Assembly: GCF_010119615.1 (NCBI RefSeq)
Contig: NZ_QOVG01000001.1
Location: 372,001-436,000, forward strand
DNA length: 64,000 nt
Direction: 5' to 3'
From: Pseudoxanthomonas gei
Lineage (GTDB): Bacteria; Pseudomonadota; Gammaproteobacteria; Xanthomonadales; Xanthomonadaceae
Below the pieces are notes generated by a model. It ran no database searches and was not told the origin of the DNA. It saw only the letters and a program-made list of their open reading frames with translations. Below are positions 1 to 64,000 of this stretch, piece after piece. The position numbers were made by a program, and so were the translations under genes. The stretch's first letter is position 1, and the number at the start of each line of letters is the position of its first letter.

Positions 1-1145
1 AGTAACCGAACAAGCTGACTTGCGAGCCAGTCATAGCTCAGAGCCTGCGCTGGAGGTGAAAACATAAAGCCATACCTGCGATCGCTAAGCTTCGTATCCA
101 ATCGCGACAGAAACCGAGTTAGCTTGCCCTCCCACTCACCGACTTTCTCGCCTTTACCATCAGCACGCATTGCCTTGTCGGTATTGTCTTTCTCGAGAAG
201 CTTAACCAAATCATCAATTGAATATGGAATTGGCGAATCGACCGTGAATGTTTTAGCCACTTCCAGCTGATTTTCAACCTTCAATGTTTGCTCTTTTAGA
301 CTTCTCACGTGATGCGTAAATCGCGAGGCTTGGTTTGGTGCATTCTGATCACTTCGATCCACTATCATGGATAGCATCTCGTCGCGATTCAGAAGCCAAT
401 AAGGCAGGAAGAGCACATCATCACTGGGTTTTTCTAAATCCCCAGGCCCCGCTATCCTCACCCGAGTTGCAAATCCTTTCTTTGCAGGATCTGCAAGTGG
501 CGCGTACTCGCCATGCATGTCAAATACTAAAATATTTGGATATTTAAGTTTAGATGCTCGCTCGAGTATCAATGCCACCGCATAGCTCTTTCCCGAACCT
601 GTACTTCCGAGAATGGCTGCATGTCGCTGGAAGAATTTATCACCACTAGCGATGGCATCTGCAGTCCTATCAGCGACAAATGAGCCCAGCTTCAATCTTT
701 CGTTCTCGGGATATTCCGCCCCTAACGTGCTCATGAATCTCTGCAGATTTCCGGCCTCAATGACATAACACTCACGATCAATTTGAGGAAAGCTGTCAGC
801 GCCTCGCTTGAATGTATTCTTTTTTTCGCCGTCAACAGTTCGGAACGTACCTACTAACGCACCTCGAACCAGATCGGTTGGTACGGCTTCGAGAAGAATA
901 TCCTCCTCCCCGATAGGGAGTTCTGTCGGCAGGTCATCACGAAGACTCCTTGTTACCCGCTCAGTAATCGCAATCAAGAACTCTCGCTCAGTACTTCCTC
1001 GGATGGCGATTAAATTTCCAATCCCAATTCGCGTTAGGAGGACCGAGTTTGAAACATCGATCGTTACGCGACTAGTATCAACTGACACGACTTTTCCGAG
1101 CAAATCTTCCTTCTCGAACTGAAGCGCTGCGGGCACGTCATTCAT
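1..1145 (-). CDS. HerA-family ATPase of a SIR2-HerA defence pair (C-terminus beyond window edge)
   Basis: Partial gene. I translated it by hand; 381 codons are visible before the left edge. The N-terminus (about residues 10-65) reads like the HAS-barrel of HerA proteins. A clear Walker A, GSTGSGKS, lies at residues 180-187, and the strand ending VFDMHGEY (about 207-213) matches the HerA/FtsK Walker B region. HerA proteins are hexameric ATPases that assemble with nucleases or, in defence systems, with SIR2 or DUF4297 effectors. The ATG overlaps the stop of the upstream SIR2 gene (ATGA), so the two are translationally coupled. Base composition is clearly lower in GC than in the genes right of 4 kb, suggesting horizontal acquisition. 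The arginine finger and C-terminal region cannot be checked. Confidence 0.88.
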   Translation of the reverse strand, partial: MNDVPAALQFEKEDLLGKVVSVDTSRVTIDVSNSVLLTRIGIGNLIAIRGSTEREFLIAITERVTRSLRDDLPTELPIGEEDILLEAVPTDLVRGALVGTFRTVDGEKKNTFKRGADSFPQIDRECYVIEAGNLQRFMSTLGAEYPENERLKLGSFVADRTADAIASGDKFFQRHAAILGSTGSGKSYAVALILERASKLKYPNILVFDMHGEYAPLADPAKKGFATRVRIAGPGDLEKPSDDVLFLPYWLLNRDEMLSMIVDRSDQNAPNQASRFTHHVRSLKEQTLKVENQLEVAKTFTVDSPIPYSIDDLVKLLEKDNTDKAMRADGKGEKVGEWEGKLTRFLSRLDTKLSDRRYGFMFSPPAQALSYDWLASQLVRL

Positions 1146-2176
1146 GGCTCAAAAACCTCCGTGACAAAATATTTAACATCCCATAATTTCAGTTTCGGCA
1201 AAAAAATATGGTTGCGATCAATTATTACTCGACTGCCTTCGACGCCATCTCTAAATTCACGATCAATGGCCATTACGTTCCCATACTTACTGGCGAGATC
1301 CTTAGCCGAATTTGATAGTTCGTACGTTAAAAGCAGCGTGGGCTTGCCGCCTCGTATCGCGGGAGACAAATGAGTCTCCAGATGATCATCATTGAATCCA
1401 TATCCGATGATCAGAAAGCGGCTCGCGCGATCTATGGCGTCATTTGCCCGTGCTCGATGCTGATCAAATGGGCTTTCATATCCATTGCGAAACTTGTTCT
1501 GTCCAGGCGTAATAATTAGTCTGGCAGCACTTTTCAGCTCGCCTTGATAACTTACGGGCACCCCGTTTCGCAAATACCAATCGAGGCTTCCATGGGGCTT
1601 GTAGACGAGCGCCCGAGTTTTGTACTGAAGTATTACTCTTGGTTTCTTATACGTCGCATTTCGACAAAAGCTTAAATGACTCTCCCGCTCATTAAGCGAT
1701 CCAGCAAATCGGCCCGAGAACATCGTATCCACTCCGAGGCCCGCCTCCTCAACCGCGACCTCAATTAGCCGATCATAGTTGGTAGTAATAATTGGCAGCC
1801 CGGAGAAGGGTTTCAGCATGTGTGCTAGCAGCGGAGTAAGGCGCAGAGTCCGCCTCCCTTCGAACACCTCCGAGATTACCGAGCGCTCAGCCTCCGCAAA
1901 AAATACACCTGTCTCGGCGGAGATAGCGGCTTCTAAACGTTGCGACGGTGCCTTCTGAAGCAGCGCCGCCTCTAGACCCTTCTCTTGTATAAGCGCAACT
2001 ATTTCATTCCAATCCTGTGCTTCATTGGATTCGGCAACGATGGTCTGGCACAGATGTGCCGCCAGGTCGCGCATTCCCGGCAAACCCTCTGCACACGAAA
2101 GTCCTGAGCCGACCACCAAGATGAGCCCATCGCTAAGGTGGGCCTGCAGCCGTGTCTTCAGTTCATGCAGCTCCAT
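1142..2176 (-). CDS. SIR2-like NADase, effector of a SIR2-HerA antiphage pair
   Basis: 344 aa. SIR2-fold motifs are in order: GSGLSCAEGLPG at 23-34 (NAD-binding loop), TTNYD at 131-135, the catalytic-type KPHGSLDW with His195, and IIGYGFNDDHLETHL near 256-270. This pattern is typical of bacterial defence SIR2 proteins, which hydrolyse NAD+ on infection, rather than of protein deacetylases; no zinc-binding Cys quartet is visible. The ATG is preceded by a near-ideal Shine-Dalgarno, AGGAGGT. The stop overlaps the start of the HerA gene, so a two-gene operon is clear. GC content is low compared with the rest of the window. Established: SIR2-HerA pairs act as one complex in phage defence. Inferred: this copy is active, since all visible key residues are present. 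Confidence 0.88.
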   Translation of the reverse strand: MELHELKTRLQAHLSDGLILVVGSGLSCAEGLPGMRDLAAHLCQTIVAESNEAQDWNEIVALIQEKGLEAALLQKAPSQRLEAAISAETGVFFAEAERSVISEVFEGRRTLRLTPLLAHMLKPFSGLPIITTNYDRLIEVAVEEAGLGVDTMFSGRFAGSLNERESHLSFCRNATYKKPRVILQYKTRALVYKPHGSLDWYLRNGVPVSYQGELKSAARLIITPGQNKFRNGYESPFDQHRARANDAIDRASRFLIIGYGFNDDHLETHLSPAIRGGKPTLLLTYELSNSAKDLASKYGNVMAIDREFRDGVEGSRVIIDRNHIFLPKLKLWDVKYFVTEVFEP

Positions 2177-3057
2177 GAAAACTTACCTCCTAACTCAATG
2201 CATGTCTGTCTAGGGCTTCTACGCCATCTCGCAACCATTCCTAAATTTCCGACCGCTCCTCAAACTTCCCCTCCGACAACGCTCCCTCGCTCTACAGCCA
2301 CCTGAACCGCCGCAGCTGCTGTGCAGGGCACTCGTCCTCGGCCGATGAAGTCGTACTCGCGCAACAACTGGCCGGAGCGCGGACTCTAGTTCCCGGATCA
2401 GGCGCGGACAGTGACATTACCGATCGCCTGCACACTCCACCTCTTGCAGACCAGCATCCACAACGTGATGCGCCCGAACCAGCGCGCCACTCAGCGCGAC
2501 CCGATTACCAGCTACCAGCACGACAACCTGGCTGGACCTGCGCCCGCATAGCTCACCGCTACCCATCCCCCGCCCGACCACTTCCACCACAGGCTCGCAT
2601 TGCGTAGCCACTAGCTGCGCCCTGGCAGTGACTGCCGGTAGCAGCTGATCTGCGTGTAGGGCACCGAAAGGGAACGGCGTCCCGCACCGTCCTCCAGCGA
2701 GTACTGCACCTCGTCTTCCCCCAACACGTACCGGATACGGTTCGAATGACGGCTCTGCTTCATTTCCACGGATAGCTCCCCAGCTTCGTTGGAATTCGTG
2801 CACGAGGCACGGTGCCCTACAGCGGGGACACGCGACGGCTCCCCCCGCCGGAGCTTGGCCTGTTTTGATGTCCGTGGACCGGATTGGCGGCCTCTGCCGT
2901 CTAGGAATAATTCTTGGGGGTATACGCGTCGCGTGGTGGTGACGCCGTCCGGCCCGGGTGTCGCCAGCGCGCGGACGACGGCGAACACGACTGGCGGCGT
3001 CACGGGGCTGGGAGGCCATCCAAGCTCACGAAGACTTCGTGCCGGGTCGGCGACCCG
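2177..3057. other. gene-poor stretch upstream of the SIR2-HerA pair
   Basis: About 880 bases between the SIR2 start and the first repeat array. Composition shifts from the low GC of the defence genes to the high GC of the chromosome near 2220-2420. Open frames here overlap one another and do not resemble known proteins. The only stretch that looks protein-like is the short frame at 2611-2763, listed separately. The strong SIR2 ribosome-binding site lies at 2181-2187; I could not identify a convincing promoter. This may be an eroded junction of the acquired island. Confidence 0.4.
2611..2763 (-). pseudogene. possible remnant of a small protein (50 codons)
   Basis: A 50-codon frame beginning MKQSRHSNRIRYVLGEDEVQ and ending CYRQSLPGRS. 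The alternation of charged and hydrophobic residues in its first 35 positions looks like a real beta-rich domain, which then stops abruptly; a neighbouring frame continues open to 2417 without recognisable similarity. I do not recognise the family. It could be the 5' fragment of a frameshifted gene or chance coding in GC-rich DNA. Confidence 0.2.
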
Positions 3058-3288
3058 GAACGTGGGGTCGCCGAGCCCACGCGTGGGGTTGCGAAGCCCG
3101 CGCGTGGGCTCGGCAAGCCGGAGCGCGGGGTTGCGGAGTCGGCACGCGGGGTCGCGGACCTCACGCGCGGGGTTGCGGAGCCGGCGCGCGGGGTCGCGGA
3201 CCTGACACGCGGGGTCGCGGACCCCGCACGTGGGGTTGCCGAGCCGGAACGCCAGGTCACGGAGCCCGCGCGCGGAGTTGCAGAGCCC
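3058..3288. repeat. tandem array, 11 units of 21 bp
   Basis: Eleven consecutive imperfect units, each exactly 21 bp, of the type GCGCGCGGGGTYGCGGASCYS. Because the period is a multiple of three, the plus strand stays open and would encode heptapeptides such as ARGVAEP and TRGVADP. There is no start with a ribosome-binding site and no domain attached, so I treat it as a minisatellite, not a gene. A second array with the same period but a different sequence lies at 37503-37797. Confidence 0.85.
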
Positions 3289-3297
3289 GAGCTTCGG

Positions 3298-4060
3298 ATG
3301 TGGCGTGGGTGCGCTTGCGTTGTGGGCTGGGTCCCGGCGTTCGCCGGGATGACGGTGTTAGTTGTGGGCGGCGACGGCGCTTCTAGGAGCGATGCGGGTC
3401 GCGACACACGCCCCGCCTTCCCCGGTCGTCATCCCGGCGCAGTCCGGGATCCAACTATGAGAGAGGAGGTGCCTGGAGCATGGTCGCGCCAGACGCACCG
3501 GATGTGGCGTGGGTGCGCTTGCGCTGTGGGTTGGGTCCCGGCGTTCGCCGGGATGACGGTGTTGGTTGTGGGCGGCGACGGGGTTTGTAGGAGCGATGCA
3601 AGTCCGTAGGGCGGGTCTTGACCCGCCATTGCCATGTGCCCGCCTGCGATGGCAACCGAGCGGCCCGCCCTCTCTGATCGTCATCCCGGCGGACGCCGGG
3701 ATCCAACTTTGAGGGAGGAGGTGCGTGGAGCATGGGCGCGCCCGACGCACCGGGTGTGGCGTGGGTGCGCATGTGCTGCGGGTTGGGTCCCGGCGTTCGC
3801 CGGGATGACGGTGTTGGTTGTGGGCGGCGACGGCGTTTGTAGGAGCGACGCGAGTCGCGAAGCACAGATTGCCTGGTTGCCGCGTTGGCTGGAGGCCAGG
3901 ATTTCCTGGCTTCGCGACTTGCGTCGCTCCTACAGGGGGGCGCGGCGTTGGCCGGGTGCGCTTGCGCTGTGGGTTGGGTCCCGGCGTTCGCCGGGATGAC
4001 GGTGTTGGTTGTGGGCGGCGACGGGGTTTGTAGGAGCGACGCGAGTCGCGAAGCAGGCAT
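3298..4060. repeat. cluster of four dispersed repeats (about 85-100 bp) carrying REP-type palindromes
   Basis: Near-identical copies begin at about 3298, 3501, 3758 and 3950. Each contains the palindrome CCCGGCGTTCGCCGGG followed by ATGACGGTGTTGGTTGTGGG. Between copies lie two related segments (about 3420-3500 and 3670-3757) with the mirror-type palindrome, GTCATCCCGGCG...CGCCGGGATCCA, and AGGAGGTGC...GAGCATGG. This class of palindrome is common in intergenic DNA of Xanthomonadaceae. All open frames here are repeat-derived. Confidence 0.8.
3839..3934. repeat. REPIN-type element (inverted REP pair)
   Basis: Two inverted copies of a roughly 26-bp REP (GTAGGAGCGACGCGAGTCGC type) at 3839-3863 and 3909-3934 with one mismatch between arms. 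Same family as the elements at 4029, 33857 and 39248. Such paired REPs are mobilised by RAYT transposases encoded elsewhere; none is in this window. Confidence 0.8.
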
Positions 4061-4125
4061 TGTCTGATTGCCCGCCAGGTTGGAGGCCATGGTTTCGTGG
4101 CTTCGCGACTGGCGTCGCTCCTACA
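4029..4125. repeat. REPIN-type element (inverted REP pair)
   Basis: Arms at 4029-4054 and 4100-4125, same REP family as 3839-3934. The spacer is similar in length and partly in sequence (TTGGAGGCCA...), so the two neighbouring elements look like duplicates. The segment 4126-4246 that follows is GC-rich with no gene seen. Confidence 0.8.
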
Positions 4126-4246
4126 GGGGCCGCGGCGTTGGCCGATGACGGCGGTCGGTCGGCTTCACCTGCGTTGGGCGGCGTCGGGGGTGCGGGATGG
4201 CAATGGCGGGCCGGGGCCCGCCCTATGTTGCTTCCCGGTTGCCCCG

Positions 4247-4768
4247 CTACTCGCGGAACGCCTGCCAGGTGGCTTCGGCGCGGCAGAACACGCCGCCGCG
4301 CTGGCGCATGCCGCTGGCCAGCCATACCGCCGACACCTGGTCGATCGGCAGGTCCAGCACGCGCCACTGGATGCCCAGCGAACCGGGCGCCACCGTGGCC
4401 AGGCGATCGGGTTGCGACAACAACGCCGGCAGCGACTGGCGCTCGCGCACCGGCGTGTCGGCCAGCGCGTGCAGGGCGATGCCCAGCAGGCCCAGTTCCT
4501 CCAGTGGCTCGCCGCCCAGGCCGCTGACCAGGTAGTCCAGGTGCAGGCCGACCTCGGGCCGCGCCCGGCGGCCGTCCGGGCCCAGCACCGGCACCGCGCG
4601 CACCAGCGGCTGCAGGCCGACCCGGAACAGATGGATGGACAGGCCCGAGACTTCCTCGCCCTCGGGCGAAGGCGGCCCCACCAGTACCGCCGTACCGGCG
4701 GGCAAGGCAGACTGGATCAGGCCACGCAAGGCATCCGTGGCAACTGCAATCAACTGGTCCGACGACAT
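4247..4768 (-). CDS. DUF4255 (Pvc16_N) family protein
   Basis: 173 aa starting MSSDQLIAVATDALRGLIQ. The pattern of an N-terminal helix (VATDALRGLI), a strand with LSIHLFRVGLQP, the HLDYLVSGLGGEPLEELGLLGIALHAL segment and the late W-containing strand matches DUF4255, the N-terminal domain of Pvc16, a tail-terminator-like protein of extracellular contractile injection systems. No other injection-system gene is nearby, so it is either an orphan remnant or has another role. No signal peptide is seen, so it is probably cytoplasmic. The first ATG is used. Confidence 0.6.
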   Translation of the reverse strand: MSSDQLIAVATDALRGLIQSALPAGTAVLVGPPSPEGEEVSGLSIHLFRVGLQPLVRAVPVLGPDGRRARPEVGLHLDYLVSGLGGEPLEELGLLGIALHALADTPVRERQSLPALLSQPDRLATVAPGSLGIQWRVLDLPIDQVSAVWLASGMRQRGGVFCRAEATWQAFRE

Positions 4769-4864
4769 GGCGACTCCCCTCGCTGCGTTCAGTGGGCCGA
4801 CAATAACCGAGTAGCGGGCCGCGCGCCCATGGTCACGACGGACCCGGCGCCTGCCCTTGCCCGC

Positions 4865-6130
4865 CTACGGCGGCGGCTGCAGGTAGCGGGCCGCCGACAG
4901 CTCACCGACCTTCTGGCCCATCTCGCGCCCCACTTCGGTGGAGGTGCGGAAATGCACGCCGTCGTAGATGCGGGCCTCGGACACTTCCAGCACGAACGCG
5001 TCGATGTCCTTCCACTCGCGGCGCGCGCCATTGGCCGTATAGCTGGTCGTGGCCAGCACCGGCAGCGGATCGCTGCCCACTTCGGCCTTCAGCACCGCAC
5101 CCATCGCCGCCGACACGATGCAGTGCGCGCACGGGTACTCCGGATGCATGGGCGTGTCGATGAAGGGCAGCCACGAGGGGTCGCGCACGGTGGCTTCATT
5201 GACGTCGCGGTCGCCATTGCGGATGGCGGTGATCGGCCGCCAGAAGTTGTAGTGGTACTTGGCTTCGAACACCGCGATGAGGGCATCGTCCATGGCCTGC
5301 GCCACCGCCATCATCAGGCGCGCGTTGCGGGTGGGTTCGCGCCCGGGCTGGTCGGCCACCGACTGCACCACCCCGTAATAGATGATCGGCATGTTGGCTT
5401 CCCAGAAATGCGCCAGGTCGGTCTGCGCCTGGGTGCGGGCGGTGCTGGTCTTGCCGCCCAGCGACTTGATCTCGTTGTAGTCGCGCGCCCAGGTTTCACT
5501 GGACATGGCCGGCGGCGGGCCGGGCCGCAATTGCGCGGCGTTTTCCAGCAACCACGGCGTGCGCTGCGGCCAGTTCGGCACGGCGGGCAACGAGGTGGGC
5601 ACGTACACGCCGGGCTGGGTGGCGGGGCGGTAGCTTTCCACCGGCTCGATCACATCGTTGGCCCGCGCGGCCACCACCGCCGCGGCGGCCAGCTTGCCGA
5701 CCTGGATGCCGTCACGCTTGCCCTTGCCGTCGGCGATGCGCTCCAGCGCGGCCTCGTAGGCGGCCTTGACCGCCGGCGCCTGCTCCACCGGCAGCAGGCG
5801 CAGCAGCATGACGTAGTTGGCCGAGGCCACCGCCGCGTTCAACGACGCGCCCGCGGGGGCCTTCACCAACGGCTTGTTGGCCGGGTATTCCCTGGTGATG
5901 GCATTGACCGCCACGTAGACCGCGGTCTGCACCTGCGCCAACGCCCGGTTGGCCAGCGGCGGCGGGAACTTGGCCTCGGTGGCGACCTGGGTGGCGATGC
6001 GGTTCCAGTCGGTGACCACGTCGGCGCGGGCGCGCGGCGCGGCCAGGACGGCGGCCAGCAGGAGCAATGCAGCGGGAATATTCGCGGACGCGACACGGGT
6101 GTGGACGACATTCAAGCGGGCGGCATTCAT
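4865..6130 (-). CDS. vanadium-dependent haloperoxidase / PAP2-superfamily protein, exported
   Basis: 421 aa from the ATG at 6130, chosen because AAGGAG precedes it at proper spacing; an upstream in-frame extension lacks one. A signal peptide (AALLLLAAVLAAPRARA) precedes a mostly helical protein. The core YNFWRPITAIRNGD, the HPEYPCAHC segment and the C-terminal DGVHFRTSTEVG supply the Lys/Arg...Ser-Gly-His-like and Arg-X-His residues of the vanadate-phosphate pocket shared by haloperoxidases and acid phosphatases. The family oxidises halides with H2O2 or dephosphorylates substrates; which applies here cannot be told from sequence. Likely periplasmic. It has its own start site and no operon partners. 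Confidence 0.75.
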   Translation of the reverse strand: MNAARLNVVHTRVASANIPAALLLLAAVLAAPRARADVVTDWNRIATQVATEAKFPPPLANRALAQVQTAVYVAVNAITREYPANKPLVKAPAGASLNAAVASANYVMLLRLLPVEQAPAVKAAYEAALERIADGKGKRDGIQVGKLAAAAVVAARANDVIEPVESYRPATQPGVYVPTSLPAVPNWPQRTPWLLENAAQLRPGPPPAMSSETWARDYNEIKSLGGKTSTARTQAQTDLAHFWEANMPIIYYGVVQSVADQPGREPTRNARLMMAVAQAMDDALIAVFEAKYHYNFWRPITAIRNGDRDVNEATVRDPSWLPFIDTPMHPEYPCAHCIVSAAMGAVLKAEVGSDPLPVLATTSYTANGARREWKDIDAFVLEVSEARIYDGVHFRTSTEVGREMGQKVGELSAARYLQPPP

Positions 6131-6250
6131 GCAGACTCCTTGGGTGGCCTTCCAGTCACAACGTCCTGCACGAAATGCCCAGGACACCGCAGCTTGCACC
6201 ATCAGCCGGTTGGGTGTGCGGATGCTGCACGCAAGGCCGCCGCGCCTGCG

Positions 6251-6799
6251 CTACCAGATGAGGTCGTCGGGGACCTTGAAGCGGCTGTAATAGTCGTCGT
6301 CGCTGCCTTCTTCTCCACCGCCGTCCCCGGCCGCGGGCGTGCCGTGGTCCAGCACCACCATGGACGTGTCGCGGGCCAGCACCTGGTCGGCGGCCAGGCG
6401 CGGGATCAGGGCGTAGCCCTGGCCGTGGCGGACGATGACCAGGTTGCCGACCGCCAGCTGCGCGCGCACGGTCTCGTTGACCAGCACGTTCCTGATCACG
6501 CCGGCATCGGTGAAGCCGTAGGCGATTTCGCCCTCGGGCTTGAGCCGGTTCTGTTCGACGATCTGGCGCGCCTGCGCACGCTGTTCCTGCAGGCGCGCCT
6601 GCGCATTGCGTTCTGCCGACAGCGCGCGGTCGCGCTCGGCTTTTTCCAGGCGCGCGCGCTCGGCTTCCAACTGTTCGGCGCTGGCCTTGGGCCCGGACTT
6701 GCCATGGCGCTGTTTGGCCTGCTCGCGCGCCACTTCGGCCAGCTTGGATTTCTTGGCCAGGCCGGCTTTCAGGAGTTGTTCCTGGAGGGGGTTACGCAT
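6251..6799 (-). CDS. DUF2058 family protein (YaiL-like)
   Basis: 182 aa. It begins MRNPLQEQLLKAGLAKKSKL, the typical DUF2058 opening, followed by a long charged coiled-coil (about residues 25-85) and a C-terminal domain with IAYGFTDAGVIRNVLVNETVRAQL and the DDYYSRFKVPDDLIW tail. This matches E. coli YaiL-type proteins, which co-occur with translation-related genes; the molecular function is not established. Cytoplasmic, no membrane segment. About 120 bp separates it from the exported protein downstream. Confidence 0.8.
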   Translation of the reverse strand: MRNPLQEQLLKAGLAKKSKLAEVAREQAKQRHGKSGPKASAEQLEAERARLEKAERDRALSAERNAQARLQEQRAQARQIVEQNRLKPEGEIAYGFTDAGVIRNVLVNETVRAQLAVGNLVIVRHGQGYALIPRLAADQVLARDTSMVVLDHGTPAAGDGGGEEGSDDDYYSRFKVPDDLIW

Positions 6800-6823
6800 G
6801 GGCTTGCTGATCCTGATGCAACG

Positions 6824-7303
6824 CTACTGATTTGGCACGGCCGGCAGCGGGTCGGTCAAGCGTCGCGCGCAGCCGTGGCTGCCTGCAGCGCCGTCGAACG
6901 ACAGGCTGCCGGTGAAGGGAAATGCGGCGCCGGACATGTCGTCCTGGCACGCCTTGTCGGTGACCGTCACCTCCAGCGTGCCGCCCGCATCGCGAGCGAG
7001 CACGTGGCGGCCGGTGGCGCTGACTTCGTTGCTTTCCACCACGAGCTTGCGTTCGCCGTCCGCTCCGGCCAGCGCCAGCGACGCGCCATCCACCCTGGCC
7101 TGCCAGAACGGTTCGTTGGTGGAGACGATGAACCCGGCGGGCACGGTCGAGAGATCCGCTGCGGGAGCGGCGACGGGAAGCGGATTGGTTGCTGGCAAGA
7201 CGGGTGCCACCGGATCAGTGGACGCGGCGGGCGCTGGCGCGGGGCGATCGGCACAGGCCGACAGGCAGGCGGCGGCCAGGATCAACAGGGTTCGGCTGTA
7301 CAC
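6824..7303 (-). CDS. putative outer-membrane lipoprotein, COG3650-like
   Basis: 159 aa from a GTG at 7303, chosen because AGAGGA lies six bases upstream; an ATG 18 bases further upstream would place that ribosome-binding site inside the gene. The signal ends in the lipobox LSAC. A Pro/Ala-rich linker leads to a beta domain beginning GFIVSTNEPFWQARVDG and ending in a region with paired Cys (KACQDDMSG and GSHGCARRL) that could form a disulphide. The family resembles predicted lipoproteins of COG3650, of unknown function. It stands between the HicAB pair and the DUF2058 gene. Confidence 0.6.
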   Translation of the reverse strand: MYSRTLLILAAACLSACADRPAPAPAASTDPVAPVLPATNPLPVAAPAADLSTVPAGFIVSTNEPFWQARVDGASLALAGADGERKLVVESNEVSATGRHVLARDAGGTLEVTVTDKACQDDMSGAAFPFTGSLSFDGAAGSHGCARRLTDPLPAVPNQ

Positions 7304-7367
7304 GTTATGTCCTCTGCGCATTGGGTCGGCGGGTCGATGCCATCAGTGCACTACGGCTGTCTGCTTT

Positions 7368-7613
7368 TCATCGCCCGAGCATCTGTACAAGCAACTCGTC
7401 CCGGGTCATCTCGCGGTGCAAGGCCACATCGCCAAGGATCGAAGCAAGCGTTCCGACTTTCAACGGCGAATGATCGGGAATGGTGAGGGCGTGGGGCCTG
7501 GGTTGGTCGCACTGCAGGCGGATGTGACTGCCTGACTGGCGCACCACGCGATAGCCCAGGTGTTGCAGCGCCTTGATCAGTTCGGGAGCGTCCATGTCCC
7601 GGGGCAACTTCAT
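7368..7613 (-). CDS. hicA: HicA-family toxin (mRNA interferase)
   Basis: 81 aa with the HicA/YcfA pattern: PELIKALQHLGYRVVRQSGSH, with the conserved catalytic-type His30 in GSHIRL, then ALTIPDHSPLKVGTLASIL. HicA toxins cut mRNA with a dsRBD-like fold and are neutralised by HicB. Its ATG overlaps the end of the upstream hicB-like gene (ATGA), giving the antitoxin-first order also seen in part of this family. Full length, no visible damage. Confidence 0.8.
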   Translation of the reverse strand: MKLPRDMDAPELIKALQHLGYRVVRQSGSHIRLQCDQPRPHALTIPDHSPLKVGTLASILGDVALHREMTRDELLVQMLGR

Positions 7614-7816
7614 GCAGCCAGCACCTCGTCCCTGACGTAATGCAAGCGGATCACCGCAGGCCCTTCGCCCTCCGGGAAATGACAGCGCACCGCGTCGCGC
7701 ACTTCCTCGCGCAATGCCTCCAGGGTCTCGGCCTGGGTAAAGATGGATTCCCCAAGGGCCCGGGCTGTCAGGCCTCCCTCGGGGGCTTCCTCGACCAGGA
7801 ATACGATTTCGCTCAT
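7610..7816 (-). CDS. hicB: HicB-like antitoxin (short form)
   Basis: 68 aa from the ATG at 7816, preceded by GGGAGA. The sequence IVFLVEEAPEGGLTARALGESIFTQAETLEALREEVRDAVRCHF is the HicB partial RNase H-like fold. No DNA-binding ribbon-helix-helix or HTH domain follows, so this short antitoxin may not autoregulate, or may do so by another route. Paired and overlapping with hicA. It lies 36 bp downstream of icmF, on the same strand. Confidence 0.75.
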   Translation of the reverse strand: MSEIVFLVEEAPEGGLTARALGESIFTQAETLEALREEVRDAVRCHFPEGEGPAVIRLHYVRDEVLAA

Positions 7817-7851
7817 GGGGATCTCCCTGCCTGCGGCCATATTACGCCGGA

Positions 7852-10800
7852 TCACATATTCCGCCGGTATTCCCCGCCCACGTCGTAAAGCGCATGGCTG
7901 ATCTGGCCCAGGCTGTGGGTCTTGACCGCTTCCACCAGCGCCTCGAACACGTTGCGGCGATCACGCGCCGTGGCCTGCAGGTAGCCCAGGCCGTGGCCGT
8001 CGTGGACCTCCTGGTCTTCCGATTCCACCACGTGGCCGTGCGAGGTCTCGCCGGCCGGGGCCAGCGCGTTGCGCGACTGCTGCCAGCCGAGCACGTTGGC
8101 GATCTGCTGGCCCTTCTCTTCCTCGGTCGAACGGATCAGTTCGATCTCGGTGATCACTTCGCCGGCGTGCTCGCGCGGCAGGAAGGTGTTGACGCCGACC
8201 AGCGGCAGGCTGCCGTCGTGCTTTTTGTGTTCGTAGTACAGCGACTCTTCCTGGATCTTGCCGCGCTGGTACATGGTGTCCATGGCGCCGAGCACGCCGC
8301 CGCGTTCGCTGATCGCCTCGAATTCCTTGTACACCGCTTCTTCCACCATGTCGGTCAGGTAGTCGACGGCGAAGCTGCCCTGCCACGGGTTCTCGATGAA
8401 GTTGAGCCCCAGTTCCTTGTTGATGATCATCTGGATGGCCACGGCGCGGCGCACGCTTTCTTCGGTGGGCGTGGTGATGGCTTCGTCGTAGGCGTTGGTG
8501 TGCAGCGAATTGCAGTTGTCGAACAGCGCGTACAGGGCCTGCAGCGTGGTGCGGATGTCGTTGAACTGGATTTCCTGCGCGTGCAGCGAGCGACCCGAAG
8601 TCTGGATGTGGTACTTCATCATCTGGCTGCGCTCGTTGGCGCCGTAGCGCTCGCGCATGGCGCGGGCCCAGATGCGGCGGGCGACGCGGCCGATGACCGT
8701 GTATTCCGGGTCCATGCCGTTGCTGAAGAAGAACGACAGGTTGGCGGCGAAGTCGTCGACCTTCATGCCGCGCGCCAGGTAGTACTCGACGATGGTGAAG
8801 CCGTTGCTCAGGGTGAAGGCGAGCTGGCTGATCGGGTTGGCCCCGGCCTCGGCGATGTGGTAACCGGAGATCGACACCGAATAGAAGTTGCGCACGCCGT
8901 TGTCGACGAAGTACTGCTGGATGTCGCCCATCATGCGCAGTGCGAATTCGGTGCTGAAGATGCAGGTGTTCTGCGCCTGGTCCTCTTTCAGGATGTCGGC
9001 CTGCACGGTGCCGCGCACGGTCTTCAGGGTCTGCGCCTTGATCCGCGCGTAGGTCCCGGCATCGACCACCTGTTCGCCGGTCACGCCCAGCAGGCCCAGG
9101 CCCAGGCCGTTGTTGGTCGGCGGCATTTCGCCGTGGTAGACCGGACGCTGGCGGCCTTCGAACAGCGCTGCGATTCTTGCTTCCGCCTGCCTCCAGCGTT
9201 GTTCGTCCTCGCGCAGGTACAGCTCCACCTGCTGGTCGATGGCGGTGTTCATGAACATCGCCAGGATCATCGGCGCCGGGCCGTTGATGGTCATCGACAC
9301 GCTGGTGGTGGGCGAGCACAGGTTGAAGCCCGAATACAGCTTCTTCATGTCGTCCAGCGTGGGGATGTTGACGCCTGAGTTGCCGATCTTGCCGTAGATG
9401 TCCGGGCGCGGCGCCGGGTCCTCGCCATACAGGGTGACGCTGTCGAAGGCGGTGGACAGGCGCGCGGCCGGCTGTCCGACGCTGAGGTAATGGAAGCGCC
9501 GGTTGGTGCGTTCGGGCGTGCCTTCGCCGGCGAACATGCGGATGGGATCTTCGCCGGTGCGGCGGTACGGATACACGCCACCGGTGTAGGGATAGCTGCC
9601 CGGCAGGTTTTCCTTGCCGAGGAAGGTCAGCAGCTCGCCCCACGACTTGTAGGTGGGCGCGGCGATCTTGGGAATCGGCTGGTGGCTGAGCGAGGTGGTG
9701 TAGTTGTCGCCGGTCACCGCCTTGCCGCGCACCTCGTAGCTGAAGTGCTCGTCGGTGATCGACTTCAGGCGCTGCGGCCACTCGCGCAGCAGCTTGAGGT
9801 TCTCACTGGTCAGCGACTGCACGGCGTCCTGGTAGCGCTGGCGCAGGGTCAGCAGGGAGCGGTCGACCTGCGCGTCTTCTGTGGGCAGGGCTTTTGTGGG
9901 AGGGGCTTCAGCCCCGACGCTTGTGCCTGTCGGGGCTGAAGCCCCTCCCACAAGAACCAGATCATCGGCGGCATAAAGATCCAACGCCTTTGGCAGCTTC
10001 CAGTCACCGATCTCGCGCAGCGATTCCCACAGGTGCTGCGCGCGGCTGGCGGTTTCCGCCTGCTGCTCGACGGCCTTGTTGATGCCGCGGCCCTGCTCGG
10101 CGATTTCGGCCAGGTAGCGCACGCGTGCGCCGGGGATCAGCACGGTGGCGCGCGGCTCCTTCAGCGAAGTGTCCAGTTGCGGCGTCCACTTGGCGGCGGG
10201 CAGCGAGAGCTTGTCGCGCAGCAGGCGGCACAGGTTGACGAACATCCAGCTGATGCCGGGGTCGTTGAACTGGCTGGCGATGGTGGGATAGGCCGGCACG
10301 TCCTCGTCGGCGGTCTGGAAGGCGACGCGGTTGCGCTTCCACTGCTTGCGCACGTCGCGCAACGCGTCCTCGGCGCCGCGCTTGTCGTACTTGTTGAGCA
10401 CGATGAGCTCGGCGAAATCCAGCATGTCGATCTTTTCCAGCTGGCTGGCCGCGCCGTATTCGCTGGTCATCACGTACATGGGGAAATCGACCAGGTCGAC
10501 GATCTCCGAATCGCTCTGGCCGATGCCCGCGGTCTCGACGATGACCAGGTCATAGCCCAGTCCCTTCAGGAAACCGATGCAGTCCTTCAACACCCGGTTG
10601 GTCGCGGCATGCTGGCGGCGCGTGGCCATCGAGCGCATGTACACGCGATGGGACCTCAACGAGTTCATACGGATGCGGTCGCCCAGCAGCGCGCCGCCCG
10701 TGCGGCGGCGGGTGGGATCGACCGAGATCACCGCGATGCGCATCTGCGGGAAGCTGGCCAGGAAACGGTTGAGCAGTTCGTCGGTGACCGAGGACTTGCC

Positions 10801-11481
10801 GGCGCCGCCGGTGCCGGTGATGCCCAGGACCGGGGTGGAGCGTGCAGCGTGGATGGATACAGGAGCATGGGCAGGCCCGGCCGCCCATTGCTTGCGCAGC
10901 TTCTCCAACTCCGCTTCGGTGAAGCTGCCGTCCTCGATGGCACTGAGCACGCGGCCTATTCCGATCTCGTCGGCGATATCAGGCATGGAGGGAAGCAAGC
11001 CCTTGCCCTTGGCCATTTCCCCTTCGCGCGCCACCGAGGCGCGCTCGACCACGTCCTCGATCATCTCCACCAGGCCCATCTTCATGCCGTCGTTGGGGTG
11101 GTAGATGCGCTCGACGCCGTAGGCCTGCAGCTCGCGGATTTCCTCGGGGGTGATGGTGCCGCCGCCGCCGCCGAACACGCGGATGTGCGCGGCGCCGCGT
11201 TCGGCCAGCATGTCGACCATGTACTTGAAGTATTCGACATGGCCGCCCTGGTAGGACGACAGCGCGATGGCGTCGGCGTCTTCCTGCAGCGCGGCGCGGA
11301 CCACGTCCTCGACGCTGCGGTTGTGGCCCAGGTGGACCACTTCGGCGCCCTGCCCCTGGATCAGGCGGCGCATTATGTTGATGGCCGCGTCATGGCCGTC
11401 GAAAAGACTGGCGGCGGTGACGAAACGCAGCGGCGTGTGATCGCTCTGCGCGGCGGGAAGATTGGATGCTGGCGTGCTCAT
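7852..11481 (-). CDS. icmF: fused isobutyryl-CoA mutase IcmF (B12-binding, G-protein chaperone and mutase)
   Basis: 1209 aa, somewhat longer than usual IcmF (about 1,080-1,100 aa). Order of parts: cobalamin-binding domain with DGHDAAIN (about 28-35) and [11 protein letters not shown]; MeaI-type GTPase with P-loop GTGGAGKSS at 223-231 and NKYD specificity motif; linker; then the mutase TIM barrel from about 600 to the end. The fusion interconverts isobutyryl-CoA and n-butyryl-CoA using adenosylcobalamin, and some members also act on pivalyl- or isovaleryl-CoA. Residues about 510-530, in the linker, are encoded by a perfect REPIN-type palindrome (9894-9953). No other B12 gene or riboswitch is visible. 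It fits the branched-chain acid genes to its right. Confidence 0.88.
9894..9953. repeat. REPIN-type palindrome translated within icmF
   Basis: Two perfect 25-bp inverted arms at 9894-9918 and 9929-9953 around a 10-base loop; each carries GGGAGGGGCTTCAGCCCCGAC. Total length 60 bp is exactly 20 codons, so the icmF frame is kept and reads a flexible Gly/Ala/Pro/Thr-rich stretch ([19 protein letters not shown]). The same arm sequence is a REP type known from intergenic DNA of related bacteria, so insertion into the inter-domain linker is the simplest explanation. Confidence 0.85.
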
Positions 11482-11555
11482 GCGCGCGCTCTCTTGCTTC
11501 TGGACAGGCGCCGATTGTAGCGGCCGGCGCGTTATGCACCCATGCGCCCGAAGTG

Positions 11556-11577
11556 GGGTGGGCTTCCATGCCCACCC
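11556..11577. repeat. hairpin after the hydrolase gene, possible terminator or REP
   Basis: Perfect 8-bp stem GGGTGGGC/GCCCACCC with a six-base loop, 24 bases downstream of the minus-strand hydrolase stop. There is no T-tract on the minus strand, so it may be a REP half or a barrier to exonucleases rather than an intrinsic terminator. Confidence 0.4.
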
Positions 11578-11600
11578 GTATGCATCGCCTTCTGGGAGGG

Positions 11601-12542
11601 TCAGGCGATACCAAACGGCAGTTCAAGGGTGGAGACCACGCGATCGCCAACGCATTCGCCGGCCAGGAAACGCAACGCATCGGCGATGACCTCCGGCTGC
11701 GACGCAATGCGGTGGTGGCCGAGCCCGGTGGTGCTGAGCAGGCGCGCCTGCGGCCAGTAGCGCGCATAGCGTTCGCCTTCGGCCCACGGCACTTCGCGGT
11801 CCTCGATGTCGTGCACGACCAGCGCGGGGCGCGCGATGTATGGCACGTTGAGGTGCGCCTGCATGCCGGCCACGGGGATGCGGAAGCGTCTTTCGAATTC
11901 GTCGAACAGGTGGCTGCGCAGCGACGGCGCCAGGCCGACCGCGCTGCCGAAACGATCGGCCGCGGCCAGCGGATCGGCCGCCGGCGCGATCAGCACGGTG
12001 CGTTCGACCTGCAACCCGCGCGCCAGCGCCAGCATGGTGGCGGCGCCACCCAGGGAATGGCCGATGACGGCATGCAGCGGACCGTAGTGCCTGCCGACCT
12101 GGAACAGCGTTTCCGCGAACGACGGCAGCGTGGCGCGTCGACCGCTGCTGCGTCCGTGGGCCAGCTGGTCGAAGGTGGCAACCGCGTAACCGGCCTGTCG
12201 CAGTGCGCCGATCCAGGGAGCGAAGCGCAGGCCGTAGCTGGACCAGCCATGGGCCAGCAATACCAGCGGCTGGGTGGACGGGTCGCCCCAGGTGTAGGTG
12301 GCCACCTGGTACGGGCCGTGCTCCAGCACCTGCATGCGCGCGCCCAGGGTGTCGGCGGCAAGTGCCTTTTCGCGGGCGCCGGGCATGGGCGTGCCGAACA
12401 GGCGGAAGGCACGATGCAGGGTTGCCCGCGGCATCAGCCAGCCGCCTACGGCGAAACCGATGCGCATGCCGGTGTAGCGGAGCGAGGAAAGAAGTGGTTT
12501 TAGTACGACCGTGCTATTTACGGGCCGAATGATGGCAGCCAT
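11601..12542 (-). CDS. alpha/beta hydrolase
   Basis: 313 aa. The fold is shown by [10 protein letters not shown] (oxyanion-loop HG), the nucleophile elbow GHSLGG, a [12 protein letters not shown] acid strand and GLGHHRI carrying the catalytic His. The N-terminus (about 1-45) has a hydrophobic stretch ([14 protein letters not shown]) that could associate with the membrane. Substrate unknown; esterase or lipase activity is plausible. The ATG at 12542 has GAGGA upstream. It lies 18 bp after a TetR regulator on the same strand, suggesting an operon in which the regulator responds to a substrate or product. Confidence 0.8.
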
Positions 12543-12560
12543 GGCAGGTTCCTCGGTTGA

Positions 12561-13160
12561 TCAGGGGGAATAGGAAGTGATGAGGCGCTCGAACGAACGA
12601 CGGGCCAGCGCCTCGGCCGTGGCTGGATCGCGCAGGCGGGCGTTGTGCAGGCCTTCGGCCAGCGCCGCAAGCTCGAAGGCCATGAGTTCGGGGTCGGTAT
12701 CGGCGGCCAGCTCGCCGGTCTCGATGCAATGGCCGACGGCCTTGGCCAACTGCTGGTGCCATTCGGCCAGCCAGCCGACGATCTGGTCGCGCATGGCGCC
12801 GGGACGACCGTCGTACTCGCCGGCGGCGCCCAGGATCACGCAGCCTTCTTCATTGGCCAGCACCCAGTCGAACCAGCCACCGACGATGGCGCGCAGCCGC
12901 CGCAGGCCACGCGGCTGCGACAGTGCGGGCCGCACCACGGTGTCGGTGAAGCGCTGCGCCGTCCAGTCCAGCACGCTGCGCTGCAGGTCCTCGCGCGAGC
13001 CGAAGTGGGCAAATACGCCGCTCTTGGACATGCCCACCGCCGTGGCCAGCTCGCCGATGGACAACCCTTCCAGGCCATTCCGGCGGGCGATGCCGAAGGC
13101 GCGCTCGACGATCAGCTCGCGGGTGGCGGTGCCCTTGGTAGTGGTGGCTGCAGGCGTCAT
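12561..13160 (-). CDS. TetR/AcrR-family transcriptional regulator
   Basis: 199 aa from the ATG at 13160; an ATG 33 bases upstream would add a hydrophobic tail not expected for TetR. The helix-turn-helix GLSIGELATAVGMSKSGVFAHFGSREDL (about 37-64) is unmistakable, followed by a ligand-binding domain with GCVILGAAGEYDGRPGAM. It probably represses itself and the hydrolase gene 18 bp downstream. A sequence with dyad symmetry, TAGCACGACCGTTCG, lies just upstream (13173-13187) and resembles one at the hydrolase start. Confidence 0.85.
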   Translation of the reverse strand: MTPAATTTKGTATRELIVERAFGIARRNGLEGLSIGELATAVGMSKSGVFAHFGSREDLQRSVLDWTAQRFTDTVVRPALSQPRGLRRLRAIVGGWFDWVLANEEGCVILGAAGEYDGRPGAMRDQIVGWLAEWHQQLAKAVGHCIETGELAADTDPELMAFELAALAEGLHNARLRDPATAEALARRSFERLITSYSP

Positions 13161-13172
13161 GGCGAGAATAAA

Positions 13173-13188
13173 TAGCACGACCGTTCGT
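13173..13188. promoter_or_regulatory. candidate TetR operator
   Basis: TAGCACGACCGTTCGT, an imperfect dyad 13 bases before the tetR start. A better palindrome, TAGTACGACCGTGCTA, occurs at 12501-12516 within the first codons of the downstream hydrolase. Two such matches flanking a self-contained regulator unit make an operator plausible, but coding constraint could also explain the second. Confidence 0.35.
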
Positions 13189-13444
13189 TTCATTCAATGC
13201 CGCCCGTCGGCATGTTTGATTGGCGTTGCCGGACCCGGCGGCGCCCTGTCCCGGCCACCGCCGAGGACCGCGGAACGGCACAAGGTGACTGCGATACCCG
13301 TCACGGCGATTGGATTAGACTGTGCCGGCGCGACGCCCCTGCCCGTTTCCGGCAACGTCGCTTTTTTGTTTGCAGTCAATCCCTTAGGCAAAGTTCCTGG
13401 CAATTTGCAGCAGCCAGCAGGCAGCGCAATTCGGAGCCCTCCCC

Positions 13445-14545
13445 ATGATTTTCGAAACCCTCGACACGTCCGGCCACGAACAGGTGGTGTTCTGCAACAA
13501 CAAGGACGCCGGACTCAAGGCGATCATCGCCATCCACAGCACGGTGCTCGGCCCGGCCCTGGGCGGCGTGCGCATGCGACCGTATGCCAACACCCAGGAT
13601 GCCCTGACCGACGCCCTGCGGCTCAGCCGCACCATGACCTACAAGAACGCGCTGGCCGGCCTGAACGTCGGCGGCGGCAAGGCGATCCTGATCGGCAACC
13701 CGTCGGTGGACAAGACCGAGACCGTGTTCCGGGGTTTCGGCCGCTATGTCGACTCGCTGGGTGGCCGCTACATCACCGCCGAGGACATGGGCACCGACGT
13801 CAACGACATGGAAAACGTGTACCGCGAGACCGAATACGTGGTCGGCGTGCACCAGGTGCATGGCGGTTCCGGCGATCCGGCCCCGTTCACCGCCTACGGT
13901 GCGTTGCAGGGACTGATGGCTACCTTGAACCGCAGGTTCGGCAACGAGGAAATCGGCAAGTACAGCTATGCCGTGCAGGGCCTGGGCCACATCGGCATGG
14001 AATTCGTGAAGCTGCTGAAGGAACGCGGCGCGAAGTTGTTCGTCGCCGACCTCAACCCGGCGCTGGTGGAACGCGCGGTGGAGGAATACGGCGCCGAGGC
14101 GGTCAAGCCCGACGAGATCTACGACCTTCCGGTCGACGTGTTCTCGCCATGCGCATTCGAGTACGCCTTGAATGCCGAAACGCTGCCGCGGCTGAAGGCC
14201 AAGGTCATCTGCGGCACCGCCAACAACCAGATGTCGCACGTCACCGGCGATGAAGCGGCCCGGCGCGGCATCCTGTATGCGCCCGACTATGCGGTCAACG
14301 CCGGCGGCGTGATGAACGTGTCGCTGGAGATCGACGGCTACAACCGCGAACGCGCGATGCGCCTCATGCGCAACATCTACCACAACGTCGGCAAGATCTT
14401 CGAACTGTCCGAACGCGAGAACATCGCGCCGCAGTACGCCGCCGACCGCATCGCCGAGGCGCGCATCGCCTCCATCGGCAAGCTGAAACTGCCGCTGGGA
14501 CGCACCGCGCCGCGTTTCATGGGACACCTGCGCGGCGAACACTGA
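13445..14545 (+). CDS. ldh: leucine dehydrogenase (Glu/Leu/Phe/Val dehydrogenase family)
   Basis: 366 aa. Catalytic segment [16 protein letters not shown] with Lys67 and Lys79, then the NAD-binding GLGHIGMEF loop of the C-terminal Rossmann domain, and CGTANNQ. It oxidatively deaminates leucine, valine and isoleucine to their keto acids with NAD+. Length is typical (about 350-366 aa). A GGAG lies upstream of the ATG. It is the first gene of the branched-chain amino acid group and is followed 37 bp later by isovaleryl-CoA dehydrogenase. A phenylalanine preference cannot be excluded from sequence alone. Confidence 0.85.
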
Positions 14546-14582
14546 CGTTCGCTTCGCAAGGCCGCACAGGAGGGAGGACCGG

Positions 14583-15755
14583 ATGCGACCCGCTTCAATA
14601 GCTACGTTCCCGCTAGGGGAAGAAATAGACGCGTTGCGCGACGCCGTGCAGCGCTTTGCCGACAGCGAGATTGCACCGCGCGCCGAGGCGATCGACCACG
14701 ACAATGCATTCCCGCAGGACCTGTGGCCCAAGCTGGGCGAACTGGGTTTGCTGGGCCTGACCGTGCCCGGCGAATACGGCGGCAGCGACATGGGCTACCT
14801 GGCCCACCTGGTGGCGATGGAGGAGATTTCCCGGGCTTCGGGTTCGGTCGGCCTGAGCTATGTGGCCCATTCCAACCTGTGCGTTTCCAATCTCTATTCC
14901 AACGGCACCGAAGCCCAGCGCCAGCGTTACCTGCCGAAGCTGTGCACCGGCGAATGGAAGGGTGCGCTGGCGATGAGCGAACCGGGCGCCGGCTCGGACG
15001 TGGTGGGTTCGATGAGTTGCCGTGCGCTACGGCGCGGTGACGCCTGGGTGGCCAACGGCAGCAAGATGTGGATCACCAACGGCCCCGAGGCCGACGTGCT
15101 GGTGGTGTACATGCGCACCGCCGGCAAGGAGGCTGGTTCAAAGTGCATCACCGCCTTCCTGGTCGAGAAGGGCATGCACGGTTTCCGCACCGCCCAGAAG
15201 CTGGACAAGCTGGGCATGCGCGGCAGCAACACCTGCGAGCTGGTGTTCGAGGACTGCGAGATCCCGCATGAGAACGTGCTGGGCCAGGTCGACAATGGCG
15301 TCAAGGTATTGATGACCGGCCTCAATACCGAGCGCCTGGTGATCACCGGCGGGCCACTGGGGCTGATGCAGGCCGCGCTGGACGCCGCCCTGCCCTATGT
15401 GCGCGAGCGCAAGCAGTTCGACGCGGCCATCGGCACCTTCGGATTGATGCAGGGGAAGATGGCCGACATGTATACCGCGCTGCAATCCAGCCGCGCCTAC
15501 GCCTACCAGGTGGGGCGCGACTACGACGCCGGGCATGTGTCGCGGGCCGCGGCCGCCGGCTGCCTGCTGCACGCTTCGGAAGCCTGCGTGCAGGTCGCGC
15601 TGGAGGCCATCCAGGCCCTGGGCGGCAATGGCTATATCAACGAGTATCCGACCGGCCGGCTGCTGCGCGACGCCAAGCTGTATGCCATTGGCGCCGGCAC
15701 CAACGAGATCCGGCGCATGCTGATCGGCCGCGAGTTGTTCGAAGGCCGCGGCTGA
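14583..15755 (+). CDS. liuA: isovaleryl-CoA dehydrogenase
   Basis: 390 aa FAD flavoprotein of the acyl-CoA dehydrogenase family. Diagnostic motifs are [26 protein letters not shown] and especially [18 protein letters not shown], which in isovaleryl-CoA dehydrogenases contains the catalytic base Glu in helix G (other family members place it near the C-terminus). It converts isovaleryl-CoA to 3-methylcrotonyl-CoA, handing electrons to ETF. The ATG at 14583 follows GGAGGGAGG. Likely co-transcribed with the leucine dehydrogenase upstream; the carboxylase for its product is encoded at 21-29 kb. Confidence 0.9.
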
Positions 15756-15763
15756 GGTTGCGC

Positions 15764-15785
15764 GGCAGGCGCCACGACGCCTGCC
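15764..15785. terminator. hairpin between convergent genes
   Basis: Perfect stem GGCAGGCG/CGCCTGCC with a six-base loop, just after the isovaleryl-CoA dehydrogenase stop and before the convergent autotransporter stop. No T-tract follows on either strand, so its efficiency is uncertain; it could serve both directions. Confidence 0.4.
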
Positions 15786-15813
15786 GATCCCCTGGTCCGC
15801 TCAGGCGCCCAGG

Positions 15814-18627
15814 TCAGAAGCCGTAGGCCAGTTCCAGGGCAACGGCGCGGGCCGGGCTGGTGGCGCCGACACGCTGGTCATAACCGAGCGACAGCCTGCC
15901 GTGCCGCAGCAGCTGCAGGTCCAGGCCCAGGCCAAGCAGCCCGCTGGAATCGCGCGCATCTGCCCCCAGCAACGGCGACCAGGACGGCACGCCGACGAAG
16001 CTGGCGTCGAATACCAGTCCCTGGCCTGCCAGGAACTGCTGCCATTCACCGTAACCCCTCAGGGTCAGCTGGCGCCCGTCGGCCAGCCGCCAGGCGCGTT
16101 CGGCGCGGATTCCGGCCAGCCCCTGGGTGCGCTGGCCACGGCTGTCGCGCGTTGCCAGGCCGAAACCATCCACGCCGCCTTCGCTGAATCCATTGCGATC
16201 GACCTGGGTGTGTTCCGCACCCAGGTAGGCGGTCACGTCGGCCGTGGCCGGGTCGAACAGGTGGTAGCCGGCCTCGACGCTGGCGGAGCTGAAATTGCCC
16301 GAATAGGCGGTGGCCGTGCCGCGATACCGTTCGCCCAGCAGCAGGCTGCGCTCGGTATGCCGGTCATAGCGGCCGAAGCCGAGCTGGCCCAGTGCATAGG
16401 CGCTTCCCTGGGTGGCGCCCAGGTAGAACTGCGCATGGGTCTGGCGGTCGCGGCTGTTGTCCAGCCCGGCCCCGCGCCTGCCGCGCACCTGGGTTTCACC
16501 GAAAGCGAAACCGGCGACACCCTGCCGGCCCCATCGCGCTTCCTGGCCCAGCATCCAGCCCGCGGTATCGAAACTGCTGCCGGCATAACTTCCGCTGCCC
16601 GGCCCGCCCAGCGCCTGGTACCAGGCCCCGCGTGGGGCCGCCTGCGGTTGGCCGCTGAAATGAGTGGACAGGGCGCGGCGATTCAGCCCGACCGCGTCGT
16701 AGGTCATCGCGTCGGCCACTGCATGCAGCTCGCCAGACAGGCTCTGCAACGAGGCCAGGGCCTGCGCCTGGCTGGTGGCCGCCTGGAACCGGCCCGCCGC
16801 GGCGATGAAATCAGCGGAGATTCCACCGCCCTCGCGTGGCTGGGCATCGATCAGGCCGAAGGCATCCTCCACGCGTTGCGCCGATCCCAGCGACACCGAA
16901 CTGATGTTGCCCATGGCCATCGCCGCGGCCGCTACGTTGAGGCGGGTGATGTTCAACCACACGTGGGTGGCGGTGTAAGCCAGGGAGCCGTCCAGGAACA
17001 CGGTGGGTGCGGCGGTCAGGCTGGCGAACCGGCCCACGATGGCGTTGGCGGCCAGGATGTTCTCGCTGCCGGTAGCCACATAGCCGGGTTTGGTGCCCAG
17101 CACATGCAGTTCGCCGTCCAGGTACGCCGTGCCGCCCACGTACAGCGGCGAGGACAACAGCACCGCCATCCGTGCCTGGCTGCCCTGGTAGTAATCCCCG
17201 GTCACGTTGAAGGCAGGCTGGTCCAGCCGCAGGGTGCCGTTGTTGCGGAGTTCCGCCACCCGCGCATAGCCCGACAGCGTGCCGGCAGGCCCCACGCTGA
17301 CCTTCGAGGCAAGCGTGTTGTTGTCGCTGATGCGCAGCTCGCCACCGAGCACCTGGGTCGGCCCGCTGTAGGTGCTTGAACTTGCCAGCACCAGGGTGCC
17401 CGTGCCCTGCTTGACCAGGCCGCCGGCGCCGCTGATCGCATTGCCCCAGGTGGAGGTGCCGCCGCTGAAGTTGGCGGTCACATCGCCCCAGTCGAAGCGC
17501 GCGGGCCCCAGCACTGCCCTGCCCACGTTCAACGCGCCCTGCCCGAATACCGCGTCGACGCCCGGGGCACCCAGGTCAGTGGCGGTGCCCAGCAGCGTTT
17601 GCCGGACCAGGTCGTTGTTGAAGTAGGGAAATGCCTGCCATACCAGCGCCGCGGCGCCCGATACCTGGGGTGCCGCCAGGGAGGTGCCACTCCAGCTCCA
17701 GTAGGTGGGCGAAGCCGGCGCGTCGTTGGTGCCGGTGACCACCACCTTGCCGGGGGCGGCAAGGCAATAACGCATCGCCAGGCCACAGGCATTGGAGTAA
17801 CTGGCCAGTTGCGTGGGGTTGTCGGTGTCCAGCGCCGCTACCGCCAGCCAGCCCCGCTCCAGGTCCGCTGCCGGGAAGCCGCCGCCGGTGCCCGGCTGGC
17901 TGGGCAGTGCCGCCATGTCCGATGGATTGGGCCTGGTCTCGTTCCCGGTGGCAAACACCACCAGGCCATCGTTGGCGAATATGAAGTCGCGGTATTCGCT
18001 GGCAATGGGTGCGGTGGCCGCGGGGTTGGTCCAGTACAGGCCACCCCAGGAATTGTTCATGATGCGGGCGCCGCGATTGATGAGGTCGCGATGGACGGAA
18101 GCCAGGCCCAGCGCGCCATTCACTTCATTGCCCTGGCCCGAACCATCATCCACCGGCGGCTTGTCTGAAATGATCCGTGCCGACACCAGGTTTGCGCCTG
18201 GCGCGATGCCGCCCGGCCACGCCCCGAACGGCTTGCCTGCGATGATCTGCGATACCGCCGTGCCATGGCCATCGACGTCATCGATGCTCAGGTTGTTGGG
18301 TGGCGAGCTGATGTAGTTGAGGTTGGCGATGACCCGCCCGGCCAATGCCGGGTGGTTGCGGTTGATGCCGCTGTCGACCACGCCGATGGTCACTCCCTGG
18401 CCGGTGAAACCGGCCGCATGCGCAGCCGCCGTGTTGGTCAGCAGCAGATGCTTGCCGTAGGCGGGATTGGGCGCTTCCACCACCGGCGGCGTCGGCGGTA
18501 CCGGCGGCGGGGCGGCGGGCGGCGGATTGACCCGGACAGTGCTGCCTCCTCCCCCTCCCCCGCACGCAACCAGGGCCAACGCCAGCATGCAGGCGCACGC
18601 CACCTTGTCAATCTGCTTCGAACGCAT
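15814..18627 (-). CDS. subtilisin-like serine protease autotransporter with a lipoprotein signal
   Basis: 937 aa from the ATG at 18627 (a longer frame exists upstream without signal features). Order: signal with lipobox LVAC (Cys22), Gly- and Pro-rich linker to about 52, S8 peptidase with Asp85 (GVVDSGIN), His121 (DGHGTAVSQ) and Ser316 (GTSLAAPQ), an autotransporter-associated beta-strand repeat (LVKQGTGTLVLASSSTYSG, about 404-422), then a C-terminal beta-barrel ending in Phe (ELAYGF). It should be secreted by Sec and inserted in the outer membrane, exposing a protease. A lipidated N-terminus on such a protein is the NalP/AspA type of Neisseria, where lipid anchoring delays release. All catalytic residues are present. 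Confidence 0.88.
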   Translation of the reverse strand: MRSKQIDKVACACMLALALVACGGGGGGSTVRVNPPPAAPPPVPPTPPVVEAPNPAYGKHLLLTNTAAAHAAGFTGQGVTIGVVDSGINRNHPALAGRVIANLNYISSPPNNLSIDDVDGHGTAVSQIIAGKPFGAWPGGIAPGANLVSARIISDKPPVDDGSGQGNEVNGALGLASVHRDLINRGARIMNNSWGGLYWTNPAATAPIASEYRDFIFANDGLVVFATGNETRPNPSDMAALPSQPGTGGGFPAADLERGWLAVAALDTDNPTQLASYSNACGLAMRYCLAAPGKVVVTGTNDAPASPTYWSWSGTSLAAPQVSGAAALVWQAFPYFNNDLVRQTLLGTATDLGAPGVDAVFGQGALNVGRAVLGPARFDWGDVTANFSGGTSTWGNAISGAGGLVKQGTGTLVLASSSTYSGPTQVLGGELRISDNNTLASKVSVGPAGTLSGYARVAELRNNGTLRLDQPAFNVTGDYYQGSQARMAVLLSSPLYVGGTAYLDGELHVLGTKPGYVATGSENILAANAIVGRFASLTAAPTVFLDGSLAYTATHVWLNITRLNVAAAAMAMGNISSVSLGSAQRVEDAFGLIDAQPREGGGISADFIAAAGRFQAATSQAQALASLQSLSGELHAVADAMTYDAVGLNRRALSTHFSGQPQAAPRGAWYQALGGPGSGSYAGSSFDTAGWMLGQEARWGRQGVAGFAFGETQVRGRRGAGLDNSRDRQTHAQFYLGATQGSAYALGQLGFGRYDRHTERSLLLGERYRGTATAYSGNFSSASVEAGYHLFDPATADVTAYLGAEHTQVDRNGFSEGGVDGFGLATRDSRGQRTQGLAGIRAERAWRLADGRQLTLRGYGEWQQFLAGQGLVFDASFVGVPSWSPLLGADARDSSGLLGLGLDLQLLRHGRLSLGYDQRVGATSPARAVALELAYGF

Positions 18628-18807
18628 TCCTTTCCCCCTCGCGTCGTGTTGCCTGACCGGGGCAATGCCCACGCGCGCCCTTGGACCGGAATCTACACCC
18701 AAACACCGCAATTTCCGCCAGCCCTTGCAGGCGTGCCTGCAGTCTCATTTGCCGCTGGGTCGGCGGGCCGCGATAATCGGCCGACAAACCCCCGCAGGAG
18801 CATCACC

Positions 18808-19983
18808 ATGTCCGACATCGTCATCGCCGCTGCCAAGCGCACCGCGATCGGTTCCTTCCTCGGCCAGTTCACTGGCGTGCCCACCCCGACACTTGGCGCC
18901 GCCGCAATCTCCGCCGCGCTGGAACAGTCCGGCATTGCCGCCGCCGATGTCTCCGAAGTGATCATGGGCTGCGTGCTGCCGGCCAACCTGGGCCAGGCGC
19001 CCGCCCGCCAGGCGTCACTGGCCGCCGGCCTGCCGACGTCCGTCGGCTGCACCACCATCAACAAGGTCTGCGGCTCGGGCATGAAGGCGATCATGCTGGG
19101 CCACGACCTGATCAGGGCCGGTTCGGCCAGCATCGTGGTTGCCGGCGGCATGGAGTCGATGACCAACGCCCCGCACCTGCTGCCCAACTCCCGCACCGGC
19201 AACCGCTTCGGCAACTTCCAGGCCGTGGACCACATGTCATGGGACGGCCTGGTCAATCCCTATGACGGCCAGGCCATGGGCGTATTCGCCGATGCGACTG
19301 CCGAGAAGCATGGCTTCAGCCGGGAAGCGCAGGACGCCTACAGCATCGAATCGGTGAAGCGTGCCCAGGCGGCGCAGGCCTCGGGCGCCTTCAACGACGA
19401 GATCGTCGCGGTCAAGGTCAGCACCCGCAAGGGCGAGGTCGAGTACGCCACCGACGAGCAGCCGGGCAAGTCCGACGTCAGCAAGATCCCGGGACTGAAA
19501 CCTGCCTTCAACAAGAACGGCACGGTCACCGCCGCCAGCTCGTCCAGCATCTCCGACGGCGCCGCGGCCACCATCCTGCTGAGCGCCGAGGAAGCGGCCA
19601 AGCGCGGCATCGCCCCGCTGGCCCGCATCGTCGGCCACAGCACTTTTTCCCAGGAGCCGCAGTGGTTCACCACGGCGCCGGTGGGCGCAATTGAAAAACT
19701 GCTCAAGCAGGTCGGCTGGAAGGTCGAGGACGTGGACCTGTTCGAGATCAACGAGGCGTTCGCCGTGGTCGCCATGACCCCGATCCAGGAACTGGGAATC
19801 CCGCACGCGAAGGTGAACGTCAATGGCGGCGCCACGGCGCTCGGCCACCCGATCGGTGCCTCCGGTGCCCGCCTGGTGGTGACGCTGGTACATGCGCTGC
19901 GTGCCCGCGGAGGCAAGCGCGGAATCGCCTCCCTGTGCATCGGCGGCGGCGAAGCCACTGCGATAGCGATCGAAATAGTGTGA
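18808..19983 (+). CDS. acetyl-CoA C-acetyltransferase (thiolase)
   Basis: 391 aa from the ATG at 18808, which follows GCAGGAG; the longer open frame upstream is antisense to the autotransporter. Thiolase residues are present: nucleophile Cys88 in NKVCGSGMKA, the NGGATALGHPIGASG loop with catalytic His, and CIGGGEATA near the end with the second Cys. The full ELEINEAF-type loop reads LFEINEAFA. It cleaves acetoacetyl-CoA to two acetyl-CoA (or the reverse) and can serve the last step of leucine/isoleucine breakdown. It is divergent from the autotransporter and 140 bp before two lipoprotein genes. Confidence 0.88.
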   Translation: MSDIVIAAAKRTAIGSFLGQFTGVPTPTLGAAAISAALEQSGIAAADVSEVIMGCVLPANLGQAPARQASLAAGLPTSVGCTTINKVCGSGMKAIMLGHDLIRAGSASIVVAGGMESMTNAPHLLPNSRTGNRFGNFQAVDHMSWDGLVNPYDGQAMGVFADATAEKHGFSREAQDAYSIESVKRAQAAQASGAFNDEIVAVKVSTRKGEVEYATDEQPGKSDVSKIPGLKPAFNKNGTVTAASSSSISDGAAATILLSAEEAAKRGIAPLARIVGHSTFSQEPQWFTTAPVGAIEKLLKQVGWKVEDVDLFEINEAFAVVAMTPIQELGIPHAKVNVNGGATALGHPIGASGARLVVTLVHALRARGGKRGIASLCIGGGEATAIAIEIV

Positions 19984-20123
19984 CAAAACCGTACGTTATG
20001 TTACGTTTAACGAAGCGTTGACAAAAATAACTGCGCAACCGCTTGACAGCCGAATCCGGATTGTCATCATGTCACCCGGCGCGCAATAGCGCGTTGCCAA
20101 CTAAACGACGAGGAAATTCCAAA

Positions 20124-20465
20124 ATGACCATCAACAAGACGCTGATCGCGCTGGCTCTGGGCCTGGCCCTGGCCGCTTGCTCGAACAAAGAGCAGGCTGC
20201 TGACGCCGCGACCGACGCTGCTGCCACCGCCACCGAAGCCCAGGCTGCTGCTGACGCTGCTGCCGCCACCGGCGCTGCCACGGCCGACGCTGCCCAGACC
20301 TCCGCCGACGCTGCCGCCCAGGCTGCTGACGCTGCTGCCACCGCCGCTACCGACGCTGCTGCTGCCCCGACCGCCGCTGCTGCTGACGCCGCTGCCGACA
20401 CGGCCGAAGCCGCTGCCGACACGGCCGAGCAGGCTAAGGACGCTGCAGAAGAAGCCAAGAAGTAA
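20124..20465 (+). CDS. Ala-rich small lipoprotein (first of a tandem pair)
   Basis: 113 aa from the ATG at 20124 with GACGAGGAAA upstream. Signal peptide with lipobox LAAC; the mature protein is almost wholly Ala, Asp, Thr and Glu in repeats such as TDAAATATEAQAAADAAAA and ends EEAKK. It should form a long helix or alanine-zipper coiled coil, like Lpp or OprI. A TTGACA box lies at 20043-20048. It is followed by a good terminator, so it has its own transcript. I infer an outer-membrane anchored, periplasmic rod; the exact family is not certain. Confidence 0.65.
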   Translation: MTINKTLIALALGLALAACSNKEQAADAATDAAATATEAQAAADAAAATGAATADAAQTSADAAAQAADAAATAATDAAAAPTAAAADAAADTAEAAADTAEQAKDAAEEAKK

Positions 20466-20505
20466 TATCGAAAGATATAGCTTCCGCTTTTCGTAGAACA
20501 AGAAG

Positions 20506-20533
20506 GTCGTCGGCGCATGCCGGCGGCCTTTTT
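20506..20533 (+). terminator. intrinsic terminator of the first lipoprotein gene
   Basis: Nine-base stem GTCGTCGGC/GCCGGCGGC (two G-U pairs) with loop GCAT, followed by CTTTTT. About 40 bases after the stop codon. Confidence 0.75.
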
Positions 20534-20613
20534 CACTATCAGGCCGGGACCATGGCTCACCAGACTTCGCCTGCGTTGCCGATCTGTTGTTCCCATCACT
20601 TCCGGAGATAAAC

Positions 20614-20967
20614 ATGAAGACCAAGCTCATTGTCCTGCTGGCCGCTTCCGTACTGGCCCTCAGCGCCTGCACCAAGTCCGAATCCGACCAGGCCGCCAAC
20701 GACGCTGCTGCAACCGCCGACCAGGCTGCGGCGCAGGCTGACCAGGCCGCGACGGCCGCCACCGACTCCGCGGTTGCCGCGACCGACTCTGCCGCTGCCG
20801 CCGCCGATTCGGCCGCCGCCTCGGTGACCGACGCCGCCAACACCGCCGAGAACGCCGTGCAGGGCGCCGCCGCCACCAGCGCCGATGCGGTTGCCGACGC
20901 TGCCCAGGCCACTGCCGACAAGGCTGCCGAAGCCGCCGACAAGGCCGAAGCTGCCGCCAAGAAATAA
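20614..20967 (+). CDS. Ala-rich small lipoprotein (second of a tandem pair)
   Basis: 117 aa, paralogous in design to the previous gene: signal with lipobox LSAC, then an Ala/Asp/Ser-rich repeat region ([20 protein letters not shown]) and the C-terminus AEAAAKK. CGGAG lies upstream of the ATG. A predicted continuous helix of about 95 residues is compatible with an alanine-zipper coiled coil. The two proteins share layout and Lys-Lys end but differ in their repeat phase, so this is an old duplication. A perfect 13-bp hairpin follows. Confidence 0.65.
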
Positions 20968-20996
20968 GCCACGGGCCACGGCCGGCGACTGCATTC

Positions 20997-21026
20997 CAAC
21001 AAGGCCCGCAACCGCGGGCCTTGTTG
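20997..21026. terminator. strong hairpin after the second lipoprotein gene
   Basis: Perfect 13-bp stem (CAACAAGGCCCGC paired with GCGGGCCTTGTTG) with a four-base AACC loop, 30 bases after the stop. Only TTGTTG follows on the plus strand, so it is a weaker intrinsic terminator or an mRNA 3'-end stabiliser. Confidence 0.6.
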
Positions 21027-21089
21027 CGTCTGGGGCTTTCGGGGATCGGGTTGTATCCTTGCTGCCTCCTCACAGCAGGCTCCGATCGT

Positions 21090-22697
21090 ATGTCGGTACT
21101 GACTTCGCAACTCGATCCCCGCTCTGCCGACTTCATCGACAACGCCGCCTATCACCGCGCCCTGGTGGACGAACTGGACCGCCGCCTTGTCCGCGCCGCC
21201 GAAGGGGGCGGCGCCAGGGCCCGTGACAAGCACACCGAGCGCGGCAAGCTGCTTCCCCGCGACCGCATCACCGCCCTGCTGGATCCCGGCTCGCCGTTCC
21301 TTGAAATCGCGCCGCTCGCAGGCGAGGACATGTACGACGGTGCAGCGCCAGGTGCCGGCATGGTCGCCGGCATTGGCCGGGTGCAGGGCCTGGAAGTCGT
21401 GGTCGTGGCCAACGATGCGACCGTCAAGGGCGGCACCTATTTCCCGATGACGGTGAAGAAGCACCTGCGCGCGCAGGAAATCGCGCGCGAGAACCGCCTG
21501 CCCTGCATCTACCTGGTCGATTCCGGCGGCGCCTTCCTGCCCCTGCAGGACGAGGTCTTTCCGGACCGGGAGCACTTCGGCCGCATCTTCTACAACCAGG
21601 CCCGCCTGAGCGCGGAGAACATCCCGCAGATAGCCGTGGTGATGGGCAGCTGCACGGCAGGCGGCGCCTATGTGCCCGCCATGTGCGACGAGAGCATCAT
21701 CGTCAAGGAACAGGGCACCATTTTCCTGGGTGGCCCTCCGCTGGTGAAGGCGGCAACGGGCGAAATAGTCGATGCCGAAGCCCTCGGTGGCGCCGACGTG
21801 CACACCAGCGTCTCCGGCGTCGCCGACCACTTCGCCGAGGACGACCGCGATGCCCTGCAGATCGCCCGCAACCTGGTCGGCAACCTCAACCGCATCAAGA
21901 CACTGGCCGTGGCGGTCCGCCCCAGCGAGGAACCGCTGCATGCGGCACATGAGCTGTATGGCATCGTGCCGAAGGACACCCGCCGGCCGTTCGACATCCG
22001 CGAGGTCATCGCCCGCATCGTCGACGGTTCCCGCTTCGACGAGTTCAAGGCGCGCTACGGCAAGACCCTGATCACCGGTTTCGCCCACCTGCACGGCTAC
22101 CCGGTCGGCATCATCGCCAACAACGGCATCCTTTTCGCCGAGAGCGCGCTCAAGGGCGCGCACTTCATCGAGCTGTGCAACCAGCGCGGCATCCCGCTGG
22201 TGTTCCTGCAGAACATCACCGGCTTCATGGTCGGCAGGAAGTACGAGAACGCCGGCATCGCCAAGGACGGGGCCAAGATGGTGACCGCCGTGGCGTGCTC
22301 GTCGGTTCCCAAGTTCACCGTGGTCATCGGCGGCAGCTTCGGCGCCGGCAACTACGCCATGTGCGGACGTGCCTACGGCGCGCGCTTCCTGTGGATGTGG
22401 CCGAACGCGCGGATCAGCGTGATGGGCGGCGAGCAGGCCGCCAGCGTGCTGGCAACGGTGCGCCGCGACGGCATCGAGGCCTCGGGGAAGGCATGGTCCG
22501 CCGAAGAGGAAGAGGCCTTCAAGGCGCCGATCCGCGACCAGTACGAATCCCAGGGCAGCCCCTGGTATGCCACGGCCCGCTTGTGGGACGACGGCATCAT
22601 CGATCCTGCGGATACGCGACGCGTATTGGGGCTGGCGATCTCCGCTTCGTTGAACGCGCGGATCGAGCCGGCCAGGATCGGCGTATTCAGGATGTAA
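21090..22697 (+). CDS. liuB: methylcrotonyl-CoA carboxylase, carboxyltransferase (beta) subunit
   Basis: 535 aa from the ATG at 21090 ([15 protein letters not shown], the usual start of this subunit). Two crotonase-fold halves are visible, with the [15 protein letters not shown]-terminal motif, [45 protein letters not shown] and the [16 protein letters not shown] acyl-CoA oxyanion region. These are specific for methylcrotonyl/geranyl-CoA carboxylases rather than propionyl-CoA carboxylase. It transfers the carboxyl group from biotin to 3-methylcrotonyl-CoA. Its biotin-bearing partner is encoded 5 kb away at 27585, separated by feo and bactofilin genes. Confidence 0.9.
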
Positions 22698-22874
22698 TGG
22701 AATGAAACCGGCGGCTGGATACTTCTGACCGGCATGTGTGCATGTGTAAGTGTTTACCTGAAGTCCCTTGGCCAAGTGTGCGCTGCACTGGGCGTTTGGT
22801 GAGCCAAGTCACAGCACGAACGTGGCCGCGAGGCGATAGTCTGCAATCCCCCGTACTTTGCTGGAGCCATACCG

Positions 22875-23414
22875 ATGTCTATCTGGAAGGATCAGAACCC
22901 CGCCCGAAAGGATTCGATCCCGCTGCCACCCGAGCCCGTGACACAGCGCGACCCGCCTGCGGCGGCCGATTTCTCGCCCACCACCACGGCCCCGCCGCGC
23001 CCGGCACCGGTCGCCAGCAACGAGCGCGAACTCAAGGAGTCGCTGATTGCCGCTGACCTGACCATCGAGGGCAAGATCGAGGGCACGGGTCATATCCGCA
23101 TCGCCGGCAAGTTCAAGGGCGACGTCAACGTGCAGGGCGACCTGACCATCGAAACAGGCGCCAAGTTGAACGGCGGCGTGCGGGCCAAGAAGGTCACCAT
23201 CGCCGGCGAGCTGGAAGGCAATATCGAGTCCGCCTCCCGCGTCGAGTTGCTGAGTTCGGGCGTGATCATCGGCGACCTGAAGGCCGGCTCACTCACCGTT
23301 GCAGCGGGTTCCCGCATGCGCGGACAGGCCGACTTCGGCTGGGAAGAAACCAAGGCCACCTCCGGTAAATCCGGCAGCGCCAACAAGGATGCAGGCAACG
23401 ACGCGGCTTCATGA
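22875..23414 (+). CDS. bactofilin family polymer-forming cytoskeletal protein
   Basis: 179 aa. A disordered Pro/Ala-rich N-terminus (1-50) and a Gly/Ser/Lys-rich tail flank a right-handed beta-helix of about 100 residues with regularly spaced turns: LTIEGKIEGTGHIRIAGKFKGDV, LTIETGAKLNGGVRAKKVTI and RVELLSSGVIIGDLKAGSLTV. Bactofilins self-assemble into nucleotide-free filaments that organise cell-wall enzymes and shape. The stop overlaps the next ATG (ATGA), so the zinc-ribbon protein is co-expressed. No membrane anchor is seen. Confidence 0.88.
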   Translation: MSIWKDQNPARKDSIPLPPEPVTQRDPPAAADFSPTTTAPPRPAPVASNERELKESLIAADLTIEGKIEGTGHIRIAGKFKGDVNVQGDLTIETGAKLNGGVRAKKVTIAGELEGNIESASRVELLSSGVIIGDLKAGSLTVAAGSRMRGQADFGWEETKATSGKSGSANKDAGNDAAS

Positions 23415-23788
23415 GCACGCCGCGTCCGGGCACGGCGGGCGCCACACGCAGTTGCCCGCACTGCAAGACCACTATCCTGGAGAGCGCAAGCGTCTGTCCG
23501 GCGTGCAAGCATCATCTCCGCTTCGATGAGGCGGCAGTCACGGCCAAACGCGTCGCGGAAACCATCGTGCCCCTGCGCGTGCAGGGCACGGTCCGCCATC
23601 CACCCGATGGCGGTCCCTGGGAATACACGGTGGTGCTGACGATCAGGAACGACCGTGGCGACGAGATTGCGCGCCATGTGGTGGGCGTGGGCGCGATGCA
23701 GCTCAACGAGGAACGCACTTTCACCCTTGCCGTGGAAGCAGTGCCGCGCAATGACCTGAAGGGCTTGCGCGGACGCAGGGATCACTGA
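23411..23788 (+). CDS. zinc-ribbon protein coupled to bactofilin
   Basis: 125 aa. A zinc ribbon CPHCKTTILESASVCPACK (about residues 15-33) is followed by an immunoglobulin-like beta domain (YTVVLTIRNDRGDEIARHVVGVGAM). No catalytic motif is recognised. Its four-base overlap with the bactofilin gene suggests a functional pairing, for instance a filament-associated factor. Family name not recognised; a role at the envelope is inference. Confidence 0.6.
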   Translation: MSTPRPGTAGATRSCPHCKTTILESASVCPACKHHLRFDEAAVTAKRVAETIVPLRVQGTVRHPPDGGPWEYTVVLTIRNDRGDEIARHVVGVGAMQLNEERTFTLAVEAVPRNDLKGLRGRRDH

Positions 23789-23822
23789 GCGGGCCAGGCC
23801 CGCGCAGAAGTTGCAGGACGTC

Positions 23823-23908
23823 GCAGGAGCGACGCGAGTCGGCAAACTGACAGAAGGAAAGGAAGCGCTGCTTCCTTGATGGCAGTTCGCGGCTTGCGTC
23901 GCTGCTGC
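23823..23908. repeat. degenerate REPIN element
   Basis: Left arm GCAGGAGCGACGCGAGTCGG at 23824-23843 and an imperfect inverted partner GCGGCTTGCGTCGCTGCTGC near 23889-23908. Same family as the intact elements at 33857 and 39248 but with several mismatches. It sits between the converging zinc-ribbon and feo genes. Confidence 0.6.
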
Positions 23909-23940
23909 GGTTGCCCCGGGGCTTCTTTTACGGGGCCGGG

Positions 23941-24192
23941 TCAGCGCTTTGGGGTTGCCGGCCCGCAGTTGTCGCAGCCACCACAGGCGCCGTCACCCGA
24001 TTGCGCCACGGGCGAGATCCGCAGCCCGATCGCACGCGCCCACGCGGGCCGGCCCTGCCGCAACAACGGCAATGCCAATGCAACGCGCAGCTTGCGCACG
24101 CTGCCCGGGAACTGCTTGCTGGCCACCACCCAGGCGCTCACCACCACGGCAAGCGCAATGACCACGTACTGCAGCAGCAGCGACGTACTCAC
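23941..24192 (-). CDS. small membrane protein with C-terminal Cys cluster, DUF6587-like, in the feo operon
   Basis: 83 aa from a GTG at 24192 that overlaps the feoB stop (GTGA). One N-terminal membrane helix (LLLQYVVIALAVVVSAWVVA), a basic middle, then a Cys-rich end GACGGCDNCG. The position is that of FeoC/FeoP-type accessory genes, and the Cys cluster could bind iron or an Fe-S centre; that is inference. Most matching proteins carry only a DUF name. Confidence 0.65.
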   Translation of the reverse strand: MSTSLLLQYVVIALAVVVSAWVVASKQFPGSVRKLRVALALPLLRQGRPAWARAIGLRISPVAQSGDGACGGCDNCGPATPKR

Positions 24193-26045
24193 CCTGCCCC
24201 CAGCAGCACCGCGACCTGGTAGGTCACGAACGAGGCGCCATACGCCAATGCGAACAGGTAGATGGTGGCAAAGGACATCTTCCGCCACGAGTTGGTCTCG
24301 CGCTTGATCGTGGCCAGGGTGGAAATGCACATCGGCGCATAGATGAACCACACCAGCAGCGACAGCGCGGTGGCCAGTGACCAGCCATCGGAGATCAGCG
24401 GCGTCAGCGCCCGGGCGGCGGCATCGTCATCGACCGCCGACAAGGCGTACACGGTGGCCAGTGAAGACACGGCCACCTCGCGCGCCGCCATGCCCGGGAT
24501 GAGCGCGATGCAGATCTGCCAATTGAAACCGATGGGCGCGAAGATGGCGGTCATCGCATGGCCGATGCGGCCGGCGAAGCTGTAGTCGATCGCCGGCAGG
24601 GTCGCGTCCAGCGGCGCGGCCGGGAACGAGAGCAGGAACCACAGCAGGATGGTCAGCGCCAGGATGATGCCACCGACCCGGCGCAGGAAGATCCAGGCGC
24701 GTTCCCACAGCCCGATCAGCAGGTCGCGCGGATGCGGGATGCGGTAGGACGGCAACTCCAGCAACAGCGGATGTTCGCTCTTGTCGCGACGCCATTTCTT
24801 CATCACCCACGACACCAGCAATGCGCTGAGCACGCCGGCGGCATACAGGCCGAACAACACCAGCCCCTGCTGGTTGAACACGCCCCAGACCTTTTTCTGC
24901 GGAATGAAGGCACCTATCAGCAGCGCGTAAACCGGCAGGCGCGCCGAACACGTCATCAGCGGCGCGACCAGGATGGTGGCCAGCCGGTCACGTGGATCCT
25001 GGATCGAGCGCGTGGCCATGATGCCGGGGATGGCACAGGCAAAGCTCGACAACAGCGGAATGAAGGAGCGCCCGGACAGGCCCGCCGAAGCCATCATCCG
25101 GTCGAGCAGGAACGCGGCCCGCGGCAGGTAGCCGGATTCCTCCAGCGCGAGGATGAAAGCGAACAGGATCAGGATCTGCGGCAGGAACACGATCACCCCG
25201 CCAAGGCCGGCGATGATGCCATCGACCAGCAGGCTGTTCAGTGGACCGGCCGGCAACGCCGCACCCACCGCCCCGCCCAGCCCGCCGGTGCCGGCATCGA
25301 TCAGGTCCATCAGTGGCTTGGCCCAGGCGTACACGGCCTGGAAGATCAGGAACATCACCACCGCCAGCGCCAGCAGGCCGAACACCGGATGCAGCAGCCA
25401 GCGGTCCAGTGCATCGTCGACCCTGGCGGTACGCGTGGGCATGCTGACCGCCGCCGAAAGCAGGCGGCGGGTTTCCTGGTGCAGGTCGGCCCCTTCGGCC
25501 AGTTGCCTGCGGGGCGCATGCGGTTGCGCGGCCATGCCCTCGATTTGCCCAAGCAGCTCGCTGGCGCCATTGCGCCTGACCGCGACGGTCTCCACTACCG
25601 GCACGCCCAGTTCGCGTTCCAGCAGGGCCAGGTCAATTGTGACGCCGCGACGGCGGGCCACGTCGGCCATGTTCACCGCCAGGATCATCGGCTTGCCCAG
25701 CTCGCGCACCTCCAACGCAAAGCGCAGGTGCAGGCGCAGGTTGGTCGCGTCGACCACGCATACCAGTACGTCGGGGGCCGGCTCGCCGGGCAGGAACCCA
25801 CGGCAGAGGTCACGGGTGATCGCCTCGTCCAGGCTGGCCGCATGCAGGCTGTAGGCGCCGGGCAGGTCCAGCAACGCGTAATGGCGTCCGCTGGCGCCCT
25901 GCAGGCGCCCTTCCTTGCGTTCCACGGTGACACCGGCGTAATTGGCCACCTTCTGCCGGCTGCCGGTCAGCTGGTTGAACAGCGCGGTCTTGCCGCAGTT
26001 CGGGCTACCGACCAGTGCAAGCCTCAGGGGAACCAGCGCGCTCAT
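24189..26045 (-). CDS. feoB: ferrous iron transporter FeoB
   Basis: 618 aa. N-terminal G domain with P-loop GSPNCGKT (13-20), the NYAGVTVERK switch, DLPGAYSL and NMAD; then the membrane core with two Gate motifs and repeated segments such as FLPQILILFAFILALEESGYL and SSFACAIPGIMATR. It imports Fe(II) in a GTP-dependent manner. It is shorter than E. coli FeoB (773 aa) but within the range of this group. Its ATG overlaps the feoA stop (ATGA) and its stop overlaps the small Cys protein, so the three genes form one tightly coupled operon. Confidence 0.92.
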   Translation of the reverse strand: MSALVPLRLALVGSPNCGKTALFNQLTGSRQKVANYAGVTVERKEGRLQGASGRHYALLDLPGAYSLHAASLDEAITRDLCRGFLPGEPAPDVLVCVVDATNLRLHLRFALEVRELGKPMILAVNMADVARRRGVTIDLALLERELGVPVVETVAVRRNGASELLGQIEGMAAQPHAPRRQLAEGADLHQETRRLLSAAVSMPTRTARVDDALDRWLLHPVFGLLALAVVMFLIFQAVYAWAKPLMDLIDAGTGGLGGAVGAALPAGPLNSLLVDGIIAGLGGVIVFLPQILILFAFILALEESGYLPRAAFLLDRMMASAGLSGRSFIPLLSSFACAIPGIMATRSIQDPRDRLATILVAPLMTCSARLPVYALLIGAFIPQKKVWGVFNQQGLVLFGLYAAGVLSALLVSWVMKKWRRDKSEHPLLLELPSYRIPHPRDLLIGLWERAWIFLRRVGGIILALTILLWFLLSFPAAPLDATLPAIDYSFAGRIGHAMTAIFAPIGFNWQICIALIPGMAAREVAVSSLATVYALSAVDDDAAARALTPLISDGWSLATALSLLVWFIYAPMCISTLATIKRETNSWRKMSFATIYLFALAYGASFVTYQVAVLLGAG

Positions 26046-26290
26046 GCGGTTTTTCCCCCGGCGTGCAGTCGCACGCGCGCCGCTTCCGAACGGCGCAGTG
26101 CGAAACGGGTGAAACCCACCTGCACCAGCAGCGGTTCGCCACCCAATGGGCCTTCCGCCACGACCTCGACCTGCTCGCCGGCCACGAAGCCAAGCTCGCG
26201 CAGGCGGCGGGCGATGTTGTCGTTGGGAGTGATGTCGTCCACGGATTCAACGATGGCGGGGTTGCGCCTGGGCAGGTCGTTCAGGGTCAC
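26042..26290 (-). CDS. feoA: ferrous iron transport protein FeoA
   Basis: 82 aa SH3-like protein with DNIARRLRELGFVAGEQVEVVAEGPLGGEPLLVQVGFTRFALRR, the standard FeoA fold. It assists FeoB in the cytoplasm. First gene of feoA-feoB-DUF6587; a candidate Fur site lies 13-27 bases upstream. Confidence 0.9.
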   Translation of the reverse strand: MTLNDLPRRNPAIVESVDDITPNDNIARRLRELGFVAGEQVEVVAEGPLGGEPLLVQVGFTRFALRRSEAARVRLHAGGKTA

Positions 26291-26302
26291 GGAGCCACCA
26301 AA

Positions 26303-26317
26303 TAGGAACTGTTCTCA
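26303..26317 (-). promoter_or_regulatory. candidate Fur-type operator upstream of feoA
   Basis: On the minus strand the 7-1-7 dyad TGAGAAC-A-GTTCCTA, embedded in the AT-rich GATAGAATGAGAACAGTTCC. It matches about 8 of 14 positions of the Fur 7-1-7 motif. Iron repression of feoAB is usual; the site itself is inference. Confidence 0.4.
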
Positions 26318-26393
26318 TTCTATCATCGGTGGGGCGCAATCGCCTTGCCGGCGCCACCGGCTATCATTCGGCCTCGCCGCCGGGAGGGTTGTG

Positions 26394-27191
26394 ATGTCGG
26401 AAATGCTGCTGCAGCAACACCAAGGCGAAGTACTGCGCCTGCGCTTGAACAGGCCCAACCTGCATAACGCCTTCGACGCCGGGGTGATCGCCGGGATGAC
26501 CGCGGCCCTGGCGACGGCGGCTACCGACGCGGGCGTTCGCGTGGTGGTGCTGGAGGGCGCAGGCCCATCCTTTTCCGCCGGCGCCGACCTCAACTGGATG
26601 CGCGGCATGGCTGCGGCCAGCGAGGCGGCCAATCGCGAGGATTCGCTGGCCCTGGCCCGGCTGATGCGCACGCTGGATGAATTGCCCAAACCCACCATCG
26701 CGCGCGTCCATGGCGCCGCCTTCGGTGGCGGCGTCGGCCTGGTGGCGTGCTGCGACATCGCCATCGGCGTGCCCGAGGCCAGGTTCGGCCTGACCGAAAG
26801 CCGGCTGGGCCTGCTTCCGGCGGTCATTTCCCCCTATGTCATCGCCGCCATCGGGCCGCGCCAGGCCCGGCGCTGGTTCGCCACGGCGGAACTTTTCGAC
26901 GCGCAGACCGCGCTGCAGATCGGGCTGCTGCACCAGGTGGTTGCCAGCGACCAGCTGGACGCGGCGGTGCAACGCCAGATCGACCTGCTGCTGAAAGCAG
27001 GGCCGCGCGCGGCGGCCGGGGCCAAGTCGCTGGTCGCCCGCGTGCTGGCGACAGCCGATGGTGAGGCGCAGGACCAGGCCAATGCCAGCCTCATTGCCGG
27101 CCTGCGCGTTTCTCCCGAAGGCCAGGAAGGGCTGTCCGCCTTCCTGGATAAACGAACGCCCTCATGGGCAGGCAAGGAGGACAAGCGATGA
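26394..27191 (+). CDS. liuC: enoyl-CoA hydratase family, probable methylglutaconyl-CoA hydratase
   Basis: 265 aa from the ATG at 26394 (GGGAGGG upstream). Crotonase fold with the oxyanion motif SFSAGADLNWMRGM and HGAAFGGGVGLVACCDIAIG with FGLTESRLGLLPAVISPYV (catalytic Glu positions). The ADLNWM signature is typical of LiuC/AUH-like hydratases that convert 3-methylglutaconyl-CoA to HMG-CoA. The start of a VOC-family gene overlaps its stop, and the alpha subunit of methylcrotonyl-CoA carboxylase follows. Confidence 0.85.
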   Translation: MSEMLLQQHQGEVLRLRLNRPNLHNAFDAGVIAGMTAALATAATDAGVRVVVLEGAGPSFSAGADLNWMRGMAAASEAANREDSLALARLMRTLDELPKPTIARVHGAAFGGGVGLVACCDIAIGVPEARFGLTESRLGLLPAVISPYVIAAIGPRQARRWFATAELFDAQTALQIGLLHQVVASDQLDAAVQRQIDLLLKAGPRAAAGAKSLVARVLATADGEAQDQANASLIAGLRVSPEGQEGLSAFLDKRTPSWAGKEDKR

Positions 27192-27580
27192 TCGACCACA
27201 TTGGCATTCCCGTATCGGACTACCCGCGCAGCAAGGCGTTCTACGAGCAGGTGCTCGCTGCCATCGGCGTGTCGCTGGTGATGGAAGTCACTCCCGAGCA
27301 GACCGATGACGGCAGCTGGGCGGCGGGCTTCGGCCGCGACCAGAAGCCCGACTTCTGGATCGGCAACGACCCACGTGGTGTGGCCGCGCATACCCATGTC
27401 GCTTTCACCGTCGACAACCGTAGCCAGGTGGATGCATTCCACGCGGCCGGCATCGTGGCCGGCGGCACCGACAACGGCGCTCCCGGCCTGCGCCCGCATT
27501 ACCACCCCCATTACTACGGCGGCTTCATCATCGATCCCGACGGCCACAACATAGAGGCGGTGTGCCATCGTCCGGAATAA
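27188..27580 (+). CDS. VOC (glyoxalase/dioxygenase superfamily) protein
   Basis: 130 aa starting MIDHIGIPVSDYPRSKAFYEQVL, a single beta-alpha-beta-beta-beta pair. Possible metal ligands are His4, a His in AHTHVAFTV and the Glu of HNIEAVCH. Substrate unknown; it sits between two leucine-degradation genes with an ATGA overlap on its left and 4 bp spacing on its right, so it may process a side product of the pathway. Confidence 0.8.
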   Translation: MIDHIGIPVSDYPRSKAFYEQVLAAIGVSLVMEVTPEQTDDGSWAAGFGRDQKPDFWIGNDPRGVAAHTHVAFTVDNRSQVDAFHAAGIVAGGTDNGAPGLRPHYHPHYYGGFIIDPDGHNIEAVCHRPE

Positions 27581-27584
27581 CCCG

Positions 27585-29581
<1,997 letters not shown>

Positions 29582-29585
<4 letters not shown>

Positions 29586-29839
29586 CCCCTTCGCCCCGCT
29601 GCGAGGCTGACGTCCGCAAATTGCCGCACCCTGCGTTTGCAGTGAATAACGCCGGAGTTCGTTGCATGCATTTGCGTCATCGGAAGAACGGGCCTGGCAC
29701 CAGCAAGCGACAGTCTCGGCACGGTGCCGCCGCCGTTGCGGCGTCGTTGCGTGGATCGCTGCCCAGGCGCCGGCGCCTGTTCAAGCGGGTCGACGCGGCA
29801 AGCGTGGCCCTGCGCGCGCAGATGGAAGCACCGCTGTGA
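29582..29839 (+). CDS. possible small basic protein bridging liuD and HMG-CoA lyase
   Basis: 85 codons from a GTG that overlaps the liuD stop (GTGA at 29582-29585), ending at a TGA that overlaps the GTG of the HMG-CoA lyase gene (GTGA at 29836-29839). The predicted product is strongly basic (HLRHRKNGPGTSKRQSRH, LPRRRRLFKRV) with no recognised domain. The matching overlaps at both ends suggest translational coupling through the gap, but the composition is also what chance gives in GC-rich DNA. Confidence 0.3.
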
Positions 29840-30729
29840 CTTTTCCGGTTCGCATCGTCGAAGTCGGGCCGCGCGATGGCCTGCAGAACGAGAAGTCGAT
29901 CATCGCCACCGCGGCCAAGATCGAACTGATCAACCGGCTATCGCAAACCGGCCTGCGCAGCATCGAAGCCACCAGTTTCGTCAGTCCGTCGTGGGTGCCG
30001 CAACTGGCCGACGCGGCCGAGGTATTCAGCGCCATCGAACGCAAGCCCGGCGTCTCGTATCCGGTGCTGGTTCCCAACGAGAAGGGCTATGAGCGCGCCC
30101 TGGCCGTCGGCGCACAGGAAGTGGCCGTGTTCACCGCCGCCTCCGAGGCCTTCAACCGCAAGAACATCAACGCCGGCATCGACGAGTCCATCGAGCGTTT
30201 CCGCCCGGTGCTGGAACGGGCCAGGGCCGACGGAGTCAGGGTGCGCGGCTACGTCTCCACCGTGCTCGGCTGTCCCTACCAGGGCGAGGTGCCGCTGGCG
30301 GACGTGGTGCGGGTCGCCTCGCGCCTGCACGCACTGGGCTGTTACGAAATCTCGCTGGGCGATACCATCGGCGTCGGCACCCCCCACAAGGCCCGCGCAA
30401 TGCTCAAAGCCGTCGCCAGCGAAGTGCCGCTGCCTGCGCTGGCCGTGCATTTCCACGACACCTACGGCCAGGCCCTGGCCAATATCCTGGCGTGCCTGGA
30501 AGAAGGAGTCGCGGTGATCGACTCGGCCGTGTCCGGCACCGGGGGTTGCCCGTATGCCAAGGGCGCCAGCGGCAACGTGGCCAGCGAGGACGTGGTCTAC
30601 CTGCTGCATGGACTGGGCATGGAAACAGGGGTAGACCTGGCCAGGCTCAGCGAAACGGGTCTCTGGCTGTCCGCCCTGCTCGGCCGCGACACCGGCAGCA
30701 AGGTCTCGAGGGCACTGGCGGCGACATGA
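29836..30729 (+). CDS. liuE: hydroxymethylglutaryl-CoA lyase
   Basis: 297 aa from a GTG at 29836, which places the family start TFPVRIVEVGPRDGLQNE directly at the N-terminus; a longer frame adds unrelated residues. DRE-TIM metallolyase with VGPRDGLQNEK (metal-binding Asp), YVSTVLGCPYQGEV, AVHFHDTYGQALANIL and the signature GTGGCPYAKGASGNVASED with catalytic Cys. It splits HMG-CoA into acetoacetate and acetyl-CoA, the last step of leucine degradation. The stop overlaps the start of a PAS-GGDEF-EAL gene (ATGA). Confidence 0.92.
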   Translation: MTFPVRIVEVGPRDGLQNEKSIIATAAKIELINRLSQTGLRSIEATSFVSPSWVPQLADAAEVFSAIERKPGVSYPVLVPNEKGYERALAVGAQEVAVFTAASEAFNRKNINAGIDESIERFRPVLERARADGVRVRGYVSTVLGCPYQGEVPLADVVRVASRLHALGCYEISLGDTIGVGTPHKARAMLKAVASEVPLPALAVHFHDTYGQALANILACLEEGVAVIDSAVSGTGGCPYAKGASGNVASEDVVYLLHGLGMETGVDLARLSETGLWLSALLGRDTGSKVSRALAAT

Positions 30730-33353
30730 ACATGCAGGCGCCCACGGAGCGGGAACAGGTTGACTCTGATGCGGTTGACTCTGATCCGGCTGACGTGGCC
30801 CTGGACGCCTCCATTCACGACGATCCGGCCGCGGTGATGGCATCGCTCGACAAGGCCGGCGCCGATCCCGCACTGGACGCGCCGACCCGAACGATCATGA
30901 CCCAGGCCGCAGCGCTGCTGCGCGCCACCATCACCCAGAAGCACTGGGCGTTATTGAGATATCGCGCGCTGTTCGACGCGGTGCCCGACCCGGTCAGCAT
31001 CCTGTCCGAGGATGGCACCGTGCTCGACCTCAACAAGGCCGGCATGACCGCCTACAAGCGTCCGCGGGCCGCCATCGTCGGCAAGAACATCAACGTCCTC
31101 AACCCGGAACTGCCGCACGACCACATGACGCCGGTGTGGGAAGCATTGAACCGCGGCGATACCTATGTCATCGAAGTGACCAACATGCGGGGCGACGGCA
31201 CCCGCTTCCCGGTGGAAGTGCATTCGGCCAACTTCGTCTTCGACGGACGCAAGAGCCTGGTTGCGGTCGCGCGCGACCTGAGCAAGCGGCGCGAGGCGGA
31301 ACTGCGCTATCGCGAGCTGATGGAAGTCATCGACAAGGGCATCCTGGTGCAGAACAGCGCCCGCGACATCGTTTACGCCAACCGCGCCGCGATGCGCATC
31401 TTCGGCATCGGCGAAGGCAAGCGGCTGGCCGACGAGCTGCAGCTGGACCGCTGGCGCATCGTCGACGAACACGGCCACGAGCTGAGCAGCGAAGCATTGC
31501 CGGCGCATCGCGCCCTGCAGACCGGCCAGGTCGTGGAAAGCATGCTGATGGGCCTGTATCACCGCCAAAGCAAGCAACTGATCTGGCTGACCGTGACTTC
31601 GGTGCCGCAGTTCGCGCCCGGTGGCGAGAAACCGGCGCAGGTCACCTCCATCTTCAGCGACGTCACCGCGCTCAAGCGCGACAGCGCCCTGTTCGACCGT
31701 GCCCAGTCGCTGGCGCATATCGGCGGCTGGGAGTGGGATACCGGCCGCGACCTGGTCTACCTGACCGACGAGGCGATCCGCATCCTCGGCGCCCTGCAGC
31801 CGCCAGCCAATATCGAAGAGATGCTGTCCTGCCTGCGCGATCCCGACCGCCGCCGCTTCCGCGGCGCGATGCAGAAGGTGGTCGATACCGGCGGCGGCTT
31901 CGACCTGGAACTGCAGGGCAGCCGCGATGACGGCCATCCCTTCTGGATCCGGGTCATTGGCGAAGCCGAAGCCGGCGACCCTTCCACCTCGCGCATCACC
32001 GGCACGCTGCAGGACATTTCGGCGGACAAGCGCGCCGAGGAAACCCTGCGCATCCAGGCCCGCACCGACCCGCTTACCGGGCTGATGAACCGCGATGCGG
32101 TGCTCAACGAACTCGGTACCCGGCTGATCGATCCTGTCCACGCCAACGTCGCCCTGCTCTACATCGACCTGGACCGGTTCAAGACCGTCAACGACGTGCT
32201 CGGCCACAGCGCCGGCGACGAACTGCTGATGCAGGCCGCCGCGCGCATCCAGGGCGCGGTGGGCACCGAAGGCCTGGTCGCGCGCTTCGGCGGCGATGAA
32301 TTCCTGGTGCTTTGCGACACCAGTGGCGATGCCGAACAGCCCGAACACCTGGCCGACGCCGTGCTCGCGGCCTTCGCCGACTCGTTCCGCTTCGACAAGG
32401 ATGAATTCGCGATCACCGCCAGCATCGGCATCTCGCGGGCACCCGAGGACGGCGTGCGCCCGCAGCAGCTGATCCAGAACGCCGACATCGCCATGTACGA
32501 CAGCAAGCACCGGGCCCGCAATGGCTGGCAGGCATTCACGCCGGACCTGGCGCGCCGGCAGCAGGACCGCCTGCAGATCGAAACGCAACTGCGGCGCGCC
32601 GTCGACAACAACGAATTCCGCCTGGTCTACCAGCCGCAGGTCGACCTGCGCCGCGGCCAGATCGTCGCCGCCGAGGCCCTGATCCGCTGGCAGAACCACC
32701 AGCTCGGCGAATTGCGCCCCGACCTCTTCATCAGCCATGCCGAGACCACCGGCGACATCGTCCGCATCGGCAGCTGGGTGCTGCGCGAAGCCTGCCGCCA
32801 GGTCCGCGAGTGGCATGACATGGGGCTGGGCATCGTGCGGGTGGCGGTGAATGTTTCCTACCGCCAGTTCGCCGGCGAGGACCTGGCCGAGAACGTGCGC
32901 GCGGTCCTGGCCGAGTACGAATTGCCGGGCGCGGCACTGGAACTGGAATTCACCGAGCGCGTCCTGATCGAGGACGCACCGGCCACCCTCAAGACCTTTG
33001 CCGAACTGCGCGCGCTGGGCGTGCTCCTGACCATCGACGATTTCGGCGAGGGCTACAGCGCGCTCAACTACCTGCGCCGGCTTCCCATCCACGGCCTCAA
33101 GCTCAGCCAGCTGTTCACCGAAGGCGTGCCCAACAACCGTTCCGACGTGGCCGTGTGCCAGGCGGTCTCGGCCATCGCGCGCAGCCTGGGGCTGGGACTG
33201 GTGGCCGAGGGCGTGGAGTCCGAGGCCCAGCGCCAGTTCCTGCTGCAGCTCGGAGTACCGGTCGGCCAGGGCTTCCTGTTCGCACCAGGCCTGACCCCGG
33301 ATGAATTCGCCAGTCGCCTGCGTTCGCCCGAGGAGCGCGTGTCCAATGGCTGA
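30726..33353 (+). CDS. PAS-GGDEF-EAL cyclic-di-GMP enzyme
   Basis: 875 aa, soluble. After an acidic N-terminus come about three PAS domains (ALFDAVPDPVSILSEDGTVLDLN; VIDKGILVQNSARDIVYANR; and a WEWDTGRDLVYLTDEA type), a GGDEF domain with intact RFGGDEF and an RxxD-free front, then an EAL domain with AEALIRW, NVSYRQF, ELEFTERVLIED, DDFGEGYSALNYLRRLP, the Lys of HGLKLSQ and AEGVE. Both catalytic centres look largely complete, though KLS replaces the usual KID. Likely bifunctional or a phosphodiesterase tuned by PAS ligands. Its start overlaps the HMG-CoA lyase stop, which is an unusual link. Confidence 0.85.
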   Translation: MNMQAPTEREQVDSDAVDSDPADVALDASIHDDPAAVMASLDKAGADPALDAPTRTIMTQAAALLRATITQKHWALLRYRALFDAVPDPVSILSEDGTVLDLNKAGMTAYKRPRAAIVGKNINVLNPELPHDHMTPVWEALNRGDTYVIEVTNMRGDGTRFPVEVHSANFVFDGRKSLVAVARDLSKRREAELRYRELMEVIDKGILVQNSARDIVYANRAAMRIFGIGEGKRLADELQLDRWRIVDEHGHELSSEALPAHRALQTGQVVESMLMGLYHRQSKQLIWLTVTSVPQFAPGGEKPAQVTSIFSDVTALKRDSALFDRAQSLAHIGGWEWDTGRDLVYLTDEAIRILGALQPPANIEEMLSCLRDPDRRRFRGAMQKVVDTGGGFDLELQGSRDDGHPFWIRVIGEAEAGDPSTSRITGTLQDISADKRAEETLRIQARTDPLTGLMNRDAVLNELGTRLIDPVHANVALLYIDLDRFKTVNDVLGHSAGDELLMQAAARIQGAVGTEGLVARFGGDEFLVLCDTSGDAEQPEHLADAVLAAFADSFRFDKDEFAITASIGISRAPEDGVRPQQLIQNADIAMYDSKHRARNGWQAFTPDLARRQQDRLQIETQLRRAVDNNEFRLVYQPQVDLRRGQIVAAEALIRWQNHQLGELRPDLFISHAETTGDIVRIGSWVLREACRQVREWHDMGLGIVRVAVNVSYRQFAGEDLAENVRAVLAEYELPGAALELEFTERVLIEDAPATLKTFAELRALGVLLTIDDFGEGYSALNYLRRLPIHGLKLSQLFTEGVPNNRSDVAVCQAVSAIARSLGLGLVAEGVESEAQRQFLLQLGVPVGQGFLFAPGLTPDEFASRLRSPEERVSNG

Positions 33354-33858
33354 GCCTGGCTACCGCATCCGTCCGATCGAAGCGTCCGATGACCCCGCGA
33401 TTGCCGCGATCATCCGCACGGTCATGCCCGAGTTCGGCGCGGTGGGTTGCGGCTTCGCCATCAATGATCCCGAAGTCGACTGGATGAGTCGTGCGTATGC
33501 CGAACCGCGCTCAGCCTATTTCGTGGTCGAACGCGATGGCCGGATCCTCGGCGGCGGCGGAGTTGCGCCACTGGAAGGTGGCGATGCCGGCACCTGCGAA
33601 TTGCGCAAGATGTATTTCCTGCCTGAAGCGCGCGGCCTGGGCGCCGGCGCCGCAATGATGGCCCGCTGCCTGCAGGCCGCGCGTGGCTTCGGCTTCAGCC
33701 GCTGCTACCTGGAAACACTGGGCGGCATGGACGCGGCCATGCGCCTGTATGAGCGCAGCGGGTTCCAGCGCCTGGGCGCGCCCCTCGGCGCCACCGGCCA
33801 CGGCGGCTGCAATACCTTCTACGCGCTCGATCTCCAGCCACCTCCCGCGTCTGTCTAG
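33346..33858 (+). CDS. GNAT family N-acetyltransferase
   Basis: 170 aa from the ATG at 33346 (GAGGAG upstream), eight bases inside the end of the preceding gene. GNAT motif A LRKMYFLPEARGLGAGAAMM (acetyl-CoA pyrophosphate loop RGLGAG) and motif B with YERSGFQRLG. Substrate unknown. Its TAG stop lies at the very start of a REPIN left arm. Confidence 0.82.
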   Translation: MAEPGYRIRPIEASDDPAIAAIIRTVMPEFGAVGCGFAINDPEVDWMSRAYAEPRSAYFVVERDGRILGGGGVAPLEGGDAGTCELRKMYFLPEARGLGAGAAMMARCLQAARGFGFSRCYLETLGGMDAAMRLYERSGFQRLGAPLGATGHGGCNTFYALDLQPPPASV

Positions 33859-34057
33859 GAGCGTTGTAGGAGCGACGCAAGTCGCGAAGCCGGGAAACTC
33901 CGGCACCCATGCGGACCGATGGAAGGTGATTGCGTCGCGCAACCAACATCCGCCCATGTGGTCATGGTCATCGCCGGCGAGCGCGACAGGCCGGGATGCG
34001 TCGCGAGCAAGGACGGATGGCCAGCTTCGCGACTTGCGTCGCTCCTACAACGCTCCT
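33857..34057. repeat. large REPIN-type element
   Basis: Perfect 34-bp inverted arms at 33857-33890 and 34024-34057, containing GTAGGAGCGACGCAAGTCGC; spacer about 133 bp. The arms extend the REP family of 3839 and 39248. The first two bases of the left arm are the last two of the GNAT stop codon. No transposase nearby. Confidence 0.88.
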
Positions 34058-34132
34058 GCAATAGCCGACCAGCGCCAGGCGACCGTTGCCGATGACGTAA
34101 AATGCGGGCCTTACCCGCGATGGACTTTCCGC

Positions 34133-34903
34133 ATGCAGCTTTCCGACACCCGCGCCATCATCACCGGCGGCGTTTCCGGCCTGGGTCTGGCCGTCGCCCA
34201 GCACCTGGTCGGCCACGGCGCCCGCGTGGCCCTGTTCGACGTCAACGACGACAAGGGCGCCGCCGCGGTGGCCGCGCTGGGCGAGGACAAGGCGCGCTAC
34301 TTCCGCACCGACGTGTCCGACGAGGACGGCGTCGCCGCCAGTGTCGAGGCCGCGCACGAATTCCTGGGCGGACTGAATGCCGCCATCAACTGCGCCGGCA
34401 TCCTCGGTGCCGGCCGCGTGCTGGGCCGGGAAGCACCCATGCCGCTGGCCAATTTCCGCGGCACCGTGCTGGTCAACCTGGTCGGCAGCTTCAACGTGGC
34501 CAAGGCCGCCGCCAACCTGATGCAGCACAACGCCGCCGGCGAGGATGGCGAGCGCGGCGTGATCATCAATACCGCCAGCGTGGCGGCCTTCGAGGGCCAG
34601 ATCGGCCAGGCCGCCTATTCGGCTTCCAAGGGCGGCGTAATCGCCATGACCCTGCCGATGGCGCGCGAACTTTCGCGCTTCGGCATCCGCGTGATGACCG
34701 TCGCCCCGGGCATCTTCTGGACGCCGATGATGGACGGCATGCCCGAGGACGTGCAGAAGTCGCTGGGCGCCTCCATCCCCTTCCCGGCGCGCCTGGGCAA
34801 GCCCGAGGAATTCGCCGAGACCGTCGCCTTCATCGTCCAGAACCGCTACTTGAACGGCGAGACCATCCGCCTGGATGGCGCGGTGCGCCTGGCGCCCAAA
34901 TAA
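34133..34903 (+). CDS. SDR 3-hydroxyacyl-CoA dehydrogenase (HSD10-like)
   Basis: 256 aa from the ATG at 34133. Short-chain dehydrogenase with TGGVSGLG cofactor loop, INCAGI, the Ser of INTASVAAFEGQ and the YSASKGG catalytic Tyr/Lys. The long insertion around VLGREAPMPLANFRGTVLVNLVGSFNV and the FPARLGKPEEFAETV region resemble human HSD17B10/bacterial FadB2-type 3-hydroxy-2-methylbutyryl-CoA dehydrogenases of isoleucine catabolism. It is a single transcription unit between a REPIN and efpL. Confidence 0.8.
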   Translation: MQLSDTRAIITGGVSGLGLAVAQHLVGHGARVALFDVNDDKGAAAVAALGEDKARYFRTDVSDEDGVAASVEAAHEFLGGLNAAINCAGILGAGRVLGREAPMPLANFRGTVLVNLVGSFNVAKAAANLMQHNAAGEDGERGVIINTASVAAFEGQIGQAAYSASKGGVIAMTLPMARELSRFGIRVMTVAPGIFWTPMMDGMPEDVQKSLGASIPFPARLGKPEEFAETVAFIVQNRYLNGETIRLDGAVRLAPK

Positions 34904-34923
34904 AGGATTGCGGTCAATGGCAA

Positions 34924-35000
34924 AGGGTGAAGAGTGAAGTGTAAAAGCCTTCATCCCCACGCGTTCTCCTCACTCCTCACTCCTCACTCCTCACTCCTCA
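34924..35000 (+). repeat. heptanucleotide tandem repeat in the efpL leader, with a partly complementary purine arm
   Basis: Five exact copies of CTCCTCA at 34966-35000, ending 15 bases before the efpL ATG. A purine-rich segment GGTGAAGAGTGAAGTG at about 34925-34940 is nearly its reverse complement, so the leader can fold. The tract resembles the anti-Shine-Dalgarno sequence, and no normal Shine-Dalgarno precedes efpL. Confidence 0.8.
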
Positions 35001-35015
35001 CCTCCGGCCCACCAA

Positions 35016-35582
35016 ATGAAAGCCAACGAAATCAAGAAAGGCAACGTCTTCGAACACAACGGCACCGTCTACCAGGTGCGCGACATCGAGCGCAGCGCGC
35101 CGCAGGGCCGCGGCGGCAACGTCAAGTTCCGCTTCACCCTGTACAGCATTCCCGGCGCGGTGAAATACGACCTCAGCGTCGGTGGCGATGATGACCTGAA
35201 GGAAGTCGAGGTCTCGCGCCGCCAGGCCACCTATTCCTACAAGGATGGCGACGCCTTCGTGTTCCTGGATGACGAGGACTACACGCCCTACACCTTCGAC
35301 GCCGACGTGATTGGCGACGATGCCGGCTACATTGCCGATGGCCTGGCTGGCAGCTATGTGCAGATCATCGACGACCAGCCCGTTGCATTGCAGCTGCCCC
35401 AGCACGTGACCCTGGAAGTGGTGGAAACGCCCCCGGAACTGAAAGGCGGCAGCGCCACCAAGCGCCCGAAGCCGGCCAAGCTGAGCACCGGCCTGGAAAT
35501 CATGGTGCCCGAGTACATCGTCAACGGCGAACGCGTGCTGGTGAATACCACTACGGGTGAGTTTGGCGGGCGCGCGGATTGA
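35016..35582 (+). CDS. efpL: elongation factor P-like protein EfpL (YeiP)
   Basis: 188 aa, three OB-type domains. N-terminal [25 protein letters not shown] and the C-terminal [28 protein letters not shown] are characteristic. The loop that carries the modified Lys in EF-P is [12 protein letters not shown] here, with Arg32 at the tip as in YeiP/EfpL, which does not need modification. EfpL helps ribosomes past polyproline and some other stalling motifs. It is a monocistronic gene with an unusual CTCCTCA-repeat leader and no clear Shine-Dalgarno. Confidence 0.9.
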
Positions 35583-35961
35583 GGCTGACGGCCGTTACCT
35601 GTAACTGTTAGCTGTTTGCCGGTAGCCGGTAGCTTGGTGCTTCCCCTCTCCCCTTGTGGGAGAAAGTGGCCGAAGAGCCTGCCCTCGAGTGTTTTAGCAG
35701 GGGGCCGGAAGAGGGCAGCCGATAGCTTGGTTTCTCCCCTCTCCCCTTGCGGGAGAGGGTGGCCGAAGGTCGGGAGAGGGGAAGCCGGAGCCTGTGCAAT
35801 ATGGCGACGGACTATCTCGAGTGTAATGAACAAAAGCACGCTCGCTACGCTCCCGCCCCCTCTCCTGCCCCCCCCGACTAAAGCATTCGGGGGCAGGCTC
35901 TACCGGCATCCTCTCCCGCAAGGGGAGAGGAGAAAACCGATCAAGCCAACCGCAAAATATT
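35583..35961. repeat. intergenic repeats of the CTCTCCCCTTGTGGGAGAG type
   Basis: The 379 bp between efpL and the convergent flavoprotein gene hold no gene. Two direct copies of a unit with GATAGCTTGG...CCCCTCTCCCCTTG and GTGGCCGAAG occur at about 35625-35672 and 35722-35775; a further inverted half, CTCCCGCAAGGGGAGAGGAG, is at 35913-35932. Relatives occur at 42361, 42509, 47255 and 47500. Confidence 0.75.
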
Positions 35962-37350
35962 TCAAACGTCGAACAACTTCCCCGGATTCAATATCCCCTG
36001 CGGATCCAGCACGCGCTTGATCCCCCGCATCACCTCGATCTCCGCCGCACTGCGCGTGCTTTCCAGGTAACCCTTCTTCACCAGGCCGATGCCGTGCTCG
36101 GCGGAGATGCTGCCTTCGTGCTTCTGCAGCGAAGCGGCCAGCAGCGTGGTCACCTGTTCGCACTGGCCGACGAATTCCGCGTTGTCCATGTCGTCCGGCT
36201 TCAGCACGTTGATGTGCAGGTTGCCGTCGCCGATGTGGCCGAACCAGACCACTTCGAAATGCGGATAGGCCTTACCCAGCAGCTGCTGGGTTTCCTCGAG
36301 GAAGGCGGGCATCGCCGAAATGCGCACCGACACATCGTTCTTGTAGGGCTTGTACGGCGCCAGTGCTTCGGTGATGGCTTCGCGCAGCCGCCATAACTGC
36401 GCGGCCTGGGCGTCGCTCTGGCTGACCACGCCGTCGCTGACCCAGCCGCTGTCCATGCAGGCCTCGAACGCCGCCATCGCCGCGGCTTCCTGGACCTCGT
36501 CGCCGGAGGCGAATTCGGTGACCACGTAATAGGGGTGCATTTCCTCGAACGGCTTCTGCGCGCCATGCGCCAGCACGTGGTGCAGGGCGCGGTCGGTGAA
36601 GAATTCGAAGGCCTGCAACTGCAGGCGTTCGCGGAAGGCGGAGAACACCTGCATCAGCACCTCGAACGACGGCAAGGCCAGCAGCATCACGTTGCTGGCC
36701 GGCGCCGGATCGGTCAGGCGCAGGCTGGCTTCGACGACGATGCCCAGCGTGCCTTCCGAGGCGATCATCAGGTGGCGCAGGTCGTAGCCGCTGGAGTTCT
36801 TGATCAGGCCGCGGTTGAGGTCGAGCAGCTCGCCGGTGCCGGTGACCACCTTCATGCCGGCGATCCATTCGCGGGTATTGCCGTAGCGGATCACGCGGAT
36901 GCCGCCGGCGTTGGTGGCGATGTTGCCGCCGATGGAACACGACCCGCGCGAGGCGAAATCCACCGGATACGCCAGCCCGTGGTCGCGGGCCGTGTTGTGC
37001 ACCGCTTCCAGGGCGATGCCGGCCTGCACAGTCAGCGTGCGGTCCACCGCATTGAAGTCCAGCACCCGGTTCATGCGCTCCAGGCTGAGCACCAGCTCTC
37101 CGTTCGCGGCCACCGCGCCGCCAGACAGGCCGGTGCGGCCGCCCGAGGGCACCACCGCCACGCCGTGCTGGCTGGCCCAGCGCACCACCGCCTGCACCTC
37201 CTCGACCGTGCCCGGCAAGGCAATCGCCAGCGGCGCCGGGGTCCAGCGCCGGGTCCAGTCGCGGCCGTAATGCTCCAGGTCGGACGGCTCGGTCTTCAGG
37301 CGCAAGGCCGGAACGGCTTGCACGAGGTCGGTCAGGCGCGGATCGGTCAT
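35962..37350 (-). CDS. FAD-linked D-2-hydroxyglutarate dehydrogenase-like oxidase (GlcD/D2HGDH family)
   Basis: 462 aa from the ATG at 37350 (a TTG two codons earlier is possible). FAD-binding type 4 domain with VVPSGGRTGLSGGAVA, ASRGSCSIGGNIATNAGG and GYDLRHLMIASEGTLGI; the C-terminal cap has WFGHIGDGNLHINVL with metal-binding His and the final EHGIG. In Pseudomonas, a D-2-hydroxyglutarate dehydrogenase of this family removes the D-2-hydroxyglutarate made by SerA and pulls serine synthesis forward; here it is divergent from serA, which supports the same role. D-lactate is the main alternative substrate. Confidence 0.85.
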   Translation of the reverse strand: MTDPRLTDLVQAVPALRLKTEPSDLEHYGRDWTRRWTPAPLAIALPGTVEEVQAVVRWASQHGVAVVPSGGRTGLSGGAVAANGELVLSLERMNRVLDFNAVDRTLTVQAGIALEAVHNTARDHGLAYPVDFASRGSCSIGGNIATNAGGIRVIRYGNTREWIAGMKVVTGTGELLDLNRGLIKNSSGYDLRHLMIASEGTLGIVVEASLRLTDPAPASNVMLLALPSFEVLMQVFSAFRERLQLQAFEFFTDRALHHVLAHGAQKPFEEMHPYYVVTEFASGDEVQEAAAMAAFEACMDSGWVSDGVVSQSDAQAAQLWRLREAITEALAPYKPYKNDVSVRISAMPAFLEETQQLLGKAYPHFEVVWFGHIGDGNLHINVLKPDDMDNAEFVGQCEQVTTLLAASLQKHEGSISAEHGIGLVKKGYLESTRSAAEIEVMRGIKRVLDPQGILNPGKLFDV

Positions 37351-37502
37351 GGGCAAAGGACACGTGAGGGGCCGCCAGCGTGCCAGCGATGCTGCGGTGC
37401 GTCCACAAGAAAGGCCGCCCGCTGCGCCTGCAGGCCCAGCGGAGCGCGCCCCCTGCCCCAGGAACTTTTCACCGATCCGGAGCGCGTCTTACAGCTATCG
37501 AA

Positions 37503-37797
37503 GCGCACTTCGGGCTTCCCGAACAGCGCCTTGCCCTTTCGGAAGACCGATGTGCTTCTCCGGAGCAGCGATTTGCTCTTCCCGAATACCGATTGCTCTT
37601 CCCGAATGCCGATTTGCTCTTCCCGAATACCGATTTGCTCTTCCCGAAGAGCGATTTGCTCTTCCCGAATGCCGATTTGCTCTTACTGAAGAGCGATTTG
37701 CTCTTCCCGAATGCCGATTTGCTCTTCCCGAAGAGCGATTTGCTGTTCGGGAATGGCGATTTGCTGTTCCCGAGGACAGATTTGCTGTCCCGGCAAG
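37503..37797. repeat. tandem array of about 14 units of 21 bp between divergent D2HGDH and serA
   Basis: About 14 units of the type CGATTTGCTCTTCCCGAATGC; the central ones are nearly identical, and outer ones (37503-37567, 37735-37797) diverge. One unit at 37589 is 20 bp. Alternate units carry the dyad GAAGAGCGATTTGCTCTTC. Plus and minus frames stay open but show no start with ribosome-binding site. It occupies the 644-bp divergent promoter region; the flanks (37351-37502 and 37798-37994) show no gene. Confidence 0.85.
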
Positions 37798-37994
37798 AGG
37801 TCAACCCAGCCCAGCCGACCCTGCCTTGGAGAGCCGATCTTGGTCGGCTGCCTTTTGCGCAGAACATTAGTCCCCTGCCAGGTCCATGGCGCGACGATCG
37901 ACCCGCACACCTGTAGCCGGGCCTGACGCAGTGCAGCAACCCCGCCCTTCCTTCTGGCATAGTGAAACTCCCTCAGCCGATGCCCGCAGCCCGC

Positions 37995-39236
<1,242 letters not shown>

Positions 39237-39247
39237 CCCGAGTTTTT

Positions 39248-39324
39248 TTGTAGGAGCGACGCGAGTCGCGAAGCTCATGGCAGTTCAGTTGTCCACTGCT
39301 TCGCGACTTGCGTCGCTCCTACAA
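39248..39324. repeat. REPIN-type element after serA
   Basis: Arms at 39248-39274 and 39298-39324 (TTGTAGGAGCGACGCGAGTC and partner, one mismatch) with a 23-base spacer. It lies between the convergent serA and NUDIX genes and, with a run of T before it, could act as a transcription barrier. Confidence 0.85.
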
Positions 39325-39334
39325 GCTTTCGCTC

Positions 39335-39910
39335 TTACGACCTGTTGCCCGCCAGCCACTTCCTGGCCATGCGGCTCATTGATTCGTCGGCATCGTTGGC
39401 CACCTCGCTGATCGGCCGCCATGCCAGTTCCAGGGATTCTTCGCTGACCACGAAATCCTCATTGGCGCCGGCGCGGACCACGTAGCGCACGTCGTAGTGC
39501 CAGTGGCCCGGCACGTCCTTGCGCTCGGGAATCCAGTGCCGGTCCAGGTCGAAGATTTCCCCGCCATCCACGGTCAGTCCTGGCAGCCCTGATTCTTCCT
39601 GCGCTTCCTTCAACGCCACCACCGCCATGTTGCGCTCGCCATCGGCATGGCCGCCGAGCTGCAGCCAGCGCTCCAGCTTGCGGTGGTGGGTCATCAGGAT
39701 GCGCTGGCCATCGGCGCTGACCAGCCAGGCGCCGCTGGTGAAGTGGCCATGCAGGCGTTCGCGCTGGAAGGGATCCTGACCATCGCCGAGCAATTCCAGG
39801 AACGACTGAACCACGCCGGATTCAGCCGGCCAGCGTGCAAGATAATCGACCAACTGTTGTGCGAGGAGAGGACTGACCTGCATCGGTTGCGGCATGTGCG
39901 GTGACTTCAT
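39335..39910 (-). CDS. NUDIX hydrolase
   Basis: 191 aa. The NUDIX box is GGHADGERNMAVVALKEAQE followed by ESGL (about 86-109), with Lys in place of the usual Arg of REUxEE. Flanking regions include LHGHFTSGAWLVSADGQRILMTHHRKLERWLQ. Substrate unknown; this subfamily is often annotated as a nucleoside-diphosphate-X hydrolase of house-cleaning type. Convergent with serA and divergent from the permease. Confidence 0.85.
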   Translation of the reverse strand: MKSPHMPQPMQVSPLLAQQLVDYLARWPAESGVVQSFLELLGDGQDPFQRERLHGHFTSGAWLVSADGQRILMTHHRKLERWLQLGGHADGERNMAVVALKEAQEESGLPGLTVDGGEIFDLDRHWIPERKDVPGHWHYDVRYVVRAGANEDFVVSEESLELAWRPISEVANDADESMSRMARKWLAGNRS

Positions 39911-40057
39911 GGTTGCCTGTTCAGGCTTGGATTATCGCCTACCTCGCGATCACGACGCTTGTGCGACCAAAGTGTGACGGGTAAGGTTCGGCAAACCCGT
40001 TCCGGCCATCCGCAGCCGGGCACGGCCTGCATATCACCGGCTCTGGGGAACCACCGA

Positions 40058-41629
40058 ATGTCATCTTGGCGTGTCAAACCGCTCGACCAAATTCTTGCCA
40101 CCGCCGAAAGAAAGTCGCTGAAGCGACAGCTGGGCGCCTTCCAACTGACCATGCTGGGCATCGGCGCCATCATCGGCACCGGTATCTTCGTCCTGACCGC
40201 CGAAGCGGGCCAGAAGGCCGGGCCGGCGATGATGGTAGCGTTCGTGATCGCCGCGCTGGTCTGCGCCCTTGCAGCGCTTGCCTATGCCGAACTTGCTTCG
40301 ATGCTGCCGGTATCCGGTTCCGCCTACACCTACACCTATGGCGTGCTCGGCGAAGGCCTGGCCTGGGCCGTGGGCTGGGCCCTGGTGCTGGAATATGCCG
40401 TGGCCGCCTGTGCAGTCTCGGTAGGCTGGTCGGGTTACATGAACGGCCTGCTGATCCACAGCGACCTGTTCGGCCTGGTGCAACCCGGGTCCATGGCCCT
40501 GCCCGAAGCGCTGCGTACCGGTCCGATGGACGGTGGCTCGTTCAACCTGCTGGCCTTCCTGATCGGCCTGGTGGTGACCTTCCTGCTGGTGATCGGCACC
40601 TCCAAATCGGCCAAGGTCAATGCGGTCCTGGTCCTGATCAAGGTGGCGGCACTGATCGCTTTCATCATCATCGCGGTGCCTGCGGCGCAATCCTCCAATT
40701 TCGAACCGTTCTTCCCGACCGGCTGGGGCAGCCCGCTGGGCGGGGTCGGCGTGCTGGGTGCGGCGGCGTCGATCTTCTTCGCCTATGTCGGTTTCGACGC
40801 GGTCTCCACGGCAGCCGAGGAAACCAAGAACCCCAACCGCAACATCCCGATCGGGCTGATCGCCTCGCTCACCGTCTGCACCATCTTCTACATGCTGGTC
40901 GGCTACGGCGCGGTCGGCGCCTCGGGCTCACAACCAATTTTCGGCGCTGATGGCGTGGCCCTGCTGCCCGGCAGCCCGGAACTGGCGGCCGCCTGCAAGG
41001 CCAGCGAAGAGCTGGTGTGCAGCAAGGAACCGCTGGCCCACGTGCTGCGCATGCTCGGCTTCCCGAGCTGGGGCAATGCGATCGGCCTGGCCGCGGCACT
41101 GGCTTTGCCCTCGGTCATCCTGATGATGATCTTCGGCCAGACCCGCATCTTCTTCACCATGTCGCGTGACGGCCTGCTGCCAGCCGTGCTCTCCAAGGTG
41201 CATACGCGGTTCCACACGCCCTACGTGGTCACCATCATCACTGGCATCTTCGTGGCGATCTTCTCGGCCGTGTTCCCGGTCGGCGTGCTGGCCGACATCT
41301 CCAACTCGGGCACGCTGTTTGCGTTCGTGATGGTGGCCGTGGCGGTGATGGTCCTGCGCCGCACCCAGCCCACGCGTCCGCGCCCGTTCCGCACTCCGCT
41401 GGTCTGGCTGGTGTGCCCACTCGCCATCGCCGGCTGCCTGCTGCTGTTCCTCAACCTGTCGCTGTACACGCTGAGCCTGTTCTTCGGCTGGGCCATCATC
41501 GGCCTGGTCGTGTACGCGCTTTATGGTTACCGCAACAGCGACCTGGCCCCGGGCAATGCTGCGCGCGTCGCCGCCGAAGATGCGCGCATCGCGGCCGAAC
41601 CTCCCTTCCACGAAGGTCCGCAAGCCTGA
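40058..41629 (+). CDS. APC-superfamily amino acid permease
   Basis: 523 aa from the ATG at 40058. About 12-14 membrane helices; first helix with the unwound GIGAIIGTGIFVLTA sequence that binds substrate amine/carboxylate, then FVIAALVCALAALAYAELASMLPVSGSAYTYTY typical of the cationic amino acid transporter (CAT) branch. A periplasmic loop holds ACKASEELVCSKE with two Cys that may form a disulphide. Substrate not determinable. It is followed by a strong terminator. Confidence 0.87.
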   Translation: MSSWRVKPLDQILATAERKSLKRQLGAFQLTMLGIGAIIGTGIFVLTAEAGQKAGPAMMVAFVIAALVCALAALAYAELASMLPVSGSAYTYTYGVLGEGLAWAVGWALVLEYAVAACAVSVGWSGYMNGLLIHSDLFGLVQPGSMALPEALRTGPMDGGSFNLLAFLIGLVVTFLLVIGTSKSAKVNAVLVLIKVAALIAFIIIAVPAAQSSNFEPFFPTGWGSPLGGVGVLGAAASIFFAYVGFDAVSTAAEETKNPNRNIPIGLIASLTVCTIFYMLVGYGAVGASGSQPIFGADGVALLPGSPELAAACKASEELVCSKEPLAHVLRMLGFPSWGNAIGLAAALALPSVILMMIFGQTRIFFTMSRDGLLPAVLSKVHTRFHTPYVVTIITGIFVAIFSAVFPVGVLADISNSGTLFAFVMVAVAVMVLRRTQPTRPRPFRTPLVWLVCPLAIAGCLLLFLNLSLYTLSLFFGWAIIGLVVYALYGYRNSDLAPGNAARVAAEDARIAAEPPFHEGPQA

Positions 41630-41651
41630 CGGAGCGGTTCCTGCAACCCGG

Positions 41652-41679
41652 AAACGGCGCGGATTCCCGCGCCGTTTTT
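41652..41679 (+). terminator. intrinsic terminator of the permease gene
   Basis: Perfect 11-bp stem AAACGGCGCGG/CCGCGCCGTTT, loop ATTC, running into TTTTTG. Ends about 32 bases before mtnB, so mtnB needs its own promoter. Confidence 0.9.
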
Positions 41680-41710
41680 GTTTATGGCCGCGTTTTTGTA
41701 AACTCGGGCC

Positions 41711-42352
41711 ATGAGCGCACTCCCCTACAACCCTTCCCGCCTGCAGGAACTCGCGCAGGACATCATCGCCAACGTACGCGAGCTGTCGCTGGCCGGGTGG
41801 ACGCCGGCGACCAGCAGCAACTTCTCCGAGCGCCTGGACGAGCGCCATGCCGCGATCACCGTATCGGGCCGTGACAAGGGCAAGCTGACCGTCGACGACA
41901 TCATGGTGGTGGATTTCGACGGCCAGGGCGTGGCGACCACGCACCGGCCTTCCGCCGAAACCCTGCTGCACACGCAGCTGTACCGGCGCTTCCCGGAAAT
42001 CGGCTGCGTGTTGCACACCCACTCTCCCGTGCAGACCATCGCCTCGCGCCTGTTCGCCGGGGCCGGCCATATCCGCCTGGAAGGATACGAGCTGCAGAAG
42101 GCCTTCCACGGCAACAACACCCACGACGACAGCATGGACGTGCCGGTCCTGGCCAATACCCAGGACATGCCCACGCTTGCTGCCCAGGTCGATGCCCTAC
42201 TCGACCGCCAGAAGCTCTGGGGCTACCTGATCGACGGCCACGGCCTGTACGCCTGGGGCCGCGACATGGCCGAGGCGCGGCGGCACCTGGAAGCCTTCGA
42301 GTTCCTGTTCCATTGCGAGCTGGAGCTGCGCAAGCTGGGCTGTCGGGGGTGA
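41711..42352 (+). CDS. mtnB: methylthioribulose-1-phosphate dehydratase
   Basis: 213 aa, class II aldolase/adducin fold. Zinc ligands in CVLHTHSPV and DGHGLYAWG; catalytic-type region [29 protein letters not shown]. It dehydrates 5-methylthioribulose-1-phosphate in the methionine salvage pathway. mtnD and mtnC follow, after a 248-bp gap with REP repeats. mtnA (isomerase) is not in the window. Confidence 0.92.
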
Positions 42353-42360
42353 CCTCGTAC

Positions 42361-42557
42361 CACCTCTCCCCTTGTGGGAGAGGTCGCCGCGCTTGCGCGG
42401 CGGGAGAGGGCGAGCGGAGTTGTAGCGCTTGAATCACAGATGATTTGCAACAAGCAGCGTCCCGCGGCAGTCATAGGTGAGCTGTGTACACGGACTCGGT
42501 TCACCCCTCATCCGCCCTGCGGGCACCTTCTCCCACAAGGGGAGAAGGGGTTCCTCG
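42361..42557. repeat. REP-type repeats between mtnB and mtnD
   Basis: CCTCTCCCCTTGTGGGAGAGG (42363-42383) and a related inverted unit around CTTCTCCCACAAGGGGAGAAG (42529-42549), same family as 35640 and 47255. They could fold the mtnBDC transcript but leave mtnD downstream of its partner. Confidence 0.75.
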
Positions 42558-42600
42558 GTTTGTTACTCTTGCACTTCTCCACGACACTCGAGCCCCCGCC

Positions 42601-43158
42601 ATGAGCCGTCTGCGCATCTTCGACGAAAAGAATCCGGAAACCCCGGAGTTCGCCAGCTTCGATCCCGACTTCATCGCCACCGAGCTGCACAGGATCGGCG
42701 TGACCTTCGAGCGCTGGAAGGCGTCGCATCCGCTGGCTCCTGGCGCCAGCCCGGATGAGGTGATGGCCGCCTACAGGACCGACATCGACCGCCTGGTCAC
42801 CGAGCGCGGCTTCAAGAGCGTGGACGTGGTCAGCATCTCGCCGGATCATCCGCAGCGCGAAACCATGCGCGCCAAGTTCCTCGACGAGCACTATCACAAG
42901 GAGGACGAGGTACGTTTCTTCGTCGCCGGCTCGGGCCTGTTCACCCTGCACGTGGACGGCAAGGTCTACGAGATCGAATGCGTGCAGGACGACCTGATCG
43001 CCGTGCCCGACAGCACCCTGCACTGGTTCGACATGGGCGACGAGCCCAACTTCATCGCCATCCGTTTCTTCACCGAGCCGGACGGCTGGGTGGGCCACTT
43101 CACCGGCGAGGAGATCGCCAAGCGATTCCCGCGCTATGAACCGGGGAGTTCCTCCTGA
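42601..43158 (+). CDS. mtnD: acireductone dioxygenase
   Basis: 185 aa cupin. Metal ligands His97, His99 and Glu103 in [12 protein letters not shown] and His141 in [10 protein letters not shown] are all present. With Fe(II) it makes the methionine keto acid precursor; with Ni(II) it makes CO and methylthiopropionate. Its stop overlaps the apparent CTG start of mtnC. Confidence 0.93.
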
Positions 43159-43859
43159 ACACGCCGCGCGCCATCCTCACCGACATCGAGGGCACCACCA
43201 GCAGCATCTCCTTCATCCGGGACGTGCTGTTCCCGTATGCACGCGATGCCCTGCCCGGCTTTGTCGCCGAGCATCGCAACGACCCGGAAGTGAGAAGGTG
43301 GCTGGATGCGGTGGCGATCGAACATGGCAGCATCTGCAGCGACGAGGTCATAGTCGAAACGCTGCAGGGCTGGATCGACCAGGACCGCAAGCACACCGCT
43401 CTCAAAGCCCTGCAGGGCATGATCTGGGAAGCCGGCTATCGCGATGCCGAATTCGCCGCGCCCATCTATGCCGACGCCGCACCCGCGCTGCGCCAGTGGC
43501 ACGCGGCGGGCCTGCCGCTGTACGTCTATTCCTCCGGATCGGTGGCCGCGCAGAAGCTGTTCTTCGGGCATAGCGAGGCCGGGGATCTCACTTCGCTTTT
43601 TTCGGGATGGTTCGATACCGAAGTGGGCGGCAAGCGTGACGCCGCGAGCTATGAAGCCATCGCAGCGCGCATCGGCATGGAGCCCTCGGACATCCTGTTC
43701 CTGTCCGACGTGGTGGAAGAGCTGGATGCTGCCGGCACCGCTGGGATGCAGACGGTGCTGGTCGACCGCCCCGAGGACTACGCCACGCCGCGAACCGGTG
43801 CGGCGGCACGTGGCCACCACCGCGTGACCAGCTTCGCCGACCTCCTGCTGATCCCCTGA
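43155..43859 (+). CDS. mtnC: enolase-phosphatase E1 (2,3-diketo-5-methylthiopentyl-1-phosphate enolase-phosphatase)
   Basis: 234 aa if translation begins at the CTG at 43155. The conserved HAD motif [16 protein letters not shown] (catalytic Asp and Glu), lies at residues 7-21 and would be lost if the first in-frame GTG (43224) were used; there is no ATG, GTG or TTG between the preceding in-frame stop (43137-43139) and motif I. GGGGAG sits six bases before the CTG, and the CTGA overlap with the mtnD stop is a usual coupling geometry. Other HAD motifs are intact: [21 protein letters not shown] and [12 protein letters not shown]. It acts between MtnB and MtnD. Confidence 0.88.
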
Positions 43860-43867
43860 CGCGCCGC

Positions 43868-44725
43868 GTGTCGCCCCCTGGCAAGGCAACACTGAGCGGA
43901 TTGCTGGCGATCCTGCTGTGGGCGTCGCTGGCATTGCTGACCACGGCCACCGCGGGACTGCCGCCTTTCGAAGTGCTGGCGCTGGGGTTCGGCTTTGCCG
44001 CCCTGGCCGGCCTGGTACTGGTCGGCTTGCGTGGCAACTGGGCTGAACTGCGCCAGCCCATGTCGGCGCTGGCGCTGACGACCACGGCCCTGTTCGGCTA
44101 CCACGCGCTGTACTTCATCGCCCTGAAGCGCGCGCCTGCAGTGGAAGCGAACCTGCTGAACTACATGTGGCCCCTGCTCATCGTCCTGTTCGCCAGCTTC
44201 CTGCCGGGCGTGCGCGTGCGCGGGATGCAGATCGCGGGAACGCTGCTGGGACTGGCCGCGGCGGTGATCCTGGTGACGCGCGGCAGCGGCATCGAGATCC
44301 AGCCGCAATTCCTGCCCGGCTACCTGGCCGCGCTGGGTGCAGCGGTGATCTGGGCCGCCTATTCGGTGCTCAACCGCCGCCATGCGCAGGTCAGCAGCAG
44401 CGCGATCATCGTGGCCTGTGCAGGCGTGGCCGTGCTGGGCGCGCTGGTGCATGCCGCATTCGAGCAGACGGTGTTGCCCACGCCGCTGCAGTGGGGTGTG
44501 CTGGCACTGATGGGGCTTGGCCCCGTGGGCATCGCTTTCCTGCTATGGGACCACGGCACCAAGCACGGCGACATTGCCCTGCTGGGCAGTCTTTCCTACC
44601 TGGCGCCGCTGTTGTCCACACTGCTGCTGGTGGTGGCCGGCCAGGCGGCAGCCCACTGGTCGCAGGGCGTGGCCATTGGCCTGTTGACGCTGGGTGCGTG
44701 GTTGAGCGTGCGCAGGTTCAAGTAA
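43868..44725 (+). CDS. DMT-superfamily (EamA) transporter, YddG-like
   Basis: 285 aa from a GTG at 43868, eight bases after mtnC. Ten predicted membrane helices in two EamA repeats; the opening GKATLSGLLAILLWASLALL resembles YddG-type aromatic amino acid exporters. Other hallmarks: KRAPAVEANLLNYMWPLLIVLF and LGPVGIAFLLWDHGTKHGD. Its place at the end of the methionine salvage genes could mean export of a methylthio compound or amino acid; not determinable. Confidence 0.82.
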   Translation: MSPPGKATLSGLLAILLWASLALLTTATAGLPPFEVLALGFGFAALAGLVLVGLRGNWAELRQPMSALALTTTALFGYHALYFIALKRAPAVEANLLNYMWPLLIVLFASFLPGVRVRGMQIAGTLLGLAAAVILVTRGSGIEIQPQFLPGYLAALGAAVIWAAYSVLNRRHAQVSSSAIIVACAGVAVLGALVHAAFEQTVLPTPLQWGVLALMGLGPVGIAFLLWDHGTKHGDIALLGSLSYLAPLLSTLLLVVAGQAAAHWSQGVAIGLLTLGAWLSVRRFK

Positions 44726-44755
44726 AAAAACTTCGCCTGGAGCGGAAGATCCGGC

Positions 44756-45331
44756 TCAATGGATCTTTTCGCCGCGAGCAAGCATCTCCGCGAACTTCGC
44801 CGCGCGGGCGACGCGGGTTTCGGGTTTCTTCGCCGTGTGCACCCGCCAGCAGAATGCGTAGCGGTTGGTCCTGTCCAGGGTGTCGAAGAAAGCCTGTGCC
44901 TTGCGGTCTTTCTTCAATGCAGCCGCCAGTTCGGCGGGCACGTCCATCACCGAGAAGCCGTGATAGGCCGCTTCCCAACGGCCGTCGGCCCGGGCCGCCT
45001 CCACCTCGCGCAATCCACGCGCCTGCATCAGGCCGGCAGCGGTCAACCGTTCCACGTGTCCGATGTTGATCTTCGACCAAAGGCTGCGCGGACGTCTCGG
45101 GGTGAAGCGCTGCAGGAAGAACTGTTCGTCGAAACCTTTCTTCTGGCCGTCGATCCAGCCATGGCACAGGGCGATGTCCAGTGCCTGCGCGTAGGTCACC
45201 GAGGCAATGCCCGAGTCCTTCTTGGCGATCTTCAGCCAGACCCCGGCCGCGTCCGCATTGGCGGACAGCCATTTTTCCCAGGCAGCCGGGGTCTTGAAAG
45301 GCTTGACCGGCAGTTCGTCTGTTTGCGCCAT
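44756..45331 (-). CDS. YdeI/OmpD-associated family protein
   Basis: 191 aa. Typical DUF1801-adjacent YdeI pattern: WEKWLSANADAAGVWLKIAKKDSG, TYAQALDIALCHGWIDGQKKGFDEQFFLQRFTPRRPRSLWSKIN and a C-terminal LDRTNRYAFCWRVHTAKKPETRVARAAKFAEMLARGE. Family members are annotated as bacteriocin-protection or peptide-stress proteins; biochemical activity is unknown. Converges on the DMT transporter, with only 30 bp between stops. Confidence 0.8.
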   Translation of the reverse strand: MAQTDELPVKPFKTPAAWEKWLSANADAAGVWLKIAKKDSGIASVTYAQALDIALCHGWIDGQKKGFDEQFFLQRFTPRRPRSLWSKINIGHVERLTAAGLMQARGLREVEAARADGRWEAAYHGFSVMDVPAELAAALKKDRKAQAFFDTLDRTNRYAFCWRVHTAKKPETRVARAAKFAEMLARGEKIH

Positions 45332-45401
45332 GGTGAAAGTGTCCTGCTGATCTGTAAAACCTGTTTTTCAGGCACTGGAGAATCCCCGGTCTACCGCGAT
45401 C

Positions 45402-45429
45402 GTCATCCCCGCTCAGGCGGGGATCCACG
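45402..45429. repeat. single REP palindrome
   Basis: GTCATCCCCGCTCAGGCGGG followed by GATCCACG, the common GTCATCCC-CGGGATCC palindrome type. It lies in the 200 bp between the phosphoesterase stop and the YdeI gene start, where no other gene is seen. Confidence 0.75.
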
Positions 45430-45532
45430 TATCCGAAGCCATTGAAAGCGAAGTCCCCGGGTTTCCGCCTGCTCGGGACTGACGCCCTCGAGAATGGCCC
45501 TCAAAGCATATGCGATTCCGGTTGGCCTCCAG

Positions 45533-47122
45533 TCAGGGCGGAGCTGTTTCCAGCCGGTAACGGGTACGTGCGGACTGCACGCCACCCTGTTGATCGAAGA
45601 ACCGCACTTCTATCTCATGGCCACCAACGGCGAGATCGGTCGGCAAGGCGCCGCGCCACAGATGCGTCGAAACCGTTGCTTCCGGTGACCGGTCATAGCC
45701 GCGCAGGTTTTCGGCCTGGTCATCCCTGAGGTTTTCCGCCAGCAGGCGTGGGTCGGGCTGGTGCACGCGGGCCATCGGTCTCCAGTCCGCCGCATCGACC
45801 CGGTATTCCACGCGCGTGTCAGCCTGTCCCATGAACACGTTGGCATACACGCCCCAGGCCGGATAGGCGCCCTGCCGCAATACTTTCGGTGCGTACAGCG
45901 CCAGCGTTTCCTCCGCATCGCGCGCAGGATGCCAGGCCAGCGAATAGGAACCGCCGGGCCGCACCGAAAGACTGGCGTAACCGTTCGGGGTACCGTCGCT
46001 CATGCCGGCGTCGGGAATGCCGGCCGCGTCCTTGGCGCCCGACCAGAACGCCCCGCAAACGGCGCCGACGTTGTATTCGTGCAGCGGCTTGGTGCCGTGC
46101 CAACCGCTGTCGCCCCCGTGGTAGACGTGTTGCTGGGTGTGGCCATGCCCGCTGAGCAACAGCACGTTCGGGAATTCCTGCAACAGCTTGAACAGGCGCG
46201 CGCGATCGGCGTGGCGAAAGGTCTCCACGCCCGGCTTCGCATCGAACAGCGGGATGTGCACGCCGAGCACCAGCAGCCGGTCCCTGGGCACGGTCGGCAG
46301 GTAGGTCTGGAGGAAGGCGAACTGGTCCTCGCGCAGGCCGCCGACATACGTGGGCTTCTGCCCGGGCTGGTAGACCACGTCGTCCAGGCCGATGAACACC
46401 GCCTGCGGTTCTTCCCAGGCGAACGTATCGGGTCCGTAGCTGTTGCGGAAAGTGAGCAGCGAATCCTCGTCGCGCGCGGCGTCGAAATCCAGGTCGTGGT
46501 TGCCGGCCACGTGCAGCCACGGCAGCTGCAGCAGGCGGGTCACCTGGTTCAGTGCCGGATAGAGCGACAGGTCGTCGTTGACGACATCGCCGAGGGTGAT
46601 GCCAAAGCGTGCGTTGCGCTTGCCAGCCAGCGGCCCGACGATGTCGCGCCGGTAGTAGTCGATGTCTGTGGTGCTCTTGGCCTGGGTGTCGGAGAACACC
46701 AGGATCTCCAGCGTTTTGCCATGCCCAGCCTGTTGCTTGCGGGGAACCAGGCCGAAGTTCCTGCAGCTGGGAAACGACGCAGGGATGCCGCCGTATTTCA
46801 GGATCGGCCCGGGCGCGATGCGGATGTGGGTCCAGAAGTCCGGCAATCCATCGCCGCGTTGCGGCAGGTCGTAGCCCGGCGGCTTGATGACGAACACCGT
46901 TCGGCCATCCACCACCGGCATCAGGTAACGGCCGTCGCCATCGGTCCGCACCAGCTCGACACCATCGGACACCTTGATACCTGCAAGCGGCTTCTCACCC
47001 CGGTCCACCACCCTGTTGCCATTGCTGTCGGCCCAGACAAGGCCGGAGTTGCAAGGAGGCGGCAGTGCCTGCGCGGACACGGCGGCCGTCGAAAACAGGA
47101 CTGCAAGCAGCAGGCGGGACAT
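45533..47122 (-). CDS. exported calcineurin-like phosphoesterase with N- and C-terminal beta domains
   Basis: 529 aa with a signal peptide (LLLAVLFSTAAVSAQA). An N-terminal SdrD/Cna-like beta domain (GLVWADSNGNRVVDRGEKPLAGIKV) precedes the metallophosphoesterase core: VFSDTQ, TLGDVVNDD, AGNHDLDF, GVHIPLF and SGHGHTQQH provide the two-metal ligand set, with DTQ in place of the usual DxH. The C-terminal domain matches the calcineurin-like phosphoesterase C-terminal family. Ribosome-binding site AAGGA precedes the ATG. Probably periplasmic; substrate unknown. Confidence 0.83.
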   Translation of the reverse strand: MSRLLLAVLFSTAAVSAQALPPPCNSGLVWADSNGNRVVDRGEKPLAGIKVSDGVELVRTDGDGRYLMPVVDGRTVFVIKPPGYDLPQRGDGLPDFWTHIRIAPGPILKYGGIPASFPSCRNFGLVPRKQQAGHGKTLEILVFSDTQAKSTTDIDYYRRDIVGPLAGKRNARFGITLGDVVNDDLSLYPALNQVTRLLQLPWLHVAGNHDLDFDAARDEDSLLTFRNSYGPDTFAWEEPQAVFIGLDDVVYQPGQKPTYVGGLREDQFAFLQTYLPTVPRDRLLVLGVHIPLFDAKPGVETFRHADRARLFKLLQEFPNVLLLSGHGHTQQHVYHGGDSGWHGTKPLHEYNVGAVCGAFWSGAKDAAGIPDAGMSDGTPNGYASLSVRPGGSYSLAWHPARDAEETLALYAPKVLRQGAYPAWGVYANVFMGQADTRVEYRVDAADWRPMARVHQPDPRLLAENLRDDQAENLRGYDRSPEATVSTHLWRGALPTDLAVGGHEIEVRFFDQQGGVQSARTRYRLETAPP

Positions 47123-47600
47123 GGCGATTCCTTGAGGGACGTGCAGGGATTATCGCGAATCGACGTGATGTCGGGTGTTGTCATCTCGAATCTGGGCGTA
47201 TGCCTTATGTGCGGACATGGCATCTCCGCCGTACCCTCACCCGCCGCTGCGCGTCGACCTCTCCCGTTGGGAGAGGTGGCCCTTTTCCCTTCTCCCATCG
47301 GGAGAAGGTGGCGCGTAGCGACGGACGCAGCGAAGGAAGCACCCTTGGGGTGTGAGGGTACAGCGGAGACTCTGCCTCAGAGTGCCGTGAAAGAAGCAAG
47401 AAGCGGCCTTTGCGAACTTGGACGCATGCCTCATGTGCAGACATAGCGATTTCTCCGTACCCTCACCCGCCGCTGCGCGCCGACCCTCAGCCGCTTGATG
47501 CGGCTTCGATCCGGAGGGAGAGGTGATGTACTTGTGCCGCATCCTTTTCCTTGCTCCGTTCGGCATCGAAGCCGCTTCAAGCGACTGACGGCGCGTGCGC
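47123..47600. repeat. intergenic repeats, including a 72-bp direct duplication
   Basis: No gene seen in these 478 bp. Two diverged direct copies (about 47189-47260 and 47415-47485), each with CCGTACCCTCACCCGCCGCTGCGCG, bracket a REP-like core with CTTCTCCCATCGGGAGAAGG and CACCCTTGGGGTGTGAGGGT. A further partial unit GATCCGGAGGGAGAGGTGATG is at 47508-47528. Confidence 0.7.
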
Positions 47601-48203
47601 TCAGCCCGAATGCCGCTGCTGCAGCACTTGCGTCATCTCACCCAACGACAAGCCACGCGCGCGCAGCAGGACCAGCAGGTGGAAGACCAGGTCGGCTGAT
47701 TCACCGAGCAGTGCGGCATCGTCCTGGACCACGCCGGCCAGTGCGGTCTCCACCCCTTCCTCACCCACTTTCTGGGCGATGCGGCGGATCCCGTCTTCGA
47801 ACAGCGTCGTCGTATAACTGCCCGGCGGACGTTCGCGTTCGCGCTGTGCCACCAGGGCGTCAAGATCGGCCAGGAAATTGGCGGGCGCATCGGGGAAACA
47901 GCTGGCGCGCTGCAGGTGGCACGTGGGGCCGTGCGGCCGGGCCAGCACCAGCAGCGTGTCGTTGTCGCAATCGGCCTGGATCGAAACGACTTCCAGCACA
48001 TGCCCGGAGCTTTCCCCTTTCTTCCACAACCTCTGCTTGCTGCGGCTGTAGAAAGTGACGAAGCCGCTGGAGCGGGTGGCAGCCAGCGCCTCGGCATTCA
48101 TGTAGCCCAGCATCAGCACGCGCAGGTTGCCGGCGTCCTGCACGACCACCGGCAGCAGGCCATTGCCTTTTACCCAGTCCAGCGAATCCGGTTCAGGCGC
48201 CAT
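47601..48203 (-). CDS. hisIE: bifunctional phosphoribosyl-AMP cyclohydrolase / phosphoribosyl-ATP pyrophosphatase
   Basis: 200 aa from the ATG at 48203 (a longer frame adds eight residues). Cyclohydrolase half with [44 protein letters not shown] and CHLQRASCF; pyrophosphatase half with [25 protein letters not shown] and [13 protein letters not shown]. It carries out steps 2 and 3 of histidine synthesis. Last gene of the operon; it overlaps the end of hisF by 11 bp. Confidence 0.92.
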
Positions 48204-48969
48204 CTCGCACCTCCAGGCCTTGCGCACGCAGGGTGCGCTTCAATTCGGGAATGGCGATCGCGCCGCTGTGGAAGACGCTGGCCGCCAGCGCGCCATCGAC
48301 GTCGGCCTGCTGGAACACCTGGGCGAAATGCGCCGCCTCGCCCGCGCCACCGGAGGCGACCAGAGGTACCTGGCATAGCGTGCGCGCTGCCTGCAGCTGC
48401 TCGATGTCGTAACCCCGGCGCACACCATCGCTGTCCATGCAGTTGAGCACGATCTCGCCCGCTCCCAGTCGCTGCGCCTCGACGATCCAGTCCAGCGTGC
48501 GCACGCCCAGCGCCTTCGTCTTCGAAGGATCGCCGGTGTTGCTGCGCACGCGCCATTCACCGTCGGCTTCGCGCACCGAATCGATGCCGACCACGATGCA
48601 CTGCACGCCGAAGGCATCTGCCAGCTCGGAGACCAGCGCCGGCCGCTCCAGCGCGGGGCTGTTGACCGAGATCTTGTCCGCGCCGGCGTGCAGCACTGCG
48701 CGTGCGGTTTCCACGTCACGGATGCCGCCGGCCACGCAGAACGGGATGTCGAGCAGCGAGGACACGCGGCGCACCCAGGCGTGATCCACGGAACGGCCTT
48801 CGGGGCTGGCACCGATATCGTAGAAGACCAGTTCGTCGGCGCCCTGGTCGCGGTAGCGCAGTGCGAGTTCAGCGATGTCACCCATGTCGACGTGGTCGCG
48901 GAAGCGCACGCCCTTGACCACGCGGCCGTCGCGCACATCCAGGCAGGGAATGAGGCGTCGACTCAACAT
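48193..48969 (-). CDS. hisF: imidazole glycerol phosphate synthase, cyclase subunit
   Basis: 258 aa (beta-alpha)8 barrel. Starts [20 protein letters not shown] with the first catalytic Asp in CLDV, has VGIDS and NCMDSDG with the second Asp, and phosphate-binding AGGIRD and ASGGAGE. Partner of HisH. Overlaps hisA by seven bases. Confidence 0.94.
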
Positions 48970-49700
48970 GCCAGCGCCGCTTCCAGGTCGATCTTGCCTT
49001 CCAGCAGGGCGCGGCCCAGCACGATGCCGGCGCAACCTTGGGCCCTGGCCGCGGCGACGTCGGCGACATCGCGCACGCCGCCGGAAGCCTGAACCTGCAA
49101 TGCGGGCGCCAGGCTGCGCAAATGCGCGTACAGCGCGCCGTTGGGGCCGGTCAGCATGCCGTCGCGGGCGATGTCGGTGCTCAGCAGGTGGGCCAGGCCG
49201 CCCTGCGCGAAACGCACCGCCAGTTCGTCCAGCGTGGCCGCTGCCGTTTCGGTCCAGCCGTGGACGGGAAGCCGCCACGCGCCGCTCTCGTCCTGGCGTG
49301 CATCCAGGGCCACGGTGATGTGCCCGGCGCCAAACTCGCCGATCCACTCCAGCACCCGTTCGGGTTGCTGCACCGCCAGCGAGCCCACCACCACGCGCGA
49401 CGCCCCCGCCTCGAGGATGCGCTGGATGTCTTCGCGTGCGCGCACGCCGCCGCCGGTCTGCACCTTCAGGCCGGTGAAGGCATGGATGTCGCGCAGCAGC
49501 GGCGCCAAGGTATAGCCGCCCGCCTTCGCCGCATCCAGGTCGACCAGATGCAGCCAGGTCGCGCCGCGGGCGGCGTAAAGCCGGGCGATGTCGAGGGGAT
49601 CGTGTCCGTAGACGGTCTCTCGCGCGTAGTCGCCCTGCGCAAGCCGGACCACGCGCCCTTCGCGCACATCGATGGCCGGATAGACCGTGAATTCGTTCAT
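48963..49700 (-). CDS. hisA: ProFAR isomerase
   Basis: 245 aa (beta-alpha)8 barrel: [19 protein letters not shown] with catalytic Asp, [31 protein letters not shown] with the second Asp and [10 protein letters not shown]. The ATG overlaps the hisH stop (ATGA). Confidence 0.94.
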
Positions 49701-50296
49701 GCCAGTCCATGCTCCAGGAAATTCTTCAACAGGCGGGCGCCGACCACAGAGGAACGCTCGGGGTGGAACTGCGCGCCGGCGACCCGGCCACGCTGCGCCA
49801 CGGCGGCGAACGTGGCGCCGTGTTCGCACGACAGCACGCAGTCGGCGGTCACCGGCGCGGCATAGCTGTGCACGAAATAAGCGTGGTCGCCTGCTTCGAT
49901 GCCGTCCACCAGCGAAGTCGCTTGCAAGGGCCGCAAAGTGTTCCAGCCCATGTGCGGAATCCGGATCGCGGCATCGCCGGGCAGCTTGGTGACCTGGCCT
50001 GCCAGCAGTCCCAGGCATTCCACGTCGCCTTCCTCCGAACGCTCGTACAACAGCTGCATGCCCACGCAGACGCCGAGCAGCGGCTTCTCCAGCGTGCGCA
50101 GCGTTTCGACCAGGTCGAGTTCACGCAGCCTGCCCATGACCATGCCGGCAGTGCTGACGCCGGGCAGGATCACCCGATCGGCCTCTTGAATGATGCGTGC
50201 ATCGCCAGTGACCGTGGCTTCCACGCCCAGGCGCTGCAACGCGAACAGCACCGAGCCCAGGTTGGCCCCACCCGCATCGACCAGTGCCACCTGCAT
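49697..50296 (-). CDS. hisH: imidazole glycerol phosphate synthase, glutaminase subunit
   Basis: 199 aa class I glutamine amidotransferase. Triad Cys77 ([13 protein letters not shown]), His178 and Glu180 (QFHPERS). It supplies ammonia to HisF. TGATG overlap with the hisB stop. Confidence 0.94.
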
Positions 50297-51369
50297 CAGA
50301 GCGTGCCCTTGGTGCTGGGCAGCTCCGCGCCTTCGCGCCGGATCGCCTGGCGCAGCGCGCGCGCGAACGACTTGAAGCAGGCTTCGACCTTGTGGTGGTC
50401 GTTGTCGCCCTGCACCTGCAGGTTGAGGTTGAGCCCCGAGGCATCGCAGACCGAGCGGAAGAAGTGCGGCACCAGTTCGGTCGGCAGGTCGCCGACGCGT
50501 TCGCGCCTGAATTCGCCCGAAAAAACGAAGTACGGCCTGCCGCTGAAATCCAGTGCCGCACTGGCCAGGGTTTCATCCATGGGCAGGGTAAAGCCGTACC
50601 GGCCGATGCCGCGCTTGTCGCCCAGGGCTTGTTTCAACGCCTGTCCGAGCGCAAGCCCGGTGTCTTCGACGGTGTGGTGCTCGTCGATGTGCAGGTCGCC
50701 GTCGGTGCGGACGTCCAGGGCGAAGCCGCCATGCTTGCCGATCTGCTCCAGCATGTGGTCGAAGAACGGCAGGCCGGTGTGGACGGCCGGCTCGGCGATG
50801 CGGTCCAGGTCGACTTCCACCCGGATCCTGGTTTCCTTCGTATTCCTTTCCACGACGGCGCGGCGCGGCGCATCGGCCAGTTCATGGGCAATCGAGTTCC
50901 AGTCCCACTCGCCGCCGAACTGTTCGGTCCTGAGCTGGAAGCCGCGGATGCGCAGGTTCTCGGCAAAGGTGATGTCGGTGATGCGGTCGCCGACCATGGC
51001 CGAACGCGACCAGTCGATGCTGCGGTCCTGCAGGTAGGGCAGCATCAGGCCGATGCCTGGCTTGCGCGTGGGCGCGTTGTCCTGCGGCCAGCTGCAATCC
51101 ACAAGGACCTCGCGAAAGACGATGCCCTGGCTGGCGAAGATCTGCAGCATCAGGTCATTGGGACCGTCAAAAGAGGCGCGCGGGTAGCTCTCGCTGCCCA
51201 GGCCGTCCTGGTTGGTGACGATCACGAACTGGTAGCCGGCGTCGCGCAGCTTCAGCATCGCCGGGATCACGTCCTTGACGAAGCGGATCTTCTCGTAGGC
51301 GTCGATCTGGAAGTCGGCCGGTTCCTCGATCAGGGTGCCGTCGCGGTCTACGAAGAGTATCGGGGTCAT
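50296..51369 (-). CDS. hisB: bifunctional histidinol-phosphatase / imidazoleglycerol-phosphate dehydratase
   Basis: 357 aa. N-terminal HAD phosphatase with Asp8-Asp10-Thr12 ([11 protein letters not shown]), VTNQDG and GDRITD; C-terminal dehydratase with manganese-binding [29 protein letters not shown] and [12 protein letters not shown]. The loop that in E. coli HisB-N carries zinc-binding Cys and His reads [14 protein letters not shown] (91-104) here, with only one Cys, so the structural zinc is probably absent. The stop-start overlap with hisC is ATGA. Confidence 0.94.
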
Positions 51370-52448
51370 GCGGCGGCCTCCTGCGGGCGCAGGGCGGAGA
51401 GCATGCGGTCATTCTGCTCCGGCGATCCGATGGTAATCCGCAGCGCATTGCCCAGCTGCGGGGCGGCGCGCTGGTCGCGAACGACCACCCCTGCCGCCAG
51501 CAGCGAGCGGAAGGCGGTTTCGGCATCGTGGAAACGGACCAGCAGGTAATTGCCCTGCGAGCCATAGACCCGGAGAACGCCGGGCATGGCCGCCAGTGCA
51601 GCGTGCAGCCGCGCTCGTTCGGACCGCACCAGAGCGACGCGACAGCCAGTCTCGAGTTGTGACTCGCGCGCGAGCCCGGCGAGTGCAATCTCTGCACAAG
51701 GCGTGGGTACCGGATACGGCGCCTGGCAGCGTCGCAGGACCCCGATCAGCGCCGCATCCGCGATCAGCACACCAATGCGGGCCGCGGCCAGGGCATGGGC
51801 CTTGGAAAGCGTGCGCAGGACTGCCACGTTGGCGTGACGTGCTTGAAGTGTCGAGGCCGAAGCCAGGTCGGAAAATTCGCCGTAGGCTTCATCTACCACC
51901 ACCAGCGCCGTTCCCAGCAGCCGCGTGGCCAGAGCGGCGATGCCATCGAGCCCGATGGCGCTGCCGACCGGATTGGACGGCGAACAGAGGAAGACCAGCT
52001 TTGCCTTCGCGGCGAGCGCAGCCTGGGCGATGGCATCCAGGTCCGCCGCGAAACCTTCCGCACCATCCCGTAGCGGCACTTCTATCACCGGTGCACCCTG
52101 CAAGCGTGCCGATACCGCATACATGCCGAACACCGGCGGGGTGACGACCACCGCGTCCCGGCCCGGATTGCACAGCGCGCGCACCAGCAGGTCGATGGCC
52201 TCGTCGCTGCCGCGGCCGATCAGCAGTTGGGATTCGTCACAGCCGTACAGTGCTGACAGCGCCGCGCGCAGTGAGGTGGGCTGCGGTTCCGGATAGCGAC
52301 GGCAGGTGCCCCGCACGTCGGCCGGATTGGCCCAGGCCGATTCGTTGGCGTTCAACCAGACTTCGCCCTGCAGCGATTCAGTGCGCGCGGACTTGTAGCC
52401 GCCGAAATCCCGCAGGTCTTCGCGCACCAGCTCCAGCAGGCCGCTCAT
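51366..52448 (-). CDS. hisC: histidinol-phosphate aminotransferase
   Basis: 360 aa PLP-dependent fold-type I. N-terminal [11 protein letters not shown] substrate loop, [12 protein letters not shown] and the PLP-Lys in [15 protein letters not shown]. Overlaps hisD by four bases. Confidence 0.94.
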
Positions 52449-53740
52449 GCCACTGCCTCCAGCCGCAGCACCACCGCATTGGCGTGCGCATCCAGCCCTT
52501 CCGCGCGCGCCAGGGTGACCGCGCAGGCGCCAATGGCACCGATGCCGTCGCGGCTGGCCGATTGCACGCTGACGAAATTCTGGAAGCTGGCCACGCTGAC
52601 GCCGCTGTAGGCGGCCGCGGCCCCATTGGTGGGCAGCACGTGGTTGGTGCCGCTGCAGTAATCGCCCAGGGCCTCGGGCGTGAAGTCGCCCAGGAACACC
52701 GAGCCGGCCACCTGCACCTGGTGCAGCCAGGCACGCGGATCACGCAGCGCCAGGATCAGGTGCTCGGGCGCGTAGTCGTTGCTGATGGCGAAGGCCTGCG
52801 CCAGCGAATCGACCAGGATCAGGCGAGAGCCAGACAGCGCCTGGCGCGCCGTGTCAGCCCGCGACAGAGACGCAAGTTGCGTTTCGATCTCGGCTTCGAC
52901 ATTGGCCAGCAAGGTGGCGTCATCGGAAATCAGCAGCACCTGCGAATCGGGCCCATGCTCGGCCTGCGACAACAGGTCGGCGGCGACGAAGGCGGCATTG
53001 GCGCCGGCATCGGCGATCACCAGCACCTCCGACGGACCGGCCGGCATGTCGATGGCCACGCTGCCACTGCGCGCGACCTGCTGCTTGGCTTCGGTGACAT
53101 AGCTGTTGCCCGGCCCGAACAACTTGTCGCACTTGCCGATGGTTTCGGTGCCGAAGGCCATCGCGGCGATTGCCTGGGCGCCACCGAGCTTGAGCACGCG
53201 GGAGACACCGGTCAGGCGCGCGGCAACCAGCACCGCAGGGTCGGCGCTGCCGTCCCGGCGTGGCGGCGTGCACATCACCACCTCGTTGCATTGGGCAAGT
53301 TGCGCAGGGATACCCAGCATCAACGCGGTCGAAGGCAGCGGGGCCGTGCCGGCCGGCACGTACAGCCCTACCCTGCGGATCGGCCTGATCATGCGTTCGC
53401 AGACCACGCCGGGCGCGGTCTCTACCGCATAGGGCTGGGTCATGCCGGCGCGGTGGAAGGCAGTGATGCGCGCCGCTGCCTCCGCCATGGCGTCCTTCAA
53501 CGCGGGATCGACCCGGGTTTCGGCAAGCGCGAATTCGGCCTCGCTTACTTCGAACGTTTCCAGAGCCACCTGGTCGAAGCGCGCGGTGATTTCGCGGAGC
53601 GCGACATCGCCGCGTTGGCGCACGTCGGCGAGCAGCGCCGCCACCGCCTCGCGCGTCGCAGCAGCCACGTCCTGTACGGGGCGCCGCAATGCGTCACGCC
53701 TGGCGACCTGATCAAGGCTGGACCACTGCAGCCGGTTCAT
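52445..53740 (-). CDS. hisD: histidinol dehydrogenase
   Basis: 431 aa from the ATG at 53740, which overlaps the hisG stop. Signature [54 protein letters not shown] and [12 protein letters not shown]. The zinc-dependent enzyme does the last two oxidations to histidine. Confidence 0.94.
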
Positions 53741-54651
53741 GCCAGCGACCTCTCCACCGAAAGCACCATCAGGCCCTGGGCGCCGGCGCGCTCCAGTTCC
53801 TCCAGCCGCTGCCAGGTCACCAGGCCGTGGCACATGGTCTGCAGCGACTGCAGCCCGGCCAGATCGGAGCTCAGGTACGTCGGCGCATCTGCATCGGGCA
53901 GCAGGCGCAGCAGGCCTTCGACCGCCTCACGGTCGGCGCGGAACATCAACAGCTTGCTGTCTTTGAGTCGCAGCACCCCGTCCATGCGCCGCAGCAGCAT
54001 GGCGGCCAGGTCGGCGCGCTGGTCCTCCAGCTCGCGGGCCGGACCGGCCAGCACCGCTTCGCTTTCCAGCAGCGTCTCCACTGGCTTCAGCTGGTTGGCC
54101 AGCAAGGTGGCGCCACTGGAAACCAGATCGCAGATCAGGTCGGCGGTGCCCAGCTTGGGAGCGATCTCGACCGAGCCGGAAAGCTCCACCACACTGGCGC
54201 GCACGCCCTGCTGCTCCAGCCAGGCGGCCAGGATGGCCGGGTAGCTGGTGGCGATGCGCATGCCTTCCAGCTGCGCGGGACCTTGCCACTCCCAGGTTTC
54301 CGGTATGGCCAGCATCAGGCGACAGCCACCGAATCCCAGGGCATGCATTTCCCGGTAGGCGACCGGCAGGCCCAGGCTCGCCCGTGCCGCGGCCTGCTCG
54401 TTGAGTTCGTTGCGCCCGACCACGCCGAAATCGCAAACCCCATCGGCGATCAGCCCGGGGATATCGTCGTCGCGCACCAGCAGCAGGTCCACCGGCAGCG
54501 ATTCGCCATAGCAGAACAGCTTGTCGCGGCTCTCGCGCCAGCTCAGGCCACAGGCCGACAGCAGGGCACGCGCGGGCTCGGCGAGGCGGCCGCTTTTCTG
54601 GATGGCGATGCGCAAACGGTCGCGCGTCGCGGTGGCAACTGGTGGACTCAT
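53737..54651 (-). CDS. hisG: ATP phosphoribosyltransferase
   Basis: 304 aa from the ATG at 54651; the frame is open further upstream into yerC but that stretch is Pro/Ala-rich and unlike His[18 protein letters not shown] start, [56 protein letters not shown] (PRPP site) and a C-terminal ACT-like regulatory domain: the long form inhibited by histidine. Ten bases after yerC. First committed enzyme of the pathway. Confidence 0.93.
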
Positions 54652-54661
54652 GCTGGATGGC

Positions 54662-54988
54662 TCAGTGGGAAGCGGTGCTGGAACGGGACTGCTGGCGGCG
54701 CAAGGCGGTGCTGTAACCGCCGGTGCCGCTTTCCAGGGTGCGGGCAACACGCCCGATGGTGGTGACGCTGACCTCGGTGAGGTCATGGATTTCCCGGTAG
54801 GGCACGCCTTTCAGCAGCAGCGGAACCACGCGCCAGCGATCGGACATGGCTTCGAGTTCGGCTGGAGTACAGAGGTCCTGCAGGAAAGCACGGACATCCT
54901 CCGGCCGGGCCAGCGCAGCCAGGGCCCGCGACAGGGCCTGCAGCGCGGCCGAGGCGGTGTGTTCATCAGGAGCGGGGCGTCGCTTCAT
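54662..54988 (-). CDS. yerC: YerC/YecD-family TrpR-like regulator, first gene of the his operon
   Basis: 108 aa. TrpR-like fold with an [57 protein letters not shown], the YerC hallmark. It is the promoter-proximal gene of the his operon and lies just behind a perfect palindrome that overlaps the likely promoter, so autorepression of the operon is the simplest reading. The ligand, if any, is unknown; histidine is the obvious candidate but that is inference. Confidence 0.85.
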
Positions 54989-55003
54989 GTTCCGGTCGTA
55001 TCA

Positions 55004-55025
55004 ATGTATTAATGCGTTAATACAT
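55004..55025. promoter_or_regulatory. perfect AT-rich palindrome over the his-operon promoter, candidate YerC operator
   Basis: ATGTATTAA (55004-55012) and TTAATACAT (55017-55025) are exact inverted repeats around TGCG, only 16 bases before the yerC start. On the minus strand TTGCGT (55033-55038) followed after 17 bases by TTAATA within the dyad makes a plausible promoter, whose -10 would be covered by a bound repressor. The element stands out as AT-rich in this region. Confidence 0.65.
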
Positions 55026-55212
55026 GATTACGCAAATGCCGCGCTGCGTCAAGCAGCGGATTGACTGCCCCCGTCATCGAGCCGCGTAGTGCGTTGACCC
55101 GTGGCTCGAAGCACTCCAAAGTGCGGGTATGGCGCACGGTCAGGGGCGGAGTAGACTGCAGCGGCCGAACAGGGACCGGGGCCGCGCATGCGCGGCCCGC
55201 AAAGGGGTTTGA

Positions 55213-57024
55213 ATGCGCAATTGGCGGAGCCAAGGGGTGGTCTGCTGGCTGGCCTTGATGGCGGCCATCACATTCAATGCCAGCGCGCAGGCGCCACTGG
55301 AAGTCACGGCCGCTTCGTCGCAGCATCCTCTCGCGCCGCACACCAGTTATTACCATGACGTCTCCGGCACGGACGACCTGGCCGCTACCCGGCTCAAGCT
55401 GGCGGAGGGTGCGTTCAAGCCGCTGCCCGACCAGAACCCTTCCTTCGGTTTCCAGGATGGCGCCTTCTGGTTCCATGCCCAGGTGATCAACCGCGACAGT
55501 CCCGATGACAGGTGGCTGCTGGTGCAGGAATACGCACTCAGCGATCGCATCGACGTTTACGCCACATACGCAGACGGCCACGTGGTCCATTCGGCCGGCG
55601 GCGACCACCTGCCCTTCAGCCAGCGCAACATCCGTTACCGGCAACCCAATTTCTGGATCGATGTGCCACGGGGGCAGGCTGTGAACCTGCTGGTTCGCGT
55701 GCAAAGCGAAAGCTCGATGCAGGTCCCGCTGCGGCTGTATGCGCCCACCGCCTTCATCGAGCAATCACGCGATGCCCAGTTCGCCATCGGCCTGTACTAC
55801 GGCATCCTGCTGGCGCTCTTCACCTACAACCTGGTGTTGTGGCTGACCCTGCGCGACGCCAGCTATTTCTGGTATCTGTTCCACATCACCGCGTTCGGGG
55901 TGGTGCTGTTCACCCTCAATGGACTGGGCTTTGAATACGTGTGGCCCGACTCGTCGTGGCTTGCCGACCACATGGTCCCGCTGTCCATCTGCCTGGCCCT
56001 GGTCGGCATGCAGCAGTTTGCCCGCAACTTCCTGGAACTGAAACAGCGATGGCGATTCGGGGACCGCGTGGCCGTGGGAATCATCGCGTTCTTCCTGTTG
56101 CTGTTCGTTGCCGCGATCCTGCTGCCCTACCGCAAGGTGACGCCACTGGCTTCGGCCGCGGTGTTCCCGAGCATCTGCTGGATCCTGGTGGAAACCCTGG
56201 TGGTGCTGCGGCGCGGCTACAAACCGGCCAGGCTGTTCCTTCTGGCCTGGTTCCTGTTCCTGCTGGGTACCGGCATGTTCTCGGCCATTGCCTTCAACCT
56301 GGTACCGAAGAATTTCATCACCGAATACGGGGTGCAATTGGGGTCCGCGCTGGAAATGCTGCTGCTCTCCATCGCGCTGGGCTACCGCTACGCCGCGTTG
56401 CGCAACGAGAACGAGCGCATCGTGCGCGAGGCCCGCGACCAGCTGGAGACCAAGGTGGAACAGCGGACTTTCGAGCTGCGCAATGCGCTGGTTCAACTGG
56501 AGGATGCGCACCATCGACTGAGCGAATCCAGCCGCTATGACGGCCTGACAGAACTGTACAACCGCACCCATTTCCGCGAGGCTTTCGAACACCTGCTGTC
56601 GGAGGCGCGCACCAGCAACCGCCCGATCTCGCTGCTGATGATCGACCTGGACCATTTCAAGAAGATCAACGACACCCATGGCCATCTGGTGGGCGACGAC
56701 TGCCTGCGCTGGACCTCAAACACCATGGCCGAATTGCTGGCGCCGCATGGGGCGTTGCTGGCCCGTTTTGGCGGGGAGGAGTTCATCGCCGCCCTGCCCG
56801 ACATGGACCTGGCCCGGGCCAGCGCGGTGGCGGAGGAATTACGGCAGGGCCTGAACCGGCGGCCGTGCATAAGCGGCAACCTGGTCATCCCCGTCTCTGC
56901 CAGCATTGGCGTGCATTCGGTGGATATCACCGCCCGGGACAGCATCGAATCGGCGCTGCAGGTCGCCGACCAGGCACTGTATGCGGCCAAGGCCGAGGGC
57001 CGCGATTGCGTGCGCACACTGTAG
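55213..57024 (+). CDS. membrane diguanylate cyclase, 7TMR-DISM type
   Basis: 603 aa. Signal peptide, periplasmic 7TMR-DISM extracellular domain 2-like domain (about 30-185, with FGFQDGAFWFHAQVINRDSP and a jelly-roll-type pattern), seven membrane helices (about 190-400), a coiled coil (ERIVREARDQLETKVEQRTFELRNA) and a GGDEF domain with intact GGEEF. No RxxD inhibitory site is obvious. It should make cyclic-di-GMP in response to a periplasmic ligand. AAGGGG precedes the ATG; divergent from the his operon. Confidence 0.88.
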   Translation: MRNWRSQGVVCWLALMAAITFNASAQAPLEVTAASSQHPLAPHTSYYHDVSGTDDLAATRLKLAEGAFKPLPDQNPSFGFQDGAFWFHAQVINRDSPDDRWLLVQEYALSDRIDVYATYADGHVVHSAGGDHLPFSQRNIRYRQPNFWIDVPRGQAVNLLVRVQSESSMQVPLRLYAPTAFIEQSRDAQFAIGLYYGILLALFTYNLVLWLTLRDASYFWYLFHITAFGVVLFTLNGLGFEYVWPDSSWLADHMVPLSICLALVGMQQFARNFLELKQRWRFGDRVAVGIIAFFLLLFVAAILLPYRKVTPLASAAVFPSICWILVETLVVLRRGYKPARLFLLAWFLFLLGTGMFSAIAFNLVPKNFITEYGVQLGSALEMLLLSIALGYRYAALRNENERIVREARDQLETKVEQRTFELRNALVQLEDAHHRLSESSRYDGLTELYNRTHFREAFEHLLSEARTSNRPISLLMIDLDHFKKINDTHGHLVGDDCLRWTSNTMAELLAPHGALLARFGGEEFIAALPDMDLARASAVAEELRQGLNRRPCISGNLVIPVSASIGVHSVDITARDSIESALQVADQALYAAKAEGRDCVRTL

Positions 57025-57096
57025 TAGCTGCAGTCGCCCTATCCCCCACCCTGCTTCAGCGCTAGCATCGCGGTTCCCTGTCCAGGAACGACAACA

Positions 57097-58311
57097 ATGC
57101 CAGTTCGCCACGTCGCTGCCCTCGCACTATTGCTGGTGATGGAAAACGCGCTTGCCGCCGCCCCTGCAACAACGGCAGCGACCCGACTGGCACAGGATGC
57201 GGTGATCGTCGACACCCATATCGATGCGCCTACCGAGTTGCTGGCCGAATGGCAGGACCTGGGCGAGCTGACGCCAAACCGCGAATTCGACTACCCGCGC
57301 GCAAGGCAGGGGGGCTTGGACGTGGCTTTCATGTCCATCTACACCTCGCCCCAGGAAGACCAGCTGGGAACCGCGCGCGCCATCGCGCACAGGCAGATCG
57401 ATGCGGTCGAGGCGATGGTGGGCCGGCATCCCGGCAAGTTCGCCCTGCTCGCCTCGCCCGGCGATGTCGAGCGCCTGCGTGCGGACAACCACGTACTGCT
57501 GGCATTGGGCATGGAGAATGGCGCCCCGCTGGGCGACGACCTGGCGCAACTGGCGAAATTCCATGCGCGCGGAGTGCGCTACATCACCCTGGCCCACAGC
57601 GCCAGCAACCGCATCAGCGACTCGTCCTACGACCGCAACCGCCAATGGCAGGGCCTGAGTCCGTTCGGCAAGCAGGTCGTCGCCGAAATGAACCGGCTCG
57701 GCATCATGGTGGATGTCTCGCACCTGTCCGATGCGGCAGTGAAACAGGCGGTCGAGCTCAGCAGCGTGCCGGTCATCGCCAGCCATTCCGGTTTCCGCCA
57801 CTTCACCCCGGGCTTCGAGCGCAACCTCAGCGACGAACTGGCCAAGGCGATTGCAGCCAGGGGCGGCGTGGTCCAGATCACCTTCGGGATCGGATTCGTC
57901 AATCGCAAGGCCGCCGATGACCTGCAGGCCTACTTCAGCGCCGAAGCCGCGATCGACGAGCGCAATGCCGCCGCGCGCGCCGCAGGCAAGCCGCTTGAAG
58001 ACAAGGATGCCTTCGACAAGGAATGGAAACGCACCCATCCTGCGCCGGCCACGCCGATCGAGGCCGTGCTCGACCAGGTCGACTACGCCGCCAAGCTCAT
58101 CGGCATCGACCATGTGGGACTGGGATCGGACTTCGACGGGGTCTCCGGAAACCTGCCCGCAGGCCTTCACAGCGTCGCCGACTACCCCAACCTCATCGCA
58201 GGCCTGCAGGCCCGCGGGTACAAGGACGACGACCTGAAGAAATTCCTGGGCGGCAACCTGCTGCGGGTCTGGGCTGCCGTCGAAGCCGGCAGCGAACAGC
58301 CGAATCGCTGA
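57097..58311 (+). CDS. M19-family membrane (renal-type) dipeptidase, exported
   Basis: 404 aa with a signal peptide ending near ALAA. Metal ligands of the binuclear zinc site: VDTHIDAP (His, Asp), MENGAP (Glu), VDVSHLS (His) and ASHSGFRHF (His), and GSDFDGV. The family cleaves dipeptides and some D-amino acid or beta-lactam bonds. It is preceded by the cyclase gene (72 bp) and ends at a terminator. Confidence 0.9.
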   Translation: MPVRHVAALALLLVMENALAAAPATTAATRLAQDAVIVDTHIDAPTELLAEWQDLGELTPNREFDYPRARQGGLDVAFMSIYTSPQEDQLGTARAIAHRQIDAVEAMVGRHPGKFALLASPGDVERLRADNHVLLALGMENGAPLGDDLAQLAKFHARGVRYITLAHSASNRISDSSYDRNRQWQGLSPFGKQVVAEMNRLGIMVDVSHLSDAAVKQAVELSSVPVIASHSGFRHFTPGFERNLSDELAKAIAARGGVVQITFGIGFVNRKAADDLQAYFSAEAAIDERNAAARAAGKPLEDKDAFDKEWKRTHPAPATPIEAVLDQVDYAAKLIGIDHVGLGSDFDGVSGNLPAGLHSVADYPNLIAGLQARGYKDDDLKKFLGGNLLRVWAAVEAGSEQPNR

Positions 58312-58330
58312 GCTGCTGCCTTTTTTGTAG

Positions 58331-58354
58331 GGCCGCGCAAGCCGCGGCCGTTTT
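58331..58354 (+). terminator. intrinsic terminator of the dipeptidase gene
   Basis: Seven-base stem GGCCGCG/CGCGGCC with a five-base loop, then GTTTTC; 20 bases after the stop. Confidence 0.7.
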
Positions 58355-58430
58355 CAAACTGGCCATTGATGCCGTGCGGATGCTGCGCGCGGCGATCGCA
58401 GCTGGCGCAGCATCTCCATGACCTGGCGCA

Positions 58431-60326
58431 TCAATGCGCGGAAAGCGCACGCCGCGCGGCATCCAGCAGCGTGCCGGATTCGACCAGCCTGACGGCCGTG
58501 GCGACTTCGCCGTCCATTGCCCGGTCACGCTCCAGGAAAGGAATTTCCCCGCGCAGGGCCGCATGTGCGGCGGCAACGGCGCGCCCGGGGTGGAATTCCC
58601 CCGATCCCGCAAGCTCCGCACGCAGGCCTTCGACCTCATCCAGGAACGCGGAATCCGCTGCCGGCGTGCCGCCCTGCACTTTGATCGCGAAACCGGCCGC
58701 GTCCGCGCGCGTGGAAAGATCGCGCGCCGCATTGATCATGTCCATGCGCAGGTCCAGCGCCTGCGCCGCGCTGTACAACTCCAGCGCCAGCACCTTGCCC
58801 AGGTCCCGGGTCATCGCCAGCACCTGGCGTGCTTCGTTGGCGCCCATCGACACGTGGTCTTCGGCGTTGGCACTGGTCGGGATCGAGTACACCGAAGCCG
58901 GATTGGCGCGGCTGACCAGATCGTTGACGATCGCGGCGGCGGTGTACTGCACGATCATGTGGCCGGACTCGGTTCCATCCTCGTTGCCGATCAGGAAGGC
59001 GGGCAACCCGTCGTTGGTGGCCGGATCGACCAGCTTGTTGAGCCGGCGCTCGCTGATCGAAGCCAGCACCGGGATCGAGGCTTTCACGTAGCTCATCGCC
59101 AGGGCCAGTGGCATGCCATGGAAATGGCCGGCCGAGATCACCTGCTCCTCCACGTGGGCGGCATCGGGCTTGTCGGGGAACACCAGCGGATTGTCGGTGA
59201 CCGAGTTCAGCTCGATCTCGAGCACGCGCTTGGCCTGGGCGACCGCGTCGCGCACCGCGCCGTGCACCTGCGGGATGCAGCGCAGTGAATAGCTGTCCTG
59301 TGGCTGGTGCTTCTTGCCGCCGCGGAACGGACGGAAGCGGTTGTAGAATTTTTCACGGCCATGGCGCTGGTCGCTGGGCACCCAGTCCCAGCCGATATCG
59401 AACCGCAGCGCCTGCGATTCGGCCGTGTCCCAGCTCTGCGGCAGCCATTGGCGGAACTTCGGCACCAGGTGATAGGGAATATCGGCCAGCGTCGATCCCG
59501 ACAGCAGGGCGCGCAACCTGCCGGCCACGTGCACCTGGCCTGGATGCGGGCGCAGCGCATGCACTTCCTCGGCGAAAGCGCCGAGGCGGCCTGCGAACGC
59601 GTCGATCGTCATCGCCGCGGCCAAGTCGGCCGTGTCCAGCAATGCATCCAGCCTGTGCAGCGACAACACGCCCATGGCCAGCATCTGTGCGGTGCCGTTG
59701 TTGAGCGCCAGCCCTTCCTTGTAGGAAAGCCTGACCGGGGTGAGGCCCGCAAGCTCCAGCGCCCGCGCACCAGGCATTCGTTCGCCCTGGAAGAACGCTT
59801 CGCCACCGCCCAGCAACACCAGTGCCAGGTGCGACAGCGGCGCCAGGTCTCCCGAGGCGCCGACCGAACCCAGCTCGGGCACCACCGGCACGATACCGGC
59901 GTTGAGCATCGCGGCCATCGATTCCAGCGTCTGCACGCGGATGCCGGAATGGCCGCGCAACAGGGTGTTGATGCGGATGCCCAGCATCGCGCGCACCACT
60001 TCGGCTGACATGGGCTCACCCACGCAGACTGCGTGCGTGATGATCAGGTTGTGCTGAAGCTCCTCGTGCAAGGAACGACCCGACTTCACTGCGCCGGGCA
60101 ATTCGTCGCGCAGCGGATGCGCGCCCAGCAGCTTGTCGGCATTACTGCCGAAGCCGGTGGAAACGCCATAGATGGGTTCTTCGCGGCGTACCTGCTCGGC
60201 CAGGAAATCAGCGGCGCGGGCCACCGCCTTCAGCGCATCCGCATCGAGACCGACACTGGCTCCAAAGGCGATTTCCACCAGCTGGTCGCGGGTCAGCGAC
60301 TGTCCGTCGAGGCGAATGGGTTTCAT
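58431..60326 (-). CDS. HAL/PAL-family aromatic amino acid ammonia-lyase with an insertion
   Basis: 631 aa, well above HutH (about 510). The self-forming MIO cofactor triad is Ala157-Ser158-Gly159 in GSVGASGDLAPLSH; YGVSTGFG holds the catalytic Tyr, and YSLRCIPQVHGA and EDHVSMG match the family. An insertion (about residues 279-342, rich in Trp, Arg and Phe) lies before YSLRC. The His at about 70 in the substrate loop is compatible with histidine or tyrosine, but substrate cannot be set from sequence. Other hut genes are absent. It follows hisS at 16 bp on the same strand. Confidence 0.8.
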   Translation of the reverse strand: MKPIRLDGQSLTRDQLVEIAFGASVGLDADALKAVARAADFLAEQVRREEPIYGVSTGFGSNADKLLGAHPLRDELPGAVKSGRSLHEELQHNLIITHAVCVGEPMSAEVVRAMLGIRINTLLRGHSGIRVQTLESMAAMLNAGIVPVVPELGSVGASGDLAPLSHLALVLLGGGEAFFQGERMPGARALELAGLTPVRLSYKEGLALNNGTAQMLAMGVLSLHRLDALLDTADLAAAMTIDAFAGRLGAFAEEVHALRPHPGQVHVAGRLRALLSGSTLADIPYHLVPKFRQWLPQSWDTAESQALRFDIGWDWVPSDQRHGREKFYNRFRPFRGGKKHQPQDSYSLRCIPQVHGAVRDAVAQAKRVLEIELNSVTDNPLVFPDKPDAAHVEEQVISAGHFHGMPLALAMSYVKASIPVLASISERRLNKLVDPATNDGLPAFLIGNEDGTESGHMIVQYTAAAIVNDLVSRANPASVYSIPTSANAEDHVSMGANEARQVLAMTRDLGKVLALELYSAAQALDLRMDMINAARDLSTRADAAGFAIKVQGGTPAADSAFLDEVEGLRAELAGSGEFHPGRAVAAAHAALRGEIPFLERDRAMDGEVATAVRLVESGTLLDAARRALSAH

Positions 60327-60342
60327 GGAGTGCGCAACTTCA

Positions 60343-61722
60343 TCAGCGGCCTGCCAGTGCGCGGGTCTGTTCCAGCTCGACCCGCAAGGTGGACGCGAGT
60401 TGGTCGCGCGTGGTTTCGAACTGCTGCTCGCGCGCCAGGTCCTTGACCGTGACCACGCCGCGCTTCAATTCATCTTCTCCTGCCAGCACCACGAAACGGA
60501 TGCCGGCCCGCGAGGCGTACTGGAACTGCTTGCCCAGCTTCTTGGGCTCCATCTGCACCTCGGTGTTGATGCCGCCGGCGCGCAGCTTGCGCGCGATGTC
60601 CAGCGATTCGGTCAACTGGTTGTCCTCCATCAGCGCGACCATGGCCTGCACCGAGCTTTCGTCGGCGCCCGCTATCAGCCCCGCTTCGCGCAACTGCCAG
60701 AACAGGCGCGTAAGACCGATGGAAATGCCGACACCGGGCAGCTTCGACTTGCTGTAATGACTGGCAAGATCGTCATAACGTCCACCCGAACAGATGGAGC
60801 CGATCTGCTGGTAACCATCCAGCTGGGTTTCGTAGACGGTGCCGGTGTAGTAGTCCAGCCCGCGCGCGATGGAAAGGTTCAGGCAGTAATCGCTTTCCGG
60901 AACGCCCAGGGCATGCACCAGCTCCAGCACCTCGCGCAATTCAGCGATGCCCTGGTTGAAGGTATCGCTGCCCTGCCCCAGCCGCTGCAATTGTGCCAGC
61001 GCATCCTGGTGGCCGATCGAACGCACCGCCACGAAATCGAGGATCCTGCCGACCGTCTCGGCCGACAGCCCGAAGCCCTCGCCCGTCAGCGTGTCGCGCA
61101 CCAGGTCGGCGCCACGCTTGTCCAGCTTGTCGACTTCCCGCAGCACGTCCATCTGCCGGCTGCCGTCGGCAATGCCCAGCCCTTCGAAGAAGCCACGCAT
61201 CAGCTTGCGGTTGTTGAGCTGGATGGTGAAATCGCCGATGCCAAGCTCGGAGAAAACCGCGTGGATGACCGCCAGGATCTCGGCGTCGAAGCGGATGCTC
61301 AGGGCATCCTTGCCGACCACGTCGATGTCGCACTGGTAGAACTCGCGGAAACGCCCGCGCTGGGCGCGTTCGCCGCGATAGACCCGCTGGATCTGGTAGC
61401 GGCGGAACGGGAAGGCCAGTTCGTGTTCATGCTCGGCCACATAGCGCGCCAGCGGCACGGTCAGGTCGAAGCGCAGGGCCAGCTCGGGCAGGCCATCGTT
61501 GCCCTTCTCCAGGGCTCCGGTGGACTGGGCGAAATAGACCTGGCGTTCGGTTTCCCCGCCGGATTTGGTCAGCAATACCTCTGAAAGCTCGAATACCGGC
61601 GTTTCCACCGGCAGGAACCCGAAGCGCTCGTAGTTGCGGCGGATCGTGTCCAGCATGCGCTGGAAGGCGATCTGGTCACGGGGCAACAGCTCCATGACCC
61701 CTGGCGGCGTGCGCGGCTTGAT
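60343..61722 (-). CDS. hisS: histidyl-tRNA synthetase
   Basis: 459 aa from a TTG at 61722: the start [15 protein letters not shown] then aligns with other HisS proteins of this group, and CGGGAG lies seven bases upstream; a GTG 30 bases earlier is less likely. Class II motifs [13 protein letters not shown], HisA-type [16 protein letters not shown] and SGGRYDDLA, plus the C-terminal anticodon-binding domain. Likely co-transcribed with the ammonia-lyase. Confidence 0.92.
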
Positions 61723-61822
61723 CAAGCAAAAACTCCCGGATGGCGGCCGCACAGCGGCAATTGACGACAGGCGGCCATTTTAGCGGCTGAACGCGCCTTG
61801 CAGTCGGCGAGGCACGTACTAC

Positions 61823-61852
61823 TTGCCCCGCACCGGGCCGACTGAATACAAT
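61823..61852 (+). promoter_or_regulatory. candidate promoter of tRNA-Pro
   Basis: TTGCCC (61823-61828) and TACAAT (61847-61852) with an 18-base spacer; initiation would fall a few bases before the tRNA 5' end at 61865. Confidence 0.55.
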
Positions 61853-61864
61853 ACGCGGCTTCAT

Positions 61865-61941
<77 letters not shown>

Positions 61942-61953
61942 AGAAGATCAGGA

Positions 61954-61976
61954 AACCGGCCTAGCGCCGGTTTTTT
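61954..61976 (+). terminator. intrinsic terminator of tRNA-Pro
   Basis: Stem AACCGGC/GCCGGTT with loop CTAGC, then TTTTTT. Only seven bases from the convergent proA stop codon. Confidence 0.9.
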
Positions 61977-61983
61977 GTTGCCC

Positions 61984-63240
61984 TCAGGGCAGGTTCCGGG
62001 TCTGGCCGCTGCCGCGCACGACGAAACGTTCCACCGTCAGCGCTTCCAGCCCCATCGGGCCGTAGGCATGCAGGCGCGTGGTGGAAATGCCGATCTCCGC
62101 GCCCAGGCCCAGCTCGCCGCCGTCGGAGAAACGCGAGGACGCGTTCACCATCACCACCGCCGAGCGCAGCGAATGGACGAACTTGTCCGCGTTCGCTGCA
62201 TCGCTGGTGGCAATGACCTCGGTGTGGTCCGAGCCGTACTGGCGAATATGTTCGAGCGCCTGATCCAGGCTGTCGACCACGCGCACGGCCAGGATCAGGT
62301 CGAGGAATTCGGCCGCATAGTCGGCCTCGGTCGCTTCGATCGTGATGCCCGCCAGCGCCCGACTGCGCGGGTCTCCGCGCAGCTCGACCTTGCGCGCGGC
62401 CATTTCGCGGGCGGCCAGCGGCAGGAAATCGGCGGCAATCCGTTCGTGCACCAGCAGGGTCTCCAGCGAATTGCAGGCACTGGGGCGCGCAACCTTTCCA
62501 TCTACCAGCAGGCGCAGCGCCAGCTCGAGATCGGCGCTGGCATCGACGAAAAAGTGGCAGACGCCCTTGTAATGCTTGATCACCGGCACGCGCGCGTGTT
62601 CGGCGACGAAACGGATCAGGCCCTCACCGCCGCGCGGAATGGCCAGGTCGACGATGTCGGTAAGTTGCAGCAGTTCGAGCATGGTTTCGCGCCGCAGGTC
62701 GGTCACCAGGGTCAGCGCGGCCTCCGGCAAACCGGCCTCGCGCAGCGCGCGCTGCAGCGCCGCGGCGATGGCGGTGTTGCTGTGGATTGCTTCGGAGCCG
62801 CCGCGCAGGATCACGGCATTGCCTGCCTTGATGCATAGCGCCGCGGCATCGGCGGTGACGTTGGGCCGCGCCTCGTAGATCATCGCGATCACGCCCAGCG
62901 GCACGCGCACGCGTTCGATGGCGATGCCGTTGGGGCGGGTCTCGCGTCGCGTCACCTGGCCTACCGGATCGGGCAGCGCCGCGACTTCGCGCAGCGCCGA
63001 AGCGATTGCAGCCAGCCGGGAAGGATCCAGCATCAGGCGATCGAGCATCGCGGTGGCGACCCCCTTCCCGGCGGCTGCTTCCATGTCGAGACGGTTGGCT
63101 TGAAGGATCGCGGGGGCATCCTGCTCAAGTGCGTCGGCCATTGCCACCAGCAGTTCTGCCTTGGCAGACGAGGAAAGCCGGGCGAGCTCAAGCGCAGCGT
63201 CGCGGCAGGCCAGCGCCTGCATCTTGATAGCGGAATTCAT
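61984..63240 (-). CDS. proA: gamma-glutamyl phosphate reductase (glutamate-5-semialdehyde dehydrogenase)
   Basis: 418 aa from the ATG at 63240. Aldehyde dehydrogenase fold with [37 protein letters not shown], the catalytic Cys in [14 protein letters not shown], and [31 protein letters not shown] near the end. It follows proB by 28 bp; the two enzymes make glutamate semialdehyde for proline. It converges on tRNA-Pro. Confidence 0.93.
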
Positions 63241-63268
63241 CAGGGCACCAGCATCCAAGGCAGCATCA

Positions 63269-64000
63269 TCAGGGCAGCATCACCAGGTCATCGCGGTGGA
63301 TCACGTTCTCGCCGTAGTTGTAACCCAGGATCGATTCGATATCACGCGAATGACGGCGAGCGATGCGGCGCACATCGACCGCGGAGTACTGGCTGACCCC
63401 GCGGGCGATGGCACGCTCGCCGTGCTCGTCACGCAAGCGCACCTCGATCATGTCGCCGCGGCGGAAATCACCCTCTGCGGCGACCACCCCGCCCGGCAAC
63501 AGAGAAGCGCCCTTCTCGCCCATGGCCCTGGCCGCACCGGCATCGACGATGATGCCGCCCGCCTCCAGCGGCACGTGGCGCAGCCAGTGCTTGCGCGCGG
63601 CAACGCGATTCTGCCCGGGCCGGAAGCGGGTGCCGCTGAACCGGCCCTGCGCCAGCTGCCGCACCGCGTCGGCGCGCGTGCCATTGAACAGGAAGGTTTC
63701 GATGCCTGCAGCGGCAGCCTTGGCGGCCGCTTCAAGCTTGGTGCGCATGCCGCCGGTGCCGGCGCTGCTGCCCGCCTCGCCGGCCATGGCGAAAAACTCC
63801 GGCGTGAGCGCCTCCACGTCCTGCACGGGTGTTGCATCGGCGTTGACGCGTGGATTGGAAGTGTAGAAGCCATCGATATCGGTGGCGATGAACAGGGCAT
63901 CGGCATCGACCAGCGCGGCAATCACCGCGGCCAGGTTGTCGTTGTCGCCGAGCTTGAGTTCGTCCACGGACACGGTGTCGTTCTCGTTGATCACCGGCAG
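63269..64000 (-). CDS. proB: glutamate 5-kinase, C-terminal part (N-terminus beyond window edge)
   Basis: Partial, 243 visible codons plus stop. Amino-acid kinase core [32 protein letters not shown] and [19 protein letters not shown], then a C-terminal PUA domain ([25 protein letters not shown]...). It phosphorylates glutamate and is feedback-inhibited by proline. The missing part is the first roughly 140 residues; the frame is open to the edge. Confidence 0.92.

Follow-up and report, generated by a model that had tools for sequence, protein, structure and literature searches.

A compact-SIR2 sir2–herA gene pair that is probably a horizontally acquired, stand-alone SIR2–HerA anti-phage system

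The left edge of the window, by which we mean the whole 64,000-nucleotide stretch of DNA analyzed here (G000:C11:372001-436000), carries a complete sir2 gene followed by the first part of herA (Table 1). The first-pass annotation had described two overlapping genes with the SIR2 motifs GSGLS, TTNYD, and KPHGS and the HerA Walker A motif GSTGSGKS, and all of these were located, at residues 23-27, 131-135, and 193-197 of the sir2 product and residues 180-187 of HerA, respectively. Reading the contig leftwards beyond the window completed herA, as had been proposed: the gene ends at L002:13382 (G000:C11:371382) and is intact, encoding 587 aa (L002:13382-15145). With Walker A, a Walker B motif (CDEAH, residues 433-437), and the HerA C-terminal part, the ATPase is complete. 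Pfam recognized DUF87 (107 bits) and HerA_C (22.6 bits against a cut-off of 22) in the completed protein, and the PADLOC HerA model PDLC04105 matched it over residues 7-584 of 587 (E=5.5e-234). A HAS-barrel had also been claimed for HerA; it was not separately confirmed, given that the Pfam search of HerA gave no match to any HAS-barrel model, although the PADLOC HerA model does cover the N-terminus.

Table 1. Features at the left edge of the window and in the adjoining contig (window positions unless prefixed)
Feature	Coordinates	Strand	Description
herA	1..1145 (window part; ORF 3-1145)	-	N-terminal 381 aa in window
sir2 stop/herA start overlap	1142..1145	-	4 bp, ATGA
sir2	1142..2176	-	predicted compact SIR2-like NADase, 344 aa, complete ORF
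AT-rich leader	2177..2253		77 bp, GC 0.45; sir2 start codon to edge of homology with G025
Decayed remnant of 213-aa gene	2253..2781	-	~70% DNA identity to G025, two reading frames
PLD-like (PLDc_2) gene	L002:12378-13094 (G000:C11:370378-371094)	-	238 aa, adjoins herA
Mrr-like gene	L002:11372-12313	-	beyond the PLD-like gene

The sir2 product has a SIR2-like NADase domain with a GSG loop at residues 23-25, the sequence GYGFNDDH at 258-265, and a conserved Asn and His, N133 in TTNYD and H195 in KPHGS, which are the predicted catalytic residues. The PADLOC SIR2 model PDLC04082 matched residues 1-343 (E=1.4e-141), and the predicted structure (pLDDT 93) found its best match in solved SIR2–HerA NADases (VIA-align). 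Fold and profile place this protein with the SIR2 of SIR2–HerA systems at the level of a predicted model, which supports the identity first proposed for the pair. Given that the PADLOC defense profiles match both proteins nearly end to end, chance can be excluded as the source of the resemblance.

The key residues could be followed through 87 related loci (80 of the 113 genome loci found, plus all 7 viral loci), which are partly non-independent, several being from related species. All 88 SIR2 proteins, counting our own, have N133, and 87 of them have H195, with one gap; the GSG loop is kept in 81, with GTG in 6 and a gap in 1. In HerA, Walker A K186 is found in 87/87 and Walker B D434 and E435 in 86/87, again with one gap. 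A housekeeping role, in which a DNA-repair HerA works beside a SIR2 deacetylase and neither takes part in defense, could draw on the relatedness of our HerA to the HerA of 4d2i (E=1.3e-32) and on the presence of deacetylases among SIR2 folds. We give this possibility hardly any credence. Tested for membership in HerA–NurA DNA repair, our HerA does not reach the repair-HerA equivalog cut-offs (104.7 vs 800 and 90.5 vs 970).

The two genes behave as a unit. herA lies directly 3' of sir2 on the same strand in 86 of the 87 related loci, the exception (L061) being a contig that stops 145 bp past SIR2, and the genes are thus adjacent, co-oriented, and kept together in relatives. The 4-bp ATGA overlap suggests that sir2 and herA are translationally coupled. 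An xTGA overlap of the same length recurs in 69 of the 86 two-gene loci (64 ATGA, 3 GTGA, 1 TTGA, and 1 CTGA). Among the remaining 17, the spacing judged from ORF limits is -36 to +7 at 15 loci, and the ORFs are broken at two (L048 and L093). The next commonest neighbor family, counted over nonoverlapping flanking ORFs of at least 120 aa, occurs at 7 of 87 loci in a survey that reached at most 10 kb a side and often less, with smaller or farther genes outside its scope. Given that HerA follows SIR2 in 86/87 loci and that no third family exceeds 7/87, SIR2 and HerA appear to make up a stand-alone module of two genes.

A comparison of presence and absence among relatives, which had been suggested as a check, showed that the locus is not conserved: the SIR2 had no match in any of the 37 other genus genomes, and a search of 100 genomes returned our own and three from outside the genus, those three weakly. 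Neither finding that the first-pass annotation had named as fatal to its reading, a completed HerA without the C-terminal motifs or a locus conserved with matched GC in all close relatives, was seen. HerA matches were found in 8 of 38 genus genomes, our own included. The best of the others, in the two species G025 and G007, reach 38-40% over part of the length, and there the HerA neighbor is a 405-407-aa SIR2, that is, another SIR2–HerA branch. The match in G015 is partial (31%), and four further ones are weak (E 1e-4 to 9e-4).

G025 also provides a view of the insertion site. Its Pvc16_N gene is followed by a 213-aa gene and then an Mrr-like gene, and its two blocks of alignment to our contig lie 275 bp apart, forming a near-empty site; in the source contig, the same two blocks are ~4.0 kb apart (L002:12241-16253) and enclose the PLD-like gene, herA, and sir2. 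The 213-aa gene is intact at this site in G025, looks by eye like a membrane protein, and has no Pfam match. Its decayed remnant in the window appears from this alignment to be resident DNA flanking the insertion, with the 77-bp leader forming the right-hand junction. No sigma-70-like site was found on the minus (coding) strand of the scanned region, where hits were fewer than the shuffle mean. Pvc16_N and close Mrr-like genes lie near each other on one contig in only G025 and G026 of the 37 relatives; in G033, they are on different contigs. The G026 interval (L149:3853-6233) is occupied by other genes, encoding a DUF6151 protein and an unassigned 227-aa protein. These three genomes, of which just G025 among the relatives offers a near-empty site, suggest that the interval between the Pvc16_N and Mrr-like genes is a variable one. 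Farther out, the left-hand M20 peptidase gene has close relatives in G026 and G033 on contigs other than that of the Pvc16_N gene, and the haloperoxidase-like gene to the right is also patchy, matching 12 of the 38 genus genomes. Pfam recognized no integrase among 11 flanking ORFs scanned, and ARAGORN found no tRNA in 54 kb of L002-L004, 50 kb of them left of the window.

The base composition of the pair stands apart from its surroundings. GC is 0.505 in sir2 and 0.490 in herA vs 0.663 in window positions 2254-64000, and third-codon-position GC is 0.51 and 0.46, respectively, vs 0.89 in a long gene at 7852-11481. The DNA left of 4 kb had been called AT-rich; the low GC is real, but the AT-rich stretch stops near 2.25 kb. 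The next part, 2.2-3 kb, which contains the decayed gene, has ~60-69% GC, and the repeat-rich 3-4 kb has 71%. We compared sir2–herA with the remainder of the fetched sequence at 14 loci of our choosing out of the 87: the pair had the lower GC at all 14, the gap being 1 to 16 percentage points and in some just 1-4. Low GC is therefore in part a property of the SIR2–HerA family, and we rejected GC alone as a sufficient argument for recent transfer. The low-GC island first proposed does hold for the pair, but it is small and owes some of its composition to this family trait.

Several repeats accompany the locus. In the ~71% GC DNA near the pair, window positions 3064-3289 hold a degenerate 21-bp tandem array of 10.8 copies, and 3763-4144 hold two copies of a 191-bp unit. 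Genome-wide, there are 27 copies of the inverted repeat GGCGGGTCAAGACCCGCC, 14 forward and 13 reverse, whereas the reversed control has none. It is REP-like and often found in opposed pairs, with copies around the locus, e.g., at L002:12260-12364 and window 3610-3627. An IS200-like ORF at L002:4342-5157 has a Y1_Tnp match below the cut-off.

Further defense genes had been predicted to the left. The PLD-like gene partly bears this out: none of the other 37 genomes of the genus has a match to it, and it weakly matches the DrmC and PDC-S69 defense profiles, whereas the Mrr-like gene beyond it is resident, lying near the same Pvc16_N gene in both G025 and G026. Since both genes lie on the herA strand next to herA, they could be imagined as parts of a three- or four-gene system, the more so with a PLD-like gene that, among the genus genomes, is matched in this one only. 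We rejected this arrangement and regard it as very improbable, even with those features in its favor: homologs of the PLD-like, Mrr-like, and 271-aa neighbors were found in 0 of the 87 other SIR2–HerA loci (E up to 1e-4), the Mrr-like gene has the resident position just described, and third-position GC differs between the PLD-like gene (0.845) and the pair (0.46-0.51). The PLD-like gene may be a separate arrival, given that its GC (0.593 overall) is unlike that of sir2 and herA.

We conclude that sir2–herA is best explained as a horizontally acquired, stand-alone two-gene SIR2–HerA anti-phage system, a reading to which we give a probability of roughly 90%. The observations behind it are the intact genes, their motifs, the predicted fold, the linkage across phyla, and the insertion relative to one relative. 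NAD depletion and phage protection, as the first-pass annotation had put forward, would follow for the window pair by analogy with characterized systems. As in other branches, HerA would form a hexameric DNA-motor ring carrying about twelve SIR2 subunits (12:6). SIR2 would be turned on by a signal tied to infection, probably phage DNA or some other change that the phage makes and HerA senses; once active, SIR2 would hydrolyze NAD+ in a reaction expected to need both N133 and H195, and infected cells would stall or die ahead of phage release (abortive infection). These steps, from the assembly of the ring and the activation on it to NAD+ loss and abortive infection, draw on the published work on SIR2–HerA (PMC11559045) and DUF4297–HerA (PMC11291478 and PMC12198126). 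In Vibrio cholerae Nezha, herA and the conserved active-site residues N168 and H227 were shown to be required (PMC11559045); judged from the motifs, N168 and H227 would correspond to N133 and H195 of the window SIR2.

The target could instead be mainly plasmids and other mobile DNA, with HerA reading the DNA as it enters and SIR2 killing the cell that receives it. HerA being a DNA motor would suit this role, and SIR2 relatives were matched in 95 of 72,556 plasmid records (54 of the 95 typed conjugative), on 7 viral contigs, and in 0 of 50,697 phage records. Plasmid carriage says little about the target, however, and PMC11559045 shows the characterized system acting against phages; we consider plasmid defense unlikely. 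Separately, the annotation of Klebsiella pneumoniae plasmid NZ_CP076108.1 (L155:3962-6838) fuses SIR2 and HerA into one 958-aa protein, in which both SIR2_2 and DUF87/HerA_C domains are present.

The pair illustrates SIR2–HerA acquisition cleanly, one relative lacking the insert, and it marks a widespread compact-SIR2 branch that extends across Pseudomonadota, Planctomycetota, and Bacillota. Our structure-sequence searches turned up no solved structure closely related to this branch, and our literature search found no published tests of any member of the 344-aa branch. Compared with SIR2–HerA/Nezha (E. coli structures 8j4u, 8su9, and 8sub; Vibrio cholerae Nezha), the SIR2 here is shorter (344 aa vs 415 in 8j4u), and similarity to 8j4u is weak for both SIR2 (E=1.5e-7) and HerA (147 bits, profile). 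The other branch is represented in the genus by the pairs of G007 (L153:6523-9527) and G025 (L154:5930-8973), the former matching solved complexes strongly (SIR2 vs 8w9l, E=9.1e-77; HerA vs 8wiv, E=4.5e-172). PDLC04105 is the best PADLOC HerA model for all three pairs, whereas the best SIR2 model is PDLC04082 for ours and PDLC04094 for those of G007 and G025. These profile assignments put the window pair in a compact-SIR2 branch apart from the other two, and the HerA tree described below separates them as well. It falls below the NCBIfam antiphage cut-offs for SIR2 (NF042942, 31.8 vs 500) and HerA (NF042943 and NF042944, 180 vs 800 and 297 vs 850). These models fail to discriminate branches, given that the G007 pair, a strong match to a solved complex, also falls below them (55 vs 500, 157 vs 800, and 251 vs 850).

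In profile comparisons, our HerA scored 347 bits against 9c1m, 317 against 8ziq, 315 against 8xau, 260 against 8wiv, and 147 against 8j4u; the partner is DUF4297 for 8xau and SIR2 for 8wiv and 8j4u, with none assigned for 9c1m and 8ziq. A HerA tree (n=37) recovered partner-faithful groups for compact SIR2 (100/100), DUF4297 (100/99), and long SIR2 (94/88), but, having long branches and no root, the tree cannot tell which two groups are sisters. The compact-SIR2 group holds 18 of 86 fetched HerAs, our own, and three plasmid ones, all gathered by homology to the query, so that the grouping is partly by construction; the DUF4297 labels come, in 6 of 8 cases, from 26-31% tblastn or sub-cut-off profile matches rather than annotation. 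We tentatively entertain the idea, which we hold at well below even odds, that compact-SIR2 pairs are a distinct SIR2–HerA subtype whose HerA is closer to that of DUF4297-nuclease systems than to that of solved SIR2 complexes; one combined literature search found no published family tree joining HerA, SIR2, and DUF4297. If so, the compact-SIR2 subtype would have its own interface and trigger, and NADase and nuclease effectors would have been exchanged on one HerA, making it a motor shared by different killing enzymes. The profile alignment with 8xau, the HerA of DUF4297–HerA (PMC11291478), reaches within 3 residues of its C-terminus, but the partner of the window HerA is a SIR2, and the DUF4297 nuclease is lacking. 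The window pair shares its two-gene plan with the 8w9l/8wld SIR2/HerA complex ("PsSIR2") and with the G007 and G025 pairs, and it is an added member of an already known kind, the two-gene SIR2–HerA anti-virus system.
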